Below are positions 1 to 64,000 of a stretch of DNA of 64,000 nucleotides, piece by piece. Source of the stretch: Sarcomyxa edulis (taxonomy: Eukaryota > Basidiomycota > Agaricomycetes > Agaricales > Mycenaceae); the NCBI GenBank assembly GCA_009761415.1, contig QUOL01000004.1:558001-622000 (forward strand), in the 5' to 3' direction. Below the pieces are notes generated by a model. That model worked only from the letters and a program-made list of their open reading frames with translations. It had not been told where the DNA came from and searched no databases. The position numbers were made by a program, and so were the translations under genes. Positions within the stretch are counted from its first letter, which is position 1. Every line of letters begins with the position of its first letter.

Positions 1-586
1 ACCTGAGCTGGAACGTAGGTTAATGATATCAATTCTAGTGTCGACTGGGAGCTAGAACAGTTCAGACTCGAGAAGTTAATCTGTGACAGTCAGTGGTAAA
101 AGTTTGAGTGGAGTCCGAAATAGCGTTCAAGAATCAACGTTCATCGATGGCATCGATCGCGACACGTCACGCGTCACGCGTCACGGTTTGTACCGAGATG
201 GCAATCATGTGACATAGACGCGTTCAAACTCCAGATTCTCTGATCCAAAACCTGGATAGTCGACTCAAACTTAAGAGCATGCCCGAGAGCTTAACTACTT
301 GAAACGAAGCTTCTCTTGGTGACAAGTTGAGTAGAGAGAATCATTCCGTTAAATTGTGAGAACTATAGTCTATCATCCCATACAGATTTTTCGAAAGCCC
401 GTTCCCTTGTTTCTAGCTGCAGATCACCTGGAGAGCAAGAAAAAACACAGACGTCCTAATCCTGCATCTCGAAATCTGATTCTGATTCAGATTCTGATCC
501 TAATGGCGAGTCGCTCATCCATTCAGATTGCCTAGTACAGGGAGGCAGAGTTAGCAAATTTCTATCGGGAGACCAGCTTTCGAAGC
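1..586. other. Intergenic stretch without a visible gene
   Basis: No convincing reading frame is seen here. It holds the 3' flank of the minus-strand F-box-like gene, a short direct repeat of a CGTCACG-type motif around 164-187, and a TCTGATTC-type microrepeat around 474-500. The DNA looks like ordinary unique intergenic sequence. Confidence 0.5.
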
Positions 587-1867
587 CTACTTCAGAACAA
601 GTATATTCCTCGCCTCAGACTCTGCGAACAATCTCTTGATCTTCCTGATATATTTGATCGCTACAAAGACGGTGACCGTCTGTAGATTGGAGAATTGGGG
701 GCCTGAGAGGACATCGTCCAGATCGGACATCGGGGCCTCTTCCCAGTTTGATTGATGCTCGAGATCGACAGATACCAATTTGGATTCCTTCAAATTGGCT
801 AAGGAGGGAAGGAGCCATCCTGCTGATACTACATCGAGCAAGTTGAGGGTGTCGAGCGACGTGTTCAGACTGATGTCAATATTCGCGGGCTCTGTCGGTC
901 ATGCAGACGACGGTAAACAAACGGGAATGGAGGATTGGAAGCGAGACTCACCTTCAGAATCTGTATCTTGTTCCATTTCGTCTCCAGGTATCATATCATA
1001 TTTGACCCATTCAGAACTATGAGACTTCAATTCTAGGTACTGCACAGAAGGGCCGAGCATGTTCAAGAGCAGAGATACCATATGCGTGTCTTCAACTCGT
1101 ATATCATGCAAGGTAAGTCTCGAGATGTGCTTCGGGAGATCATCCGGGTCATGTGAGGTAAACCAGTCCAAGATAAAAGGCGTCGCAACAGCCTCAGTCT
1201 CGAGCCAAACTAAACCCTGAGGTATAAGTAGTTCATGCCAATCACGATCTTCTAGACCGAACTCAGGAACGTCTCGGTCATCGTCTTCGAATAGTCTGAG
1301 CACGAGTGATCGCATTCCAGGCAACGAGGCGACAACATGAGCGACACTGGACAATTCATCTATATTGAGAACACTGAGTTCGAATGCGACGACGCCCTGC
1401 AAGGAAAGAGCGAGACGATATGCAAGATCGACAGAGATACGATTCCGGTAAAAGAGTTGCGCACGTTCGAGGTCGCGGAAACGCAAGGACTCATTGGCGA
1501 ACTGGACAACGAACGCGGACGACCAGTTCGTTTTGTGGTCTTCATTATCGGGAGACATTCTGATATTCGTGAGGTATGGAAGGATAGTGCAGTGTGGAGA
1601 GCTGAGTAACTCCATGAAGGTTGTCGCCTCGTGAGCATTGCGGATCCATGCGATGGTCCAAGATGCCTCCCTGCAAGGCCCGAGCCAAGCCTTGGAGACA
1701 AGACTGAGAGGCCTGAAAAACGCGTTTTCGGGGTCATAATCACCATTCCCTATCCAACGATCGTAACAAAGCTCGAGAGCACGAGTTGAGGACGGATTTT
1801 GGCCCATGGAGACGAGGTATATGAGGGAATCGAGCAAGGTCTGCAAGTCAAGTGTGAGATACTTCAA
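587..1867 (-). CDS. F-box/leucine-rich-repeat-like hypothetical protein
   Basis: A long first block (1867 to about 950) and a second block (about 900 to 587) join through a GTGAGT...CAG intron in the same frame. The product would be about 400 residues. It has the look of the large Agaricomycete F-box-like family: an N-terminal segment with FRPLSLVSKAW, typical of the region after an F-box, then irregular leucine-rich stretches and an acidic linker (DTDSE). No clear F-box helix is seen before it, so the true start may lie in an upstream exon between 1900 and 2000, where a CTCAG/GTAGGC donor and a TTGCAG acceptor are present. The family often serves as SCF ubiquitin-ligase substrate adaptors, but no substrate can be inferred. 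It is divergent from the CHMP7 gene. Confidence 0.6.
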
Positions 1868-2117
1868 TAGCAGGAGGTATGAGCAAGGGTTAAGAGCCTA
1901 CCTGAGCTGAAGAGTCTAAGATGCGGGTGAGGAGTACCACGTAGTGCGAGTTCGAATTGGTGGAGTTGAGGCTGAGTCCGAGTCCGAACGTCGCGATTCT
2001 GTGGCACAAAGGGCATGGAGTCCCTGGACCCCGAATACCAAAGTGACATGGACGCGTTTATGTGACGCTGTAACGACCCACTGCATCCTTTCTTCCTCTC
2101 CTTCCAGGCTTCGTACC

Positions 2118-3698
2118 ATGGCACCACCTACCGACATCCTGACCCTCCCCCCATACACCACAGCATCTACTTCCCGTCTCCTATCCCTCTACTCGGACAT
2201 ATCCCGCCAAAAACGCTCCAACCCTACAGCATACCACTCCGCCGTAGATTGGTGGCGCCGTGTCCTCCAAACCCTCGTCAGTTCCGGTATGCAACAAGAC
2301 GGAGGAGAACCCCCACGGTTGGTGCTGAATGCTGGTCGGGGTCTTGTGGATAAACTCAAGGTGGAAGGAGTGGGTAAGCCGCTTGGGTTGGGTACTGTCA
2401 TCGTGAGTCTTTTTTGTCTTCTATACTGGTACTGGTAGGTAATATCAATAGTCTGATTGATAAACCTAGCAAGACAGAGCTTTGCGATACCCATCCTAAG
2501 GCTCTGATACCACTCTCCCAGTTTCTCAATAACACGCAGTCGATATATGATCCGGGGTGGTTACCCGGGCGTATAGCAGCGTACGTGGTCGGGAAACCTC
2601 TATGGTGGGCCCTCGAACAACTCGGTATAGTCTCGGAGGAAGGCTCGAGTAGTAGTACGGGGAATGAGTGGTGGGGTGATTACGTCTTTGTTCAGCTTGT
2701 GGAAGACGCAGCGGATCGGATACTGGAAGCACAAGACCGTAGTGGGGATGTGCTGTATTCGTTCGAGGGGTTCAAGAAAGCATTTGGCCTTGGAAACGAC
2801 GCGGACGCGAAGGTGGTGGTGAAATTCATGGAGAGGGACAGAAGAGTTGTCGTCGTCGACAAAGATGTGGGTTTTCGTTCAAGCTTGGACTGGTAACGTT
2901 TTCTTACGTTTGTCTCGCAGGTCATCAAATTCGTCGCAGAGAATGCTCCACCAGAAGCTAGACAAATAACGCCTGTCGATCGAGGGATATTGGAACTGAA
3001 GACGGCAGTGCAGAACATGCATGCTCAGGTTGAAGGCATACAACGTAGGATCGACGAGTCAGTATTCCTCCCACCTCCTTTGTCTGTCTCTCTCATATCT
3101 GAGCTTGCGTAGGTCAACTCGGAAAGCTACAGTAGCACTCAAGCAGAACCATAAACCAATAGCGCTAAACCACCTGCGGTCACGAAAGTTACTCGAAGAC
3201 CTGCTTCAGAAACGTTTAGGGTCTCTCGGGGTATTGGAAGGAACACTCATGAGTGTCGAAGCTGCTGCTGGGGACGTCGAAGTGAGTCTTCATATGATTG
3301 TTTTACGTTATATAGTACTGACGGCTTCCTCTCAGATCATGAAGTCGTATACACTCTCGACGACCACGTTGCGTACGATCCTTTCTCACCCCTCTCTTCA
3401 ACGAGACAAGATTGACGAGACTATGGATGCACTCCGGGAGGCTAATGCGGAGGCGAGGGATATCGGCGATACGATTCGGGATGAGAGTAATGTCAACCTG
3501 GAAGTTGGGGACGACGACGAACTCGAAGAGGAGTTGAGGGGGCTGGTTGCGGAAGTGCAGCAGGAGGAAGAGACGAAGAATATCGAGAAGTTGGCGCAAG
3601 CTGGTATGAAGGTACCGAGTGAAAGGCTGCCCGTCGCGGACTTCCAGGAAGACAGTTCTCGACGCGCTACGTCTTCCACTCCTGTTGCTCTCGCATAA
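2118..3698 (+). CDS. CHMP7: CHMP7-type ESCRT-III (Snf7 family) protein
   Basis: The start at 2118 follows a CACC-like context (ACCATGG). Exons are separated by short introns near 2403, 2860, 3059 and 3282. The N-terminal half carries a tryptophan-rich winged-helix-like region (YHSAVDWWRRVLQTLV) characteristic of CHMP7, the part that in animals binds the ER and inner nuclear membrane. The C-terminal half is a basic-to-acidic Snf7 helical domain: ALNHLRSRKLLEDLLQKR, then LREANAEARDIGDTIR and a strongly acidic tail ending near EEETKNIEKL. In known systems CHMP7 recruits ESCRT-III for nuclear envelope sealing and endosomal sorting. The total of about 430 residues fits the family. Assignment rests on the combination of both halves; a plain Snf7/VPS20 protein would lack the N-terminal part. 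Confidence 0.85.
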
Positions 3699-3974
3699 TG
3701 TTCATGGGATGGATACGGACGTACTTACATGGATCTTGGATTTAGAGCATATACCGAGTTCGAGGGCAATATATCCCAACTTTGCATAGTTTGTGCGTCA
3801 CTAGGAAACACTGTCCTATTTCGATGTTACAAATTGAGTACAGTGGATTGGCGTGTATGTCAAAATGGAAAAAGACTACAGTGCGTGTATAATAGAGTAT
3901 GTCGTTTTACAAGGTCGTTATCGTCCGTATTAACCTGATGCTCCCAAAGAAAAGACGTCTTGTAGGCTGAACAT

Positions 3975-4383
3975 TTACATGCCCAGGGCGTTCTTTGCCT
4001 TGCCCATCAAGGACTCCTGTGAGAAGATGAAAAGATCAGCGAATGATGAGATGTATGCGCAGAACAACATACGTCGTTCTGGTTGGAGTTTCCGCTGACG
4101 CTGTCGCCGACGGATTGACCGCCAGACTTCTGGCTCTGTGAATGGGAGGTAAGTATATGCACCCCGAATATAGGTAGGGAATGAACGAACGTTGGGCTGG
4201 AGGGAGCTGGCAATGGAGTCCAACGTTCCCTTGGTGTTGTCGCCCGCCTTCTCGGTGGTAGACTTGGACGAGTCAGGCTAGGAGAAGAGGTCAGAAGATG
4301 CGCATATATGCGGATAAAATGGTACAAACCTTGAGGGCAGCGCCAGCTTTGTCTGTGAAGGATTGACGACCGGTGTCAGACAT
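3975..4383 (-). CDS. HSP12: Small heat-shock / stress protein, HSP12 (HSP9) family
   Basis: Four tiny exons give an 81-residue protein. It starts MSDTGRQSFTDKAGAALK (4383-4330), continues from a P-D-S-S-K-S-T exon, then a SQKSGGQSVGDSVSGN exon, and ends ESLMGKAKNALGM. All three introns have GT/AG borders, the exons join in frame, and the splice sites fall where the HSP12/HSP9 family is conserved. The protein is hydrophilic, Cys-free and rich in Gly, Ser, Lys and Asp. Members are intrinsically unfolded, bind the plasma membrane as amphipathic helices and accumulate under heat, osmotic and stationary-phase stress. A TATA box is present upstream, with a CCCCT/AGGGG stress-element-like motif around 4435. 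Confidence 0.92.
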
Positions 4384-4470
4384 GATGATATGAGTATATG
4401 GGATGGTTGGTTGGTGGTGGTGGTATAAAGTCAAGGGGGATTTGGTCGAAAGAGTCCAAAGAGGTCGGCC

Positions 4471-4477
4471 TTTTATA
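4471..4477 (-). promoter_or_regulatory. TATA box of the HSP12 gene
   Basis: On the minus strand the sequence reads CATATAAAAGG, a consensus TATA box about 90 nt upstream of the HSP12 start codon. An AGGGG/CCCCT motif, like the fungal stress response element, lies between it and the ATG. Both fit a strongly inducible stress gene. This is sequence-based only. Confidence 0.5.
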
Positions 4478-4818
4478 TGGCAGGAGAGGTGGATGTTTGA
4501 CGTAGATCGATGACGACGTGCAATGACCATGACGGGCTTCAAGGTTAATCAGCTGATTCCACCCATCCTCACTCGCAGAAAAGGCGAAAAGGTATCCGAT
4601 ATTCTACTCAAGATTCTACTCAAGTCTATACTCATTCAAACCAAGAAGCGCGCCTTGGAGTCGACTTGGAGCACTTGGAGCATTTGGAGCGAGAACGCGC
4701 GTCGAAACGCGTCCAAAAAAGGTAACTTTTGTTCCCAAACGCGTAGATCACGTGCTTGTGATATGACACGAAGCTCGACATCAGACATCTCCGATTCTCC
4801 TGTTCATCTCCTCCTACC

Positions 4819-6216
4819 ATGGCCCCAATTCGTCTTCGCCATCCAAAAGGTGTATCTACAATCCAAGTCGCTTTTGATCTCGATACTTTCACTGTACAAG
4901 ATCTTCAGCAAGAAATTTTCGCTGTCTCCGAGATCCCACCATCTCTTCAAGATCGTACGCATCGTGAACGAGTGTCACGGTGGTGAATTCTCACTGACAT
5001 TTGTTTGTTCAGTCAAGTCGGGATACCCTCCTCGCTCGCTCACCATTGTACCAGAATTACCACTAGCTAGTCTTGGCCTCAAAACTGGGGAACAGATCAT
5101 CGTTAGTCAGAAACCGGACACCTCTCGTGGAGTCGCACCACCACCGCCATCGTCCTCATCCGCTCATACATCATCTTCTAATCTACGCATCTCTCCTCCT
5201 GTACCGACCCCATTCGCTGCTTCTCGCGTGCAACCAACTGCTCCCGCTCCCGCACGCGCTCTTTCTCCACTCAGTCCTACTTTAGCTCCATCGGCGTCAG
5301 GCCCGGAGCATGTCGAAACGGACGGTGGCTTCCTGATTCACAGAGTGCGTAGCTTACCCTTTCTATTCCGTGTTCGATGCTTTCCTCGCACCGATTACTC
5401 AGCATCCTGATTTCACGATAGGTAGTCCCAGATGACAACTCGTGTTTATTCTCCTCCGTAGCCCTCATATTCGAACAAGACATCAAGAAAGCACAGCAGA
5501 TGCGAAAAAGTAAGTCAACGCTCTCTCCACAACATCTTCCCGGCGCGTATGTACTCACCTCACCTTTCGCCAGTCGTCGCAGCAGCGATCCTCGCATCCC
5601 CCGAAACATACTCAGCGGCCATCCTCGGCTCTCCACCCGAGAAATACACCCAAACAATCCTCAACCCAATGTCCTGGGGTGGCGCCATCGAACTAGGCAT
5701 CCTAGCCGCTCACTATGAAACGGAAATCGACAGCGTAGACGTCGAAACTGGACGAGTTGATCAGTTCACCTATGAAGGTGGCGGCGGCGGTGGCATGCGA
5801 TGTATATTGCTGTACAGTGGTATACATTATGATGCTGTTACGCTTGCTCCGATGTTGGATGCTCCAGCGGAGTGGCATCAGACTGTGTTTCCTATAGTGA
5901 GTCTGATTGCTAGGTCGCGTACTTTTAGCCCTGATTTTGTGTCTGCAGACATCGTCAAGTACAGACTCGGATCCCATCATCCTGGCGGCTAAGAAGCTAG
6001 CCACAGCTTTGCGCGCCAAGAAAGCGTTCACGAATACGTCCACTTTCGATCTCAAATGCGAGGTACGTCTCTCCCTTCCCTTCCTACTAGTGAAAACTTC
6101 GATCTTCCATCCTATGCTCACCGTATATATAGGACTGCGGCCAAGGCCTAAAAGGCGAGAAAGGCGCACGCGCACATGCAGAACAGACTGGGCACGTAAG
6201 GTTTGGAGAATACTAA
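4819..6216 (+). CDS. OTU1: Ubiquitin thioesterase OTU1 (YOD1 family)
   Basis: The start MAPIRLRHPKGVSTIQV at 4819 opens a UBX-like N-terminal domain. The first intron runs from GTACGC to TTCAG near 4955-5012. A Ser/Pro/Ala-rich linker follows, then the OTU protease domain: VVPDDNSCLFSSVALIF holds the catalytic Asp-x-x-x-Cys signature, and YSGIHYDAV holds the catalytic His. The C-terminus is a C2H2 zinc finger (CEDCGQGLKGEKGARAHAEQTGH) ending RFGEY. This order (UBX-like, OTU, zinc finger) is that of yeast Otu1 and human YOD1. These work with Cdc48/p97 to trim K48- and K11-type ubiquitin chains in ER-associated degradation. About 330 residues, as expected. It is divergent from HSP12 with a 435-bp shared upstream gap. 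Confidence 0.93.
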
Positions 6217-6722
6217 TGCAATGCAATGCATGAAACCGTTATCCACTGACATCTCTGTATACGTACTTTACTTACTGAGCTTGTGTATTCATTCTTGATG
6301 TGTCCGTACAGCTTTTCTTGTTGTTGTAGTCTTAGAACTATGACTGTATCACTTCTTTCTTGTCTTGTCTGCTCTGAGGATGAGATTGGAGACCATGGAT
6401 AGGAACATCAAGTCTCGTTGTACAGATTAAGCCCAGACAGATGTTATATATGGTGCTAGGAAAGCGACATTTACAGAACGAATGATCTATAGAACACGTA
6501 CTACACACATCATTGTCATGAAGAAGGAATCAGAACGTCGGTATGAGACACTGACTCGATCAGACAGCACTATTGACGAAGAAATCAGGTTCCAGCTTTA
6601 TTGTCTAAAAGTAAATACGTTGAACATCGAACAAACTAGGTGTGACATACATGGATGGGTATCGTGTTATCGTTGAAGCCATCCCGACTCGCCGGAGTCG
6701 TTTCCTTGAGTAGTACAATCAG
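6217..6722. other. Intergenic gap between convergent genes
   Basis: The OTU1 and DUF6534 genes converge here. Nothing beyond likely 3' untranslated regions is seen; the short frames in the interval show no conserved features. Confidence 0.5.
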
Positions 6723-8166
6723 TCATGACACTTGATCTTCGGGTTCACCACCCACCTTTATAGAATCCTTCACGAATTGTAAACTGACCATGGGTGTCTC
6801 GGCGATAGTGGTACGAAGTTGCTCTCGAGCGTTGAGACTGTAAGTCGACGAGGAATCAATGGGTGCTGTGCAATATAATGACTCGGCAGTCTTACGATGC
6901 TAACAATACATTGACGAAGACTTGGGGAAGAAGCGTCAGCAAGGCTGGCAAGTACAAGCCGTGAATAGGATCACACTTACCTTTTGGCAGAACCTCGTCG
7001 AATGCAATCCATACCACTACGAACGCATTCGTAAGTTGTGTGTCTGTATGCAATTTAAGAACAGACGGACTATTTTTCCTGGTGAGATGAATCTGGACCA
7101 GTCGCTATGTGAGATCCGAGGCCTTACTCGGGAGTGGCTATATCGTGTATAAACTTACCAAGATGGCTGTGATGATAGTCGCTAGACTGGAAATATTCGG
7201 ATCATTGACCCTCAAAAGAGAGAGACGGAAGGAAGTAATTGGTATACGTACCTGAATACAGCACCGTTGGCTGAATGTAAACATCAAGTTAGTCAACGAA
7301 TTGCATGCATGAAAAACGCTAACCAAGCGCCCATACTCGTAACCGCCGTAAGAGCTGAGATGTTCTATGAACAGCATTCAAGTTACGCTATGATGGCCAT
7401 TATGTCCACAAAGATGCTCGGACGTACCCTGGAGAGAGCTGACCACGAGGCTTTCTCAAAAGATAGTACAACGCCGCAGCGGTCAAAAAATCAAGACCAG
7501 CTGCTAGCCCAAAGTTGGCAATGAGCAGCCACCCCCACTGTTTTACAAAGTTGGGACCGTCTTTCATCTGGAAGGCTTCGGCAGTACAGAGAATGTTACC
7601 TGCAGCAGGAAGAGCAGCAAGTCCCCAGAATGATACACAGGCAAGGAGTGACGTTTTTCCCCACAGGACACGGACGCGCGAGGCGAGGTATATCTAGGGT
7701 TATATTCCTGAATTAGTCTGATGCAGTAGGGAGAGCGCCGTATAATTACCCTCACGATGAAGTTAACAAAGCTGGCGAAGAGCATTCCAGCGAATAACGA
7801 ATCTGGTGGTCGTTCGATCGCCGCACGATTTCCGTATTGAGAAACCGTCATGGTGTATAATGCATGTGAGAAGCAGACGATATTCACGAGCTCGAAGAGC
7901 CTGTTATAATCAGTTAGACGGGTGAATATATTAGTACGATGGAGACTACCATATGCCAACAACCTGGCCCGAGGAATATGAGTGTTAGTATTAGGTTATA
8001 CACAAGAGTGTACTTTGAGTCATCGACGCACCAAAAATTTCAACTTTTTTGGATCCTTGGGAAAGCGGATGTAGTAAACGTACATCTGCATCATTTCGAC
8101 CCCGAAGAGGACGGCGGAGACAAGGACGCCGATCTCAACTGCGCCTATGGTATCGAAAACGGTCAT
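6723..8166 (-). CDS. Agaricomycete DUF6534-type multi-span membrane protein
   Basis: Reading the minus strand gives MTVFDTIGAVEIGVLVSAVLFGVEMMQMYVYYIRFPKDPKKLKFL, then hydrophobic blocks including ELVNIVCFSHALYTMTVSQY, FAGMLFASFVNFIVRV, CVSFWGLAALPAAGNI and LLIANFGLAAGLDFLTAAALYYLL. The conserved family ending follows: LPQVFVNVLLAS joined to LNAREQL and a short hydrophilic tail ending EDQVS. Several very short exons (19-30 nt near 7150-7280) are needed. The pattern, including Y-Y-I-R-F-P-x-D after the first span and L-N-A-R near the end, matches the large DUF6534 family of seven-span proteins expanded in mushrooms. Their function is unknown. The start at 8166 is the first in-frame ATG before the first span; a further 5' exon cannot be excluded. 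Confidence 0.8.
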
Positions 8167-8550
8167 TGGACAGACGAGCTGGTGGATGATTAGTAGTTAT
8201 GAAGAAGTACGTCGCGCAAAGAAAGAAGGATTTTTTTGTGTACCAGTGGGCAATACGTGGGTTACGGGAGGCCATGACGAGGAACTACGGATTGACGCTT
8301 GACCTGGAGCTTGTAACGGTGGCACTGGGAAAAGGTAAAATGATGGAGTAGTGATCTGGAATGCATGTGACTTGTCAAACCTGAGGTCCATGGTTGACAG
8401 GAGGTATACACCAAAGGAACTGAGGAGTGAAAGCGATGTTTCAGCTGCGAGACAAGGTACAAGAAAACGAGCCGACGACGACGAAGGGCTGTCAAGCGGA
8501 GATTTTGACAGAGCGATATCTAGAAGTCTATTCTGGAACGACAGCCGTAG
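8167..8550. other. Gap upstream of the DUF6534 gene
   Basis: This lies between the 5' end of the DUF6534 gene and the stop codon of the AP endonuclease gene. It probably holds the promoter of the former and the 3' UTR of the latter. No conserved coding segment is seen. Confidence 0.4.
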
Positions 8551-10078
8551 TTATAAGGGTCCTGAAATCTCCATGACTAACGGACAATGATCCGATGCTC
8601 CATAAATCTCGCTCCTGCAAATGAGGGGCAGGTTGAGTACAGGTCATGATCCGCATTCAATTGTCACTTACCTTATCTCACACATCTTGACACGATCCAT
8701 CATCCTTTCGCTCAGCACGACTGCGATAGATACAATAAGGAATGAATACTAGAAGCTTTCGAAAAAGAGATAGAGCCGTACACATGTCTAGCCTCCACCC
8801 AACCCCTTTAACTCTGCAGTTGAATCGATATGAGAAGTACGTGTAGTGTTTGTCGGTAGGATGTAGATTTCTCCAAACATCCACGAATTTATTTCCGTCC
8901 TCTGGCTCCGTGGGCTGGAGAATCTTCTTGAAGGCGCTGGTCTCGGCTTCAGTGTAACCTGGAGTCTTGTTCCAATTGGTTTTGGGGTTTGCTAGGTCTG
9001 AATGATCCAGAAGAGCAGGTATTGGATAAGAAAGCCGTTGGGCATCGAGAAAGTATCACGTTTACCGATTTCTGTTGGTGCGACATTCAGGTCTCCCATC
9101 CAGATCACCGGTTTCTTTGAGTCCAAATCGCGTATGTAGGACTCGAAATGTACATTCCTTTTTGTTGAAGGATACTCGTTAATGGAGATTGTACATCATG
9201 GGCTAAACAAAACCTCACCATTCTTTTTTCGCATCGAGGGTCTGAGCACCCGCATCACTAAATCAGCACTGACGAGTCCGGGAGTGTTTCTGATAGGCAC
9301 TCACTTTCAGACCCTGCCCTGCGTTGACCACATATGTTCCAATGATATAAAAGCTCTCATACTCGAGCGTAACGATTCGACCTTTGACTAAGGTAGGATC
9401 TGGATGGCCTGGTAAGGTTTTCGTGATCGACAATGGCTTGATTTTCGACAGGATCGCAGTTCCAGCTAGTCAAAAGTCAAAGGGGTCAGAGTGTGTAGCA
9501 TAGTAAACTCTTTGATTCTCACAATATCCCTTCTTGTCAGCGATGGACCAGTATGAATACGGGAAGCGCTCTTTCAAGGCTGGATCGACTGGTTCATTGT
9601 TGACCTAGAACCACGGGTAAGCTAGTTTGACCTGGATTCACACAACAACATACTTTTGTTTCTGTGAGCACGAGAATATCTGGGTCTTCAGCCTCTACGT
9701 AGTATTTGAAACCCTGATCAACGCGGTCAGTCGCGGACTTGAGAACGATAAGAGTCTTGAGACCTTCTTCTGACTAGCTGCTAGGCCACATATGTTCCAA
9801 GTGGCAAGACGTGTAGTCCCTGGTATCCTTGGAGGAAACTTGATATGGATAGGTAGAAGTTTGTTATTTGGTTGTCCATTAGGACTGATGCCGCTGTCTG
9901 TGGCACTGGTGCTTGCAGTAGCAGATTCGGACTCCGCAGTTTTAGGTTTCTTGGGCTCTTCTTCGCGATCTGGTGTTGTGGCTTTGCGTTTAGACGCGCT
10001 GGTACGTTTAGGTGGCATCGATACAGCAGAAGAAAAGGCGCGAATGGAGAGAAAAGATCGACGGACGGAGGCAAGCAT
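8551..10078 (-). CDS. AP endonuclease, exonuclease III family (APE1-like), with candidate mitochondrial presequence
   Basis: Multi-exon gene. The enzyme would cut DNA 5' to abasic sites in base-excision repair, using Mg. Motifs of the exonuclease III fold in order: TRLATWNICGL (WN box), DPDILVLTETK (metal-binding Glu), YSYWSIADKKGYAGTAIL, IGTYVVNAGQGLKTLDAK, WMGDLNVAPTEIDLANPK (catalytic Asp and Asn), YTYFSYRFNCR and, at the end, YGASDHCPLVME (catalytic Asp-His). The N-terminus is a low-complexity Lys/Ser/Thr region (MPPKRTSASKRKATTP) starting at 10018 that resembles a nuclear signal. An in-frame ATG at 10078 adds MLASVRRSFLSIRAFSSAVS, which is Arg/Ser-rich and free of acidic residues like a mitochondrial targeting peptide. 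Two start sites could therefore give nuclear and mitochondrial forms. It lacks the long C-terminal extension of yeast Apn2. Confidence 0.9.
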
Positions 10079-10263
10079 CAAATTTGAAATTACGGTAACG
10101 CGTGAAATGAGGCACGTGGCTCCGATCAATATGAACACTTGGACCTACAGCTTTTCAACTTTCGCTTTGCCCGTTCTCCCTTGTTTCTAATCGCGTCAGC
10201 TATCCATTCGTGCCACTCAAACAAGACAAAGTATTTTATTCCATCTTATACACCATCTCTGCT

Positions 10264-11543
10264 ATGCCCCTCACTCACCGGGGCTTCTCGACATGGATCG
10301 AATCCCAAGGCAAGATTCTACCCGAATACCTCGTCGCAATAGACGAAACTGCTCACCGCGTGTCGTGTTGGATTCCTAGCGAAGAGGGTCAAGTAAGTCG
10401 CGTCTCTTCGTCCTATTCTCAGCTCTAACCCTTGTGGCAAGACCTTTACAGTGTACTGGACAGACCTAGGAGGCAACGTCGACACATGCGCGTTCATCAT
10501 GCTCGATGGCATTCTCGTACCTGGGAGGTTCCTGTATGGATCTGGCACGACATGTAGAGGTGCAATGAGGACAGGTCTCAATACCGAAAGACCTTTCGTG
10601 TTCCAAAGGATACCGGAAACTGGTGAGTGGCAAATCAGTCTCTGCAAGAAAGGTACTGACTCTGCACAGCTGGAAGAGTGGGGTCAACAGCTCAAGGTGT
10701 AAATAAAGACCTTGGGATGATCACCTTGCGTATCAAGCAGGTAACGCGGCTTGGAGAGAGATCAGCAAATGCGGTTCAACAAGTACCTGCTCCTCGCACA
10801 GACCATAGGCCAATTGGGGATATCCGCATTGGGTAAGTCAGCATTGCTCGCCTAGAATAGTGAATTGAACTGACTCCTTCCTCGATTGAAGATTTGGAGA
10901 CGAAAGGAGGGGGTTTGAACAACACGCGCAGACTTGGTCAGTGGCAGCGCCAGGAACACAAGGTGGCCAACCACGGACGTTCGTGACGTTCGTCTTTCGG
11001 TACCGAACTTTGGGTACGTCCGTTCGCTATGCCAGGATCTAAGCAATAGAAGCTGACGTGGATTATGCAGAGTTTCTGGCCTCTCAAGGCATCATATCAG
11101 AGCCAAGAAATGTCTCACCTGCAAGGGCTTCGACTCGACGCGTTGTCAGCGCTCCGTTTCCTTCCTTCCCGTCTCCGCTCCCAACTTCCTCTCCAGTTTC
11201 TCTCCCTCCGCCTTCACCCTCACCTTCCCCGTCTGTGCATTCTACCGCGTCGTCGTCGCGATCACATGACAAGGATAAGAGGAAACAGAAGGAAAAACCA
11301 TACCTACCTGTAGTGAGTCGAAATGCTCGTGCAAAACACCTGACACTAATATTCGAACTCTGTTAGGAATCACATGATCCGAGAAGGAGAAATCCTGCTC
11401 AGACGCGCAGGGCAGTTACTTGGCAACCCTCGGCCGATCCAAGAGCACATCCTGGTGAAGGAGTGATGATGTACAACCCTAGCCACTTGCGTGAGGAAGA
11501 AGAGGAAGAAGAGTATAAAGATCATGAGCCTAGAGGGAAGTGA
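10264..11543 (+). CDS. DUF7918-type hypothetical protein
   Basis: The start at 10264 reads MPLTHRGFSTWIESQGKILPEY. A beta-rich domain of about 200 residues follows with GTTCRGAMRTGLN, RPFVFQ and, after an intron near 10622-10670, LGMITLRIKQV. Next comes GFGDERRGFEQHAQTW, then FVTFVFRYRT, an intron, and FLASQGII. This is the pattern of the DUF7918 family common in mushroom genomes (F-x-x-W-I, R-x-x-E/F-x-F, G-x-I-x-x-x-I). The C-terminal third is Ser/Pro-rich low complexity (SPLPTSSPVSLPPPSPSPSP), then basic and finally acidic (EEEEEE). No enzymatic motif is seen and the role is unknown. It is divergent from the AP endonuclease, with 185 bp between start codons. Confidence 0.75.
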
Positions 11544-11685
11544 GGGTTTGAATCTTGATATAGTGTTTTCGGAACATGTTATGGACGTACTGCTGCTTTG
11601 TTATTTGTTTTGTTTTACTCAGTTGTGTTGTTATGAATATATACAGGAATTGATACCGTTTGTTTTGCTACATTGCTCTGGATCT

Positions 11686-13443
11686 TTATACAAGGGAGTT
11701 GATGTAGTTCTCAATGTCTGAAAACATAACATGAGATGAACAGGAATCATCGAGGTAAACGACAGACTTACTCGCATACCCGTTTGATGCAATAATCATC
11801 GCATCGTTGACGTTCGGATTCAAGTCATGAGCAATCTCGTAGGAATCAGGTATACCGTCTCCATCCGTATCCGTAGGAGCCTGTGCAGAACAATACTTAG
11901 CAGACAGAACGATCAGATTCAAGGAGTGTAGACAGAGTCTTACAGTTCCGCCAGTGACAGGTCCGGGTCCATCGATAGGTGCAAGTGTAGGATCCGTAAT
12001 GAGGGCCCCGACCTTTCCAAATGATCCAAGCTCCGTTTCGATGAGATAGGTGTCGACTCTGTCTCGGGACTTGCTAGCTCCAGCTGAGCTCTGTACTTTT
12101 GCAAGCGCATCTGTAGGACTGAGGAGTGTGGCGACGGTAGGATAATCGTATTTGACAGTCTGGAAGTCGACGTCGGAGTAATCTGCGGTGTTCTGTGCTA
12201 GTATGAAACCGTTTATTGTGCCGTCCTGAATGATTAGTCGTTCAGTAGAAGCTAGTTCCTCCAGAGTGATAGACGAGGCAAACATACCTGATCAGGATCA
12301 TAATAGTTGTTTGAAACGAATGTGTGGAAATTCAAGTTACCGCGGGTGAAGGGTTCGATAGTTGTAGAGGGACCGCTACAGATGGACGAGTTTAGAGCAA
12401 GTTGGGTGTAGGGATTTGATAACGGACCTTATGAAGACGTTGTTCAAGATATTGGCTTCGGATGGTCCAGCAGAATCTCCAGCGATGTAACCTATGTATC
12501 AATGGGCCATTAGTCAAGTAGAAGACGACAAGCAGGATAGCTCGTATACCTCCACCTCCACCCCAATTGTATACCTATATAATATCTGTGAGAACACAAA
12601 GAACGATCCTTCGTGATCGTACACTTACTACATTATTGACAAACTCGTTGACGCCCTTGACTTTGGGGTTTCTGGTTTGATTGTCGATATACAGGGTTCG
12701 AATGATACTGACGCCCCCGGTCGTTTGCATGAGTCCTCCGGCTGAGTGAGTTTCCAGCCCTTGCGCTATGATGCTGTCGGAGATGGTGACATTGGACACG
12801 TCTCCATTGATCGAGAACGTCTCGTCCCGACCCCAAGATACACTAACATGGTCAAATATCATGTTGGCGCCATTGGCAATGGTAATAGCGTCTTTACCCG
12901 CGTCGCCTATGAGTACAACCATTCTGTGAGACTAATCAGTGTGTGGTGAAATTCGAAAGTATTTACCGGTGGTGCCCATCCTGAATCGTAGGTATCTTAT
13001 GATGGTGTTATCAGCTCCCGAGAAGGACACACCGTTTCCATAGATGGTAATGCCTTGACCAGGAGCAGTCTGTCCAGCAACAGTTATATCGCTGCTAAAT
13101 ACAATCCGGTCTTTGATAGTGATGAGACCCCCGACGTTAAATACGACGATCTGGCAAGATGTCAGAAGCGAATCTCGGTGATGGCCGACAGAAACATACT
13201 CTGTTTGATTCAGAGACAGCATCGCGGAGACTGCCAGCGCCAGAATCATTGAGGTTTGTGACAATGTACACGCTTCCAGCTCTTCCGCCGATAGATTGTG
13301 CACCGAAACCTATATATGCATTAGTATGGATCGTCAAGAGCTTAATTAATGAAAGCACCTTCAGCACCAGGAAATGCGGGAATGGCAGCGCATAGACACG
13401 CGGATAAAGCCGTAACAAAGGCGATGATACAGGATCGCTTCAT
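11686..13443 (-). CDS. Secreted pectate lyase, polysaccharide lyase family 1
   Basis: The start MKRSCIIAFVTALSACLCA at 13443 is a clear signal peptide, followed by AIPAFPGAEGAGFGAQSIGG. The PL1 parallel beta-helix follows: VYIVTNLNDSGAGSLRDAV, VVVFNVGGLITIKDRI, ITVAGQTAPGQGITIYG, NTIIRYLRFRMG, IFDHVSVSWGRDETFSI and VYNWGGGGYIAGDS. The enzyme cleaves alpha-1,4 polygalacturonate by beta-elimination, usually with calcium. The C-terminus carries DTDGDGIPDSYE, an EF-hand/thrombospondin type 3-like calcium-binding repeat, then NPNVND and a short tail ending IENYINSLV. At least seven introns are needed. It is a plant cell wall degrading enzyme; the remote possibility is a related lyase of the same fold. 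A TATA box lies 38-45 nt upstream of the ATG. Confidence 0.92.
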
Positions 13444-13480
13444 AGTGTCGATGGGACATGAATTCAGCTTGTACAGAAGG

Positions 13481-13488
13481 TTTATATA
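13481..13488 (-). promoter_or_regulatory. TATA box of the pectate lyase gene
   Basis: The minus strand reads ACTATATAAACC 38-45 nt before the start codon, a good core promoter TATA. The wider gap (13444-13906) is shared with the divergent SAM37 gene and holds nothing else I can name. Confidence 0.5.
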
Positions 13489-13906
13489 GTCCGGTCACAA
13501 TTCATATGACCAGAGAGCCTTGAATGACGAGAAGCTTAGCAGCACTACGATGATATTGTTTCTGAATCCGAATTTTCGCCAGAGTACTTCCTCTAGGTTT
13601 CGAAGGCATGGAACGCGGTCACGGTTCCGTCCTTTTGACCTGAGCGGGCCGTGCACCACATGTACACTCTGAGAACTAGGGAAAGTCGCCAGAAGTTGTC
13701 AGTATTAGCTGTGGACGTACGCAGATTTCAAAGACGGCAAACGGGAGGTGAAAGTAGAATTGAAAGCCAGGACGTCCAACACGAATGCGATCAGATTTCT
13801 ATTTCCTAAAATGGGGAACAATGGGTGCACGTGGGTTTTGATCGAGGCTCTTGCCAAACAAACGCCTGTGTCAGACAGTCACATTCTGTCACACAGACCT
13901 CACGGC

Positions 13907-15230
13907 ATGTCACCTCCCATTCCGTCACCCCAACCCGTGCTGTACGTCTGGCCTGGAAGATGGAACCTCCCGTCTTCTCATCCAGAATGTCTTGCAGCTA
14001 TCATGTATCTTCAGCTTGCTATCCCTGGACAGTTTGCACTTGCGGAATGTGTGAACCCTGACTTGTCTCCGAGCGGTGCGTTTCTCTGGTCAGGCAGGTT
14101 CAATGCGCTTGCTAAAGCTTCGAAAATGGCTAGGTCAGCTGCCATTCATGGTACACGGTCACTCAGTTCTGTCTACGCTCTCGTCCATCATCCACCACGT
14201 GGCCGGCGACAAGGAGAAGTCGATAGACGCGTCATTGAATGCCATGGAAAGAGCTCAGAAGATAGCATGGTGTTCCCACATTGAATCCAATCTTGGAGAT
14301 CTTGTCGTGAGCATTCACCAATTATGGGCTTTGATGCACTCTGATACTAAGCTTGGCCGACAGTCCCATATGTTTTACTCGCTCGACGCGAACTGGTCAG
14401 GGTTGACCCATCCCGTCCTCGTCGGCATGCTACCTTTACCGCAACGCTACTATGTTCCCAACAGATTGAGGCAATTAGCCAAACCACGTCTGGAGGCTGC
14501 GGGACTGTGGAACCTGCCTGGCATCGAACAGGAAGAGAAGAAGCCTTTCAAGGACGAGAAACTGAAGAAGAAGGAAGATCCGAAGGATAAGTATCTTAAG
14601 GTCTTCGAACGAGAGAAGGTACTAGTTTTATGAATGATCATCAATGACGGGCATCTTTAACAAAGACTATCATAGGTGCTAGAGAAAGCGAAATCATGCT
14701 TCGACATATATTCGAGACTACTTGCCGGCAAGCAATTCTTCTTCCACGATAGGTCAGTGATCAAATCTCGGTTTGTTCTTGCCGATCCGTTTACAATTCA
14801 TTCCAGACCAACGACACCGGATGTTCTACTGGCGGCGCACATTCTTCTCTTGATCGATCCTCCATTCCCCGACCTATTACTCCAGACCCTTCTCAAAGAC
14901 TCGTACCCTACTCTCGTCTCCCATGCTCATCTCGTTCGCGCGCAAGCATTCCCCCCTTCTTCTGCCCCAATCCTCAAACAGTCTCCCGAACTGTACTCTA
15001 TCCGTTCCCTGATACCATCCTTGAGGCGGACGCATCCACGACCCAAAGCTGCGGATGAAGATGAAAAATCTGTGGAGGATATTCAACACGAAAGCATATC
15101 TTGGGGTTGGACGGCCTTCGCTATCTTCACGATACCCGTCTTCTACCTGTGGCAGATAGCGCCACTCTGGCAAAAATATTTGGATGAAGCCGAAGCCGAA
15201 GCTGGTGACGACGAAGACGAGCACGAATAG
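13907..15230 (+). CDS. SAM37: SAM37/metaxin-like subunit of the mitochondrial SAM complex
   Basis: From MSPPIPSPQP at 13907 the protein runs VLYVWPGRWNLPSSHPECLAAIMYLQ, the thioredoxin-like N-terminal segment of Sam37/metaxins. It continues through an intron (donor near 14075, acceptor near 14133) to GQLPFMVHGHSVLSTLSSII, then ALNAMERAQKIAWCSHIE, the glutathione transferase-like helical region. After a charged Lys/Glu linker (EEKKPFKDEKLKKKEDPKD) comes RPTTPDVLLAAHILLLI. The C-terminus has one membrane span (WTAFAIFTIPVFYLWQIAPL) and an acidic tail, matching fungal Sam37. The complex inserts beta-barrel proteins into the mitochondrial outer membrane. The frame is open upstream to 13748, but the later ATG fits the family better. 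Confidence 0.85.
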
Positions 15231-15255
15231 GATTACAATATATGTATGATACAGA

Positions 15256-18200
15256 CTAATGAAACACAACCTCGCACATATCACATTTGAAGGCATCGTA
15301 AGGGTTACTGAACGTGCAGGTGGCACAACTCTTCTCTGTTAGTTGGACCGGAGAGCTCGAGTCCGGTGGAGTCGCGGACGACGGTCTCGGCATGCCTCCC
15401 AACAGCGTTCCGCCAAATCCTCGCTCTGCTGCCCGACTCTTCTTTCTCTTCGGCTCCCCGTCAGAATCGGAGCCAACTTCTTCGCTTTCTTCTCGCAGGT
15501 CAATAACATCGTTAGCTAGGATACCAAGCGACTCCACAGTCGCTGTATTATCTTCAAGTTCCTTGCCACGGTAGAATAAGCGCTGGCAGATAGTAGGTAT
15601 ATCAAGCTCGGTGCTCAACTGCCATGCGACAAAAAGTTAATGACCGAGTACAGAATATTTTGGGAAGTATCTCTCACCGCAATCTTGATGTCTTTCACGG
15701 TCATATGTTTCGTAATAATAAATTTTCTTCGCTCTCCGTGTTCTTTCACTTGCCGTAGTCGTTTCGATTGTCGCGAGCCGTTGGAGTTCTTGGATCCGTA
15801 AGTCTTCGTGATTCGCACGACAGAGGAACTTTCTAGCTCCCCCTGCCCAGTGAGAGGATCCTTAGGGCCGCACCGACGAATTGTGATATCGGTGCTTTCC
15901 CATGCAGACTTCCTGAAGAGACGTCTTAGTCGGGACAGGCAAAGTGACGCTCGTCTTACTTACCTTTTCTGGCGACAGTCTTCACATACTGGAACGTCGT
16001 GCACGTAGCGAGGAAATGGATCGCCATCTTGTGTTATCTTTTCTAGAGAAATCAATGGGCCTCCCGAGTACCTGAGAAAGATTGATCAGCGCTGTAATAT
16101 TAGTACAATATATGCCTATGCGTGTAGACATACAGGTTTTCCAGGATATTCCAGTCACTACGTTTGATGACAGCAACCACCGAGACATCAAGATCAGCTG
16201 AAGAGTTAGGGTCCAAGACCAATTTATCATGTTCGCAGAGAAAGACGGTATTATCGATAGTCTCAGGTCGAGAAGATTCAGTTGGTCGAGTTAACCATTG
16301 ACGCCACGATCGGACAAATTGCGCAGGAACAAGAGCGCATGGGACATCCTCGAGGAGGATCGAGTTTCCGGTCAGAGCATTTTCGTGCATGTGTCGCAGC
16401 TTAGCCTTCTCCTCCTCGGCACGTTTCCGGGTTTCTCGTTTGTCTTCTCTAGAAACATTGATCAAGGCATCACAGACTGCGCAAGGTTCCGTATCTGCCG
16501 ATATTGGAATCCAGGAAGGATACAATCCCGTAAGAAGTTCACAGGCCTGCAGAAAATGCAATATCAGTCAAACGCTCCAGCTTGTCGGGAGGCGCTTACT
16601 TCCACAGAAATACGACGCCTCGTTGTCGAGTTCAGAGTAAGTGCATCGTGCTCACACCGAACATGGGCGTCGAATTCGGGTGTGTCAGGTCCAGGATCTC
16701 CCTCGCCTACAACATGCATCCTTGGTTTTGCAAGTCTCCAGTCTGACCAACGACCGTACGCCGTCAATATTACTTTTTTGGATCATACAGACACTTAGAT
16801 CTCACCTCTGAGCCAGAATTTCGATATCCAGTAACCAGCAGCCTCTACGCCTATTTCAGAGACTTGGTCAAATCGCTCAACTATTCGCGGGTGTTCCAGC
16901 TGATATAATCGTTCTGGGACCGAAAATTATGAGCATCGTTTCAGATAAAAGAAGCTACGAAAAGACTGAGACCTGTAAACTTTGCAACTACGCAGTCTCT
17001 GCAGACAGCATTTGGGGTCAGACAAGGCTCGAAATAGCAATTGGTGTCCTCAGCTATCCGAGCGTACGCCGCCTGAGTCATAGCCGTGATCTCGTCAATA
17101 ATACATTTCTACGCCGTAAGAAGAGAAAGACGAACATCGGTGATTCGTTTCATCATGTTCGCCTTGGTAGGATCCAAGTTTCCGTGCGGGCATATAATGT
17201 CGTTGATCGCAATTGGTCTGCACGGAGGCAGCAGAGACGTCTCATCACCTTGCCGATATTTGTCGAGTTCCAAAACAGATGCGATCGCGTGAGTGGAAAG
17301 CCAAGACTCCAATGCCTGTTGGCTGACTACTACAGACTCCTATGGTGGTTTTTTTAGTATCCCGGAAAGGTTTCGAGATTACTGGGTAAACTGACTTGAC
17401 TTCCCGATGAGAGATTCCACCGCTGGTAAATAGCCATCACCTTCCGTCTTGTATCTTGGAATAGAAGTTTGGCATGACTCTCTCTGAGGATGAATTGGTA
17501 TAAATGAAGTACTACTTGTAAGTGACACATACTTGGCTGAGAAAACCTCGCAGGCTTCATCATGAGCTGCATTCAAGGACTTGACGACCTCCAGAGCTCG
17601 AGGAGGCGGTGCAGGCGCATCTATAAGCATTGTTGCTTGGTCGTCAGATGGACATACTTCTTTCCGGGCGTATATAAGCATATACGCGTCTTTAGATGAT
17701 ATAATGCTGGATAGTTTGTTGGTGTTAATATCTGCCAGAATACGAAGGACTTGCTTACTCAGTGGCATTGGAGTCTGGTGTTCTAGAAAGGGCCCCGGAA
17801 ACCCGGGGAAGCCTGCGAGATCTTGTAAGTGGTGCTGATGACATTCGGTGATTATCTGACTTACTCGGTCACCTCGTCGTCGCTGTCAGCTACTCGTCTT
17901 CTCTTTCTCGCATTATTTGCTCTTTCTTTACGAATCTGAGAACTAGACGCTCTATGAGAGTTGATTCAGATAGAGCTCAACATGTAGATGTCGAGACGTC
18001 AAGACCTACTTCTTGTCTTCATCGTCGTCTTCTAAGTCAATCACGATCTCGTTCTTGCCTGGTGTATGTTTATCGCCCAGCGATTGAATCTTGGTGACAA
18101 CCTCGTCGTTGAACTGGAACCAGGCTTGCTCGCTTTCCAAAGGTATCAGAAAAGATCAAAGCATACCAATGAGGTCTGATAACATACGTAGCGTCAAAAA

Positions 18201-19971
18201 CTTGGGCTTCGTAATGCCCGTGATATGCACTAGCACCTTTGTGCAGCAAAACTCCCCGCTGATGCATAAGATGAATCAAATTCTACAAAACTCTCAGCAC
18301 AAAGGATGTTGACTCACAAGCTCATATATGTTTTCGTTCTCTTCATTATCGGCAGCAGTTTTGCGATTCGAAGCAGTGCCTAGATATCGGTTCATATCGA
18401 GGGTTTTAGGGAACTTTATGACGTGTTTGGACTTCTTGCGCTCCATGGATGACACGTCGTAGACAAAACGGAGCAAAGAAAAATGTAGAACAGGAGGAAG
18501 CTCGCGTAGCTCGGTGTATCGGGTGGCGTCTTGGAGACTATTGCATTGAGAACACAGATATCTAGAAAGATGTGACAAGATTCATGGAATGGCTGCATTT
18601 CGAAGGTATTGGGACTTACTTGTTGTCGCCAGACAGTATCTCAGGTAGAAGTAAGGCTGCGATGCGATCCTCTAGACGGGCGATACTCTGAGATAGAGAC
18701 CGTCACAACCATGCTAAAAGAGTTCATCTGAGGAGTCGCTCACGTCAAAATTGATTTCGATTTCCAAGAAATTAGACATTCTTTCGGATCTATATTTGCA
18801 GTTATCACATATTGTCCCGTAAACTTGTTTACCCTCGAACTAGAGGGACGATATAAACGGAAGACTGAGGGAAAAGGCAGAGATATGCACCTGATCAGTG
18901 ACAAGCGACCTCAAAGAAGGAATAGACTGTTTCTTGAATTCGGCATCAAGATGAGACATAAATAATTTCGAGAATCTGGATTATCAGGTCAAGACACAGT
19001 AGAAGTCAGGAGGGTGAGAATGTGGGTAATACTGACTCTTGAGCATCTTGTTGTTCGGTTGTTCGGAGCTGCAGACTTTCGACTAATTTCGCAGGGTTGA
19101 AAACGCTCTGGGTGCTTTCTTGCAACGCTGCAAAGGTGACTTGCAGCTGGAAAATAGGTGACTCCTACGGGGAAAATCAATTTCAAACTACGGACAAGAA
19201 ACGCAGGCACAGACCAACCTCGAATTTCTCTTCTGCATCTTGCGACGGTTGACAATTATACACGCCACTGCGGAAGGCAAGATCTCGAAACCACACCTGT
19301 CAAATCCGTTCAATACATGTCGTCCAATTGAAGATATCTGCGTACTTGGAGGGAGGCATTTGCGTAGCAAGTCGCCCCGAGATTCTACCACAACATAGTG
19401 TTCACGACAATACCGAGGTTTCCTTTCAATAGCGTACCTTTAAGCCTACAGGAAGGTCCGGATCTTTAGCATCGAGTATTGGATTCTCCCCAAGCTTGAC
19501 AGCTTTCATAAACGTCTCCAGAGCATCGTCTATGAACATGTTGAGTCCTGTCTTTCATGTTCAAAGCAAGAGGGACATACCTTCGTCTTCCCATGTCTGT
19601 TGGCCTATATAATTGAGACAATTGGGGTTGCCTTTGCATGATTTCTTAGTACATGTCGGTGCTTCATCGTCAGATATTATGATTATATCGTCGTCGAGTT
19701 CTCCAGACGCAGCGACTTCTTTCGTCTTGGGAGTGGCATCACGGTGTCCGGACACAGGTGGCGCATATCTGTTAGGGCAAAAGGGATACCTGCTCCTGTT
19801 AGAGAAGCCACAGGTTGCTAGTATGTGTTCGGATGTAATTTCTGAAGCGTCTGTGACTTCTGTACCGACCCAGCCGTACGGTGAAGAGCCGAAATTGTCC
19901 CTGTGGAGGCGTTGACCAGCAGCAAGACCTTTCGATGACGGAGAGACGCGTCTTTTGCGTTTTGGAGGCAT
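15256..19971 (-). CDS. USP48: USP48-type ubiquitin carboxyl-terminal hydrolase
   Basis: A single 4.7-kb gene with many short introns, from MPPKRKRRVSPSSKG (19971) to CEMCEVVFH-like end CDMCEVVFH (15256). The USP core starts with the cysteine box NLGATCYANASLQ (near 19350). QEFSKLFMSHLD, the zinc-binding CxxC pairs TICDNC and LCSQCN, and the histidine box GASAYHGHYEAQVFD (near 18230) follow, then AYMLIYAR. After the core come DUSP-like segments, for example ACELLTGLYPSWIP and QFVRSWRQWL. A ubiquitin-like domain with FIITKHMTVKDIKIA and LFYRGKELEDNTATVESLGI follows, and last a C-x2-C...C-x2-C finger (CATCTFSNPYDAFKCDMC). USP core + DUSPs + UBL is the USP48 plan; USP48 in animals acts on nuclear substrates including histone H2A and NF-kB components. 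Substrate here is unknown. The gene is divergent from GAA1, only 158 bp between the ATGs. Confidence 0.88.
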
Positions 19972-20129
19972 AAGATATAGTGAGACTAGGATAGAAGGTG
20001 ATGAAAGGAAGATGAAAGATATTTCGCGTGCGTCGCGTTCAAGTCTAAGAGTGCATTTGGATGAAACCTAGTTTTGGATCGACCTTCTTCTCTCACTCAC
20101 TCAACTCGGACGTCGATTGTTTCTTGGCC

Positions 20130-22590
20130 ATGGACAAAATCAAACATCTCTTGAGACTCAAACGTTCGGGGAAGGATGCGAATGCAATCCGAATACGTAG
20201 GAGGAGGACCATGGTTGCACAACTATACCGCCGACTACCTTTCTTGACGTCCGTCACCCTCATCGTTCATTCCAATTGGAATTTGACAATTCCTTTCTTC
20301 AGATCAGCCCTATTACTTGCAGGATATCTATGGATGCTCATTGTTCCTTCGCCCTCGTTAGGCCGTGGTACGTATATTGACGAGAACGCGTTACAGCCAG
20401 GACAAGTACGTCTGAAGATTTACCACGAGCAATAGACTGCATGCCAATACTGCCACTGACATAGGTCAATACGTATTGGGGATGGGGGGACGTACATGCC
20501 GCAGATAGGTACCTTGGCCAACTAGAAGCCCTCCAAGATGCAAATGCTACGAGTGAGCAGTGAGATTGTGTCTTTCTTTGCTCATGCAATTTGATACTTA
20601 ATAGTATGTACAGACGTGCAGAATACCTTGAGACCGAATTTGGTAGATTGGGCCTCTCTGCTTCTACGCAGGGATACAATTTCACAGCTACCACTGGGGT
20701 GAGTGGCCCGTCGCGTTTCTGACGAGATTAAGATGACTGATACCTAGAGCGTAGAGAATGAGAGGTGTGAACGCCTATGCAGTCCTTTCTTCCCCAAGAG
20801 CAGCAGGAAATGAAGCGATGGTAATAAGTGCCTCATGGCTGAGTCGGACGGGTGAAGGCGACGGTACTCTCAACTTACGAGGCGTAGCCACCGTCCTCGC
20901 CCTAGCCCGTTATCTGAAGCGTGAGCGAGCCTTCCATGCAAACAAAATCGTGACTGAAGGTTGTGATTGCTATCAGAACATTCACTTTGGGCAAAAGACC
21001 TCGTTTTCGTAGTCAGTGATGGCTACTTGGACGGAATGCACGCTTGGCTTAGCGCATACCACGGCTCTGTGCAATCTAGTGAGCTCGTTGTGTACCAAGC
21101 ACCTCTTGTTACCACTGTCAACTGTTAACCATAGATCTTGATGTTGAGCACCTGAGAATATCGTCCGGTGTCATTTGGACTGCTCTGAATATTGACTATC
21201 CAGGCCACTCATTTTCTCACCTCGGAATATTCTTTGGTGAGTCTTGAATGACTTGTATTGTGAGAGTCAATGTCTCATGTCTCATATCTTCGCAGAAGGT
21301 CTAAATGGACGTCTTCCAAATCAGGACCTTCTCAATTCCTTCCAACGTATATCTCGACACACGGGTGGAGTTCCGGTCGTCGTCTATGATCATCTTGACC
21401 CGAGGGATTATCCTGAGAAGAGGGATGAACTCGAATACATGCCGACATGGCTTCCGCAGATCGTTCGCACAAACCCTGCAGTAGAAGCCTATGCATATCA
21501 AGCTAAGAATGTAGCTCGTCATGTCGGATATCAAGCTCGGGGAAGAGCGAGTGGTGTACACGGTCTCTTACATCAGTACGCTTCTCACTATGTTGATTTC
21601 CCTCTTGGACTAATTGGTGGACTAGGTTCCGAATAGATGCTATCACACTATTTGGTGTGCCTGCCACAGGACCTCACGGATTCCATGCAATCGGCAGGTA
21701 AGTGCTCGTCGAATGAGCTTATTCTAATGTATTGACTGACGCATGCCTCATCGACCAGAGTTGTTGAGTCTACTCTTCGGACTACAAACAATCTTCTCGA
21801 GAGACTCCATGCATCCTTCTTTTTCTATATTTTGACAGGTCCTGACAGGTTTTTGAAAATCGGCAGCTATCTTCCGAGTGCAGTTTTGGTCAGCGTAGCT
21901 ATGATGTTCTGGGGTCTAGGAGAGTGGGTCAATGCAGCTTGGATGAAGGATCCAGCTGCAAGACTTGACGAGAAAGCGCAGGTTATGGGATCCGAGGAAA
22001 CATGGATTCGAAGGAAGAGGCCAGTGTTGGAGGTGCTATGCATCATGATTTGCACGCACATCCTTGGGGTGAACCTCTTCACTCTGATGAACCATTCGTG
22101 GTTTATCGAGAATCAACGGGTAACATTCATCTCTTCATCTCTAAATCTCGATAGCTCATGCTTTTTGCAGATCCTCTCCCCCCTCTTTTTCGTTATCCTC
22201 TCGACGATACCTCTGACCGCCCTTCTCGTCAAGCCACAACAATCACCTACGACCGCCCCTCTCTCTTTGCTATTGAAATCCTTGAATCTCTGTTTTGCAT
22301 CTACTGTCATATCCATCACCACTGTGCTCAACTTCTCCTTGGCTGCAAGTCTAGCCATTCTGCTGGGGATTCCTTTGTGCTTATCGTCCTCGTCCCACAA
22401 TATACATATTCGTCTGACGAAGTACATCATCTACGTCGCATTGGGGTTGGGATGGTTGCTGGTTGCACAGGACGAGATACGAAAAGCACTCTGGAACTGG
22501 GAAATTCTGGATGTTTGGTTCGCTCCTTTCGTATGCGTCGTATACATGCCTTTGATGCTCCAAGCGGGCATTGCATGCCTCTTACCATAA
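20130..22590 (+). CDS. GAA1: GPI transamidase subunit GAA1 (GPAA1)
   Basis: The start MDKIKHLLRLKRSGKDANAI at 20130 is in the same frame as an ATG at 20061 but fits the family better. A first hydrophobic segment (SALLLAGYLWMLIVP) is followed by a lumenal domain: NTYWGWGDVHAADRYL, MVISASWLSR, LALARYL, DLVFVVSDGYLDGMHAWL, PGHSFSHLGIFFEGLNGRLPNQDLLN, then YMPTWLPQIV and GVHGLLHQ, GVPATGPHGFHAIGR. The peptidase M28-like fold of Gaa1 is recognisable. Several C-terminal membrane spans follow (LVSVAMMFWGLGEWV, LSPLFFVILSTIPLTALL, VISITTVLNFSLAASLAILL, VWFAPFVCVVYMPLML), ending GIACLLP. About 600 residues. The complex attaches GPI anchors to secreted proteins in the ER membrane. Introns are short, for example near 20408-20464 and 22121-22170. 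Confidence 0.92.
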
Positions 22591-22661
22591 TGATAGGATG
22601 CCCACGACATTTACAAGTCATTGATAACGGGATATAAGGATAGTAAGTGATGCAGAGTCTC

Positions 22662-24444
22662 TCAACCAATGTGCATCGCCATCCCAGGCATCGGGTCGTC
22701 TGACCCAAATAGATCATCTTCTGGCTCCTGATCAACGTCTACGTCTCCCTCATTCACACCACCATCCGGGTCAGTATCTCGGTCAACATCTAGAGCGATA
22801 CCTTCCTTTCTTAGTCTCTGTTGTTCTTTCATCTCGTCTCTTTGCGCCAACTTCATCTCCAAGTCAGTCGTCAGCTTTTTCAAGGCGTCTTCAAATCGTT
22901 TCTACGAAGGTGTACCAATATCAGCATATACAAGCACTACACAGAAGACCTTGCGTACCTTGATGAGCGGGTTCGCCGAACTAGCAATCTCATTACCTTT
23001 CTTAGCCACCGCCGCCTCGAGATCCCTGATCTCCTCGTTCAGTAATTTTCTCGCTTGCACAGCATCATCATCTTCGTCGTCGTCTTCATCCTCCTCGCTC
23101 TCGTCTTCCTCATCTTCATCGTCGTCCTCCTCACCGTCACCTTCCTCGTCTTCTTCATCGCCTAGCGCTAGGTCCAACTCCGCGGCCAGTTCTTCGTCGA
23201 TGTCCCCATCTCCTTCCTCGTCTTCCGCGTCTTCACCTTCATCTTCTTCACCAAGATCTCCGCCTGGAGTAAACGCTTCGCCCATGTCCGAAACAGCAGG
23301 GGTCGGAGCGTCGAGAGGTTCGTCTCGTTCAACAAATTCTGAATCGGACAAGTCCGGGTTGACATTCTCAAGAATCTCTGGGACCCACGTAAACATTAGA
23401 TTGTTTCTGAGCACGGCGTCGGGAACACATACCGTATTTGACTTGTGTTGCGCCTGCATCTTCCTCTAGTAGTCTTTCAACTTCTTGTTCTACACTCTCG
23501 ATAGTCTACATGATACAGGGTGTCAAGAGAACAAACAGCATGCATCGATCTGAGGCACCCACCCTCCTGTTCACTCTTTTGCGAAATCGTCGTTTGCGAA
23601 CGTGGTGCAATGGAGGCGTAATTCCATGAGGCCATATGAATTCATCAATATTGAAGTTCTTGTGATTCACCAAGGATTCGTCGTTTTCGATACGATTCTC
23701 CACCACCAGCATCTACACATACGAATGAAGGTGAGTATCTGGAACTGTCCGGATTATAGAATATAACTACAATACCTGGCATATATCTGCAACTTTGAAC
23801 ATCTGCTTATTGTCCAACGTCTTTTGAGATTCGATGATACACGGCAGATCGACAAGTTTTGACGAATAGGTGGAATTGCCAACGTGAAAGGTTGCTCGCC
23901 GAGAGTCTACACAACAGATATTTATTACACCCGTGACCAACAGGGAGAGGATATACAGATGACATTGTGTTTTTTTACCTTTGAACTTGAACCAAACGTC
24001 ATTGGAGATTTCTCTAGCTGCCACCATCTTTTTGAGCCTTTCACAATCCTCTCCAGGAGGCATCCGCAGAATAAATTGCTCTTCAAAAGCCAGGTCCTCG
24101 TCATCCGAGTCTAGTTCACGGTCATACGGTCCCAAGAAAGACATCCCCGGGGCCTGCGCTGCAGCCTTGTCGCTCAGTTTGAGCTTCAATTTCGGCTGAG
24201 GTTTGGATCTAGCAGTGGCAGATCGTGTAGTGCGGTCAGACGTCTCTGCATGGCCAGAAGGGACGCTCCCGCTTCGAAGTCGTGAAGAGGTGCCCGTGCC
24301 CAAGGCGTGTTCCGCTGCATTCCTAGGACGAGAGCGGCCGTAGAAGGAACCAGAGGGGGTCGCATTGAAGCCTGTGGAAGTGCCAGGCTGGAACTCGTCG
24401 TCATCTATTTCCACATCATCTACGACAATCAAGTCGTCCTCCAT
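22662..24444 (-). CDS. TAF7: TFIID subunit TAF7 (TAFII55)
   Basis: The start MEDDLIVVDDVEIDDDEF at 24444 precedes a Ser/Arg-rich region and the TAFII55 N-terminal domain. That domain reads EEQFILRMPPGEDCERLKKM, FKFK joined to DSRRATFHVGNSTYSSKLVDLPCIIESQKTLDNKQMFKVADICQML, then FIWPHGITPPLHHVRKRRFRK. These blocks are diagnostic. After VEQEVERLLEEDAGATQV comes a very acidic region (positions 23040-23270) with long Asp/Glu runs. A coiled-coil end (NEEIRDLEAAVAKKGNEI, then LTTDLEMKLAQRDEMKEQQR) and a tail ending GMAMHIG follow. TAF7 binds TAF1 and restrains its activities during pre-initiation complex assembly. The antisense Ser-rich open frame across the acidic region is a shadow. Confidence 0.93.
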
Positions 24445-24836
24445 GGTTGATGATCAAGTCTACCAGTTGGGCATGTACTTGGAACTTGGAAGGTGGACCA
24501 GGTGCGTGCAGCCGCCAGCGTCGTGGTTACTGGTATGCCAGTGGTTGAAAGAGGCCACTCGGTCACGGGCTCAGTCACGCACAATATGCATTGCATTCGA
24601 GAATCGAGATATTATATTCGTGTAAAACTTTTGGCAAGTCCTAAACGTCTATGAGATAAACCAATTGCAAACCGAATGGTATGTACTATTGAAATTGTAA
24701 GGAAGAAGGTAGGATAGAAAAAACCGAGTCCCACTATATGTAAACCCATCACAAACCCAAATTGGAAAAAAAGAAAGTGTAGACCAAGCCAGACAGAGAG
24801 ACTCGCAGTGCAGTTGGAAAAAAAGAGAAAATAAAG
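24445..24836. other. Gap between TAF7 promoter and downstream gene end
   Basis: This holds the TAF7 upstream region and the likely 3' UTR of the Ser/Pro-rich gene. The minus strand of 24650-24840 is pyrimidine-rich in part. I see no gene. Confidence 0.4.
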
Positions 24837-27800
24837 TCACAAAGGAGGAGGAGCGTAATCCGACAGACTTGGAGGAGAAGAACCAGAAAGAGATTGAACT
24901 GAAACTGAAACGGGAGGGAAATACAAGGAAGACGCGCTTCCTGCTGAGAGAGATCGTACGGGCTCAGGCGCAGGGATCGGAGCCGGAGCGACAGCCATAG
25001 GTGGGGTGCGCTGCTCTTGAAGAATTGTCGCCGCAGTTCGAATGATATTGACGTCACTAGATGTCGGGCTTCGCGCAACAGCTTTCGCCACAGCGTCTTG
25101 CGTGGCGACCGACACTTCATTGACGGTCACTTGCTGAAGCGCTGCTTGGGGTGGACATGCAGGGGCGGTGGCGGCAGCCGCCGCCGTACGATCTGCGAGA
25201 ACGGTCGTTGCAGCTTGAAGTACCACCTGATGAGCGGCTATAGCCAGATCAGCAGATTCGGGAGTTTGGCCTGTACGCATACTATCGAATGCATTTGCAG
25301 TCTTGGTGAGAACATGTTGCTGCTTGTAAAGTTCGACCTGCTCCGCGGAGGATGAAGAGATGGATTGCGACATTTCTTGGGATACTCGTTGGGCTGCGCT
25401 GGTTAAGACTTGCATCACCTGATTACTTTGAGAGACAGAGGGACCTTGTGGGCTGAGGACTGGCGGTGGACGTGATAATGATCTGTGTGAATTTTGCACA
25501 AGATATTAGCTATAAGATACTATTGTCAGGATGACCGGGTAAATATACCTTTGAGTAGAGTGAGGCAAGATTGAGTCACTCGTCGCCCTCCGAGGCGTAT
25601 ACGTATCACCAGCCAGCGAAGGTCTTCGCGGACGCGTACCAAAGGACGGATCGAGGACAGACACTGGGGCAATAGTTATATGGAACGTATGAGAAAGTTG
25701 TCCCTCCTGACCATCCAGTACAAACTGTGAACCCAATCAAACGAATATCAACATGAATGCGATCTCCTGCGATCAAGAAAAACATACTTTAGCTTCCGCA
25801 GTAATATCGCAACTCTCAGCGTCCGGAGGAGGCACACCAGACAAGACATCATTCGTCCAGGACAGCCAAGGCGGAAGAGATGGCGAGCTATACTGGACGG
25901 GCGTGTTCGCCCAAGAAGCCTGTGGGTCCCAAATACGTGGCGTCCAAGACCATTTGAGACCACAATACGCAACAGGTGGCGGGGTCCCTGCCAGTTTTCG
26001 ATGGAACGGCCGGAAATCCCACTTCCCCTCGCCTATCTTTTTAGCCTCTACATTCCAGATGTGGTTTCCTTTTGATTTAGCCTTCTTACCGTCCTCATTG
26101 AATCGCAGAATATAGTGTTGTCGCCAGAGATAGTTACGGATCTGATCAATCACGGAGATATTGGTCAATCCGTTTATACATACTGTGCACGAAAGGAATT
26201 ACCTTTTTCATTGGAATCTTTTCTTCCGGGTATCCCTGCCGAGCCAACTAAAGGATGCAGATTTACAATCAGACGATAGCCCCGTCGACTCGTAGGTTAG
26301 GGATCTCACCTCTTCTAGAAAAGCATGCGTAAAAGCCTGGATCCTGAATTTGAAAGGACGGAAATCTGGAGACTCGTCTAACCGCTGCATTTTTTTCGCC
26401 ATCAGTGTCTGGTGAATCGGTTCACCCTTCGAGTCAGTGGCCTCGACTAGAAACAAAACATAACAAAACAGAAAAGAAAACAAACGGGGAGTCAAGATGA
26501 TGTTCAGAAGAAAAGAACCAAGAGTGAAAGGAACTAACGATTGGAACATATTTTGGTGAGGTATTCAAAGAAGATTCGATCTACCTCCGCTCGGAATTCC
26601 TGAGGAACTTCGGTACCGGGGCCGTTCGACGTTCCGGATGGGGTGTCCGCAGTTGACTTTGTTTCATTCATTCATTCAATTAGCGAACCGTCGACGTGTG
26701 AAGAAAGAAAAGAAAATTAACGAGACAAGACAAAAGGAACATACCAATCGACGAGGGCCTTGAGGCAGCGAACTATCACTGTCATCTTCTTCTTCCTCCT
26801 CATTTTCACCTTCATCATCCGTTGGTGGGGTTTTGTTTCCAGGTTCCAGTAGTGACGACAATGAGGACGTCGATCCTGATGGTACAGAGCTCGCATACCA
26901 AGTCGTCGGTGCCACTCCTTGCCGAGTGCCAGGCCACGACGTCGTTCCGGGATCTTGGTGTTCCGTTAATCGGAAAGAGTATGGAGTGACGTATGAGGTA
27001 CCACTACTGATCGAGCCGGAACGAGACAATCTGCCAACTGGTTCGGAGCTGGCAGATGTGGTTGATCGAGGAAGAGTCGATAAGGGAGGGGGAAATGCAG
27101 AAGGCAGCGCGTATGGAGCGGAAGGGGATCCACTGATGACAGCGTTCATTGAGCCTGCTGATAGCGAGTGCTGATGACGGGGAGGTGACACATCAGACCA
27201 GGCTCGAACAAGTGGGAACGGAGTAGGTCCGACGGTCGCATTGACGAGTGTAGGAGAGAAATCGTTGGGCGGAAGGGATGAAGGAACGAATGGAGGGTAG
27301 TTGACATTCATCGGAGTCGTTGCTGGAGCTTGGGTATGAGTGAAAGAGGACATGAAGCTGCTCGGTGACGGTGGTCGTGATGGGGGAGCAGAATTAAGGC
27401 TAACGCGTGGATCCATAGTAGTCGGAAGTGGTGAGTTCATGGTAGGAGGCCCGGTATTAGACATGAAGACGGTGGGTCCTTCCAGTGGTAGCGATTCTGT
27501 AGATGGAGGTATGGCAGATAGTAAGATGTCATCCTGGGGCTCCCTTTTCAGAACTTTGCCAGCACGTTCATCATTCATGCCCGATGCACAACGCTTGCGA
27601 GACGAGTCCGACAAGTGAGAGTCGGTCTCCATGGGTATCGCAAGTGGACCTGGGGGTGCAGAATGAGCATCGTTGTATTGGAGATTACTCAAGTCAGCGT
27701 CGTCCGCTGGGATGGAATCCGAGGAGAATTCGGTCGGGTGAGCGGAGTATCCTGCCATATCATTATCGGTGAGTATTGTAGACGTGGCCAACATCTCAAA

Positions 27801-28666
27801 CTGCCGGACCAAGGCCTTGAGAAGATCAACTGTGGAGCCACTCCCCTTGTTATTACGAATGGCATCACCAGCTGAATTGGCTGTCACTGCAATACTGGAG
27901 ACGGGGTTATCAATGCAAGAGCCGCTGACGGACTGATGGTGACTTACTTGTCCAAGATATTCACGAGTTCGGCCGCAACCTCGGGAGAATCTTCTTTCTT
28001 TCTAACCTCACCAGTATCCGAAGGGGGAAACGACATGCCGACTAGATGGTCTGTTGCGAGCCCTGGCGAAAAGAAACTATTCACCGGTGGTGCGCGCGGG
28101 GAAACGGAAGAACCGGCGCGACTCCGACCTTCAGTGACACCTACGGTATCGAGGGCAGATGCAAGAGATGAAGTCCCACCGACAAGATACGACGATGCAA
28201 TGCCATGTATTGAGGGAGATGGCACCTGTGAGGTATTAGCTGATGCAAGACTACCCGATCCGAGGGTACTAGGTGCGGACTGAATTGCCATGACGCTGTC
28301 GGTAGATTGCACCATCGCAAAGGGATCGACGGGAGATGGGAAATCGGGGATGAAGTTGGGGGCAGGGAGTCTCACCGGAAGTAGAGCATTGGAAGGGATC
28401 GAAGGCAAGTAAGTGGATGCAGAATGGTCAGGCATGGGCACGTGTAAAGAAGACATCATGCCGTTTGACTGATCGGTCTTATTTGGGAAGACGGAGGACA
28501 TGGACTGTGAATTCGGGTCTTGCAAAGGCGCGTAGTTGTGAGTAGATATAGCGTTGGATAGTGAGTTGGGAAGGAGTTCATGTGGATGGGGTTGTAGTAC
28601 GGGGGTGATATCCATGGGAGTAGCAGCATCGATCTCCTGGGTATTGTGGAACGGACTGGGAGACAT
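24837..28666 (-). CDS. Ser/Pro-rich conserved basidiomycete protein of unknown function
   Basis: A long multi-exon gene of about 1,100 residues starting MSPSPFHNTQEIDAATPMD at 28666. The first two thirds are low-complexity Ser/Pro/Thr/Asn with a short helical piece (TVDLLKALVRQFEMLATSTI) and an acidic stretch (EGENEEEEEDDSD). A compact, clearly folded region follows between about 26640 and 25700: PQEFRAEVDRIFFEYLTKIC, ATDSKGEPIHQTLMAKKMQ, FKFRIQAFTHAFLEELARQG, RNYLWRQHYILRFNEDGKKA, then WDFRPFHRKLAG, GLKWSWTPRIWDPQASW, LPPWLSWTNDVLSG and CDITAEAKFVLDGQEGQLSH. I know it only as a block conserved in mushroom genomes, with no named domain. The C-terminal part is Ala/Gln/Ser-rich helical and ends DYAPPPL. 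The disordered flanks and helical repeats suggest a nuclear regulatory role, which is inference. Confidence 0.7.
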
Positions 28667-29810
28667 TAGAGAGGTGTTATAAAGGATAAAGGGAAGGGGA
28701 AGGGTGGGGTGGGGTGGGTGTATTCGAGTGGTAGAAGAGACAGCAAAGAGTGGCGCAAGCCTGAGGATGTGGATGCACCTGGTAGGATTTTTAAGCACTA
28801 TTATTGCAGCCTAAAAGTGGAATCAAGTAGATCGATGTCTGTAGGGTTCAAAGGGGGGATGAATAACGTTGAAAGGGGAAGTTGGTAGACGGCACATACC
28901 TGTGAATCCGGAGCACCTGGCCAAGGAAGAAAGATTGGATTTGAATTTACTCGCAAATGGCCGAAAGCACAGCAACCAAAATGAACAAGTGAGCCGGCCA
29001 GGTGTAGCACAGAGAACAGCAGTGTTCAGCAGTAATTCGGGGTAGAATTGGCGTGGAATGGCCGTAGAATGGCCGTAAAATGAATATTAAATGGTCGTTG
29101 GAAAGAAAGGATACTCCCTGCCCGAGAATGGCAGGCAGGGATAACGTAATCAACAGCGACAATCGACGGGGACTCGCAGCGTCTCAGCTTCGTCTCAGTT
29201 TAAAGTGGCTTGACTAGGCTTGACTCCAAGGTGACTCAGGCCAAGGAATGCCGTCTAGTCTATAACTAGACATAGTCTGAAGGTTCAAGTAACTATGTTC
29301 CTGCTTGAGTGTCTTGATGTTAACTAATAACCATCCGTGTCTTTCACATGTACACACGCGCACAGCCTTGTCTTCTATTATACTCGTTACATCTGGCATC
29401 ACTAGCACCATGTCTTCAGGTCGACCTCGTATAACTGCATCGTCTTGTAGTCTATATCAAATGAGAGAGTTCAGAACTGGGGATAGACGTTGAGTATAAC
29501 TCCCTCCTCGGAACTAATCCATACCCGTGTTCCGGATAATGAAAGAAGAAATTCGGACGTACGAAAGTTTCATACACCGTCTCACACACACTACCGAATA
29601 TCAAGAAAGTTACCATTAACTAGGGACTTCACTAATTGGAGGTTTCGTAGATTTGATGCTACCACCATTACCACTAGCGCCTGGACCTAAAAAGCTAGAA
29701 TAAACAGATGGGCAAATCATAAATGCAAAAGCTGCGTTCAGTATGCTGGTTTATATGAGAGTACAAGCAAAAAGGAAGTGATGACAGAATAACACAAGTG
29801 AACATGATGA
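28667..29810. other. Long intergenic region
   Basis: About 1.1 kb with no convincing gene. It is the upstream region of the Ser/Pro-rich gene and the 3' flank of LUC7. Around 29037-29080 a short GGCGTGGAATGG / GGCCGTAGAATGG motif is repeated. Small frames in it lack any family feature. Confidence 0.45.
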
Positions 29811-31260
29811 CTACCTCCGCCTTCCAGGACTTCGCGAACGATCTCTGTCTCTTCTTCGATCACTGCTATCGATGACGGTGTTAGCGTTAGCAACAGAATA
29901 ACATTAACGTTCAAAGACCATCATGGACTCACTCATAGCGGGACGTTGAATGTCTTTCGTAACCCCGATCACGATCACGGTCACGATACTCTTCACCTCC
30001 GCGAGAGGACCGATACTCTCCTCGGTCTCCGCCCCGCGAAGCAGACGAGGGCGTTCCAGGAGCTCCCCCGGGAGGTCCAGATGGTGCAGACGCAGGTGGT
30101 GCCATCTTACGCTTCTCTCGCTCCTCACGGAACTTGGAAAGCATGTTGCGCAATTCGTGATATCCCAAATGCATCTATGACAACCGTCAGTTAGTTTAGT
30201 TCAACATAGCATTATCGGAAGCCCATGATAAACGACAAGTTGCGCACTTTACCACCGAAATGATCGGCTAGACGACGATCAGAGTCAAGCACTGATAGGT
30301 AGGCGCCACAAACATCGCAGACTCGTAGTTTCTGATGGCCTGACGCTCCAGAAGTGTCTGTCAATTGCTGAAGCTCTCTCTAAAGCCCGAACGCAATCAG
30401 TCTTCGGGAAGTGGTCGTTAAGAGATCAAGACATGCGTACCTCCTTCTCCGCCTTTTCACTCTTCAAAGCTTCGATAGCAGCCATTTCTCTCATAGACTC
30501 GTCTACCTTTCCTTGCTCACCTGAAATCCACAATAGTCAGGCGACCATCATCGAAACACCACAAATAACCAACTCACCCAAACTCTCAATTTTTTCGGTT
30601 CCACCCTGTATAGCCATTTCGATCTCGGCAATTTCCCTCATCTACGCCAATGTCAGGAAGATAGATAAAGGAAATCAAACCAATGAGCATCCTCCGATCC
30701 CAAGCATGTATCCAGATACGCACCAAGTTCGTCGTCTTGGCATTCTCCTCAGGCGTCTTCTCCAACCTCCGATGTGCAGCCCTAATCCTGCGATCACACT
30801 CATCTACAAACGCAAAGATATTCGACTCGTATTCCATTTGAAACTTGTTGAATATCGGATCATTCGGAGAGGCTTCTTTCGCTGCGTTGTATTCTGTCTT
30901 TAATCGCTCGGTGTGGGATTTCGGGCAGGCGCCGAGGTCCATTTTCTGAGACACAAGACAGCAGTCAGCGGTTTCGGATTAAATTTGTGATAATTTTTCA
31001 TGTGTAGGAAGGAAGGGGGAAGAGTGATTTGATTCGGATGGTACTGACAGTATTTGTGAATAGAGCATGTGGACATGTTCCGCAGAGGAAGTTCCTGCAC
31101 ACTTTTTCGTCGGACCAGACTAAGTTGGCGTTGGCCACGCCCATAGCTTCTGGTCCCATCATTTGCTGTGGAAATGTCAGTCTAAAAAACGCCGTTAGAG
31201 AATATGTCTGATGCCTCGAACCTCCAGGAGCTTGCGTTGCATCTCAGCTAGTCGACCCAT
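29811..31260 (-). CDS. LUC7: LUC7-like U1 snRNP splicing factor
   Basis: The first exon encodes MGRLAEMQRKLLE (31260 to about 31222). The next exons give MMGPEAMGVANANLVWSDEKVCRNFLCGTCPHALFTNT, then KMDLGACPKSHTERLKTEY, together forming the CCCH-type first zinc finger of LUC7. A coiled-coil region follows (FVDECDRRIRAAHRRLEKTP, then MREIAEIEMAIQGGTEKIE and REMAAIEALKSEKAEKEREL). The second C2H2 finger is LRVCDVCGAYLSVLDSDRRLADHFGGKMHLGYHELR. The tail is Pro/Gly-rich and then Arg/Asp/Glu/Ser-rich (RDRDRDRGYERHS), ending RSPGRRR, like an RS domain. LUC7 stabilises U1 snRNP on weak 5' splice sites. The gene has about seven exons. Confidence 0.94.
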
Positions 31261-31777
31261 GGTTGCAACGTTGAGTGAAGCGTATAGAGGTTTTGACTTT
31301 GAGCGGATTGCAGTTGAGAGTCGAAAGTGGAAGGATGCCGGCCGACAATCATTGACTCGTGTTTATCGGTGGCGTTACCAACTCTCGCAAGAAATGGTGA
31401 ATGAGATGGAATTTATACTGCTATTGTACATATGTATATTGACCTGGCCTACACTACAGATAATTACGAAGCCTGATGATATAAGGGTGGTGGTAGTGGT
31501 GGTGGTGGTGCAGAAGAATCTAGGACTGGTAATGGTGTGATGAAAAAACAATATGATGCAGGAAATAGCGGATCGGGCGCGTCGTATAATAATTTCGATA
31601 CGGTACAAGAGTTTGGGGTTCTGCAAGGACTAGTGTGGAAGGAGAAGAAAGGAAGAACGGATGACAAGAGACATATGGGAATGCAAGAAAAGAAATGGAG
31701 GTGTATCTTGAATGAAAAAGACAGAGCGAGACAACTTGGAAAGCGAAGAGAGGAAGATCGACGGGTATGTGAATCGT
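31261..31777. other. Intergenic gap with GGT-rich microrepeat
   Basis: No gene is seen. A short GGTGGTGGT-type microsatellite lies around 31487-31509. The interval holds the LUC7 promoter and the 3' flank of the DnaJ-ankyrin gene. Confidence 0.4.
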
Positions 31778-33594
31778 TTATGTTGACTTCCCTTTTCCAC
31801 GACCGCGACCGCGTCCACGACCTCCGCGGCCACGGCCACGGCCTGTAGTTGTCTTCTTCACCGGTTCAGGGATTGCGTTCAATTCGGCGGCCTGAGAAGA
31901 CAGTTCCTCTGAAGGAGAGGATATCGATGGCGTCGAAGCACCCGAACGGGCTTCCTTCTCGTCTCGTGCATGTACGCTTGGCCTGGGAGTATGGGGAGGT
32001 GTGAAGCCGCCATACGTCATCAATAGTTTCCTGATATCTTCGGTCTTCTCCGCGTCGGCCCCTTTGACTTGCTGGGTAGAGGAGCAAACGGACGTCCAAG
32101 CATTCCCAATATCTGCCGTACTCGCTAGCCCCTTATCAAGGACCATGAACACAACTTGAGGTTCGTGAGATTCCAGAGAAATAGACAATAGGGTTTTTGG
32201 AGCCGGAGCATCATAGATCGCCGCTGAATCTTCTTCGTCAGGAGGGTAGGACTCGAAAAACTGCTTGATGATAGAGGCATGGCCGTGCGCCAAAGCGACA
32301 TGGAACGCCGTCAACCCAGCCGAGTTGCGCTCTTCGGGGTCAGCACCTGAACAGCAGGTTCACGTTAATGTTGTAATGGAATCACCACAGAAAGAAACTT
32401 ACCATGTGCATTCAGCCACTCGACTAACTCCGTATCTCCGCGTTTTGCTGTGATATGTAGCAAAGTTTCCTTGGGATCCTTGGGACGAGATTTGACGAAT
32501 TCCTCAGATCCTGTCTTGATTTCAGGGCCAGCGGCGTCGCATTCATCCTCGTAGACACCCTTCTTGACGGCAGCAGCATTCCCAGAGCGGGCAGCTGCGA
32601 ATACAGCGGACCTAACGGTCTGTGTACGCTGCTGGATAGCACGTGCTTTGTTTTCAGCCTTCTTGCGTTGAGTCTCTACTTGAGCTTTCTTCTCTTCGAC
32701 CTTTGCCCTTTGTCGTGCTTCTGCTGCTAGACGCTCTAAACAGTCAATTCTATTTGGTTAGTGTACCCATGAAACATAAATCATCGAGATGCTTGCCTCG
32801 TTCGCGATCCGCCTCCGCTCTAGCCTTACGAGCAATAGCTTCTTGCTTACGGCGTTCCTGCGCAGCTATTTGATCTTCACGTGCGCGACGTATACGTTCC
32901 TTGTATTGTTCTGGTGTCTCCGGTTTAGGTTCTGGGTATTGGGCATGAGGATGGAGGTTGCCTGAATAGCCTGCAAGTGGCTCAGCAATCATTCCGGTGA
33001 TAGCAGAGTGTACTGCGACTTACGCGACCTCGCGAATCCACCAGCACCGTTTCTCATCAAGTTCTCAAACAAGAACCTATAGAATTGCGAGCATGAGTGA
33101 GAGCTAACTGGAAAAGATATGGATTCGACATACATGTAAAAGTCAAGGCCATCATAATCATCCTCATCTGGGCCTGCGTAATACTCGTCTTCATCATAAT
33201 CATCGTAGCCGTAGTCCTCGTCGTCGTCCATCCCTGGGAAGAAGCCGAAGCCGCGTGGTCCTCCACGAGGCGCAGAGGAGGTATCCAAGTGTTTTAACAG
33301 AACATTATACGCCTCACTGACTCGCTGGAATTGAGCAGTGGCATCTTCGTTTCCAGGATTCTTATCAGGATGGGTACGTAGAGCAAGCTATATATAAAGA
33401 ACCGTGAGTACGAAGAGGTGACAAAACGACTTTGTATCTCACCTGTTTATAGGTAGTTTTCACGGTTTCCAAAGATGAGCCCTGTGAATGGCACGGTTCA
33501 TTATTGAGAGTATTGTAGCTGCAAAGAAAACACGAACATGTTCAAGACCAAGAACGCCATATGCATCAGCGACGGAAGTATGTTTTGGGATCAT
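31778..33594 (-). CDS. DnaJ-ankyrin repeat protein
   Basis: The start MIPKHTSVADAYGVLGLEH at 33594 opens a J domain. After two introns it continues LALRTHPDKNPGNEDATAQF, containing the HPD signature that activates Hsp70, then RVSEAYNVLLKHLD. Next comes an acidic Asp/Tyr-rich stretch (MDDDEDYGYDDYDEDEYY), a charged coiled coil (PETPEQYKERIRRAREDQIA, then AEADRERERLAAEARQRAKV) and ankyrin-type repeats (AVFAAARSGNAAAVKKGVYE, TLLHITAKRGDTELVEWLNAHGADP, LTAFHVALAHGHASIIKQFF). The C-terminus is a run of Gly-Arg repeats (GRGRGRGGRGRGRGRGKGK). An Hsp70 co-chaperone with an adaptor is likely; RNA or ribosome contact through the RGR tail is inference. An in-frame ATG upstream at 33684 is possible but adds no recognisable sequence. 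Confidence 0.85.
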
Positions 33595-33744
33595 CAAGTC
33601 TGCAGAGAGGTTGTGGGTAGAAGCAGTTAAGGGGTTCCCGCTCAATTTAGAGTGAAAAAAATAACAAAGAGACGCGTTTTCCACACGCTCTATTTTTGGA
33701 ACCAGCCGCCTTCATCCAGGCCGACCTCCAAGTTGCTTTCGAGC

Positions 33745-35384
33745 ATGAACGGCTTGACCCCCGCAACTGGTCAAAATGTCTCTCTGCTCAGCAGTCTCGT
33801 GGGCGACAAGTGCGTTATCGAACCAGCATTGCACACCAGGATCTTCGTTTGTTGATTGAAAGTATAGCCCATACTTTCAGGCCGGTTTTGGACTTATGGC
33901 AATTATCTCCTGATTGTAGCAATGCTGCCTATGTTTATTTCGACCTTTGCAGGGCGTAGGTGTTGGCCTGACTATACTACGTCAAGGAGCTGTTCTCGGA
34001 GCGACGACATTGCGTCGACGGATGCTGGTGACGCTCGAGATCAACAACAAGGACAGGTCATACGAATGGTTCCTCGCATGGATGGCCCACCAGGCAACAG
34101 TCGCATCTCAATCTAAGAGAACGCTAGCTCCTTGGGTCCGAAGTCACGAACTGAGCGTCGAGACGATGATTGAACAGCGGAAGAACGGCAGTTCTTCTGC
34201 TTTCTTCAAGCTCGTTGCAGGTCCGGGCACACATTGGTTCAAATATCGTGGAGCCTGGATGCAGGTCTGCTAAAGCCTTATCTGTATATTCCCATTACAA
34301 TTTACTGACTATCTATATGCAGGTCAAACGTGAGAGAGAAACGCGCTCCATGCAATTGATGTCTGGAGTCCCATGGGAGACTGTCACACTCACTACACTC
34401 TCTCGCGATCGTACCCTATTTCCTCAGCTCCTCTCAGAGGCTAGAGACCTTGCTATGCGTGGTCAAGAAGGTAAACTCGTAATCCATACTGCATGGGGTA
34501 TCGAATGGAAACCGTTCGGCCAACCGCGGAGAAAACGACCTTTGAAGAGCGTTGTTCTGGAAGAAGGTGTCGGAGAGAAAATCGAACAGGACATCAAAGC
34601 ATTTCTGGAAAGACGGCAATGGTATGCTGATCGAGGTATTCAGCTCCCAATTTTCCATGGTGACAAAATTGAAGCGTGCACTAGGTATACCATATCGTCG
34701 AGGATATCTTCTCTACGGACCTCCAGGCTCGGGAAAAACCTCATTCATACAAGCACTGGCTGGTTCTCTATCATATGATATCTGCTTGCTTAATCTCTCG
34801 GAACGAGGGCTGGCAGATGACAAACTGAACCATCTATTATCAAATGCACCTGAGCGGAGCTTTGTACTCATCGAAGACGTTGATGCCGCGTTCAACAAAC
34901 GTGTGCAGACCAGTGAAGATGGGTAAGCTAAGCAGTGACCGATAGTGTAACAAATAATCTCAATTACGCGATCTCCAGGTATCAATCTTCAGTCACCTTT
35001 TCTGGATTTCTAAACGCCCTCGATGGTGTCGCCTCGGGAGAAGAACGTATCATCTTCATGACTACAAATCACGTTGAAAAACTGGACCCAGCACTTATTC
35101 GCCCCGGACGCGTAGATCTTGCGGAGCTCATCGACGACGCCACGCCAGACCAGGCGAAGACGCTCTTCATGCGCTTTTACGGTGGTGGAGAAGAAATCAC
35201 GGGCATCAGTCAAGATGAACTAGAGGCTTTTGGGAGGTCGTTGGAAGATCTTGTAGAGAACCAGATGCGGGACGGGAGACGCGTCAGTATGGCGGCGTTG
35301 CAAGGTCTGTTTATACGGAATGATGCACATGAGGCAATCGCGAACTGTCAGAGTCTTTTTACGGAGAAACGGACGCCCTCGTAG
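33745..35384 (+). CDS. BCS1: Mitochondrial AAA chaperone BCS1
   Basis: The start [20 protein letters not shown] at 33745 leads across a 58-nt intron (33810-33867) to [12 protein letters not shown] second intron (33899-33952), with a GC donor, leads to [13 protein letters not shown]. The Bcs1-specific domain follows ([38 protein letters not shown], then [33 protein letters not shown]). The AAA module has Walker [10 protein letters not shown], Walker [13 protein letters not shown], sensor region [21 protein letters not shown] and an alpha-helical lid. It translocates the Rieske iron-sulfur protein across the inner membrane for complex III assembly. About 450 residues, typical. It is divergent from the DnaJ-ankyrin gene, about 150 bp between ATGs. 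Confidence 0.94.
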
Positions 35385-35448
35385 CTCATTATAAATATAC
35401 ACCGTACAATCCTAGCATACAGAAAATATGAAGCACTGCGTAAAAAAC

Positions 35449-36579
35449 TCAGAATACTGGTCTTCGCTGGCGACCTGTAAATTTGGAATCCCGAGGAACG
35501 CTTTCTTTCCCGCGTTTTCGGTATAACTAGCGAATGTGTTAGTTATTACACTCAGATTCTTGAGAGAAACTGGAATCAAACACACCTCCTTTTTCTTCAA
35601 TATCCAATCCTTGTCCTTGACATTTTTCCGCTTCCCACTCTTTTCCTTCCCTCGTTCTCTATCCCGTCTTCTTTCGAATTTTGCGGTGTCCTCCGCACCT
35701 TCCTCGCCTTCTAATCCTTTAGGTACCTGTTGTTGTCCGCCTCCACCCCCTACAAACAGACACAGAAAGATCTTTTTTGCTTTCTTCGAATTGGGGTAGT
35801 CTACCACGAGTCCTCCTCCAAAGCCCGCCTTTTGCGCACTCGATGTGATCAATTGTATCTGATCGTCAGACGAAGGGTAGAATTGGAAGACTGCACGGGA
35901 TGGATTTCGGAGAGCGGAGTGGAGTGTGGTGAAGAAACGGGTTAGACGATGTGGTGGAGAGGATGTTGGATGAGATGTTTCGGCGTTCAGTAGCCATTGT
36001 AGTACAGAGATGCTACATCACTATATGTCTAGCAAGAAGAGCAATAATCTAATCTAGAAGACGCACCTAATAGCACCATCAAAGCTTCCCGGTCGGAAAC
36101 CAAAGCCCTGGCCGATGTCTTGCAGGAAGAGGTCCCCTTGAACCTCGCGTTCCAAGGCAACTTCTGGAGTGACAGTCTCATGACTTGTTCCAGAGATACA
36201 ATTTTTAGCATGTCGACTCACCTAGCATACTGGGGGCTATATCGACACCAATCCAGTTGTACCCTTCCTCGTCCAAAATTTCACCGGACAGCCCAGACCC
36301 ACATCCGATGTCTAGTAGAAATGCAGGTTCATCCTCGGGTAAATTTAGGAGCTCAAGAGCTCTGTATGTCATGTCTGCTTGAATTTGTTGGTTCCGAGTA
36401 CTTCAACAGCAAGAAGATCAGGTCAAGGACAGTAAGACAAGTTGTATTGACGCACTTTTGGGTATATTTCTTTGCCTCGGTATCTCCATAGTACTAGAAG
36501 TAATCTTAGTTTCAGCGCACGGAGAACATGTATCCAGACATACGATTTCTGGAGGTGCTTGAAGCTCTGGGCGAGACAT
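35449..36579 (-). CDS. BUD23: 18S rRNA (guanine-N7) methyltransferase BUD23
   Basis: The first exon is [12 protein letters not shown] (36579); the next exons continue [14 protein letters not shown], then [20 protein letters not shown]. The SAM-binding motif I is [20 protein letters not shown]. Then come [52 protein letters not shown] and [22 protein letters not shown], the class I methyltransferase core. The end is the BUD23-specific C-terminal region: [27 protein letters not shown], a basic stretch ([16 protein letters not shown]) and [14 protein letters not shown]. The enzyme with Trm112 makes the m7G in the 18S rRNA and helps 40S export. Confidence 0.94.
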
Positions 36580-36770
36580 GACTGACTTGTGAAAGCGAAC
36601 GCGAGGACGTTGATGTAAAAATTAGTGTCGGTTCATCGGATCGACTACCGCCGCGAGTCGTTAGACGATTGTACTTAACGTACGTCGTAGCCTGCACAAA
36701 ACTCCAAAAAATAGTAAATTAGACTCTCATAATCATACACAATATCGCAATCATTCGACTACTAGCTCGA

Positions 36771-37577
36771 CTAGTCGTCTCCAATAGGCACCTCCTCCTC
36801 TAGATATTTCACCAATTTCACCCGCATCTCTGTGCTCTCATCGCCGCGCAGAGTGTCTGACACAAAATCAACCTGGACCTGCATCTGGACCTAGTTGTCT
36901 TATCAGTTCTTTGAACGGCAGCAGGGCAGTCTCCAAGGACCTACCATCTCTAAAGCCCCACGAATTACCCCACATAATATATTGCTAAACCACAAACCAC
37001 CCTCGAGTGCTTCTTCTGGCAATTCGACGAATTCTGCCAGTGGGTTTTCATCCAACGTAAGACTGAAAGACGATCCAGCTGTAGCATGCGATGATGGCTT
37101 GTTACCAGCGTTTGGATTACCCGTCGGTGAGGTAGGTACTGGAGGTGCTGCGTGTGTAACGACAGGTGTGATGTTAAGGAACGATTTGAACCCGACCTTC
37201 ATGCCAATCATATAACACGAACATGAGCCTTGAGAGCTACAGCAGGACTAGTACGGACGAACCTTCGCTACTACCTCCCCGACTTCTCTGAAATCCGCGC
37301 ATCGCCCCAGATTACTTTTGGCCAAAAAGTCTTCAATCAGCCGTGTTCCTATGTTGTACCCCATCTTGTCAAGTTGCTTGTTGACCTCTGCATAATCCTC
37401 GTAGTCTTGGATGAGTTGCACGACAAGAGCACCGTACGTCAGGGCGAAGAGCTCTGCGTTCTGGACAAGTCAGGGAGCCATACGCAATCATGGAATATGA
37501 TTGCCTACAATCTTTTCGGGTCGACCTTTCCAGAGATCCTCGCCGATGGCTTTATACTGTTTGCTCGTCGTGGCCAT
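36771..37577 (-). CDS. BET3: TRAPP complex subunit BET3 (TRAPPC3)
   Basis: Exon 1 encodes [17 protein letters not shown] (37577). The phase-1 join continues [20 protein letters not shown], then [42 protein letters not shown]. The following exon gives [15 protein letters not shown], an Ala/Pro/Gly insert, and [35 protein letters not shown], joined to [21 protein letters not shown] and a tail ending VPIGDD. These match human TRAPPC3 throughout, except for the insert of about 30 residues after ITPVV. The Cys in RCADF corresponds to the family's palmitoylated or channel-lining cysteine region. The complex tethers ER-derived vesicles and acts as a Rab exchange factor. Confidence 0.93.
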
Positions 37578-37694
37578 TAGTGGAGAGACAGTAAGCGGCG
37601 CGACGGTCACAACCGTCGAAGTCACGGTTCAACAAAACGGACAAGAAGTTGAGGCTTTGCAGTATTTGAGTATAATGTAGATAGCTATCACTGC

Positions 37695-38275
37695 CTATGC
37701 AGTCCGTAACAGCCTATTAAGTTTCTTGGCCGTCCGAGCATTGCTCTGGGTGTTCTGCCCTCTGACCGGCAAATGCATAGCATGCCTCTTCCCAATATAA
37801 CTCCCAATCATCCTATGATGAGCGATGTTATCCCGCACCTCTGCCCTCAACTCTGTTTCTATCTTCAGCGAGCTCAAAGGATCCACCTTCTTCTTTCTCG
37901 AGGCTTTGCTTGTCGCAGCATTTCTTGCAGCGAAGAAGTCTTGTGTGAGCTTTTGGATTCCGGTATTCGGTGGTGGAGGAACGTATGTGGGGCTAGCTAA
38001 TGGAAATCGAGGTATTGGGGGTGAAGTTGATGGTGAAGATAGGAAGGATGCGAGTTGACTGATTTGGAAGGGGGTAAGGTCTTTGACTTTGCATCGGTCG
38101 TGTATTTGAAGTCGAGCACATAGTCGGTGTGCGATGTAGGGTCCAATGCCTACGAAACTCAGCAGCGCGTGCTGCAATACACAGAATATAAGAGATGCTT
38201 CAGAATTGAAGGTATAAACCACTTTACCCTTGTAACCTGATTATCAATGAGTTGCACCCCGAGGACGTGCACCAT
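37695..38275 (-). CDS. SWS2: Mitochondrial small-subunit ribosomal protein uS13m
   Basis: The first exon [16 protein letters not shown] (38275) joins, after an intron, to [24 protein letters not shown], the helix-turn-helix core of S13. Next come [17 protein letters not shown], a Pro-rich insert, and [51 protein letters not shown], the conserved C-terminus, which contacts rRNA in the small-subunit head (HxRxxGSYxGxRHxxxLPVRGQxTxxNARTxK). The insert between core and C-terminus is as in fungal mitochondrial Sws2. The start codons of this gene and of the divergent XAP5 gene are only 108 bp apart. Confidence 0.93.
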
Positions 38276-38383
38276 GGTGGGCGACTTTGCAAGAGAAGGG
38301 GTCTAATGTCACAGTCACAGCTCAAACTTTGATTCTCCGCTGCTTGGACCTCTACCACTAACTACAACCACCACTTTTCTACT

Positions 38384-39677
38384 ATGTCCGGTGCAGGCAG
38401 CAAGTCCGAAGGACGTCGCGAAGATGCTCTCGCCAAGCAGCGGGAGCAGATGAGAGAGGATTTCGAACGACAAAAACAAACCCTCATCAGCGAAACCGAG
38501 AAATCACGTCCGTCTGCGAGTCGTTTCGTCGGACAACATGACTCCATGGAAGACACTCTAAAGAACAGTACCGTCGGTCTCGTTCGGCTCGAAGAGTTCC
38601 AGCAGCGGAGGAAAGCACTGGAAGAAGCCAAAGCCAGAGAGGCAGCAAGGACAAGTGATCTGAAGTATGTTCATTCTTCTTTCGTTGCGGTCTCATCATG
38701 GTACCAAAAGACTAGATGGCTTATAGGATGTGGAGAATCTGTTTAGGGATGAGACGAAAAAGATGAAGAAGCGAAAGAAGGTCGCCAAGGCTACATTATC
38801 ATTCGCTATGGACGACGAAGGCGACGGAGAAGAAACTCCAGAAGGAGGAACTCCCAAAGGAGGAGATGACGGCGACATAGACGGTCCACCTACTAAACGG
38901 GGCAAATTCCGCAAGAATCCTAACGTCGATACGTCCTTTCTCCCTGATCGGGACCGTGAAGAGGCCGAAAGGAAGGAACGCGAACGTTTGAGACAAGAAT
39001 GGTTGAAGAATCAGGAAGAAATCAAACAAGAAGAGATCGAGGTGGTGTACTCGTTCTGGGATGGTAGTGGGCACCGGAAGAGTGTTACGGTGAGTCGCTC
39101 TGTCCTCTCAGCACACAACAGGTCCTCATTAGAAGATTGTACGCCAACGTGTTTCACGCAGTGCAAGAAAGGCGACGATATCAGTACGTTTTTGGAGAAA
39201 TGTCGACAGCAATTCCCGGAACTACGAAGCGTCAGCGTCGATAACTTGATGTATGTCAAGGTGAGTCGAGGACAGAATTGACTCCTTGATATAAGCTTAT
39301 CGACGTTTATCTCCCAGGAGGATCTCATCATACCACATGTAAGTCCTGTGTGTCAATCAGTTTCTTCTAGAGTTGACGGTTTCGACAGCACTACACATTT
39401 TACGAGTTTATTGTCAACAAAGCCCGAGGCAAATCGGGTCCGTTGTTTAATTTCGATGTTCATGATGACGTTCGTTTGCTTGCCGACGCGACGAAGGAGA
39501 AGGACGAATCGCACGCGGGAAAGGTCGTCGAGAGAAGTTACTACCAGAGAAACAAACATATATTCCCGGCATCACGGTGGGAGGTATGTTCGTCGGTCAC
39601 TTCCTCAGTATGGCGTCTAACTTTTTGACTAGGTCTTTGATCCAGAGAAGAACTACGGAAAGTATACCATAGCGTAG
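38384..39677 (+). CDS. XAP5/FAM50 family nuclear protein
   Basis: The start [20 protein letters not shown] at 38384 is followed by [43 protein letters not shown], the XAP5 N-terminal block. Then comes a Lys-rich, acidic region ([32 protein letters not shown]) with [20 protein letters not shown], and a coiled coil. The C-terminal XAP5 domain follows after introns: [129 protein letters not shown]50 proteins are associated with the spliceosome and gene regulation; the exact role in fungi is not known. Confidence 0.93.
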
Positions 39678-40371
39678 TTTCGAAGTTCTCGATTTGTTCT
39701 TGTTTGCCTAGAGCTTTGGAATTTCGACACTCGTATTGCGCCTTCTTTTCCTTCCCTCACAACCTCCTGCTCTCCTAGACGGTATCGGATCCATTCATAA
39801 TCGATGTTGTTCATACTCAGAAACGAAACGTTACATTTTCAACCGCTGGACCGTTTATCAGAGCCCGCTTAAAACATGTAGCGACTCGGATTGCTTCCGC
39901 CGTTCCGAGTCGTTACGAGCAAACAAGATATGAACAGGACCGACGGAACCGTACTTGGGGTGAATCGGTCACTCCGTTTTGAGACGCACATCGAATGAGT
40001 TGCTACCGCAAGTCCATTGCTTTGGTTACCGCTCCCTTATCTACTTAACGCGCGAACCTGGATTCCTTGAAGCCAATCGCAGTGTCTGCCTTACTGCTAT
40101 TCAGTCTAGAGGTCTACCGTCGGCATGGCGTAGAGGGAATATCAGTCACACTGTGCGCGCTTGCTGCCTTTATATCAAGGTAGCATGGTACGTGCGTCTC
40201 CCCAAACATTCCCAACTGCGCAACAAATATGCATAATGAACGTGAATTAAAAGCATGGAACGTAAAAGCATATGTCTCTAGAGATCGTGGGTGGAGCGTG
40301 GGTCATGTAATGAGAGCATGGTTGTCAAGAGCAGGGGAGCCGGATAGCTGAAGGACGATACGATAGCCGCC
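39678..40371. other. Intergenic gap between convergent genes
   Basis: XAP5 and the carbonic anhydrase gene converge across about 700 bp. No conserved coding segment or RNA gene is seen. Confidence 0.45.
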
Positions 40372-41265
40372 TCAAGCAGAGTGAGTTTTGAGCGACGAAG
40401 GACCTTGCGAGATGCCAAGATCTCTGAGCGTTCCTGTGCCCAGCTCGTAAACCCATCCGTGCACCCAAACTTCCTTCCTCTCCCCGTGTGCAGTCATCTC
40501 CCCTGCCTCTGCCCACGCGTTCAGAATGGTGCGCGCTTTGCAGAGTTTCTGGACTTGCACTTTGACATTCTCTTCTACTAGAATAGGGAGAGCTTCGTCC
40601 ACTGGAGTAGAAGAGAGGTGGAGAGATGCTGCCAAGGTAGTCAGGGGTGCCAACCAGATGTTTAAGGGGTCGTCTGGAGGGGATGAGGGTACTGTGACTA
40701 CAGGAATAGTCAAAGGTGATTGGGCTGCTGTGAAGCAGGATGTCGCGCCTCCACATTCAGTGTGGCCTACGATTATGACTGTGGATAGGTCGGGGGAGAA
40801 GCAAAGGAGTGACGGTTGGAATAAAGCTGATAACGGAAAAGGAGATAGATAAAGCACCGTGTTCGACACCCAAATGCTCTACAGCGTATCCAAGGACGGC
40901 GAGAGCGCTCGGGTCGTCCAAGTTGAATTGGCTGTTCAGCATCAGGTGTCAGAAGTGGTCGAGATAGATGAAAGAGAAGTGCGTACTTTGCAATGTTCCT
41001 ATGAACGAAGACGTCTCCTGGCCTAGAACCAGTGATGACTGACTCGGGGACTCTGGAGTCAGAGCAACCTATCCAAAGGATCTTTGCAAGTGTATTTAGC
41101 TGCGAGAAAACAGGAACGTGCGACAATATCACTGACCTTTGGAGATTGTCCCTCCGCGCACTTTGCAAAGAAGCCAGGCTCGTCTTGTTCGACGTCAAGG
41201 GCCCACTGGGCGTTGGAAGAGAGAATCCGGGAAAGAGTTGGGTTATCAAGAGGTTGGAGATCCAT
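40372..41265 (-). CDS. Beta-class carbonic anhydrase
   Basis: Start [43 protein letters not shown] at 41265, then [33 protein letters not shown] with the first zinc-binding Cys and the Asp-Arg dyad (CSDSR). The next exons carry [39 protein letters not shown], with the remaining zinc ligands His and Cys (HTECGG). The C-terminal part reads [42 protein letters not shown] and [20 protein letters not shown], all usual for fungal enzymes. It interconverts CO2 and bicarbonate; no signal or presequence is seen, so cytosolic. About 230-240 residues. A TATA box is 61-68 nt upstream. Confidence 0.94.
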
Positions 41266-41325
41266 AGTAGTATGTCGAAGATGAAGATGAATAGTCAGTT
41301 ACTTGACTGTGGAATTCCTGACGAC

Positions 41326-41333
41326 CTTATATA
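41326..41333 (-). promoter_or_regulatory. TATA box of the carbonic anhydrase gene
   Basis: The minus strand reads GGTATATAAGGTC 61-68 nt upstream of the start codon, a good TATA box. Confidence 0.45.
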
Positions 41334-42849
41334 CCTTGGACCATGAACATCCATAGGTGGCGTTGCAAGCACTGTTTTTCAAATTCACGAATCGGGATGC
41401 AGGGACCGTCAGTAGTTGGTCAATCACCGTCAGTCAGCGATTGCAGGCCGTTCGGCGGGCCAGAACTATCGCTGATAGGACTTCGGCACCAGTTTACGAC
41501 GTGAGCAGCGCACGATCCAGCGGGTTGATCCTATACGTCAGACCAGACTGCATCCGCCGAAGAAGCTGTCCCGGCTTGTCGCTTTTCGACTGGGTTTTAC
41601 TTGCTCCTCAAGGCCGAAAGCGATATCCTCATACAAAGGCAAGTCGGCGAATATCCGAGTACGTCGTGTCTTTAGAGCCAGGAGCAATGAGCTGTATATG
41701 CCATTGAAGCGTCAAGTTAACGTTGGTCGAAAGTTTCGGATGATATCGGGACGGGTGGTTATTTCGAGAAAGCATGGTATCGCAGCTAACTTGGATTATA
41801 GTGGCGAAGCGCTATATGTAGGTGCATGCTAGCATACGAAGTGATTCGTGAAGGTAGCTTGGAGGATGCGCGTCGGTTGAACTTTGTTGATTTCAGAAGT
41901 CCATCGATGCCGCGGCAGCACGACCTAACGAGGAACTCATCTGTGAAACGAGTTACATCTCGGTTGCATTCAAACTGCGTCGCTTGCAATCAGACCCCAA
42001 AATAGTTCCAAGTAAGCTTCGAAAAAGCTGTATTCCAGGTTTTTTTCCGAAGCAAAACTGGTTGTTTGTCGAGACACTCGCCTGGATCTTGGATCTGGCC
42101 TGACAGGAACAGAGCCAAGGGCTTCTCAATATTGTACTGGATGTTAGCTGGAACTTCTAAGGCGCGAAAAGAGTAGAAAGTTGATCAGATACCGTAAGAG
42201 TGCCCGTGCGCACTGGTTTCGCTCTCAGCAACATGGAACATCCCACGGCACTTTACATCTCCAGATACGCATGTTTGTGTCCACTTCGAAGCCCTGAGAG
42301 CACTCGCAGCGATGCTCTCGAGAAAAAGGGTGTAGAGGTCGTGATTGAAATGGTCATCATCGGAACAACGTCTCGAGATTCATTCGGCTCCTAAAATAAA
42401 CTACGGATGCCACTGTGTTGTAAAAATCGGAAGAACGCGGCTATACAAAGTCGGATGCTGTACTGCCTGTACTGCTGGCAAAGGCGTTCCGAAGTGGAGT
42501 GTCGGCGGGTGAGCTGGTGATGGGTGCTCAAGAATATCTAAGCGCCGTTGGCGTCAGTGCCATTTCCGGCGAGTATGAGGATCTTCTGACGTGACACTGG
42601 CAGGAGATGGTTTTGGATATCGGACTCTGGAGACAGCATCTGTAGTGGTGGCTCGGAGATCCGCGTCCGCGCTTGTACTTGCTTGGCTGCAGCCTTGAGC
42701 CACCCAAAAGGGAAAGTCTCTCTAGAACAATTCCCGTCGCTTCTCTCTCGCTCGTGCGTCCGCGAGGCACGGGTGAAGACAGAGATCTCTGCAAGGGCCT
42801 GGAAGGGGTGTAGGAATTCTCGAAAGTGCAATAAAATAATGGCTGTGTA
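41334..42849. other. Gene-free boundary region
   Basis: About 1.5 kb without a gene I can support. Open frames on both strands are short and overlap each other. This is where the gene-dense part of the window ends and the repeat-rich part begins. Confidence 0.5.
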
Positions 42850-43626
42850 CAGTCATGGACGGTCCAGTGTAACACCATAGGTCACTGTAACACTCAGCCT
42901 TTTCTTCTTCGGCACCGGTAGCTCTCAAGCCAACTCTACTCGCAAGATAATCCATGTTATCCAATGTAACTCCAGCCCCAATTTCGTCGACTGTACTGAA
43001 GTCGAATTGCGTCCGGGAGGGGGTGGAAGTGTAGAATTCTAGCCTAACTTTGATTTTTGAAATGTTTCCATTGAAATCAGACCGTTTTGGGCTCTATATC
43101 TTACAAGTAACTGTTTTCAGGTTGTACATGCATGAGAAGAGATCCATGCAAATTTTATTTGAAGGCAATCCGTTGGATAACCACCGCAGAATAGCGAGGA
43201 GGAGGTACGTATACCTTGAGATGTCACGCCAAGTCCGTGGGAAAGTCCCGCATCTGGTCCCCGAGACCAAATTCTCTCCTCATTCTGCATTGCTCCAGCT
43301 CTATCCTCTACTTTGTCCAATTGATGGCCTAGAATATTCAGTAGCACAAAGATACCTGAGTTAAGGTCAAAAAATCCCTGAATTGTGCAATGATTGATGT
43401 TGCTATAGTGCGCGTGTTACACTGAGTAGTTTTGACCCAAAAAGTGACTTTCTCAAAGATTCTCCTCGTTTGAGAGAACGAGATGCTCTCTGACTTCCAA
43501 TTTTTTTTTGGAGCTTGGTGAGATGATATATGAGGATATGAGATACTAATTTAGCTTGTGTCTATCATTTCAAAGACGTAGTACTCAGTTTGCTATTTTG
43601 GTGTCACACTGGACCGTCCATGACTG
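42850..43626. mobile_element. Nonautonomous Tc1/mariner-like element (777 bp) with 28-bp TIRs
   Basis: The sequence CAGTCATGGACGGTCCAGTG starts at 42850 and its reverse complement ends at 43626. Over 28 bases the two ends differ at one position. The ends are flanked by TA on both sides (42848-42849 and 43627-43628), the target duplication expected for Tc1/mariner elements, whose ends usually begin CAG. The interior (777 bp in all) has no long frame and no DDE transposase motif, so the element is nonautonomous or internally decayed. It lies about 80 bp from the 3' end of the tRNA-Phe gene. Confidence 0.7.
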
Positions 43627-43662
43627 TATCCAATTTGAAATTGGGGAAATATGGAACATTGA

Positions 43663-43693
43663 CAATTTGGCCGCAGCCGCCGCAGGCGGCCAA
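43663..43693. repeat. GC-rich hairpin
   Basis: TTGGCCGC and GCGGCCAA form a perfect 8-bp inverted repeat around an 11-15 nt GC-rich loop, immediately downstream (minus strand) of the tRNA terminator. It is the only such GC-rich patch in this AT-balanced region. Confidence 0.4.
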
Positions 43694-43698
43694 AGAGC

Positions 43699-43703
43699 AA
43701 AAA
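43699..43703 (-). terminator. RNA polymerase III terminator of tRNA-Phe
   Basis: Five T residues on the minus strand begin four bases after the discriminator base of the tRNA, the usual Pol III stop. Confidence 0.6.
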
Positions 43704-43707
43704 CAAG

Positions 43708-43789
43708 TGCCAGAACCGTGGATTGAACACGGGACCTTCAGAAGACGAATAACTTCAGTCTGCTGCTCTCCCAGCTGAGCTATTCCGGC
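43708..43789 (-). tRNA. tRNA-Phe(GAA) with 9-nt intron
   Basis: On the minus strand the gene reads GCCGGAA ... TTCTGGC plus discriminator A, which pair as a 7-bp acceptor stem with one G-T pair. The D arm is GCTC ... GAGC, containing the A box TAGCTCAGCTGG. The anticodon loop is CTGAAG with GAA at positions 34-36. The T arm is CCGTG TTCAATC CACGG. Nine bases (TTATTCGTC) after position 37 are a canonical-position intron; without them the tRNA is 73 nt. One anticodon-stem pair (27-43) is G-A, so tRNAscan scoring is worth running. Its 5' leader and 5' half are the parent sequence of the neighbouring satellite. Confidence 0.85.
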
Positions 43790-45298
43790 TTATGGTTCTG
43801 ATCACAGTCTTGCAGTGACAGAGCACTCAGCCCACTACTCCCAAATCACTATAGTGATTTGAACTCACCGCTTCAGCTGCTGCCTCCCAGCTGAGCTATT
43901 CCGGCTTATGGTTCTGATCACAGTCTTGCAGTGACAGAGTACTCAGAATAATCCCAGCTTCTTATTCCACTCACCCCTTCAGCTGCTGCCTCCCAGCTGA
44001 GCTATTCCGGCCTATGGTTCTGATCACAGTCTTGCAGTGACAGAGTACTCACACAACTCACCAATCTCAAATCACTATAGTGATTTGGACTCACTCCTTC
44101 AGCTGCTGCTTCCCAGCTAAGCTATTCCGGCTTATGGTTCTGATCACAGTCTTGCAGTGACAGAGTACTCAGCCCACTACCCTAGCTTTGGTTCTGATCA
44201 CAGTCTTGCCGTGACAGGGTACTCAGAATAATCCCAGCTTCTTATTCCACTCACCCCTTCAGCTGCTGCCTCCCAGCTGAGCTATTCCGGCCTATGGTTC
44301 TGATCACAGTCTTGCAGTGACAGTGTACTCAGCCCACTACTCCCAAATCACTATAGTGATTTGAACTCACCCCTTCAGCTGCTGCCTCCCAGCTGAGCTA
44401 TTCCGGCCTATGGTTCTGATCACAGTCTTGCAGTGACAGAGTACTCACACAACTCACCAATCTCAAATCACTATAGTGATTTGGACTCACTCCTTCAGCT
44501 GCTGCTTCCCAGCTAAGCTATTCCGGCTTATGGTTCTGATCACAGTCTTGCAGTGACAGAGTACTCAGCCCACTACCCTAGCTTTGGTTCTGATCACAGT
44601 CTTGCCGTGACAGGGTACTCAGAATAATCCCAGCTTCTTATTCCACTCACCCCTTCAGCTGCTGCCTCCCAGCTGAGCTATTCCGGCTTATGGTTCTGAT
44701 CACAGTCTTGCAGTGACAGAGCACTCAGCCCACTACTCCCAAATCACTATAGTGATTTGAACTCACCGCTTCAGCTGCTGCCTCCCAGCTGAGCTATTCC
44801 GGCCTATGGTTCTGATCACAGTCTTGCAGTGACAGAGTACTCAGAATAATCCCAGCTTCTTATTCCACTCACCCCTTCAGCTGCTGCCTCCCAGCTAAGC
44901 TATTCCGGCTTATGGTTCTGATCACAGTCTTGCAGTGACAGAGCACTCAGCCCACTACTCCCAAATCACTATAGTGATTTGGACTCACCGCTTCAGATGC
45001 TTTGTTCCAGCTATGGTTCTGATCACAGTCTTGCAGTGACAGAGCACTCAGCCCACTACTCCCAAATCACTATAGTGATTTGGACTCACCGCTTCAGCTG
45101 CTGCCCCCCAGCTGAGCTATTCCGGCATATGGTTCTGATCACAGTCTTGCAGTGACAGAGCACTCAGCCCACTACTCCCAAATCACTATAGTGATTTGGA
45201 CTCACCGCTTCAGCTGCTGCCTCCCAGCTGAGCTATTCCGGCCTATGGTTCTGATCACAGTCTTGCAGTGACAGTGTACTCAGCCCACTACTCCCAAA
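43790..45298 (-). repeat. Tandem array 1 of tRNA-Phe 5'-half satellite
   Basis: About 15 copies (hand count of GGTTCTGATCACA) of units of roughly 55-125 bp. On the minus strand most units read: leader (CTGTCACTGCAAGACTGTGA, TCAGAACCATAA), then tRNA-Phe bases 1-37 (GCCGGAATAGCTCAGCTGGG ... CTGAAG) with two single-base deletions relative to the intact gene, then a variable spacer. Three spacer types recur: one with the palindrome AAATCACTATAGTGATTT, one with CAATCTCAAATCACT, and one with AATAATCCCAGCTTCTTATT. A short unit without the tRNA half (CCCTAGCTTTGGTTCTG, with TTGCCGTGACAGGG) also recurs. The copy nearest the tRNA is the functional-looking gene itself. Each tRNA-containing unit keeps the Pol III A box but not the T arm or B box. 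Confidence 0.9.
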
Positions 45299-45301
45299 TT
45301 A

Positions 45302-45334
45302 CGAGTCCTTATGTTTACATAAGATAGACTCGTT
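45302..45334. repeat. Terminal hairpin of the inserted segment
   Basis: ACGAGTC and GACTCGT pair, and inside them CTTATG and CATAAG pair around TTTA. This gives a 13-bp stem with a small ATA bulge, two bases from the left end of the segment. A further copy of GGACTCGT lies at 54464-54471, about 35 bp from the right end, in inverted orientation to the first arm. Confidence 0.6.
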
Positions 45335-46139
45335 CTTCACTCCACACAGGGCCATTTCTTAACCCCCCCCCCGTAACGAAAACCGTCGACATGTGGGAAA
45401 GTTGATGTCATTGATGTTTTTTGAAAAGTTGTATTGAATACGGAGAACTCCGCTTCAGTTTGTAGTCTTTTTCGGCTGTTGCCGGGCCTTTTACTGATAC
45501 TTTTTAATGTTCATTAGATTGTTGAGAGCCAACTCGCGGAAAGTGGGTATATATGGAAATATCCGAGTTCCGACGGATATACTTCCCTGTGGTTCCAAGT
45601 TCGAATCACGTTGTGAGACTTTTCTTTTTCTTTCCTTTCTTTGATCCTGCGCATTCTGAGTTTGTGTTTGGAAGATGGCATACTACTCATTAAATTTCCA
45701 GATCATCAAGGACTAGGATGTCTTACGTTGTGGTTTGACCAATGGTGTTGAAACTTAATTGGCCTTGTTGGACAAAAACAAAAACAAAAACAAAAATGGC
45801 TATGCAATGATGTAGTTGCTGTCTTTGGATGGTGAGCGCTAGTTGTATCATAGTATCTTTCGGTCTGTATCTGTCCAGGTGCTTGAGTGTGTTATTAGCA
45901 ATAAACAAGTTTACTCAGGAGTACTCTGTGTTGGAAGTATAATTGTATCTGTGCAAAATGAGGGTAGGTCCTCCATTCTGACAACATGCTAAATAATGGT
46001 ATCTGAGTTCTAGCGCTTGGTGAACAATCTGAAATCGAAGCGAAAAGGTTTTGGGATTCTGAAGTTTTTGGCACTTTGCAGGTGATCAGGTCTGTAGGGT
46101 CATGCAAATTGTATTGGCATTTAGTTTGATCGTTGTTAA
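45335..46139. repeat. Repeat-type sequence with a B-box-like motif
   Basis: No gene. A run of ten C lies at 45363-45372. AAGTTCGAATCACGTTGTGA (45598 on) followed by a T-rich tract, and TCTGTATCTGTCCAGGTG (45863 on), both recur in the same order at 46333 and 46498. The two stretches are thus diverged copies of one repeat. GTTCGAATC resembles a Pol III B box. Confidence 0.5.
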
Positions 46140-46332
46140 ATCAACCCTTGGTGTTGGAAAATTGAGTGTTGTGTTTGAATTGAGTGTTGTGTTCAAATCG
46201 AGTGTCGGTGTTCAAATCGAGCCTTGGTGTTCAAATCGAGTGTTGTGTTCGAATCGAGCCTTGGTGTTCGAATCGAGTGTTGTCTTCAAATCGAGTGTGG
46301 GTGTTCAAATCGAGCCTTGGTGTTCCGATGGT
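46140..46332 (+). repeat. Minisatellite of about 20 bp unit
   Basis: Eight to ten units alternate between GTGTTCAAATCGAGCCTTG and GTGTTCGAATCGAGTGTT types. Two overlapping open frames across it give repetitive peptides (for example ALVFESSVVFKSSVGVQIEP) and are by-products of the repeat. It runs directly into the second copy of the GTTCGAATCACGTTGTGA repeat. Confidence 0.75.
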
Positions 46333-48453
46333 TCTACGTTCGAATCACGTTGTGAACTTTTTTCTTTTTTTTCTTTTTGAAGTTCTTGTGGATTCTGGAT
46401 TTCTTCTGTTCAGAAGGTAGCTACATCTGAAATATAACCTTGATTTTGTGAAAAAAAAATTGAATAAATTTCTTCTGTAAAAGCCAGTACCTTTTGCTCT
46501 GTATCTGTCCAGGTGATCGAGTGTGTTTGTATTGCATGTGTAATGTTGGGTGCAAGTGAAGCTCTTGCACCTATCTTGCTTTTCCCTCAGTCAAGTTGAA
46601 TTATGTATGTTTCTAAAAGTGGTTGACTGTTGCGCAAACCTTTTTGCCCTGCCCAAAGTCTGCCTCACCGGCCTTCTCGGCGTTCTTGAGGTCACATGAC
46701 ATATCTTTGTGCTCATTGTTGGACGTGACAAGAACATGTTTTGACTTGATTCTCCGTATCTCTGGGTTCATGCAATGCTTATAAATGCATGTTTCAACCC
46801 CTAAGGGGCCCAAGAATGTGTATACAGGCAGGAGCAAGGATGTCTATAGATTAAAGGACCTTGTAATATGCTGCAAGAGGTCAGGGGTTGGTGAAGGAAT
46901 AGTACAGTATTCCAAAGTTGTGAAGGACAGACATAAAAGATAAAGGAACAGGAGGGGTAGGTAACTCTGCATCTAAATGATCTGTCCCAGGACGAAGTTC
47001 TTGGCTATAAGCTCAGGAATGTTTAGACTCTGGAAACCAGTAGAGATAAATGAAATAAATCCAGGAGTATTCCTGGATGCAGATAGACAAAATGAGATAA
47101 CTCACAAGGACAGTATCAGCCATTGCCTGACTTAGAGGCTCTATCAATTAACTCTGGAGCATCTAAAGAGATGAGGGCTAGTCCAGATTTGCTTGTAGAA
47201 GAACTAAGAGGGGTTGGGTGATGGTAGGTGCAGGGGAATGCTTACCTTACCTGATAAGGGAGCTCTGGAACTTTAGAACCATATGGACAGGCAGTGAGTA
47301 ATGATATATCCATCTTTTACTAGAATTTAAGTATCAGTGAGAGGCTCCTTGAAGGCTGAGAGCTTGAGAAAATCAAAAGGAAGATTGAGAATCGGAGATA
47401 TAGCCTATAGACAAGGAAGATTTGCTGAGGGAAGAGAATTAGAGTTGAACAGAGGCCAGAGTAGGCTAGCAGAGGACTCAAGGAATGTGAGTTGTTTGGT
47501 CTAATGGTCAACTTTTGCGCTCATTGTTTATTTTGTGCTTGTATAGGAAATTTGTGCAATAAACTAATGGGCAGTGAGTGCATAGTCAATAGCCCAGAAT
47601 TGATACTAATTGTGGGATTTCCATGTATTTCCAGATGTTGGTAAAAAATATACTCTGTCTGATAGGTGAGTAGCAAAGCTGAGAAAACACTGAGAAAACA
47701 CCAAGAAGATGTTCAGGAAAAAATGAGAAATAGTGCATGCTCATTTACAGTGCTTAACCATTTCATATCCACCTATATTTGTTGTCAAATGAATTTCCCT
47801 CCAATTCAAAGCATAAGCTCTAACACTATGACACGCTGTAGAGGTACTTTATGTATTTTTGATAAACTGTATTGCAGTTGTGCTCGAATCGAGTTCAATT
47901 CTCGATTCGAGCGCAACCGCAATGCAAAAAAATGTCTGCAAAAATATCATGGAATTTATGCACTGGCTGGATTCGAACCTGTGTGAAGGCGTGAGCTTGA
48001 ACCGATCACGTGATCGATGACGTGCGAACAAGTGTACTCCACAAAACATACACTCGTTCGCACGTCATCGAACCACGTGATGTATTCGAGAAGAAAATAA
48101 CTGCGCTCATGCAGGATCGAACTCGGACTCTTCGGTCATAATACCGAGAAACTGACAACTTGACCACTAGTCTACAAGATCACATGACATTTTGAACATT
48201 TCGTAATCACATCCTGGGGGGTGTCTCCTATGCCAATATAAAAAAACATTGTTCTAACAGGCTCTAAGAAGGTCTAGTTGCATGCAGGTTATGTGTATAG
48301 TCTAGATGGTGTAGCCAAATATACAAGTGTATGATTTTACTTGTACACTTGTTTGCAGATCATAGGTTACATGACATATCACGTGATGTGTCATGTGTCG
48401 CATTGTTGAAAAGCTGTGGAGCTTCTTGTTTCATATTTCACTCCCCACTCGTC
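46333..48453. repeat. Gene-free repeat-rich stretch with hairpins and tRNA-like fragments
   Basis: A second copy of the B-box-like repeat occupies 46333-46530. The next kilobase shows nothing I recognise. A perfect 12-bp inverted repeat (GCTCGAATCGAG, 47882-47893, with 47901-47912) has a 7-base loop. A longer one (CGATGACGTGCGAACAAGTG, 48016-48039, with 48048-48070) has one or two mismatches. Minus-strand tRNA-like boxes occur at about 48100-48175. The DNA just before 48454 (TACACTTGTTTGCAGATCAT and CACGTGAT) repeats parts of the inverted repeat. Confidence 0.5.
48105..48175 (-). repeat. tRNA-derived SINE-like or tRNA pseudogene fragment
   Basis: On the minus strand TAGACTAGTGGTCAAG resembles a Pol III A box, and GAGTTCGATCCTG a B box, spaced about 50 bp as in tRNAs. 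Between them is TCGGT-ATTATG-ACCGA, an anticodon-arm-like hairpin. The acceptor ends do not pair, so it is not a functional tRNA. Confidence 0.45.
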
Positions 48454-49099
48454 ATGTCCACCCCCGGTCATCTTCTTGACAAATGGACTCACAGACATGA
48501 TATTCAGTGTATCCAAAGAGACTACTTAGCCACAACTGACAAAACAACTCCTGAGCAACTCCAACGCTTTATTGAAATCGATGACGCAACTCGGAAACGT
48601 GGAGTTGGGGTAAGTTTTCCTCCGTCTTCGAGATATGAGCATGATTTGTGATGTATACTAGGATCCCCCTTGCCTACGCAGTTATGCCGTTCTCCCTGCT
48701 GAATTCAATCCTTTTGGTCGGGAACCAGAACATGCGACCTATATACGTGCACGTTATTTTGGTGTAGGCGTGACTGCCAAAACCATCATACGGACCGCTT
48801 CACGTATGAACGTCAGAATTGCCCGTATCGACTCCACTAGCACAGTCACTACCTGGCACATGGCCCTGTTGACAGGTCAAAACATCGCCACCGTTTTATC
48901 GAAGATATGCCGGCACCCTATAAAGTGCCGGTGGGTTGCCAGTGGACACGCGACCTACGCATTCACTATATTTAGCAACTACGACCCAACTCCAACCGCT
49001 CCCCTCAACAACGACAAACAAATGCTCATTGCAATCATACAAACATTTCTGGGCGTCGAGAAGTCACCAGAGTGGTATTTTGAAGGGTATGCCTATTGA
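48454..49099 (+). CDS. Orphan protein, 197 residues, inside the inserted segment
   Basis: Two exons with a clean 52-nt GTAAGT...TAG intron (48610-48661). The protein starts MSTPGHLLDKWTHRHDIQCI, continues LQRFIEIDDATRKRGVG, and after the intron DPPCLRSYAVLPAEFNPFGR, YIRARYFGVGVTAKTIIRTA, TSTVTTWHMALLTGQNIATV, ICRHPIKCRWVASGHATYAF and ends WYFEGYAY. I do not recognise the family. It is not low complexity and keeps frame across the intron, so it is likely real. It could be cargo of the inserted element or a mobile-element accessory protein. There are no membrane spans or signal peptide. Confidence 0.6.
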
Positions 49100-52000
49100 T
49101 GTGGTGGTTTTATCGTTGGTATTGACTGATTGTGCAACGGTAAGATAATTTCTCAATACTATATGTGTGTGTTCATAAATAACTAACACATTGTCCTAAA
49201 TTTCAGTGGGAGATGATTTTTGTTTAGTATGCATAATGACATTTGGTTTTGAGTGAAGGTGTTATTGTATGGAAATTCATCAGAGATAATTTGATTATAA
49301 CACGTACCATTTTTTTGGATTCTCCGTGAGCACAAATGCATCCAGATACAGCACCGGCCTCACATTGAACACGCATGCTGATCCAAAATGATGAATAAAT
49401 TCAGAAATCATCCAATTTTACAGTATGACTTTCTAAAACTTGTAATTTGTGGTCTAAAATGTTTGATTGTGCTGCAATGGAATGGCAGAACTCCAATTGT
49501 TCTGCTGCATCACTCTTGAAGAACTGGTTCACATAGAACAACCCCAATGTTTGTGTCTAGGTAATCAGAATTGTTCAAATGTATTGAATACTTAAAGCCA
49601 AGGGGGTGCCGGCTTCTGAGTTTTGCTTTCAGACCCACAGAGCGGACCTACCTACGTCATAAGCAGCACATGGTCTACAAATTGCCTTATTGGGAATTCC
49701 AATCACCCGGATCACCCCTCAACTATAACAATGGCCCTACCGGGCAGGCCTGGACACTTCGGTATAACTGAGGAAAGGTTGTGTGCACGGCAAAGCCCCG
49801 CACTCCCCCATGAATGCCTCATTTTTGTCAAAATGCAACAAACTGAGTGCGGTAACACCCTCAAAGCTTTGGGAGCTTACCCATTTCAGTGCATCTATCT
49901 GCAAAGGGTAAGATGGGATATTGTACAATCTACGTTGAGTACACTGCAGTATTGTAATAGGTGTTGGGATCCTATTGGCTTGACTCCGGAGAGATACCAG
50001 TACTTAACGTATACAACAAGGGGACACAGGACGGTTATAAACAGGTAAATTGCTAGGGGACAAACACATAAGAAACAGGTATTCCAACTCGGAGTATGTG
50101 CAGCTATCTACAGAGTAGTACAAACACTAGTAAATACTTGGGTGGCAGGTAGCAGCACGCACACCAAGTGTTACTCCAATATGCAGGACATGACCCGCAC
50201 AGCTGCCTTTGAGTCACTCTACCTCCTGCCAAATGGGGGTGTAACCTTGTTCCAATGTTCCTACATCGGAGTTCGGATGTATTGTTTGCCTCCGTTGCCA
50301 TAAGCTTCCATCGCCGTACTTACCTACCTTACTTTACCACCACCACCATCATTACTGTGGTAGAAAATGTAATCCGCGTATGGACGAGAAATCGGTCGTC
50401 TCAAGCCAAAATGGTGCTGAGTAGTAGAATACCTATATAACCGAATAATCAGCAAATACAGAGTATAATTGAAACAAACCTAATTGATCCACAAGCAAGT
50501 GGACTTGAATTGAGGTGGGATAAGGAAGATATCCAGCAGGGAGGTCGACGATGAAAGACGCATAGTGAGCGTCGAGTCCTATCGTGTTTCCTAATCGGGA
50601 AACTGTGATAGCTGGCGGCTTCGGGTGCTTTGAATCAGGAGATATGAGTGAAATTGAGGGAAGATGAATGGAGAGGGTTTGAGGACGAGGTCTTCCACGT
50701 CCGCGTCGTTCAGTGGGAGAGTCAGAACGGTGGTGGGAGAAAGAAGGAAGGTAAAGTTTAAAATAAGGGTGGCTGTGCTTCGCTTTCTGTATGACGCCGG
50801 GTGCTGAATTTAAGGGTACCTGTAGGGGAAGGGGTTCAGCAGCAATAGACAGTAGATGAAGGCTCAATATATATATTCTCGGGGCTCTTGTAGCTCAGTT
50901 CTTGCTCCAGGTGGTATGGCTCGGGACTTCTCGAGTCAACTGGTGAAATCCAAGGTAAGAGGAGATAATCTTCATTCGAAGGCCGAAGTAAGCCTATAAG
51001 TCTAATGGTACGGAGGGTGGGATGTGTGCACGCGTACTCTCGCATCACCAGGGCCCTGGAATGTGGTGTGTAATATGATAAGGGAATTTCGATAAAATGT
51101 GAAATGAAGTTGAAATAGTTGCGGCGCGAGATAAGAGTGATATAAAATTTGGTTGTCCATGTTTTTGTAGGTGGAATAGTGTCTGTTTTATGTGAAAATA
51201 AAATCGAGAATATCACGCGGCGCGTTCCCCAAGATTCCGCCAAGGGAAGAGAGTCTTGGATGAGTAAACACAACAGAGTCTGGCGCACAAACACTGCCCC
51301 CCAACAGTATGGCAGCACGGACTAGTGTGGACTCATCTCCCCTTGGTTTTGTTTTGGAGTAGCAACCGCTTGACAGGCTCGAGCGAGTGGAAATGATGGA
51401 TGAAGGAATGATTGTAAATTGATGAAACTATGAAGAAATCCGAATTTCAGTATCTGATAAGTGCCAGGAACGTACTAAGCAACGAGAATGGTCTATACCC
51501 GGGCCATAGAACCTGCTAAACCATTGCGGCGCGTAGTCTTGACGAGTGTGAGAGGATATGTAGTGCGATGGCGAAGAGGAGGCTGTGATGTGGTCGTGTT
51601 TGGCTGCAGCTTCCGCGCTAGGACGGGACTTGGGTGTTTTGAATCTCTCGAGCGCCTGCATAAAAAGAGAGGCTCGAGCTCATCAAGTTGGTGTAGCAAT
51701 AGGGTAGAGAATCAAGAACAATTCAGAATAATATGAAAATTGAGAAAATCCGGTATCCATTGGAGAAGTAGAAGAAAGGCAGTGATTCTGCGATTTGTAA
51801 AGTAAGTCTGGGCATCTCTTGTCAAGCGGATCGACGAGGAGCCCATTTTTCCCTTCCACATCACCTCTTGCTATTTTCGAATATCAAACATTTGTCCTGT
51901 TTTGTCTTTCTCCTTTGAGTATCGACACTCCAAGTGTCTTCCAGGGGGGTGGAGATTGCAATCTATATTTGACACACAATCTGCCTCATTCTTCTTCAGA

Positions 52001-52209
52001 CTACAGCTAATAGGAACATCTCTAGATTTCCTGAGAATACTTGTTTCTTGGACTACAAAGCCACTAGACGTTAGATTCACTGGTGGTGGTCCCAATCCAG
52101 AGGCTCTCTGTTTTGTTGTGTTCTCATCAAGTCAGATTGTTTTCTCTCACGCCTCATCCAGGGACTATACACCAACATCAACAATCTTCTCGTTATTCTC
52201 TCTTGTACT
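49100..52209. other. Gene-poor stretch of the inserted segment
   Basis: About 3 kb with no gene I can support. Open frames of 140-160 codons on the minus strand (50433-51318) and one on the plus strand (49623-50048) have no recognisable features and no clear introns or homologous motifs. The composition is unremarkable. Confidence 0.4.
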
Positions 52210-52626
52210 ATGACAATGAATAGCGAACATCACCCCAAATTCAAGGTACATACATCACATGTGCACCTTTAGGACATCAATCTGACTAAATTCAAGATTG
52301 GGGATTATGCATGGAGACGAGACGGAATTTCTCATACGTGGCATTGGTCAAAGATTGCTGCAGTCCACAAAGATGAATTTATGGTATGTAAGATGTTGTT
52401 TACTGTGTTTGACAACTGATACGCAAACATGAGATAGGATATTTTCTCGTGGGCGTACACTGTGCACAATATCTCGGGTTTTACAAGCTGCTGTCTGGAA
52501 TCGGAGCTTCGACACCCTACATTTTTTCCATTGCAGAAAAAGAAGGCTAAATGTAGAGTGTGGGATAAAAACACTGCTCAGTATGCACTTGACCATATTG
52601 ACAATTTAGCTGGGTTGTTACAGTAA
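52210..52626 (+). CDS. Possible small orphan gene, about 112 residues
   Basis: The start is MTMNSEHHPKFK (52210). A very short 27-nt GT/AG intron is followed by DINLTKFKIGDYAWRRDGIS and HWSKIAAVHKDEFM. A second intron is followed by DIFSWAYTVHNISGFTSCCL, and the end is KKKAKCRVWDKNTAQYALDH. The pieces stay open across both introns, but the 27-nt intron is shorter than usual for these fungi. I do not recognise the protein. Confidence 0.35.
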
Positions 52627-53308
52627 TTTGTGTTATCAGCAGCAATACATTATATTGTCTGCAGTAAATCTCATTCCTCAACTAGAAAAGGTTATCCCGA
52701 CAAAGAGAATAGGATCAGGAGATCCTTGCTGCTGGCAGGCTTGACCACTTTGCTGGCGCATGACACGTGATGTCACATCATGCAAAACGCGCAAGATAAA
52801 AATGAAGGGTGTAATGGTCAGGCTAATGCCGGTCCATTACACCCAGTTTGTTACTCCGATAGTCAAACCCGTCACACTCTTATCTGATCGCCAGCTGTAC
52901 TTTTCTTTCTCTTTGTCTAATCAACGCTAGTAATTGGCACTTCTCAGTATCGAGGACTCTAGCTAAGTTTTCCTTGACTTTGTTGCTAGTCTGTTACACC
53001 AGACTCTCCCTCTATTTTCCATTCTCGGTGCCTTGCCCGTTACAAAGGGGAAAAGGAAAAGGTAGGTACAGATAAGTAAGAAGGAAAGAAAAGAAAAGAA
53101 AAGAAAGGAAAATGTATAGTAGATTGTCCATTAAGGGGAGTCCTTACACCACCCCAACAAATTCTTATGGTGCTTTCTCTGGGTCCCAGGTGTTAGAACT
53201 CAGGGGGAGTCTTACCACCTGAGTCAAACACAACCACATAGCTTACCGTTGTCATGTCTGTTGTCACTCCTTAGTTACTTGTTGGAAGGTTAACGTCGGT
53301 CCGCATCA
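52627..53308. repeat. Intergenic with hairpin and AAAAG microsatellite
   Basis: GGGTGTAATGG (52807-52817) and CCATTACACCC (52834-52844) form a perfect 11-bp inverted repeat with a 16-base loop. An (AAAAG)n-like purine tract lies at about 53082-53112. No gene is seen. Confidence 0.5.
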
Positions 53309-53725
53309 TCAAAGTTCAACATCAGGCTCAGGGTGTAAGCTTGTTGCATCTGTAAATTGAAGCTGTAGACACTCTTGGCGGCGTATAAGGTCAAAATCAG
53401 CTACAAGGTTGCTGTCAAGTTGTTCACAATGAGAGTGGCCTGCTTTGGGAAGGAAATGCTTTTGCTTTGAGACAGCCTTTTTGACAAAAGAGACATGAGC
53501 TCGAGCGGACGTGGATTTTTGGCCAGAGGGTTTTGACATAGCCAAGGAATGAGAGAATGAGGATGTAGCAGTGGGCAATGAAGAACACTCAGATGGAGAA
53601 GTGTTAGTGAGAGAGCCAGAGGAAGAGCTGGACAATAAGGTGGAACTGGAAAATGTTTTAAAGCGACGGCCTGGAGATATGCACCTATTCTTCCGTTTCC
53701 TAGAGCCTGCATCAGGAAAATGCAT
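53309..53725 (-). CDS. Doubtful Ser-rich open frame, 138 codons
   Basis: A single frame starting MHFPDAGSRKRKNRCISPGR, rich in Ser with basic patches (KKAVSKQKHF). It has no known domain and no introns. It might be a fragment of a mobile-element accessory protein or noncoding. Listed for completeness. Confidence 0.2.
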   Translation of the reverse strand: MHFPDAGSRKRKNRCISPGRRFKTFSSSTLLSSSSSGSLTNTSPSECSSLPTATSSFSHSLAMSKPSGQKSTSARAHVSFVKKAVSKQKHFLPKAGHSHCEQLDSNLVADFDLIRRQECLQLQFTDATSLHPEPDVEL

Positions 53726-54505
53726 TTTTCCCTAGAGCACCCTGAGGGTAAGCCAGAGCTTCTCAGAGCTTCTCAGAAATCCCAGAGCTTCAGAGCATTC
53801 AGAGCTTATTCAGAGCAACCCCAGATAACCTCAGTGCCACCCCAGATAATCTCAGTGCCTGTCTGATCTATTGAGTGCAGTTTAGAGCTTTTGGAAATCT
53901 CACATTTTCTTGCATGCAAGTCAAGTTTTATTCAATCAAACACATATATTCATAGTCTCCCAATACATGATAACTACAAGAGACATAGAACAAGAGAGGA
54001 AATAGTAGGGAAAAGGGTGGAAATAGTATAGGGAGGTGAAAAAAGGTTGGGAGATGGTGAAAAGAAGTAGGAGGAGGTGGGAAAAGGTGAAAAAGAGATG
54101 GGGGAGGGTGCAAAAGGGATAGGGGATCTTTGGATTCCCCTCTGTTGTTGTGCAGGTTTTTTGCCTTCTTGAGGTTGCCCTTATACAAACCCTGAACTTG
54201 AAATTGTGAATTTCTTAAGAAAAAAAAAAAAAAACATCAACATGTTACTGTTACACTACAGCACTACAGCCCTATACAATATATGGCTAACAACATATAC
54301 CCAATACTATGGTTTCTATTTAGTACTACCAATCTATCATTGTAGAAATGTGTATATAAGTCAAACAAAAAGTCTATGAAGAAAGGAAACTTGTCAAACA
54401 AACTAACTGGTGATACCGTAGACAAAAGTAGCTTTTCCAATCAATCTTTCCATAAAAAAAGCAGGACTCGTGTATGCCATGCTTGCAATGGCCCGCTTCC
54501 GCAAG
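53726..54505. repeat. Low-complexity right end of the inserted segment
   Basis: Short direct repeats of CAGAGCTTCTCAGAG and CCCAGATAACCTCAGTGCC types occur at 53755-53875. Purine-rich GGTGGGAAAAGG-like repeats follow at 54000-54110, and a 16-A run near 54219-54234. GGACTCGT near 54464 is the inverted partner of the left-end hairpin arm. Confidence 0.5.
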
Positions 54506-57415
54506 TCACTATAGTGATTTGAACTCACCCCTTCAGCTGCTGCCTCCCAGCTAAGCTATTCCGGCTTATGGTTCTGATCACAGTCTTGCAGTGACAGAGT
54601 ACTCACACAACTCACCAATCTCAAATCACTATAGTGATTTGGACTCACTCCTTCAGCTGCTGCTTCCCAGCTAAGCTATTCCGGCCTATGGTTCTGATCA
54701 CAGTCTTGCAGTGACAGTGTACTCAGCCCACTACTCCCAAATCACTATAGTGATTTGAACTCACCCCTTCAGCTGCTGCCTCCCAGCTGAGCTATTCCGG
54801 CTTATGGTTCTGATCACAGTCTTGCAGTGACAGAGCACTCAGCCCACTACTCCCAAATCACTATAGTGATTTGAACTCACCCCTTCAGCTGCTGCCTCCC
54901 AGCTGAGCTATTCCGGCTTATGGTTCTGATCACAGTCTTGCAGTGACAGAGCACTCAGCCCACTACTCCCAAATCACTATAGTGATTTGGACTCACCGCT
55001 TCAGATGCTTTGTTCCAGCTATGGTTCTGATCACAGTCTTGCAGTGACAGAGCACTCAGCCCACTACTCCCAAATCACTATAGTGATTTGGACTCACCGC
55101 TTCAGCTGCTGCCCCCCAGCTGAGCTATTCCGGCATATGGTTCTGATCACAGTCTTGCAGTGACAGAGCACTCAGCCCACTACTCCCAAATCACTATAGT
55201 GATTTGGACTCACCGCTTCAGCTGCTGCCCCCCAGCTGAGCTATTCCGGCATATGGTTCTGATCACAGTCTTGCAGTGACAGAGCACTCAGCCCACTACT
55301 CCCAAATCACTATAGTGATTTGGACTCACCGCTTCAGCTGCTGCCCCCCAGCTGAGCTATTCCGGCATATGGTTCTGATCACAGTCTTGCAGTGACAGAG
55401 CACTCACACAACTCACCAATCTCAAATCACTATAGTGATTTGAACTCACCGCTTCAGCTGCTGCCTCCCAGCTGAGCTATTCCGGCCTATGGTTCTGATC
55501 ACAATCTTGCAGTGACAGAGTACTCAGAATAATCCCAGCTTCTTATTCCACTCACCCCTTCAGCTGCTGCCTCCCAGCTGAGCTATTCCGGCCTATGGTT
55601 CTGATCACAGTCTTGCAGTGACAGAGTACTCAGAATAATCCCAGCTTCTTATTCCACTCACCCCTTCAGCTGCTGCCTCCCAGCTAAGCTATTCCGGCTT
55701 ATGGTTCTGATCACAGTCTTGCAGTGACAGAGTACTCACACAACTCACCAATCTCAAATCACTATAGTGATTTAGACTCACCCCTTCAGCTGCTGCCTCC
55801 CAGCTGAGCTATTCCGGCTTATGGTTCTGATCACAGTCTTGCAGTGACAGAGCACTCAGCCCACTACTCCCAAATCACTATAGTGATTTGAACTCACCGC
55901 TTCAGCTGCTGCCTCCCAGCTGAGCTATTCCGGCTTATGGTTCTGATCACAGTCTTGCAGTGACAGAGTACTCAGAATAATCCCAGCTTCTTATTCCACT
56001 CACCCCTTCAGCTGCTGCCTCCCAGCTGAGCTATTCCGGCCTATGGTTCTGATCACAGTCTTGCAGTGACAGAGTACTCACACAACTCACCAATCTCAAA
56101 TCACTATAGTGATTTGGACTCACTCCTTCAGCTGCTGCTTCCCAGCTAAGCTATTCCGGCTTATGGTTCTGATCACAGTCTTGCAGTGACAGAGTACTCA
56201 GCCCACTACCCTAGCTTTGGTTCTGATCACAGTCTTGCCGTGACAGGGTACTCAGAATAATCCCAGCTTCTTATTCCACTCACCCCTTCAGCTGCTGCCT
56301 CCCAGCTGAGCTATTCCGGCCTATGGTTCTGATCACAGTCTTGCAGTGACAGTGTACTCAGCCCACTACTCCCAAATCACTATAGTGATTTGAACTCACC
56401 CCTTCAGCTGCTGCCTCCCAGCTGAGCTATTCCGGCTTATGGTTCTGATCACAGTCTTGCAGTGACAGAGTACTCAGAATAATCCCAGCTTCTTATTCCA
56501 CTCACCCCTTCAGCTGCTGCCTCCCAGCTGAGCTATTCCGGCCTATGGTTCTGATCACAGTCTTGCAGTGACAGAGTACTCACACAACTCACCAATCTCA
56601 AATCACTATAGTGATTTGGACTCACTCCTTCAGCTGCTGCTTCCCAGCTAAGCTATTCCGGCTTATGGTTCTGATCACAGTCTTGCAGTGACAGAGTACT
56701 CAGCCCACTACCCTAGCTTTGGTTCTGATCACAGTCTTGCCGTGACAGGGTACTCAGAATAATCCCAGCTTCTTATTCCACTCACCCCTTCAGCTGCTGC
56801 CTCCCAGCTGAGCTATTCCGGCCTATGGTTCTGATCACAGTCTTGCAGTGACAGTGTACTCAGCCCACTACTCCCAAATCACTATAGTGATTTGAACTCA
56901 CCCCTTCAGCTGCTGCCTCCCAGCTGAGCTATTCCGGCCTATGGTTCTGATCACAGTCTTGCAGTGACAGAGTACTCACACAACTCACCAATCTCAAATC
57001 ACTATAGTGATTTGGACTCACTCCTTCAGCTGCTGCTTCCCAGCTAAGCTATTCCGGCTTATGGTTCTGATCACAGTCTTGCAGTGACAGAGTACTCAGC
57101 CCACTACCCTAGCTTTGGTTCTGATCACAGTCTTGCCGTGACAGGGTACTCAGAATAATCCCAGCTTCTTATTCCACTCACCCCTTCAGCTGCTGCCTCC
57201 CAGCTGAGCTATTCCGGCCTATGGTTCTGATCACAGTCTTGCAGTGACAGTGTACTCAGCCCACTACTCCCAAATCACTATAGTGATTTGAACTCACCCC
57301 TTCAGCTGCTGCCTCCCAGCTGAGCTATTCCGGCTTATGGTTCTGATCACAGTCTTGCAGTGACAGAGTACTCAGAATAATCCCAGCTTCTTATTCCACT
57401 CACCCCTTCAGCTGC
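54506..57415 (-). repeat. Tandem array 2 of tRNA-Phe 5'-half satellite
   Basis: About 27 copies (hand count) of the same satellite as array 1, in the same orientation and with the same unit types. Blocks of about 396 bp starting CCCTAGCTTTGGTTCTG recur near-identically at about 56210, 56711 and 57107, and the same order occurs at 44180 and 44576 in array 1. The array therefore has higher-order units. It ends abruptly within the tRNA-half segment (TTCAGCTGCTCCCCAACTGA). Confidence 0.9.
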
Positions 57416-57826
57416 TCCCCAACTGAAGGCATATTGTTCTATACATCTTACTTAGGACACAGTATGTCTATTACACTATAGGCTGGTCTAGTATGGACAT
57501 CACATAAATTTTGGGGTCAGCATTCAGTGTAGCCAAGATTTGATGTGAACTCTAGGAATTGCCACAATCCAAATGCGGAAGTCAAGACGGCGATGGACAT
57601 CAAGCGTCAATAGACTCGGCACCGCCACCGACCACGACCAAAATATGTAGCAACTCGAACTTGAACTAAGCTACCCACTAGGTGCCGGCTCAAGCGCCGT
57701 CTAAACACCTGACTTGGTCTGTCCCCAAATACTGAACACACGCACGCTGTTGTAGTATTCACTATCTGGCCCTTAAACATGTTCATTACAATGTGCGTAA
57801 TATTGTCAGTCACGCCCGCAGGTGCC
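57416..57826. other. Gap between array 2 and orphan gene
   Basis: No gene is seen. Minus-strand text near 57630-57700 (TAGTGGGTAGCTTAG, AGTTCAAGTTCGAG) weakly recalls tRNA A and B boxes but does not fold as a tRNA. Confidence 0.35.
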
Positions 57827-58390
57827 CTACACGCCGAGGGAGATCCAGGCTGCCAATATCATATCTACCAGGGCCCCGTCCTCTATCGTCATATGTGCCA
57901 TCGGTTTTATTATTCCATGCTTCAACACCAGAACTGGTCCATGCCACTTTGCATTAGACCGTTTAAGCAATCTCTTCAACGCCTTGTTAATCACGAGGTC
58001 CTTTGAGTCGTGCTGATCATAATATACGATAGTCAAAGCGTGATGAAGAGGAAGCGCGTTCGACCCAGGAAAGTGGTCGATAAATGCAGTCTTGACCGTC
58101 ATGTCCTTTCCATCCAGCATTGCGGGCAAGGAAGGGATCCAGACGTCGGTGGCTAAATCATCGACTGACTGGATGTCGGGGAAACCGCGAACCACGGGGA
58201 CCGGGACTTTCCTACGAGCTCGAAATTCTGCAGGGTACAAATACCCCTGTATTTGTTGGGTTCGATTCTGAGGAATCACAGTTAGCTTCAGTTCGCGTAG
58301 TGTTAGTTTGACGTGTACCAAATGTTCGTCTTGAAGAAGCCGCATTGTATCGTTATAAGCTTGTTCAGAGAAAGGAGACATGATGTTCAA
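57827..58390 (-). CDS. Orphan protein of an inverted paralogue pair, 187 residues
   Basis: An uninterrupted frame starting MNIMSPFSEQAYNDTMRLLQ. It contains IQGYLYPAEFRARRKVPVPV, IQSVDDLATDVWIPSLPAML, ALPLHHALTIVYYDQHDSKD and AKWHGPVLVLKHGIIKPM, and ends EDGALVDMILAAWISLGV. I recall similar short proteins scattered through mushroom genomes but know no function. The plus-strand sequence at 59739-60205 encodes a diverged paralogue. No introns, signal or membrane spans are seen. Confidence 0.6.
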   Translation of the reverse strand: MNIMSPFSEQAYNDTMRLLQDEHLVHVKLTLRELKLTVIPQNRTQQIQGYLYPAEFRARRKVPVPVVRGFPDIQSVDDLATDVWIPSLPAMLDGKDMTVKTAFIDHFPGSNALPLHHALTIVYYDQHDSKDLVINKALKRLLKRSNAKWHGPVLVLKHGIIKPMAHMTIEDGALVDMILAAWISLGV

Positions 58391-58454
58391 GAATCAAGGT
58401 TACAAGTAATTCGAGTTAACTGTCATAATGTGAAACAGGAGTTCAGGAAATACA

Positions 58455-59666
58455 TTACACGACGACACGGTTAGGGTTGTTGGGACACTTGGGGTTGTTG
58501 CATTCGCGCCTAGCCCTCCATTTGTACTGAAAAGCAGGGGAAGCCAAAGTGTCGACAAGACCAGCGCCGGCCACGTTTTCGTCCCAACTGAATTTCGCGA
58601 TTCCCCTCCCCCCCCGAAACCTTCTCCAGAGTGCAGCACAGTCATCGCCACAAGGGAACTCCCAAAATGCCATGTCATCGAAGAGCTCGATCCCCCTATT
58701 GCAGTGTTTAGCTATCACGGATTTGGGTACATTGACAGTTGCTGAAGTTGCGAGGGCAATATTTTTGGACGTCAACGTGGGGTACAAACAGAACAAACCA
58801 TTCCACGTGCAGAAGTTCATTCTCGAGGTAGTGTCAGTGGCGAGTATGACGGGAAGGACCGATTTGCCGGAACTTTCAGAAAGGGAGACCTACGAACGCA
58901 TTTCAATTATGTTCGGAAAAAGTCACAGGACGTTAAGACTTACTATGATCGAACCTCGATACCCTTTCCAAAATTCAACGGTGCCAGCAGCGTGTGTAAC
59001 ACTTATTGGCAATTGAATAAAGTGGAAGTCGTGAAGGCGAAAGAATTTCATGACGCCAGACAGCAAACCGTTAGGCACGGCGATGTTCAAGTCGTTCGGA
59101 GTCCATTCGCAGTGAGGAGTCATCATCGCCAGAGCAGTTGACCCCGATATGACAGCACCGGTTGTCCGCATAACGTCCCAGAACGAGAGGATGTCATTGT
59201 TAGAAGGGAGGAATCGACGAAGGATCACACAACGCCGGGCCTTAATCATCCTTCGAGCGAGTTTGCGATATGTTCGACAGGTACATGAAAAGCGAGATAG
59301 GGTGTCGAGATCGCACCATTGCAATGTATATAGCAAGACATCGACGAGATTGAAGTATTCCGCCATCGTCGTCGTGAAAGCATCACCCGTCGCAATCATA
59401 GACCGCCGGAATCCAGTGTAGGCAGACTTTGCAGAGTTCATTTCAGTGCGCAGAGGTGTTTGGCAGAGTACGTAGATTTGGAGTGATAGGAGCCTAGCAT
59501 CACCGAGTTTGAACCCTCCTAATTGACGGGACACTCGAAAGACACCCCTGATCCATTGCTTCCGCGTCACGGTCACAATTCTTCCACCCGAGACATTTCG
59601 AACGCTACTGACGGTGTCGTCTAGCAATGGTCTTTCGTGCTCTCGTGTCGACACGGATGTCGCCAT
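58455..59666 (-). CDS. F-box/nucleotidyltransferase-like multigene-family protein, possibly decayed
   Basis: From MATSVSTREHERPLLDDTVS (59666) the frame runs to VSLNVL, then two in-frame stops (58923 and 58890). The same frame then resumes VSLSESSGKSVLPVILATDT and continues to CNNPKCPNNPNRVVV (58455). A 42-nt GT...TAG intron (58890-58931) would remove both stops in frame, so the gene may be intact. FNLVDVLLYTLQWCDLDTLSRFSCTCRTYRKLARR looks like an F-box. VISGSTALAMMTPHCEWTPNDLNIAVP resembles the G-S...D-x-D/N core of nucleotidyltransferase-fold proteins, with the second acidic residue replaced by Asn. MNFCTWNGLFCLYP and the C-terminal Cys-rich motif are typical of this expanded mushroom family. 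Its role is unknown. Confidence 0.5.
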
Positions 59667-59738
59667 TTTCAGCCGACAACTACCAATTAGCTCGGAAACA
59701 TGTGAACCGTCGACTGTCAGTAGGTAACTTTACTCGCA

Positions 59739-60205
59739 ATGTTACCTTGCTGCGTGTTCGTTGATTTTCGGCTTCACCAGGATGGGCATGGTGTCCAGGG
59801 TCTGTTTTATCCGTCAGGAATGCCGTTTCGCAGCATGGTACACGTGCCCGTTGACATCGGAATAGATAGGCCTCAATCCGTGGACGACTTAGACACCGAT
59901 ATGTGGATCGCGAGGGATTCTTTATTTGACGACTTTGTCGATCTCAATGAAAACAGGTTAACGGTGACACACATATTCCAACGCGTTACGGCCAGGGTGC
60001 TCGTCTTCTCCACCCATTCACCATATTCTTCGAACATCAGTCACGCATCGAGCAAGGACTTAATCAGAGTATCAGGACCGCCGTTCCTGGTTTAAACATC
60101 GCATGGACTGGGAGCATTCTCGTCGTCAAACATGGTTCCGGCACACCTTTAGTCGACGTCAGGGAAGAGGACGGATTGTTGATCGATAGCATTGTTAGCT
60201 TGTAA
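59739..60205 (+). pseudogene. Frameshifted paralogue of the 57827-58390 orphan
   Basis: The first frame reads VQGLFYPSGMPFRSMVHVPV, RPQSVDDLDTDMWIARDSLF and LTVTHIFQRV. The matching C-terminal half continues in another frame: LHPFTIFFEHQSRIEQGLNQ, IAWTGSILVVKHGSGTPLVD and REEDGLLIDSIVSL. Each block aligns with the minus-strand copy. The shift lies between about 59985 and 60015. A small unrecognised intron is an alternative to a frameshift. Confidence 0.55.
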
Positions 60206-60398
60206 GTTCCGTCTCATCCGTTGAACAGTTACAGCGCATTTCCAATTTTAACGGTGTCATTCAGGTCAATCTTATATGGGGACTTAATGTAATGTATTTA
60301 GGTCTCGCATCATATTTGTATATTGATTCCACCGCAATAACTGTTGTGGGACAATGAGCAAGGATAAAAACGGGTCAACGACGGTCGGTTACGCACTT

Positions 60399-63300
60399 TT
60401 AACTGTAAATACCCAAGTCGCACTTGCGCTCCGTGACAAGGGACAAATACTCCAACCTGTTATCGTCGTCTCTCAGGTCTTCGGAAGGATGCTTCGTAAA
60501 TAAATCAGGGTCGAATTGTCGTAGAAGCCTGATTGTCCCTCGTCCTCGACTCCTGGAGAGCGCGACATACACGCTGAAAGGGGTCAATGCCCCTTGAGGA
60601 GGTGTTCCAATATCGACTATTACATATTCAATTGTCTGTCCTTGCGACTTGTAGTCCGTGAACGCGTATCCTCCAGTCAGCGCTAATTGAAAACGTTTGA
60701 TCGTTTTGGAAGATCCGTCAGGCATCTTGATCGTGAACTTTGACGACGACGGAAACACCGGCAAGATCCCAGCGTCCAAACCGTCAATTTTAATCGAGTT
60801 AGGCATCAAAGGTTTGAAAAGTATCATCGCCGGAGGATACTTCAAATGCGTTATGTTCGTCTCGGGATCTGGAGCAATAGGTCCTTCTCGTCTATCCAAA
60901 ATGATGTCGGTTATTTCACCGCGAGTCCCGTTCGCAAGGTCGGCTTCGGACGAAATATTCAAAGTGACCATCACTTTCATACCAACGGCCAATTCCAGAT
61001 AATCAGGAAGTTTACCGGCAGCTTTTCCTTTCAAACGAGCAGTGTAAACTTGTTCTTCGGTAGTTAAGGCTCGACCTGTAGAGCTCACTGTGTCCTCAGA
61101 CTTGCACGAGTAAAGCGCGTTACCAGTCAGTTCGCAGTGCTGGACCAATTTTTTGTGGTTCCATTGCGTTCGGACTGAATGGCGAGGAGTGATTAATATC
61201 GCGTTGCGCCAATTTGGGTCCGTAAAATCTGGGACGTCGCAAGAGTCCGAGTCGATGACGAGTTTGCGGATCTCCACTAGATCGTTTTCAGTGCATTCGC
61301 CCACCCGAGAGCGCTGTAGAATGTCGCTCCACACAACATCGGTGACACGCATTTGTTCCCTAAGAGTAATCACCGTTTCGAACTGGAGGAAAATTGATCT
61401 CCCCAACTGTGAACGTTCTGTAGAGCTTCTCGGACAGTACAAAGCCCCGCTAGGATTGGAGACAGGAGGAAATTGGTGAAAGTCGCCGAAGAGAATCACG
61501 TTCATCCCACCAAACGGTAAACCAGCGTCGGTACGATTAGCGGCGGCACGAATGCCACCTCCAATTTCAGATGTACAAGCCAACAAGTCTTTGGTGGCCA
61601 TAGACACTTCGTCCATTTCGAGATACTCTTTTGAGAAATTCCTTTTCCGCCTTTCGAGCACCTCAGGACTCCCGGAAATAGCCCAATTTGCTTTGGATGG
61701 CAATTTGACACCTAAACCAGCAAACGAGTGAAGAGTTTGACCGCCGATTTGACTGGCGGCAATACCGGAAGTGGCAGTTTTCGCGAGAATGTTCGTCGCT
61801 CTATACCTGGCAAAAGTAGCGTCAATAGCAGAAATCAATGCAGATTTTCCGGTGCCCCCTTGACCGAGGACAAGCATTAGCAGTTGTTTCGGTTTCCGTC
61901 CCTCAAGGTGTGCCACCAAATGATTCTCTACAATGTCGTGCGCCCTTTGCTGGTCGACGTTCAATTCGAACGGTTGCCGAACTGTGAGATCGACAGATAA
62001 CGGTGTCGACATAGTTGTGTGTTCGGTTACCGCTGGTGCAATGTCGATTTGCATAGGGTTGGATCCAATTGTCGAAATAGATTCACCACTATTACCCGGA
62101 TCAATAAGGGGATGTAAATCTTCAACGCCCTTCAAGGCGGACATCCAATCCGGGAAATTTTTGTACTCTTCTGCGGAGGCGCGACGGGCATTGGTTCCCT
62201 GGGCAGGACAAACAGGTTGACCGGGAAACATGTTGTTGTCAGCGGCTATATTCATGGCCACTTCACCATAATACATGTCTCTTGCTTCATAACGATTGTC
62301 TCTTGCAGATTGAACGTCTTCGTCCGTGTACTCTGGAACATCGTGAGAATTTACAACATGGTCGGATCTTTGATATTCTTCCTCCAACAAAGCCGCCGCG
62401 CCAATGTCAACAACAGAATTGTTCACCATGTCTTTGTCCACGGTTCGATTCTTCGACCCATCGGAGCACTCGTGGAAATATTGGATGTTATCCAGCATAG
62501 CGTGAGTGGAAATATTAGCAGCATCTTTGAAGCGAGCCAGGCTGTCTTGCAAAGATTCGCAGTCGCCAAGGAGATCTTCCAACCGCCTCCATGGCTTCAT
62601 CATGGCAAGAACCATAGCCGCATACCGATCACCAACTTCTTGTCTATCGTTCCGAGGGAACCAAGTTCCAATGAAGCAAGGCATCATTTCGTGACCGGCG
62701 CCTCTGATCACGCGGCAGCTTTTCTCCCTTCCACAGCCAGGGATGTACGGAACGCGCTCGCTCCGACGGCGGCCAGTTCTATCGTCATCTGTGGCCTTGT
62801 TTGATCTGTCGTACGTATTGACGAAGTAATCCAGAAAACTGGAGTTTTCGAGGGCAAACCCACGGTCGGCGTATTCTCTAAGCTGGTCTTTCAGTTCGAG
62901 CACACCGTGAACCATAGCCAACCTAGACACGTTGTCCTGTAATGAAAATGAAGCGATACAAATAGTCCGAAAAGCTTAAACAACTCACAACATTGTTTTG
63001 TCGAGACGATTCATAGCGTACGCCGTCCGGTGCGTTGTTTGCGTACCCGGGTCTAAATAGCGCATAGCGTTAGCGGGCACGAACGGGCGGAATACATTGC
63101 ACTGACGTTACGTGTCTCAGGCCAGGGTAAACTGTCTTCAGCGCGAACATGAGACTGTCGAGATAAATGTGGACAAAATGATGGGAAATAAATCGATCAC
63201 CCCAACCCATCAAATAGCTAATCACTTCCGGGGCACTGAATTGCTGCTGCCTGCCCAAGGTGTTCGCACACCGTTCTATCATCCTACGATTCAACAGTGC

Positions 63301-63425
63301 AAGATCGTCCGTTCTACGTTCCTGTTTGTTGTGGGACGCAATACGAGAAGCAAGCATTGCAGATATGTTGCTCGTCACGTGTTGTTTCTTCGTGGAGTAG
63401 ACAGTTATGTTACGAGTCCTTAATT
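60399..63425 (-). CDS. 5'-truncated Helitron protein with PIF1-like helicase
   Basis: Three exons: about 63425-63107, 63052-62989 and 62937-60399. The first has KKQHVTSNISAMLASRIASH and SAPEVISYLMGWGDRFISHH, a Helitron linker block. The junctions read PGYANNAPDGVRYESSRQNN then VDNVSRLAMVHGVLELKDQ. The third carries FIGTWFPRNDRQEVGDRYAA and MMKPWRRLEDLL, then the SF1 helicase: GQGGTGKSALISAI (Walker A), IAASQIGGQTLHSFAG, YLEMDEVSMATKDLL (Walker B), NVILFGDFHQFPPV, ITLREQMR, LELAVGMKVMVTLNI and the closing YAFTDYKSQGQTIEYVIVDI, YVALSRSRGRGTIRLL. It would unwind DNA during rolling-circle transposition. The upstream Rep (HUH nuclease) half is missing; coding similarity stops near 63430, where a tandem repeat begins. 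Confidence 0.8.
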
Positions 63426-63480
63426 TATTAAGTAGTCGTTCCCTTTATCCCTGTTCCAGCCAGAAATTTGCGAAAAATAA

Positions 63481-63690
63481 CGATGTCTATCGCGTGGGAA
63501 CATTTACACAGCCACTGAATCCAATGCGACTTTGCACCGCCACATCTCAGCGGCAAATGTCGACGATGTCTATTGCGTAGGAACATTTCACAGCCACCAG
63601 AGTCAATGCGACTTGGCACTGCCACATCTCAGCAGCAAATTTTGACGATGTCTATAGCGTGGGAATTCCTGCACAGCGGAATCCAATCTG
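63481..63690. repeat. Tandem repeat of 83-bp unit, about 2.5 copies
   Basis: CGATGTCTAT begins at 63481, 63564 and 63646. Each unit continues with GCGTGGGAACATTT-like text, ATGCGACTT, and CCACATCTCAGCGGCAAAT, with 10-20 percent divergence. The last copy breaks off after AATCCAATCTG. No coding sense is seen. Confidence 0.7.
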
Positions 63691-64000
63691 ATTGCCCAAG
63701 ATTTTCTACTCTCCATATACCAATCAATCTTGGTATTGCATTGTTCTGATAAACTAAGGCCCTGTTTGGCACCTCAGCTAAGCTCAGCTGAGTTTGCAAA
63801 GTCCCTGCCATATTCCAACTCACAGCTTTGGCTCAGTTTTATCGCTTAGCCATAGTTTAGCTCAGGACTGTAAACCGACTGCGCCAAGCTGCACGGCTCA
63901 ACTTTGGCTCCACCTGTGGCCTAAGCCGCAGAGCTACGACTTCAGGAACTAATTTCTATCTATGCCACATGGGTAATTTGGTGCTGAACAAATGAGTCAA
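63691..64000. other. Window end, short self-complementary repeats
   Basis: CTCAGCTAAGCTCAGCTGAG-like text at 63773-63793 is partly palindromic, and GGCTCAGTTTTATCGCTTAG follows. It may be the end of another small element. No gene is seen. Confidence 0.3.

Follow-up and report, generated by a model that had tools for sequence, protein, structure and literature searches.

Extra TFIIIC (ETC) sites of yeast occur singly, are driven by the B box, and bind TFIIIC without Pol III. They resemble the repeat units described here in being incomplete Pol III promoter elements that do not belong to a functional gene, but ETC sites keep the B box, whereas these units keep the A box and leader and mostly lack a B box. 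Xenopus satellite I/OAX is a tandem satellite transcribed by Pol III and, like these arrays, carries A- and B-box-like motifs. It has no tie to a parent tRNA gene and its transcription has been demonstrated, whereas for the present arrays transcription is hypothetical.

SINE-derived satellites (sSats) of squamate reptiles, as described in PMC10702118, share with the tRNA arrays a tandem repeat built from part of a Pol III-type sequence, origin on several independent occasions, and modest copy number. According to that source, however, the parent of an sSat is a dispersed SINE and the location is likely subtelomeric, whereas the parent of the tRNA-Phe arrays is a tRNA gene still attached at their 3' end, and >200 kb separates the arrays from the ends of their contigs. 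Tandem duplication and clustering of tRNA genes (PMC4981973) likewise involves local tandem copying followed by concerted evolution, but as presented there it concerns whole genes or pseudogenes, whereas in each array dozens of copies end at the anticodon loop beside a single intact gene. We found no report of such half-tRNA-gene arrays among the titles and abstract openings listed in searches of open-licence full texts. What is unusual is the persistence of the link: at each nuclear locus identified, this essential tRNA family appears tied to a satellite derived from its own first exon.

The tRNA-Phe gene and its split array

In the window (the whole 64-kb stretch of DNA that was analyzed) ARAGORN identified a single tRNA, tRNA-Phe(gaa), at 43707-43789 on the minus strand. 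A permissive search with the Rfam tRNA model scored 43708-43789 at 50.8 bits; the whole-window scan at the gathering score listed no family, this gene included. This tRNA-Phe(GAA) gene, at 43708-43789 of the minus strand, is intact and has an intron at position 37/38, the standard site for tRNA introns; an array of truncated units lies on its upstream side (Table 1). The array comprises 41 truncated units in blocks of 14 and 27, plus the intact gene, in agreement with the sequence-only reading of an intact gene beside dozens of tandem units. Tandem Repeats Finder (TRF) also recovers arrays of ~116 bp in both blocks, plus periods of 106, 120, 222, 342, and 396 bp, within 43863-45299 and 54502-57374. 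The two blocks constitute one array, as the left ends in CCCAAAT and the right picks up at TCACTATAG. The intervening ~9.2-kb insertion has an inverted repeat near its left end and no clear target duplication.

Table 1. Coordinates of features at the tRNA-Phe locus in the window.
Feature	Position	Strand	Basis
Beta-carbonic-anhydrase gene (exon pieces), downstream of tRNA-Phe	40384..41265	-	
T5 run directly after tRNA-Phe, expected Pol III terminator	43699..43703	-	Sequence
tRNA-Phe exon 2 with real B box, not found in arrays	43708..43743	-	Rfam permissive search, array search
tRNA-Phe intron, 9 nt, not seen in units	43744..43752	-	Putative boundaries
tRNA-Phe exon 1 (nt 1-37), the piece repeated upstream	43753..43789	-	ARAGORN, Rfam; putative exon/intron junction
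Proximal array block, 14 units (leader + exon 1 + linker; 116, 120, 106, 101, 54 bp types)	43790..45299	-	TRF, unit count
~9.2-kb insertion splitting the array within the CAAATCACTATAGTGATTTG palindrome of one unit	45300..54505	.	Sequence
Distal array block, 27 units; far edge degenerate, exact end judged by eye	54506..57427	-	TRF, unit count

Unit content and genomic distribution

Three nuclear tRNA-Phe genes were found, in the window (W), on C34 (226.5k), and on C38; a hit at C14:224446 was left aside. Each has an array upstream, with the one intact gene last, at the 3' end. The loci hold 41 (window), 34, and 56 truncated units, 131 in total. Every match to a leader plus tRNA query (119 of 119) and to a unit pattern (78 of 78), both counts being lower bounds, lies inside these three arrays. 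No unit copies away from the tRNA-Phe arrays were found in the two genome searches. The sequence-only reading of a satellite composed of the leader and the 5' half of tRNA-Phe is thus supported over a SINE, and a SINE or other dispersed repeat was dropped as a candidate. The reading erred in calling the satellite local: arrays occur at three tRNA-Phe genes, and a small array of the same design at one other tRNA gene, so restriction to the window locus was also abandoned.

Typical units contain the leader, the A box, and CTGAAG with the GAA anticodon, as had been claimed, but the copy is unfaithful. The gene's GAGAGC or GCAGACTG occurs in 0/131 units, though all three tRNA-Phe genes have them, and 114/131 carry GCAGCAGCTG, in which an anticodon-stem A is lost. 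The claimed absence of the 3' half and intron stood: the best match to exon 2 in the arrays has 17 mismatches in 35, the same as in shuffled arrays, and the intron was not seen in units. Since two bases are lost in all units of the three arrays, the units point to one founder. The two losses would disrupt the D stem and leave a shorter anticodon stem, making a tRNA fold of the units unlikely and speaking against processing into tRNA halves. Judged from the absence of exon 2 and the missing GAGAGC, the units would be truncated tRNA pseudogenes that most likely make no tRNA.

An A box matching TRGCNNARYNGG is present in 103/131 units and absent from 28; an A box together with a strict GTTCAAATC-type, B-box-like match 34 nt after its start was found in 25/131. 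Permissive Rfam searches of the window gave no match inside the arrays, and a known RNA family in the units was dropped as a candidate. Matches outside the arrays were the tRNA-Phe gene, a tRNA-like stretch scoring 19 bits, and hits of miRNA type, to SNORD20, and to BTnc201 that fell below their cut-offs. In the same search of loci L067 and L071, tRNA alone matched.

The arrays are satellite DNA, with head-to-tail copies, higher-order periods (116, 222, 342, and 396 in the window), and homogenization within loci. They differ from tRNA-derived SINEs in their lack of dispersion, in the A-box and A-plus-B-box counts given above, and in head-to-tail units without a tail. The leader and exon 1 match the adjoining tRNA-Phe gene and not a SINE parent, which separates the arrays from SINE-derived satellites, and the single intact tRNA-Phe per array separates them from tRNA gene clusters, with several intact genes in tandem.

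Divergence, duplication, and direction

Clustering used the 117 of 131 units that measure 98-125 bp, shorter ones being excluded. For 112 of these 117 the nearest neighbor (ties included) lies in the same locus, and the three loci have no identical unit in common in this set. Columns were compared in 81/131 units, those outside 110-125 bp being left out: 8/68 vary in the leader plus exon 1 versus 25/47 in the linker (Fisher 2e-6), a contrast biased toward a conserved leader by the selection of units on leader similarity. Exon 1 alone gives 4/35 against the same linker columns (1.3e-4), and the A box has one variable column (C/T), at an N of its consensus. Low divergence of the leader and exon 1 can mean function and not exchange alone. 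TTTT on the tRNA strand is absent from the two window blocks and C34:226k, versus 3.3, 7.5, and 11.0 expected from base shuffles, and occurs 3 times in the C38 stretch versus 15.3 expected (one of the 3 within counted units); because the units are near-copies, these counts hold few independent observations, and terminator avoidance is weak as proof of read-through.

The window and C34:226k loci are apparently old segmental duplicates. At C34:226.5k, as at the window locus, a beta-carbonic-anhydrase gene is found downstream of tRNA-Phe in colinear arrangement, and these two paralogs differ at 47/100 four-fold sites. A recent mobile module with unrelated flanks was considered and fell for these two loci once a longer comparison revealed the colinear paralog. 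Between their arrays dxy is 0.010 in the leader, 0.026 in exon 1, and 0.160 in the linker, and the array association appears to have outlived the surrounding sequence of the old duplication. The C38 locus has no similarity to the other two in the flank comparisons.

A tRNA gene read as Leu(TAA) has the same anatomy in miniature, with three 150-bp units that again carry nt 1-37; these units contain T5 and T8 runs. Among 41 other nuclear tRNA loci (E 1e-4), all same-strand partial copies upstream are 5' parts (4 copies, 2 loci), all those downstream are 3' parts (6 copies, 5 loci), and the reversed arrangement was not found on the same strand. This direction rule fits the prediction of in-gene tandem duplication and offers a simple way to seek such events at tRNA genes in other genomes. 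It rests on few independent families (Phe, Leu-TAA, and Arg-TCT upstream; Leu-AAG and Asn-GTT downstream) and flanks of 0.8-1.5 kb or less. At a laxer E of 1e-3, L024 adds a 15-nt 3' copy downstream, which fails at 1e-4.

For this control we set aside 17 of 56 listed tRNA rows, those on C24, C26, and C31, which contig size and tRNA sequence led us to treat as organellar. We used 37 of the remaining 39, with flanks of 1.5 kb for 17 and 0.8 kb for 20; C34:2408779 was omitted, as was C1:2225936, which falls within locus L027. Of five additional loci, four entered the set with flanks of ~0.75 kb on the upstream side and 0.1-0.2 kb on the downstream side; the fifth, L081, yielded no tRNA and was excluded. 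The genome tRNA list is a lower bound (63/1249 candidates scored) from which the tRNA-Phe genes themselves are absent; the S. edulis genome paper gives 143 tRNAs (PMC8281127).

Origin and competing explanations

The arrays probably arose by an old partial tandem duplication with an in-gene breakpoint, followed by satellite growth and exchange between loci, the units having no needed function. The right breakpoint would have fallen inside the ancestral tRNA-Phe near the exon 1/intron boundary, so that the intact gene remained at the 3' end with a truncated leader-plus-exon-1 copy ahead of it. The original breakpoint is no longer visible, and the linker that follows exon 1 may formerly have included the intron and exon 2. 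The truncated copy would then have lost the two bases missing from all three arrays, which disrupted the D stem but spared the A box. Unequal exchange may have amplified it into the locus-specific higher-order repeats reflected in the periods and clustering. The gene with its array would have reached three loci, two apparently within the old segmental duplication, and inter-locus exchange, perhaps aided by purifying selection acting on the leader and A box, would have kept the arrays alike. The conserved leader and A box would allow TFIIIC/TFIIIB binding, and units may bind these factors weakly as a by-product, without needed function. TFIIIC titration, which the sequence-only reading put forward as speculation beside tRNA-half-like RNAs, would be a candidate role. 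A tie between gene and satellite that appears to have outlasted the flanks of an old duplication makes it testable whether broken tRNA halves are harmless debris homogenized by exchange or working parts of Pol III promoters.

It is unlikely that selection maintains the array as a platform for loading Pol III, whose units would keep the TFIIIB-binding leader, start region, and A box, recruit TFIIIC/TFIIIB, and boost or insulate tRNA-Phe, possibly with read-through into the gene and RNase P cutting off the long 5' leader. The low variability of leader and exon 1 relative to the linker (8/68 versus 25/47) would fit, as would an A box that is matched in 103/131 units and varies in one column among the 81 compared, the rarity of TTTT, and an array tie that outlasted the flanks of the old duplication. 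However, the first of these is favored by leader-based selection of units and the T-run count comes from near-copies. Moreover, a B-box consensus follows the A box in only 25/131 units, 28/131 have no A box, Leu units carry T5 and T8 runs, and the window array is interrupted by 9.2 kb. More doubtful still is the extended proposal that every tRNA-Phe gene is driven through a selected array of crippled half-genes serving as Pol III pre-initiation platforms, with terminators avoided and complexes or transcripts feeding the intact gene, and that the same has begun at tRNA-Leu(TAA). If true, selected half-gene platforms would represent a multi-promoter architecture for a tRNA gene.

Preferring duplication and exchange, we regard it as improbable that the units give rise to tRNA-half-like or hairpin small RNAs that have an independent role. 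The palindrome of the 116-bp-type Phe unit folds to an 8-bp hairpin (z-score -1.86), a long hairpin is predicted for the Leu unit (-2.07), and the T runs of the Leu units would suit such products. These z-scores are modest, however (-1.07 for the 106-bp-type Phe unit), the tRNA fold is broken by the lost bases, and no Rfam family matches the units.

Just as improbable is a selfish element, either a SINE with a tRNA head or an element that targets tRNA genes for integration and reconstitutes them. Its presence could explain why three loci have both array and tRNA. It could also explain a palindrome core common to the Phe units (86 copies), the Leu array edge, and C34:443954, and a relative of the Leu unit linker at C34:444k. 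Against it, neither genome search found dispersed copies, there is no tail, array-edge flanks are dissimilar between loci beyond unit pieces, and a recombinase gene would not fit in a 116-bp unit; for the window and C34:226k, segmental duplication together with the neighboring gene is the better explanation.

Tandem arrays are error-prone in assembly, but an artefact is very improbable here, given a long-read assembly described as 150x (PMC8281127) and three arrays that differ in unit types, orders, and flanks.

Truncated tRNA-Phe units in tandem

ARAGORN identified a single tRNA gene in the window, tRNA-Phe(GAA), although an Rfam scan of the whole window at the gathering threshold listed nothing. 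The intron of the gene is short (9 nt if placed at the standard position) and a T5 run lies directly beyond the 3' end. Tandem units upstream, 14 in one block and 27 in the other (table), typically combine a linker and some 33 bases of leader with the opening 37 tRNA bases, two of which are lost. The A box and GAA anticodon lie within this copied exon 1, so the satellite of leader plus tRNA 5' half beside an intact gene, proposed in a sequence-only reading, is borne out. That reading also held that the 3' half is missing, and exon 2 was indeed not found in the arrays, where its best match had 17 mismatches in 35 positions and shuffled arrays gave equally good ones.

Coordinates of the tRNA-Phe features in the window and of extra tRNA 3'-end copies elsewhere in the genome
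Feature	Position	Strand	Remarks
tRNA-Phe(GAA) gene	43708-43789	minus	ARAGORN; Rfam tRNA model 50.8 bits in permissive search
Tandem units, upstream of tRNA-Phe gene	43790-45299 and 54506 to ~57427	minus, as tRNA-Phe gene	14 and 27 units
Insertion, 9.2 kb	45300-54505		between A and T; splits the array
Extra 3'-end copies in L058, L059, L060	about +250 to +325 from tRNA start		stretches around other tRNA loci

The two blocks are parts of one array, because the left stops and the right resumes within the same unit palindrome. The insertion that separates them has an inverted repeat (GAGTC...GACTC) close to one end and contains no stop-to-stop frame of 200 aa. Its target is, we presume, Helitron-like, yet the usual Helitron ends are lacking. 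Within it lie a 19-bp repeat in roughly nine copies (46134-46325; consensus AAATCGAGTGTTGGTGTTC), which contains a B-box-like motif, GTTCAAATC, and has a second such motif and a T run after it; two hairpins (47862-47933 and 48005-48081) with sub-threshold matches to miRNA families; and a tRNA-like stretch of 19 bits (48104-48181). Elsewhere in the window, an open frame of 858 aa encodes a PIF1-like helicase domain (60399-62975; Pfam E 2e-23).

Across the genome (35,647,914 bases, 40 contigs), all 119 matches to a leader-plus-tRNA query fell in the window locus, itself on contig C34, at C34:222,976-226,592, or C38:1,073,445-1,079,883, as did all 78 matches to a unit pattern allowing up to three mismatches. 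Only three tRNA-Phe genes were found by searches with the tRNA alone and a 5'-half pattern with two mismatches, which a divergent fourth gene could escape. Each closes one array as its last element, after 41 (window), 34 (C34:226k), or 56 (C38) truncated units. In these searches the unit is not dispersed, in agreement with the earlier description; "local" is not borne out, since the tRNA-Phe arrays occupy three loci, not one. The part of the Sarcomyxa edulis SE1 genome paper available to us counts tRNAs, tandem repeats, and minisatellites and does not mention the arrays (PMC8281127).

Conservation and loss within units

GAGAGC and GCAGACTG, both present in all three tRNA-Phe genes, occur in none of the 131 units, so all arrays seem to descend from a single founder unit that carried both losses. 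GCAGCAGCTG, in which an anticodon-stem A is lost, is present in 114 units and was not seen in the other 17. Gene conversion by the intact tRNA-Phe gene seems not to have repaired these losses. The A box fits the consensus in 103 of 131 units, and the remaining 28 are 101-105-, 54-, and 52-bp types from which part of the segment is missing. A B-box-like match 34 nt past the A-box start was detected in 25 of 131.

In an alignment of 81 units (110-125 bp), 8 of 68 columns vary in leader plus exon 1 versus 25 of 47 in the linker, a count of 8 that excludes the base preceding the tRNA start, the sole highly variable column between leader and exon 1. For exon 1 by itself, a part that played no role in choosing the units, 4 of 35 columns vary (Fisher 1.3e-4 versus the linker). 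On the tRNA strand, TTTT is absent from three blocks (3.3, 7.5, and 11.0 expected from base shuffles) and occurs 3 times in the C38 stretch (15.3 expected). Conservation of leader and A box and the scarcity of TTTT on this strand are what would be expected if the arrays were a promoter platform kept by selection, the main rival explanation. We consider this unlikely, given that homogenisation and the leader-based choice of units could yield part of the signal and that the B box is degraded in most units.

Age and origin of the arrays

Potentially informative about age, the window and C34:226k loci have in common a colinear gene downstream of the tRNA (76% identity over 892 aligned bases), and a 341-base query from it (122 bases matched) hit only these two places. 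We identified it as a beta-carbonic anhydrase via solved carbonic anhydrases and Pfam Pro_CA, which matched one of four exon pieces at 5.8e-13, two more weakly, and the last not at all. The paralogs differ at 47 of 100 four-fold sites across 235 aligned codons, an alignment whose block ends reach slightly into introns. From this gene to the tRNA, the DNA of the two loci is alignable only in short pieces. Their tRNAs are identical across 90 bases, and divergence between their arrays is 0.010 for the leader, 0.026 for exon 1, and 0.160 for the linker. Old flanks and near-alike arrays imply either arrays older than the duplication, with exchange or selection preserving their likeness, or a later spread of an array between loci via the shared tRNA gene. 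No flank similarity of the C38 locus to either was found. The nearest neighbour of 112 of 117 units lies in its own locus, ties included, and no identical unit recurs among the three loci.

We favour, as the probable origin, a tandem duplication with its breakpoint inside the tRNA-Phe gene. The tRNA fold of the broken copy would then have decayed, leaving the losses common to the arrays; unit number would have grown through unequal exchange; and concerted evolution would have held the arrays alike despite their old flanks. The units themselves presumably have no function. Tandemly duplicated tRNA genes have been discussed in animals (PMC4981973). Some satellites of squamates derive from parts of SINEs (PMC10702118), whereas the source in S. 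edulis is one tRNA exon, upstream of its parent gene. In the open-licence literature, mostly titles and abstract beginnings, we found no satellite of one tRNA exon kept upstream of the parent gene.

Partial copies at other tRNA genes

A scan of 41 non-Phe tRNA loci for partial copies of their own tRNA (E 1e-4) suggested a rule of direction. Same-strand upstream copies are 5' parts (four copies at two loci, C34:467,764 and Arg-TCT) and same-strand downstream copies are 3' parts (six copies at five loci, two Asn-GTT and three Leu-AAG-like, of which ARAGORN names one Thr(agt)); no reversed same-strand case was found in these loci at this threshold. A tandem duplication with one end inside a gene would produce such a rule, as it leaves the intact gene at the end or at the start; drawn from about five independent families, the rule is suggestive only. 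Two matches were on the opposite strand (at loci L022 and L027), and that at L027 is a whole neighbouring tRNA gene. The closely similar tRNA genes of L058, L059, and L060, two called Leu(aag) and one Thr(agt) by ARAGORN, are each followed by a stretch common to all three, beyond which the tRNA 3' end is copied again (20-34 nt, 97-100%). In the tRNA-Asn(GTT) loci L078 and L079, a T run is followed by extra 3'-half copies with the B box.

Immediately upstream of the tRNA gene at C34:467,764 stand three 150-bp units, each comprising leader and tRNA nt 1-37 with two single-base losses, as in the Phe units, plus two substitutions, and containing T runs. ARAGORN's label for the gene is Ile(gat), with an unusual intron; its long variable arm and an anticodon loop of TTTAAGT lead us to read it as a putative Leu(TAA). 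Relatives of the Phe-unit palindrome occur at the edge of this Leu array (C34:467k) and at C34:443,954, and the pattern's 86 remaining forward matches equal the tally of 86 for the Phe arrays. The Leu linker, too, has a relative at C34:443,954, 23 kb from the Leu array. Palindromes resembling CAAATCAC-4nt-GTGATTTG lie close to tRNA-derived repeats at L067:295-465 (C34:467.3k) and L071:850-1160 (C34:444k).

Sequences resembling tRNAs recur in the genome as pairs spaced about 365-370 bp (C1:4116k, C3:1229k, C19:273k, C33:10k, and C35:5k), with one member of such a pair at C32:0.3k. Those of C1, C3, and C19 lie near a contig end, and the pairs are possibly a subtelomeric tRNA-like repeat.
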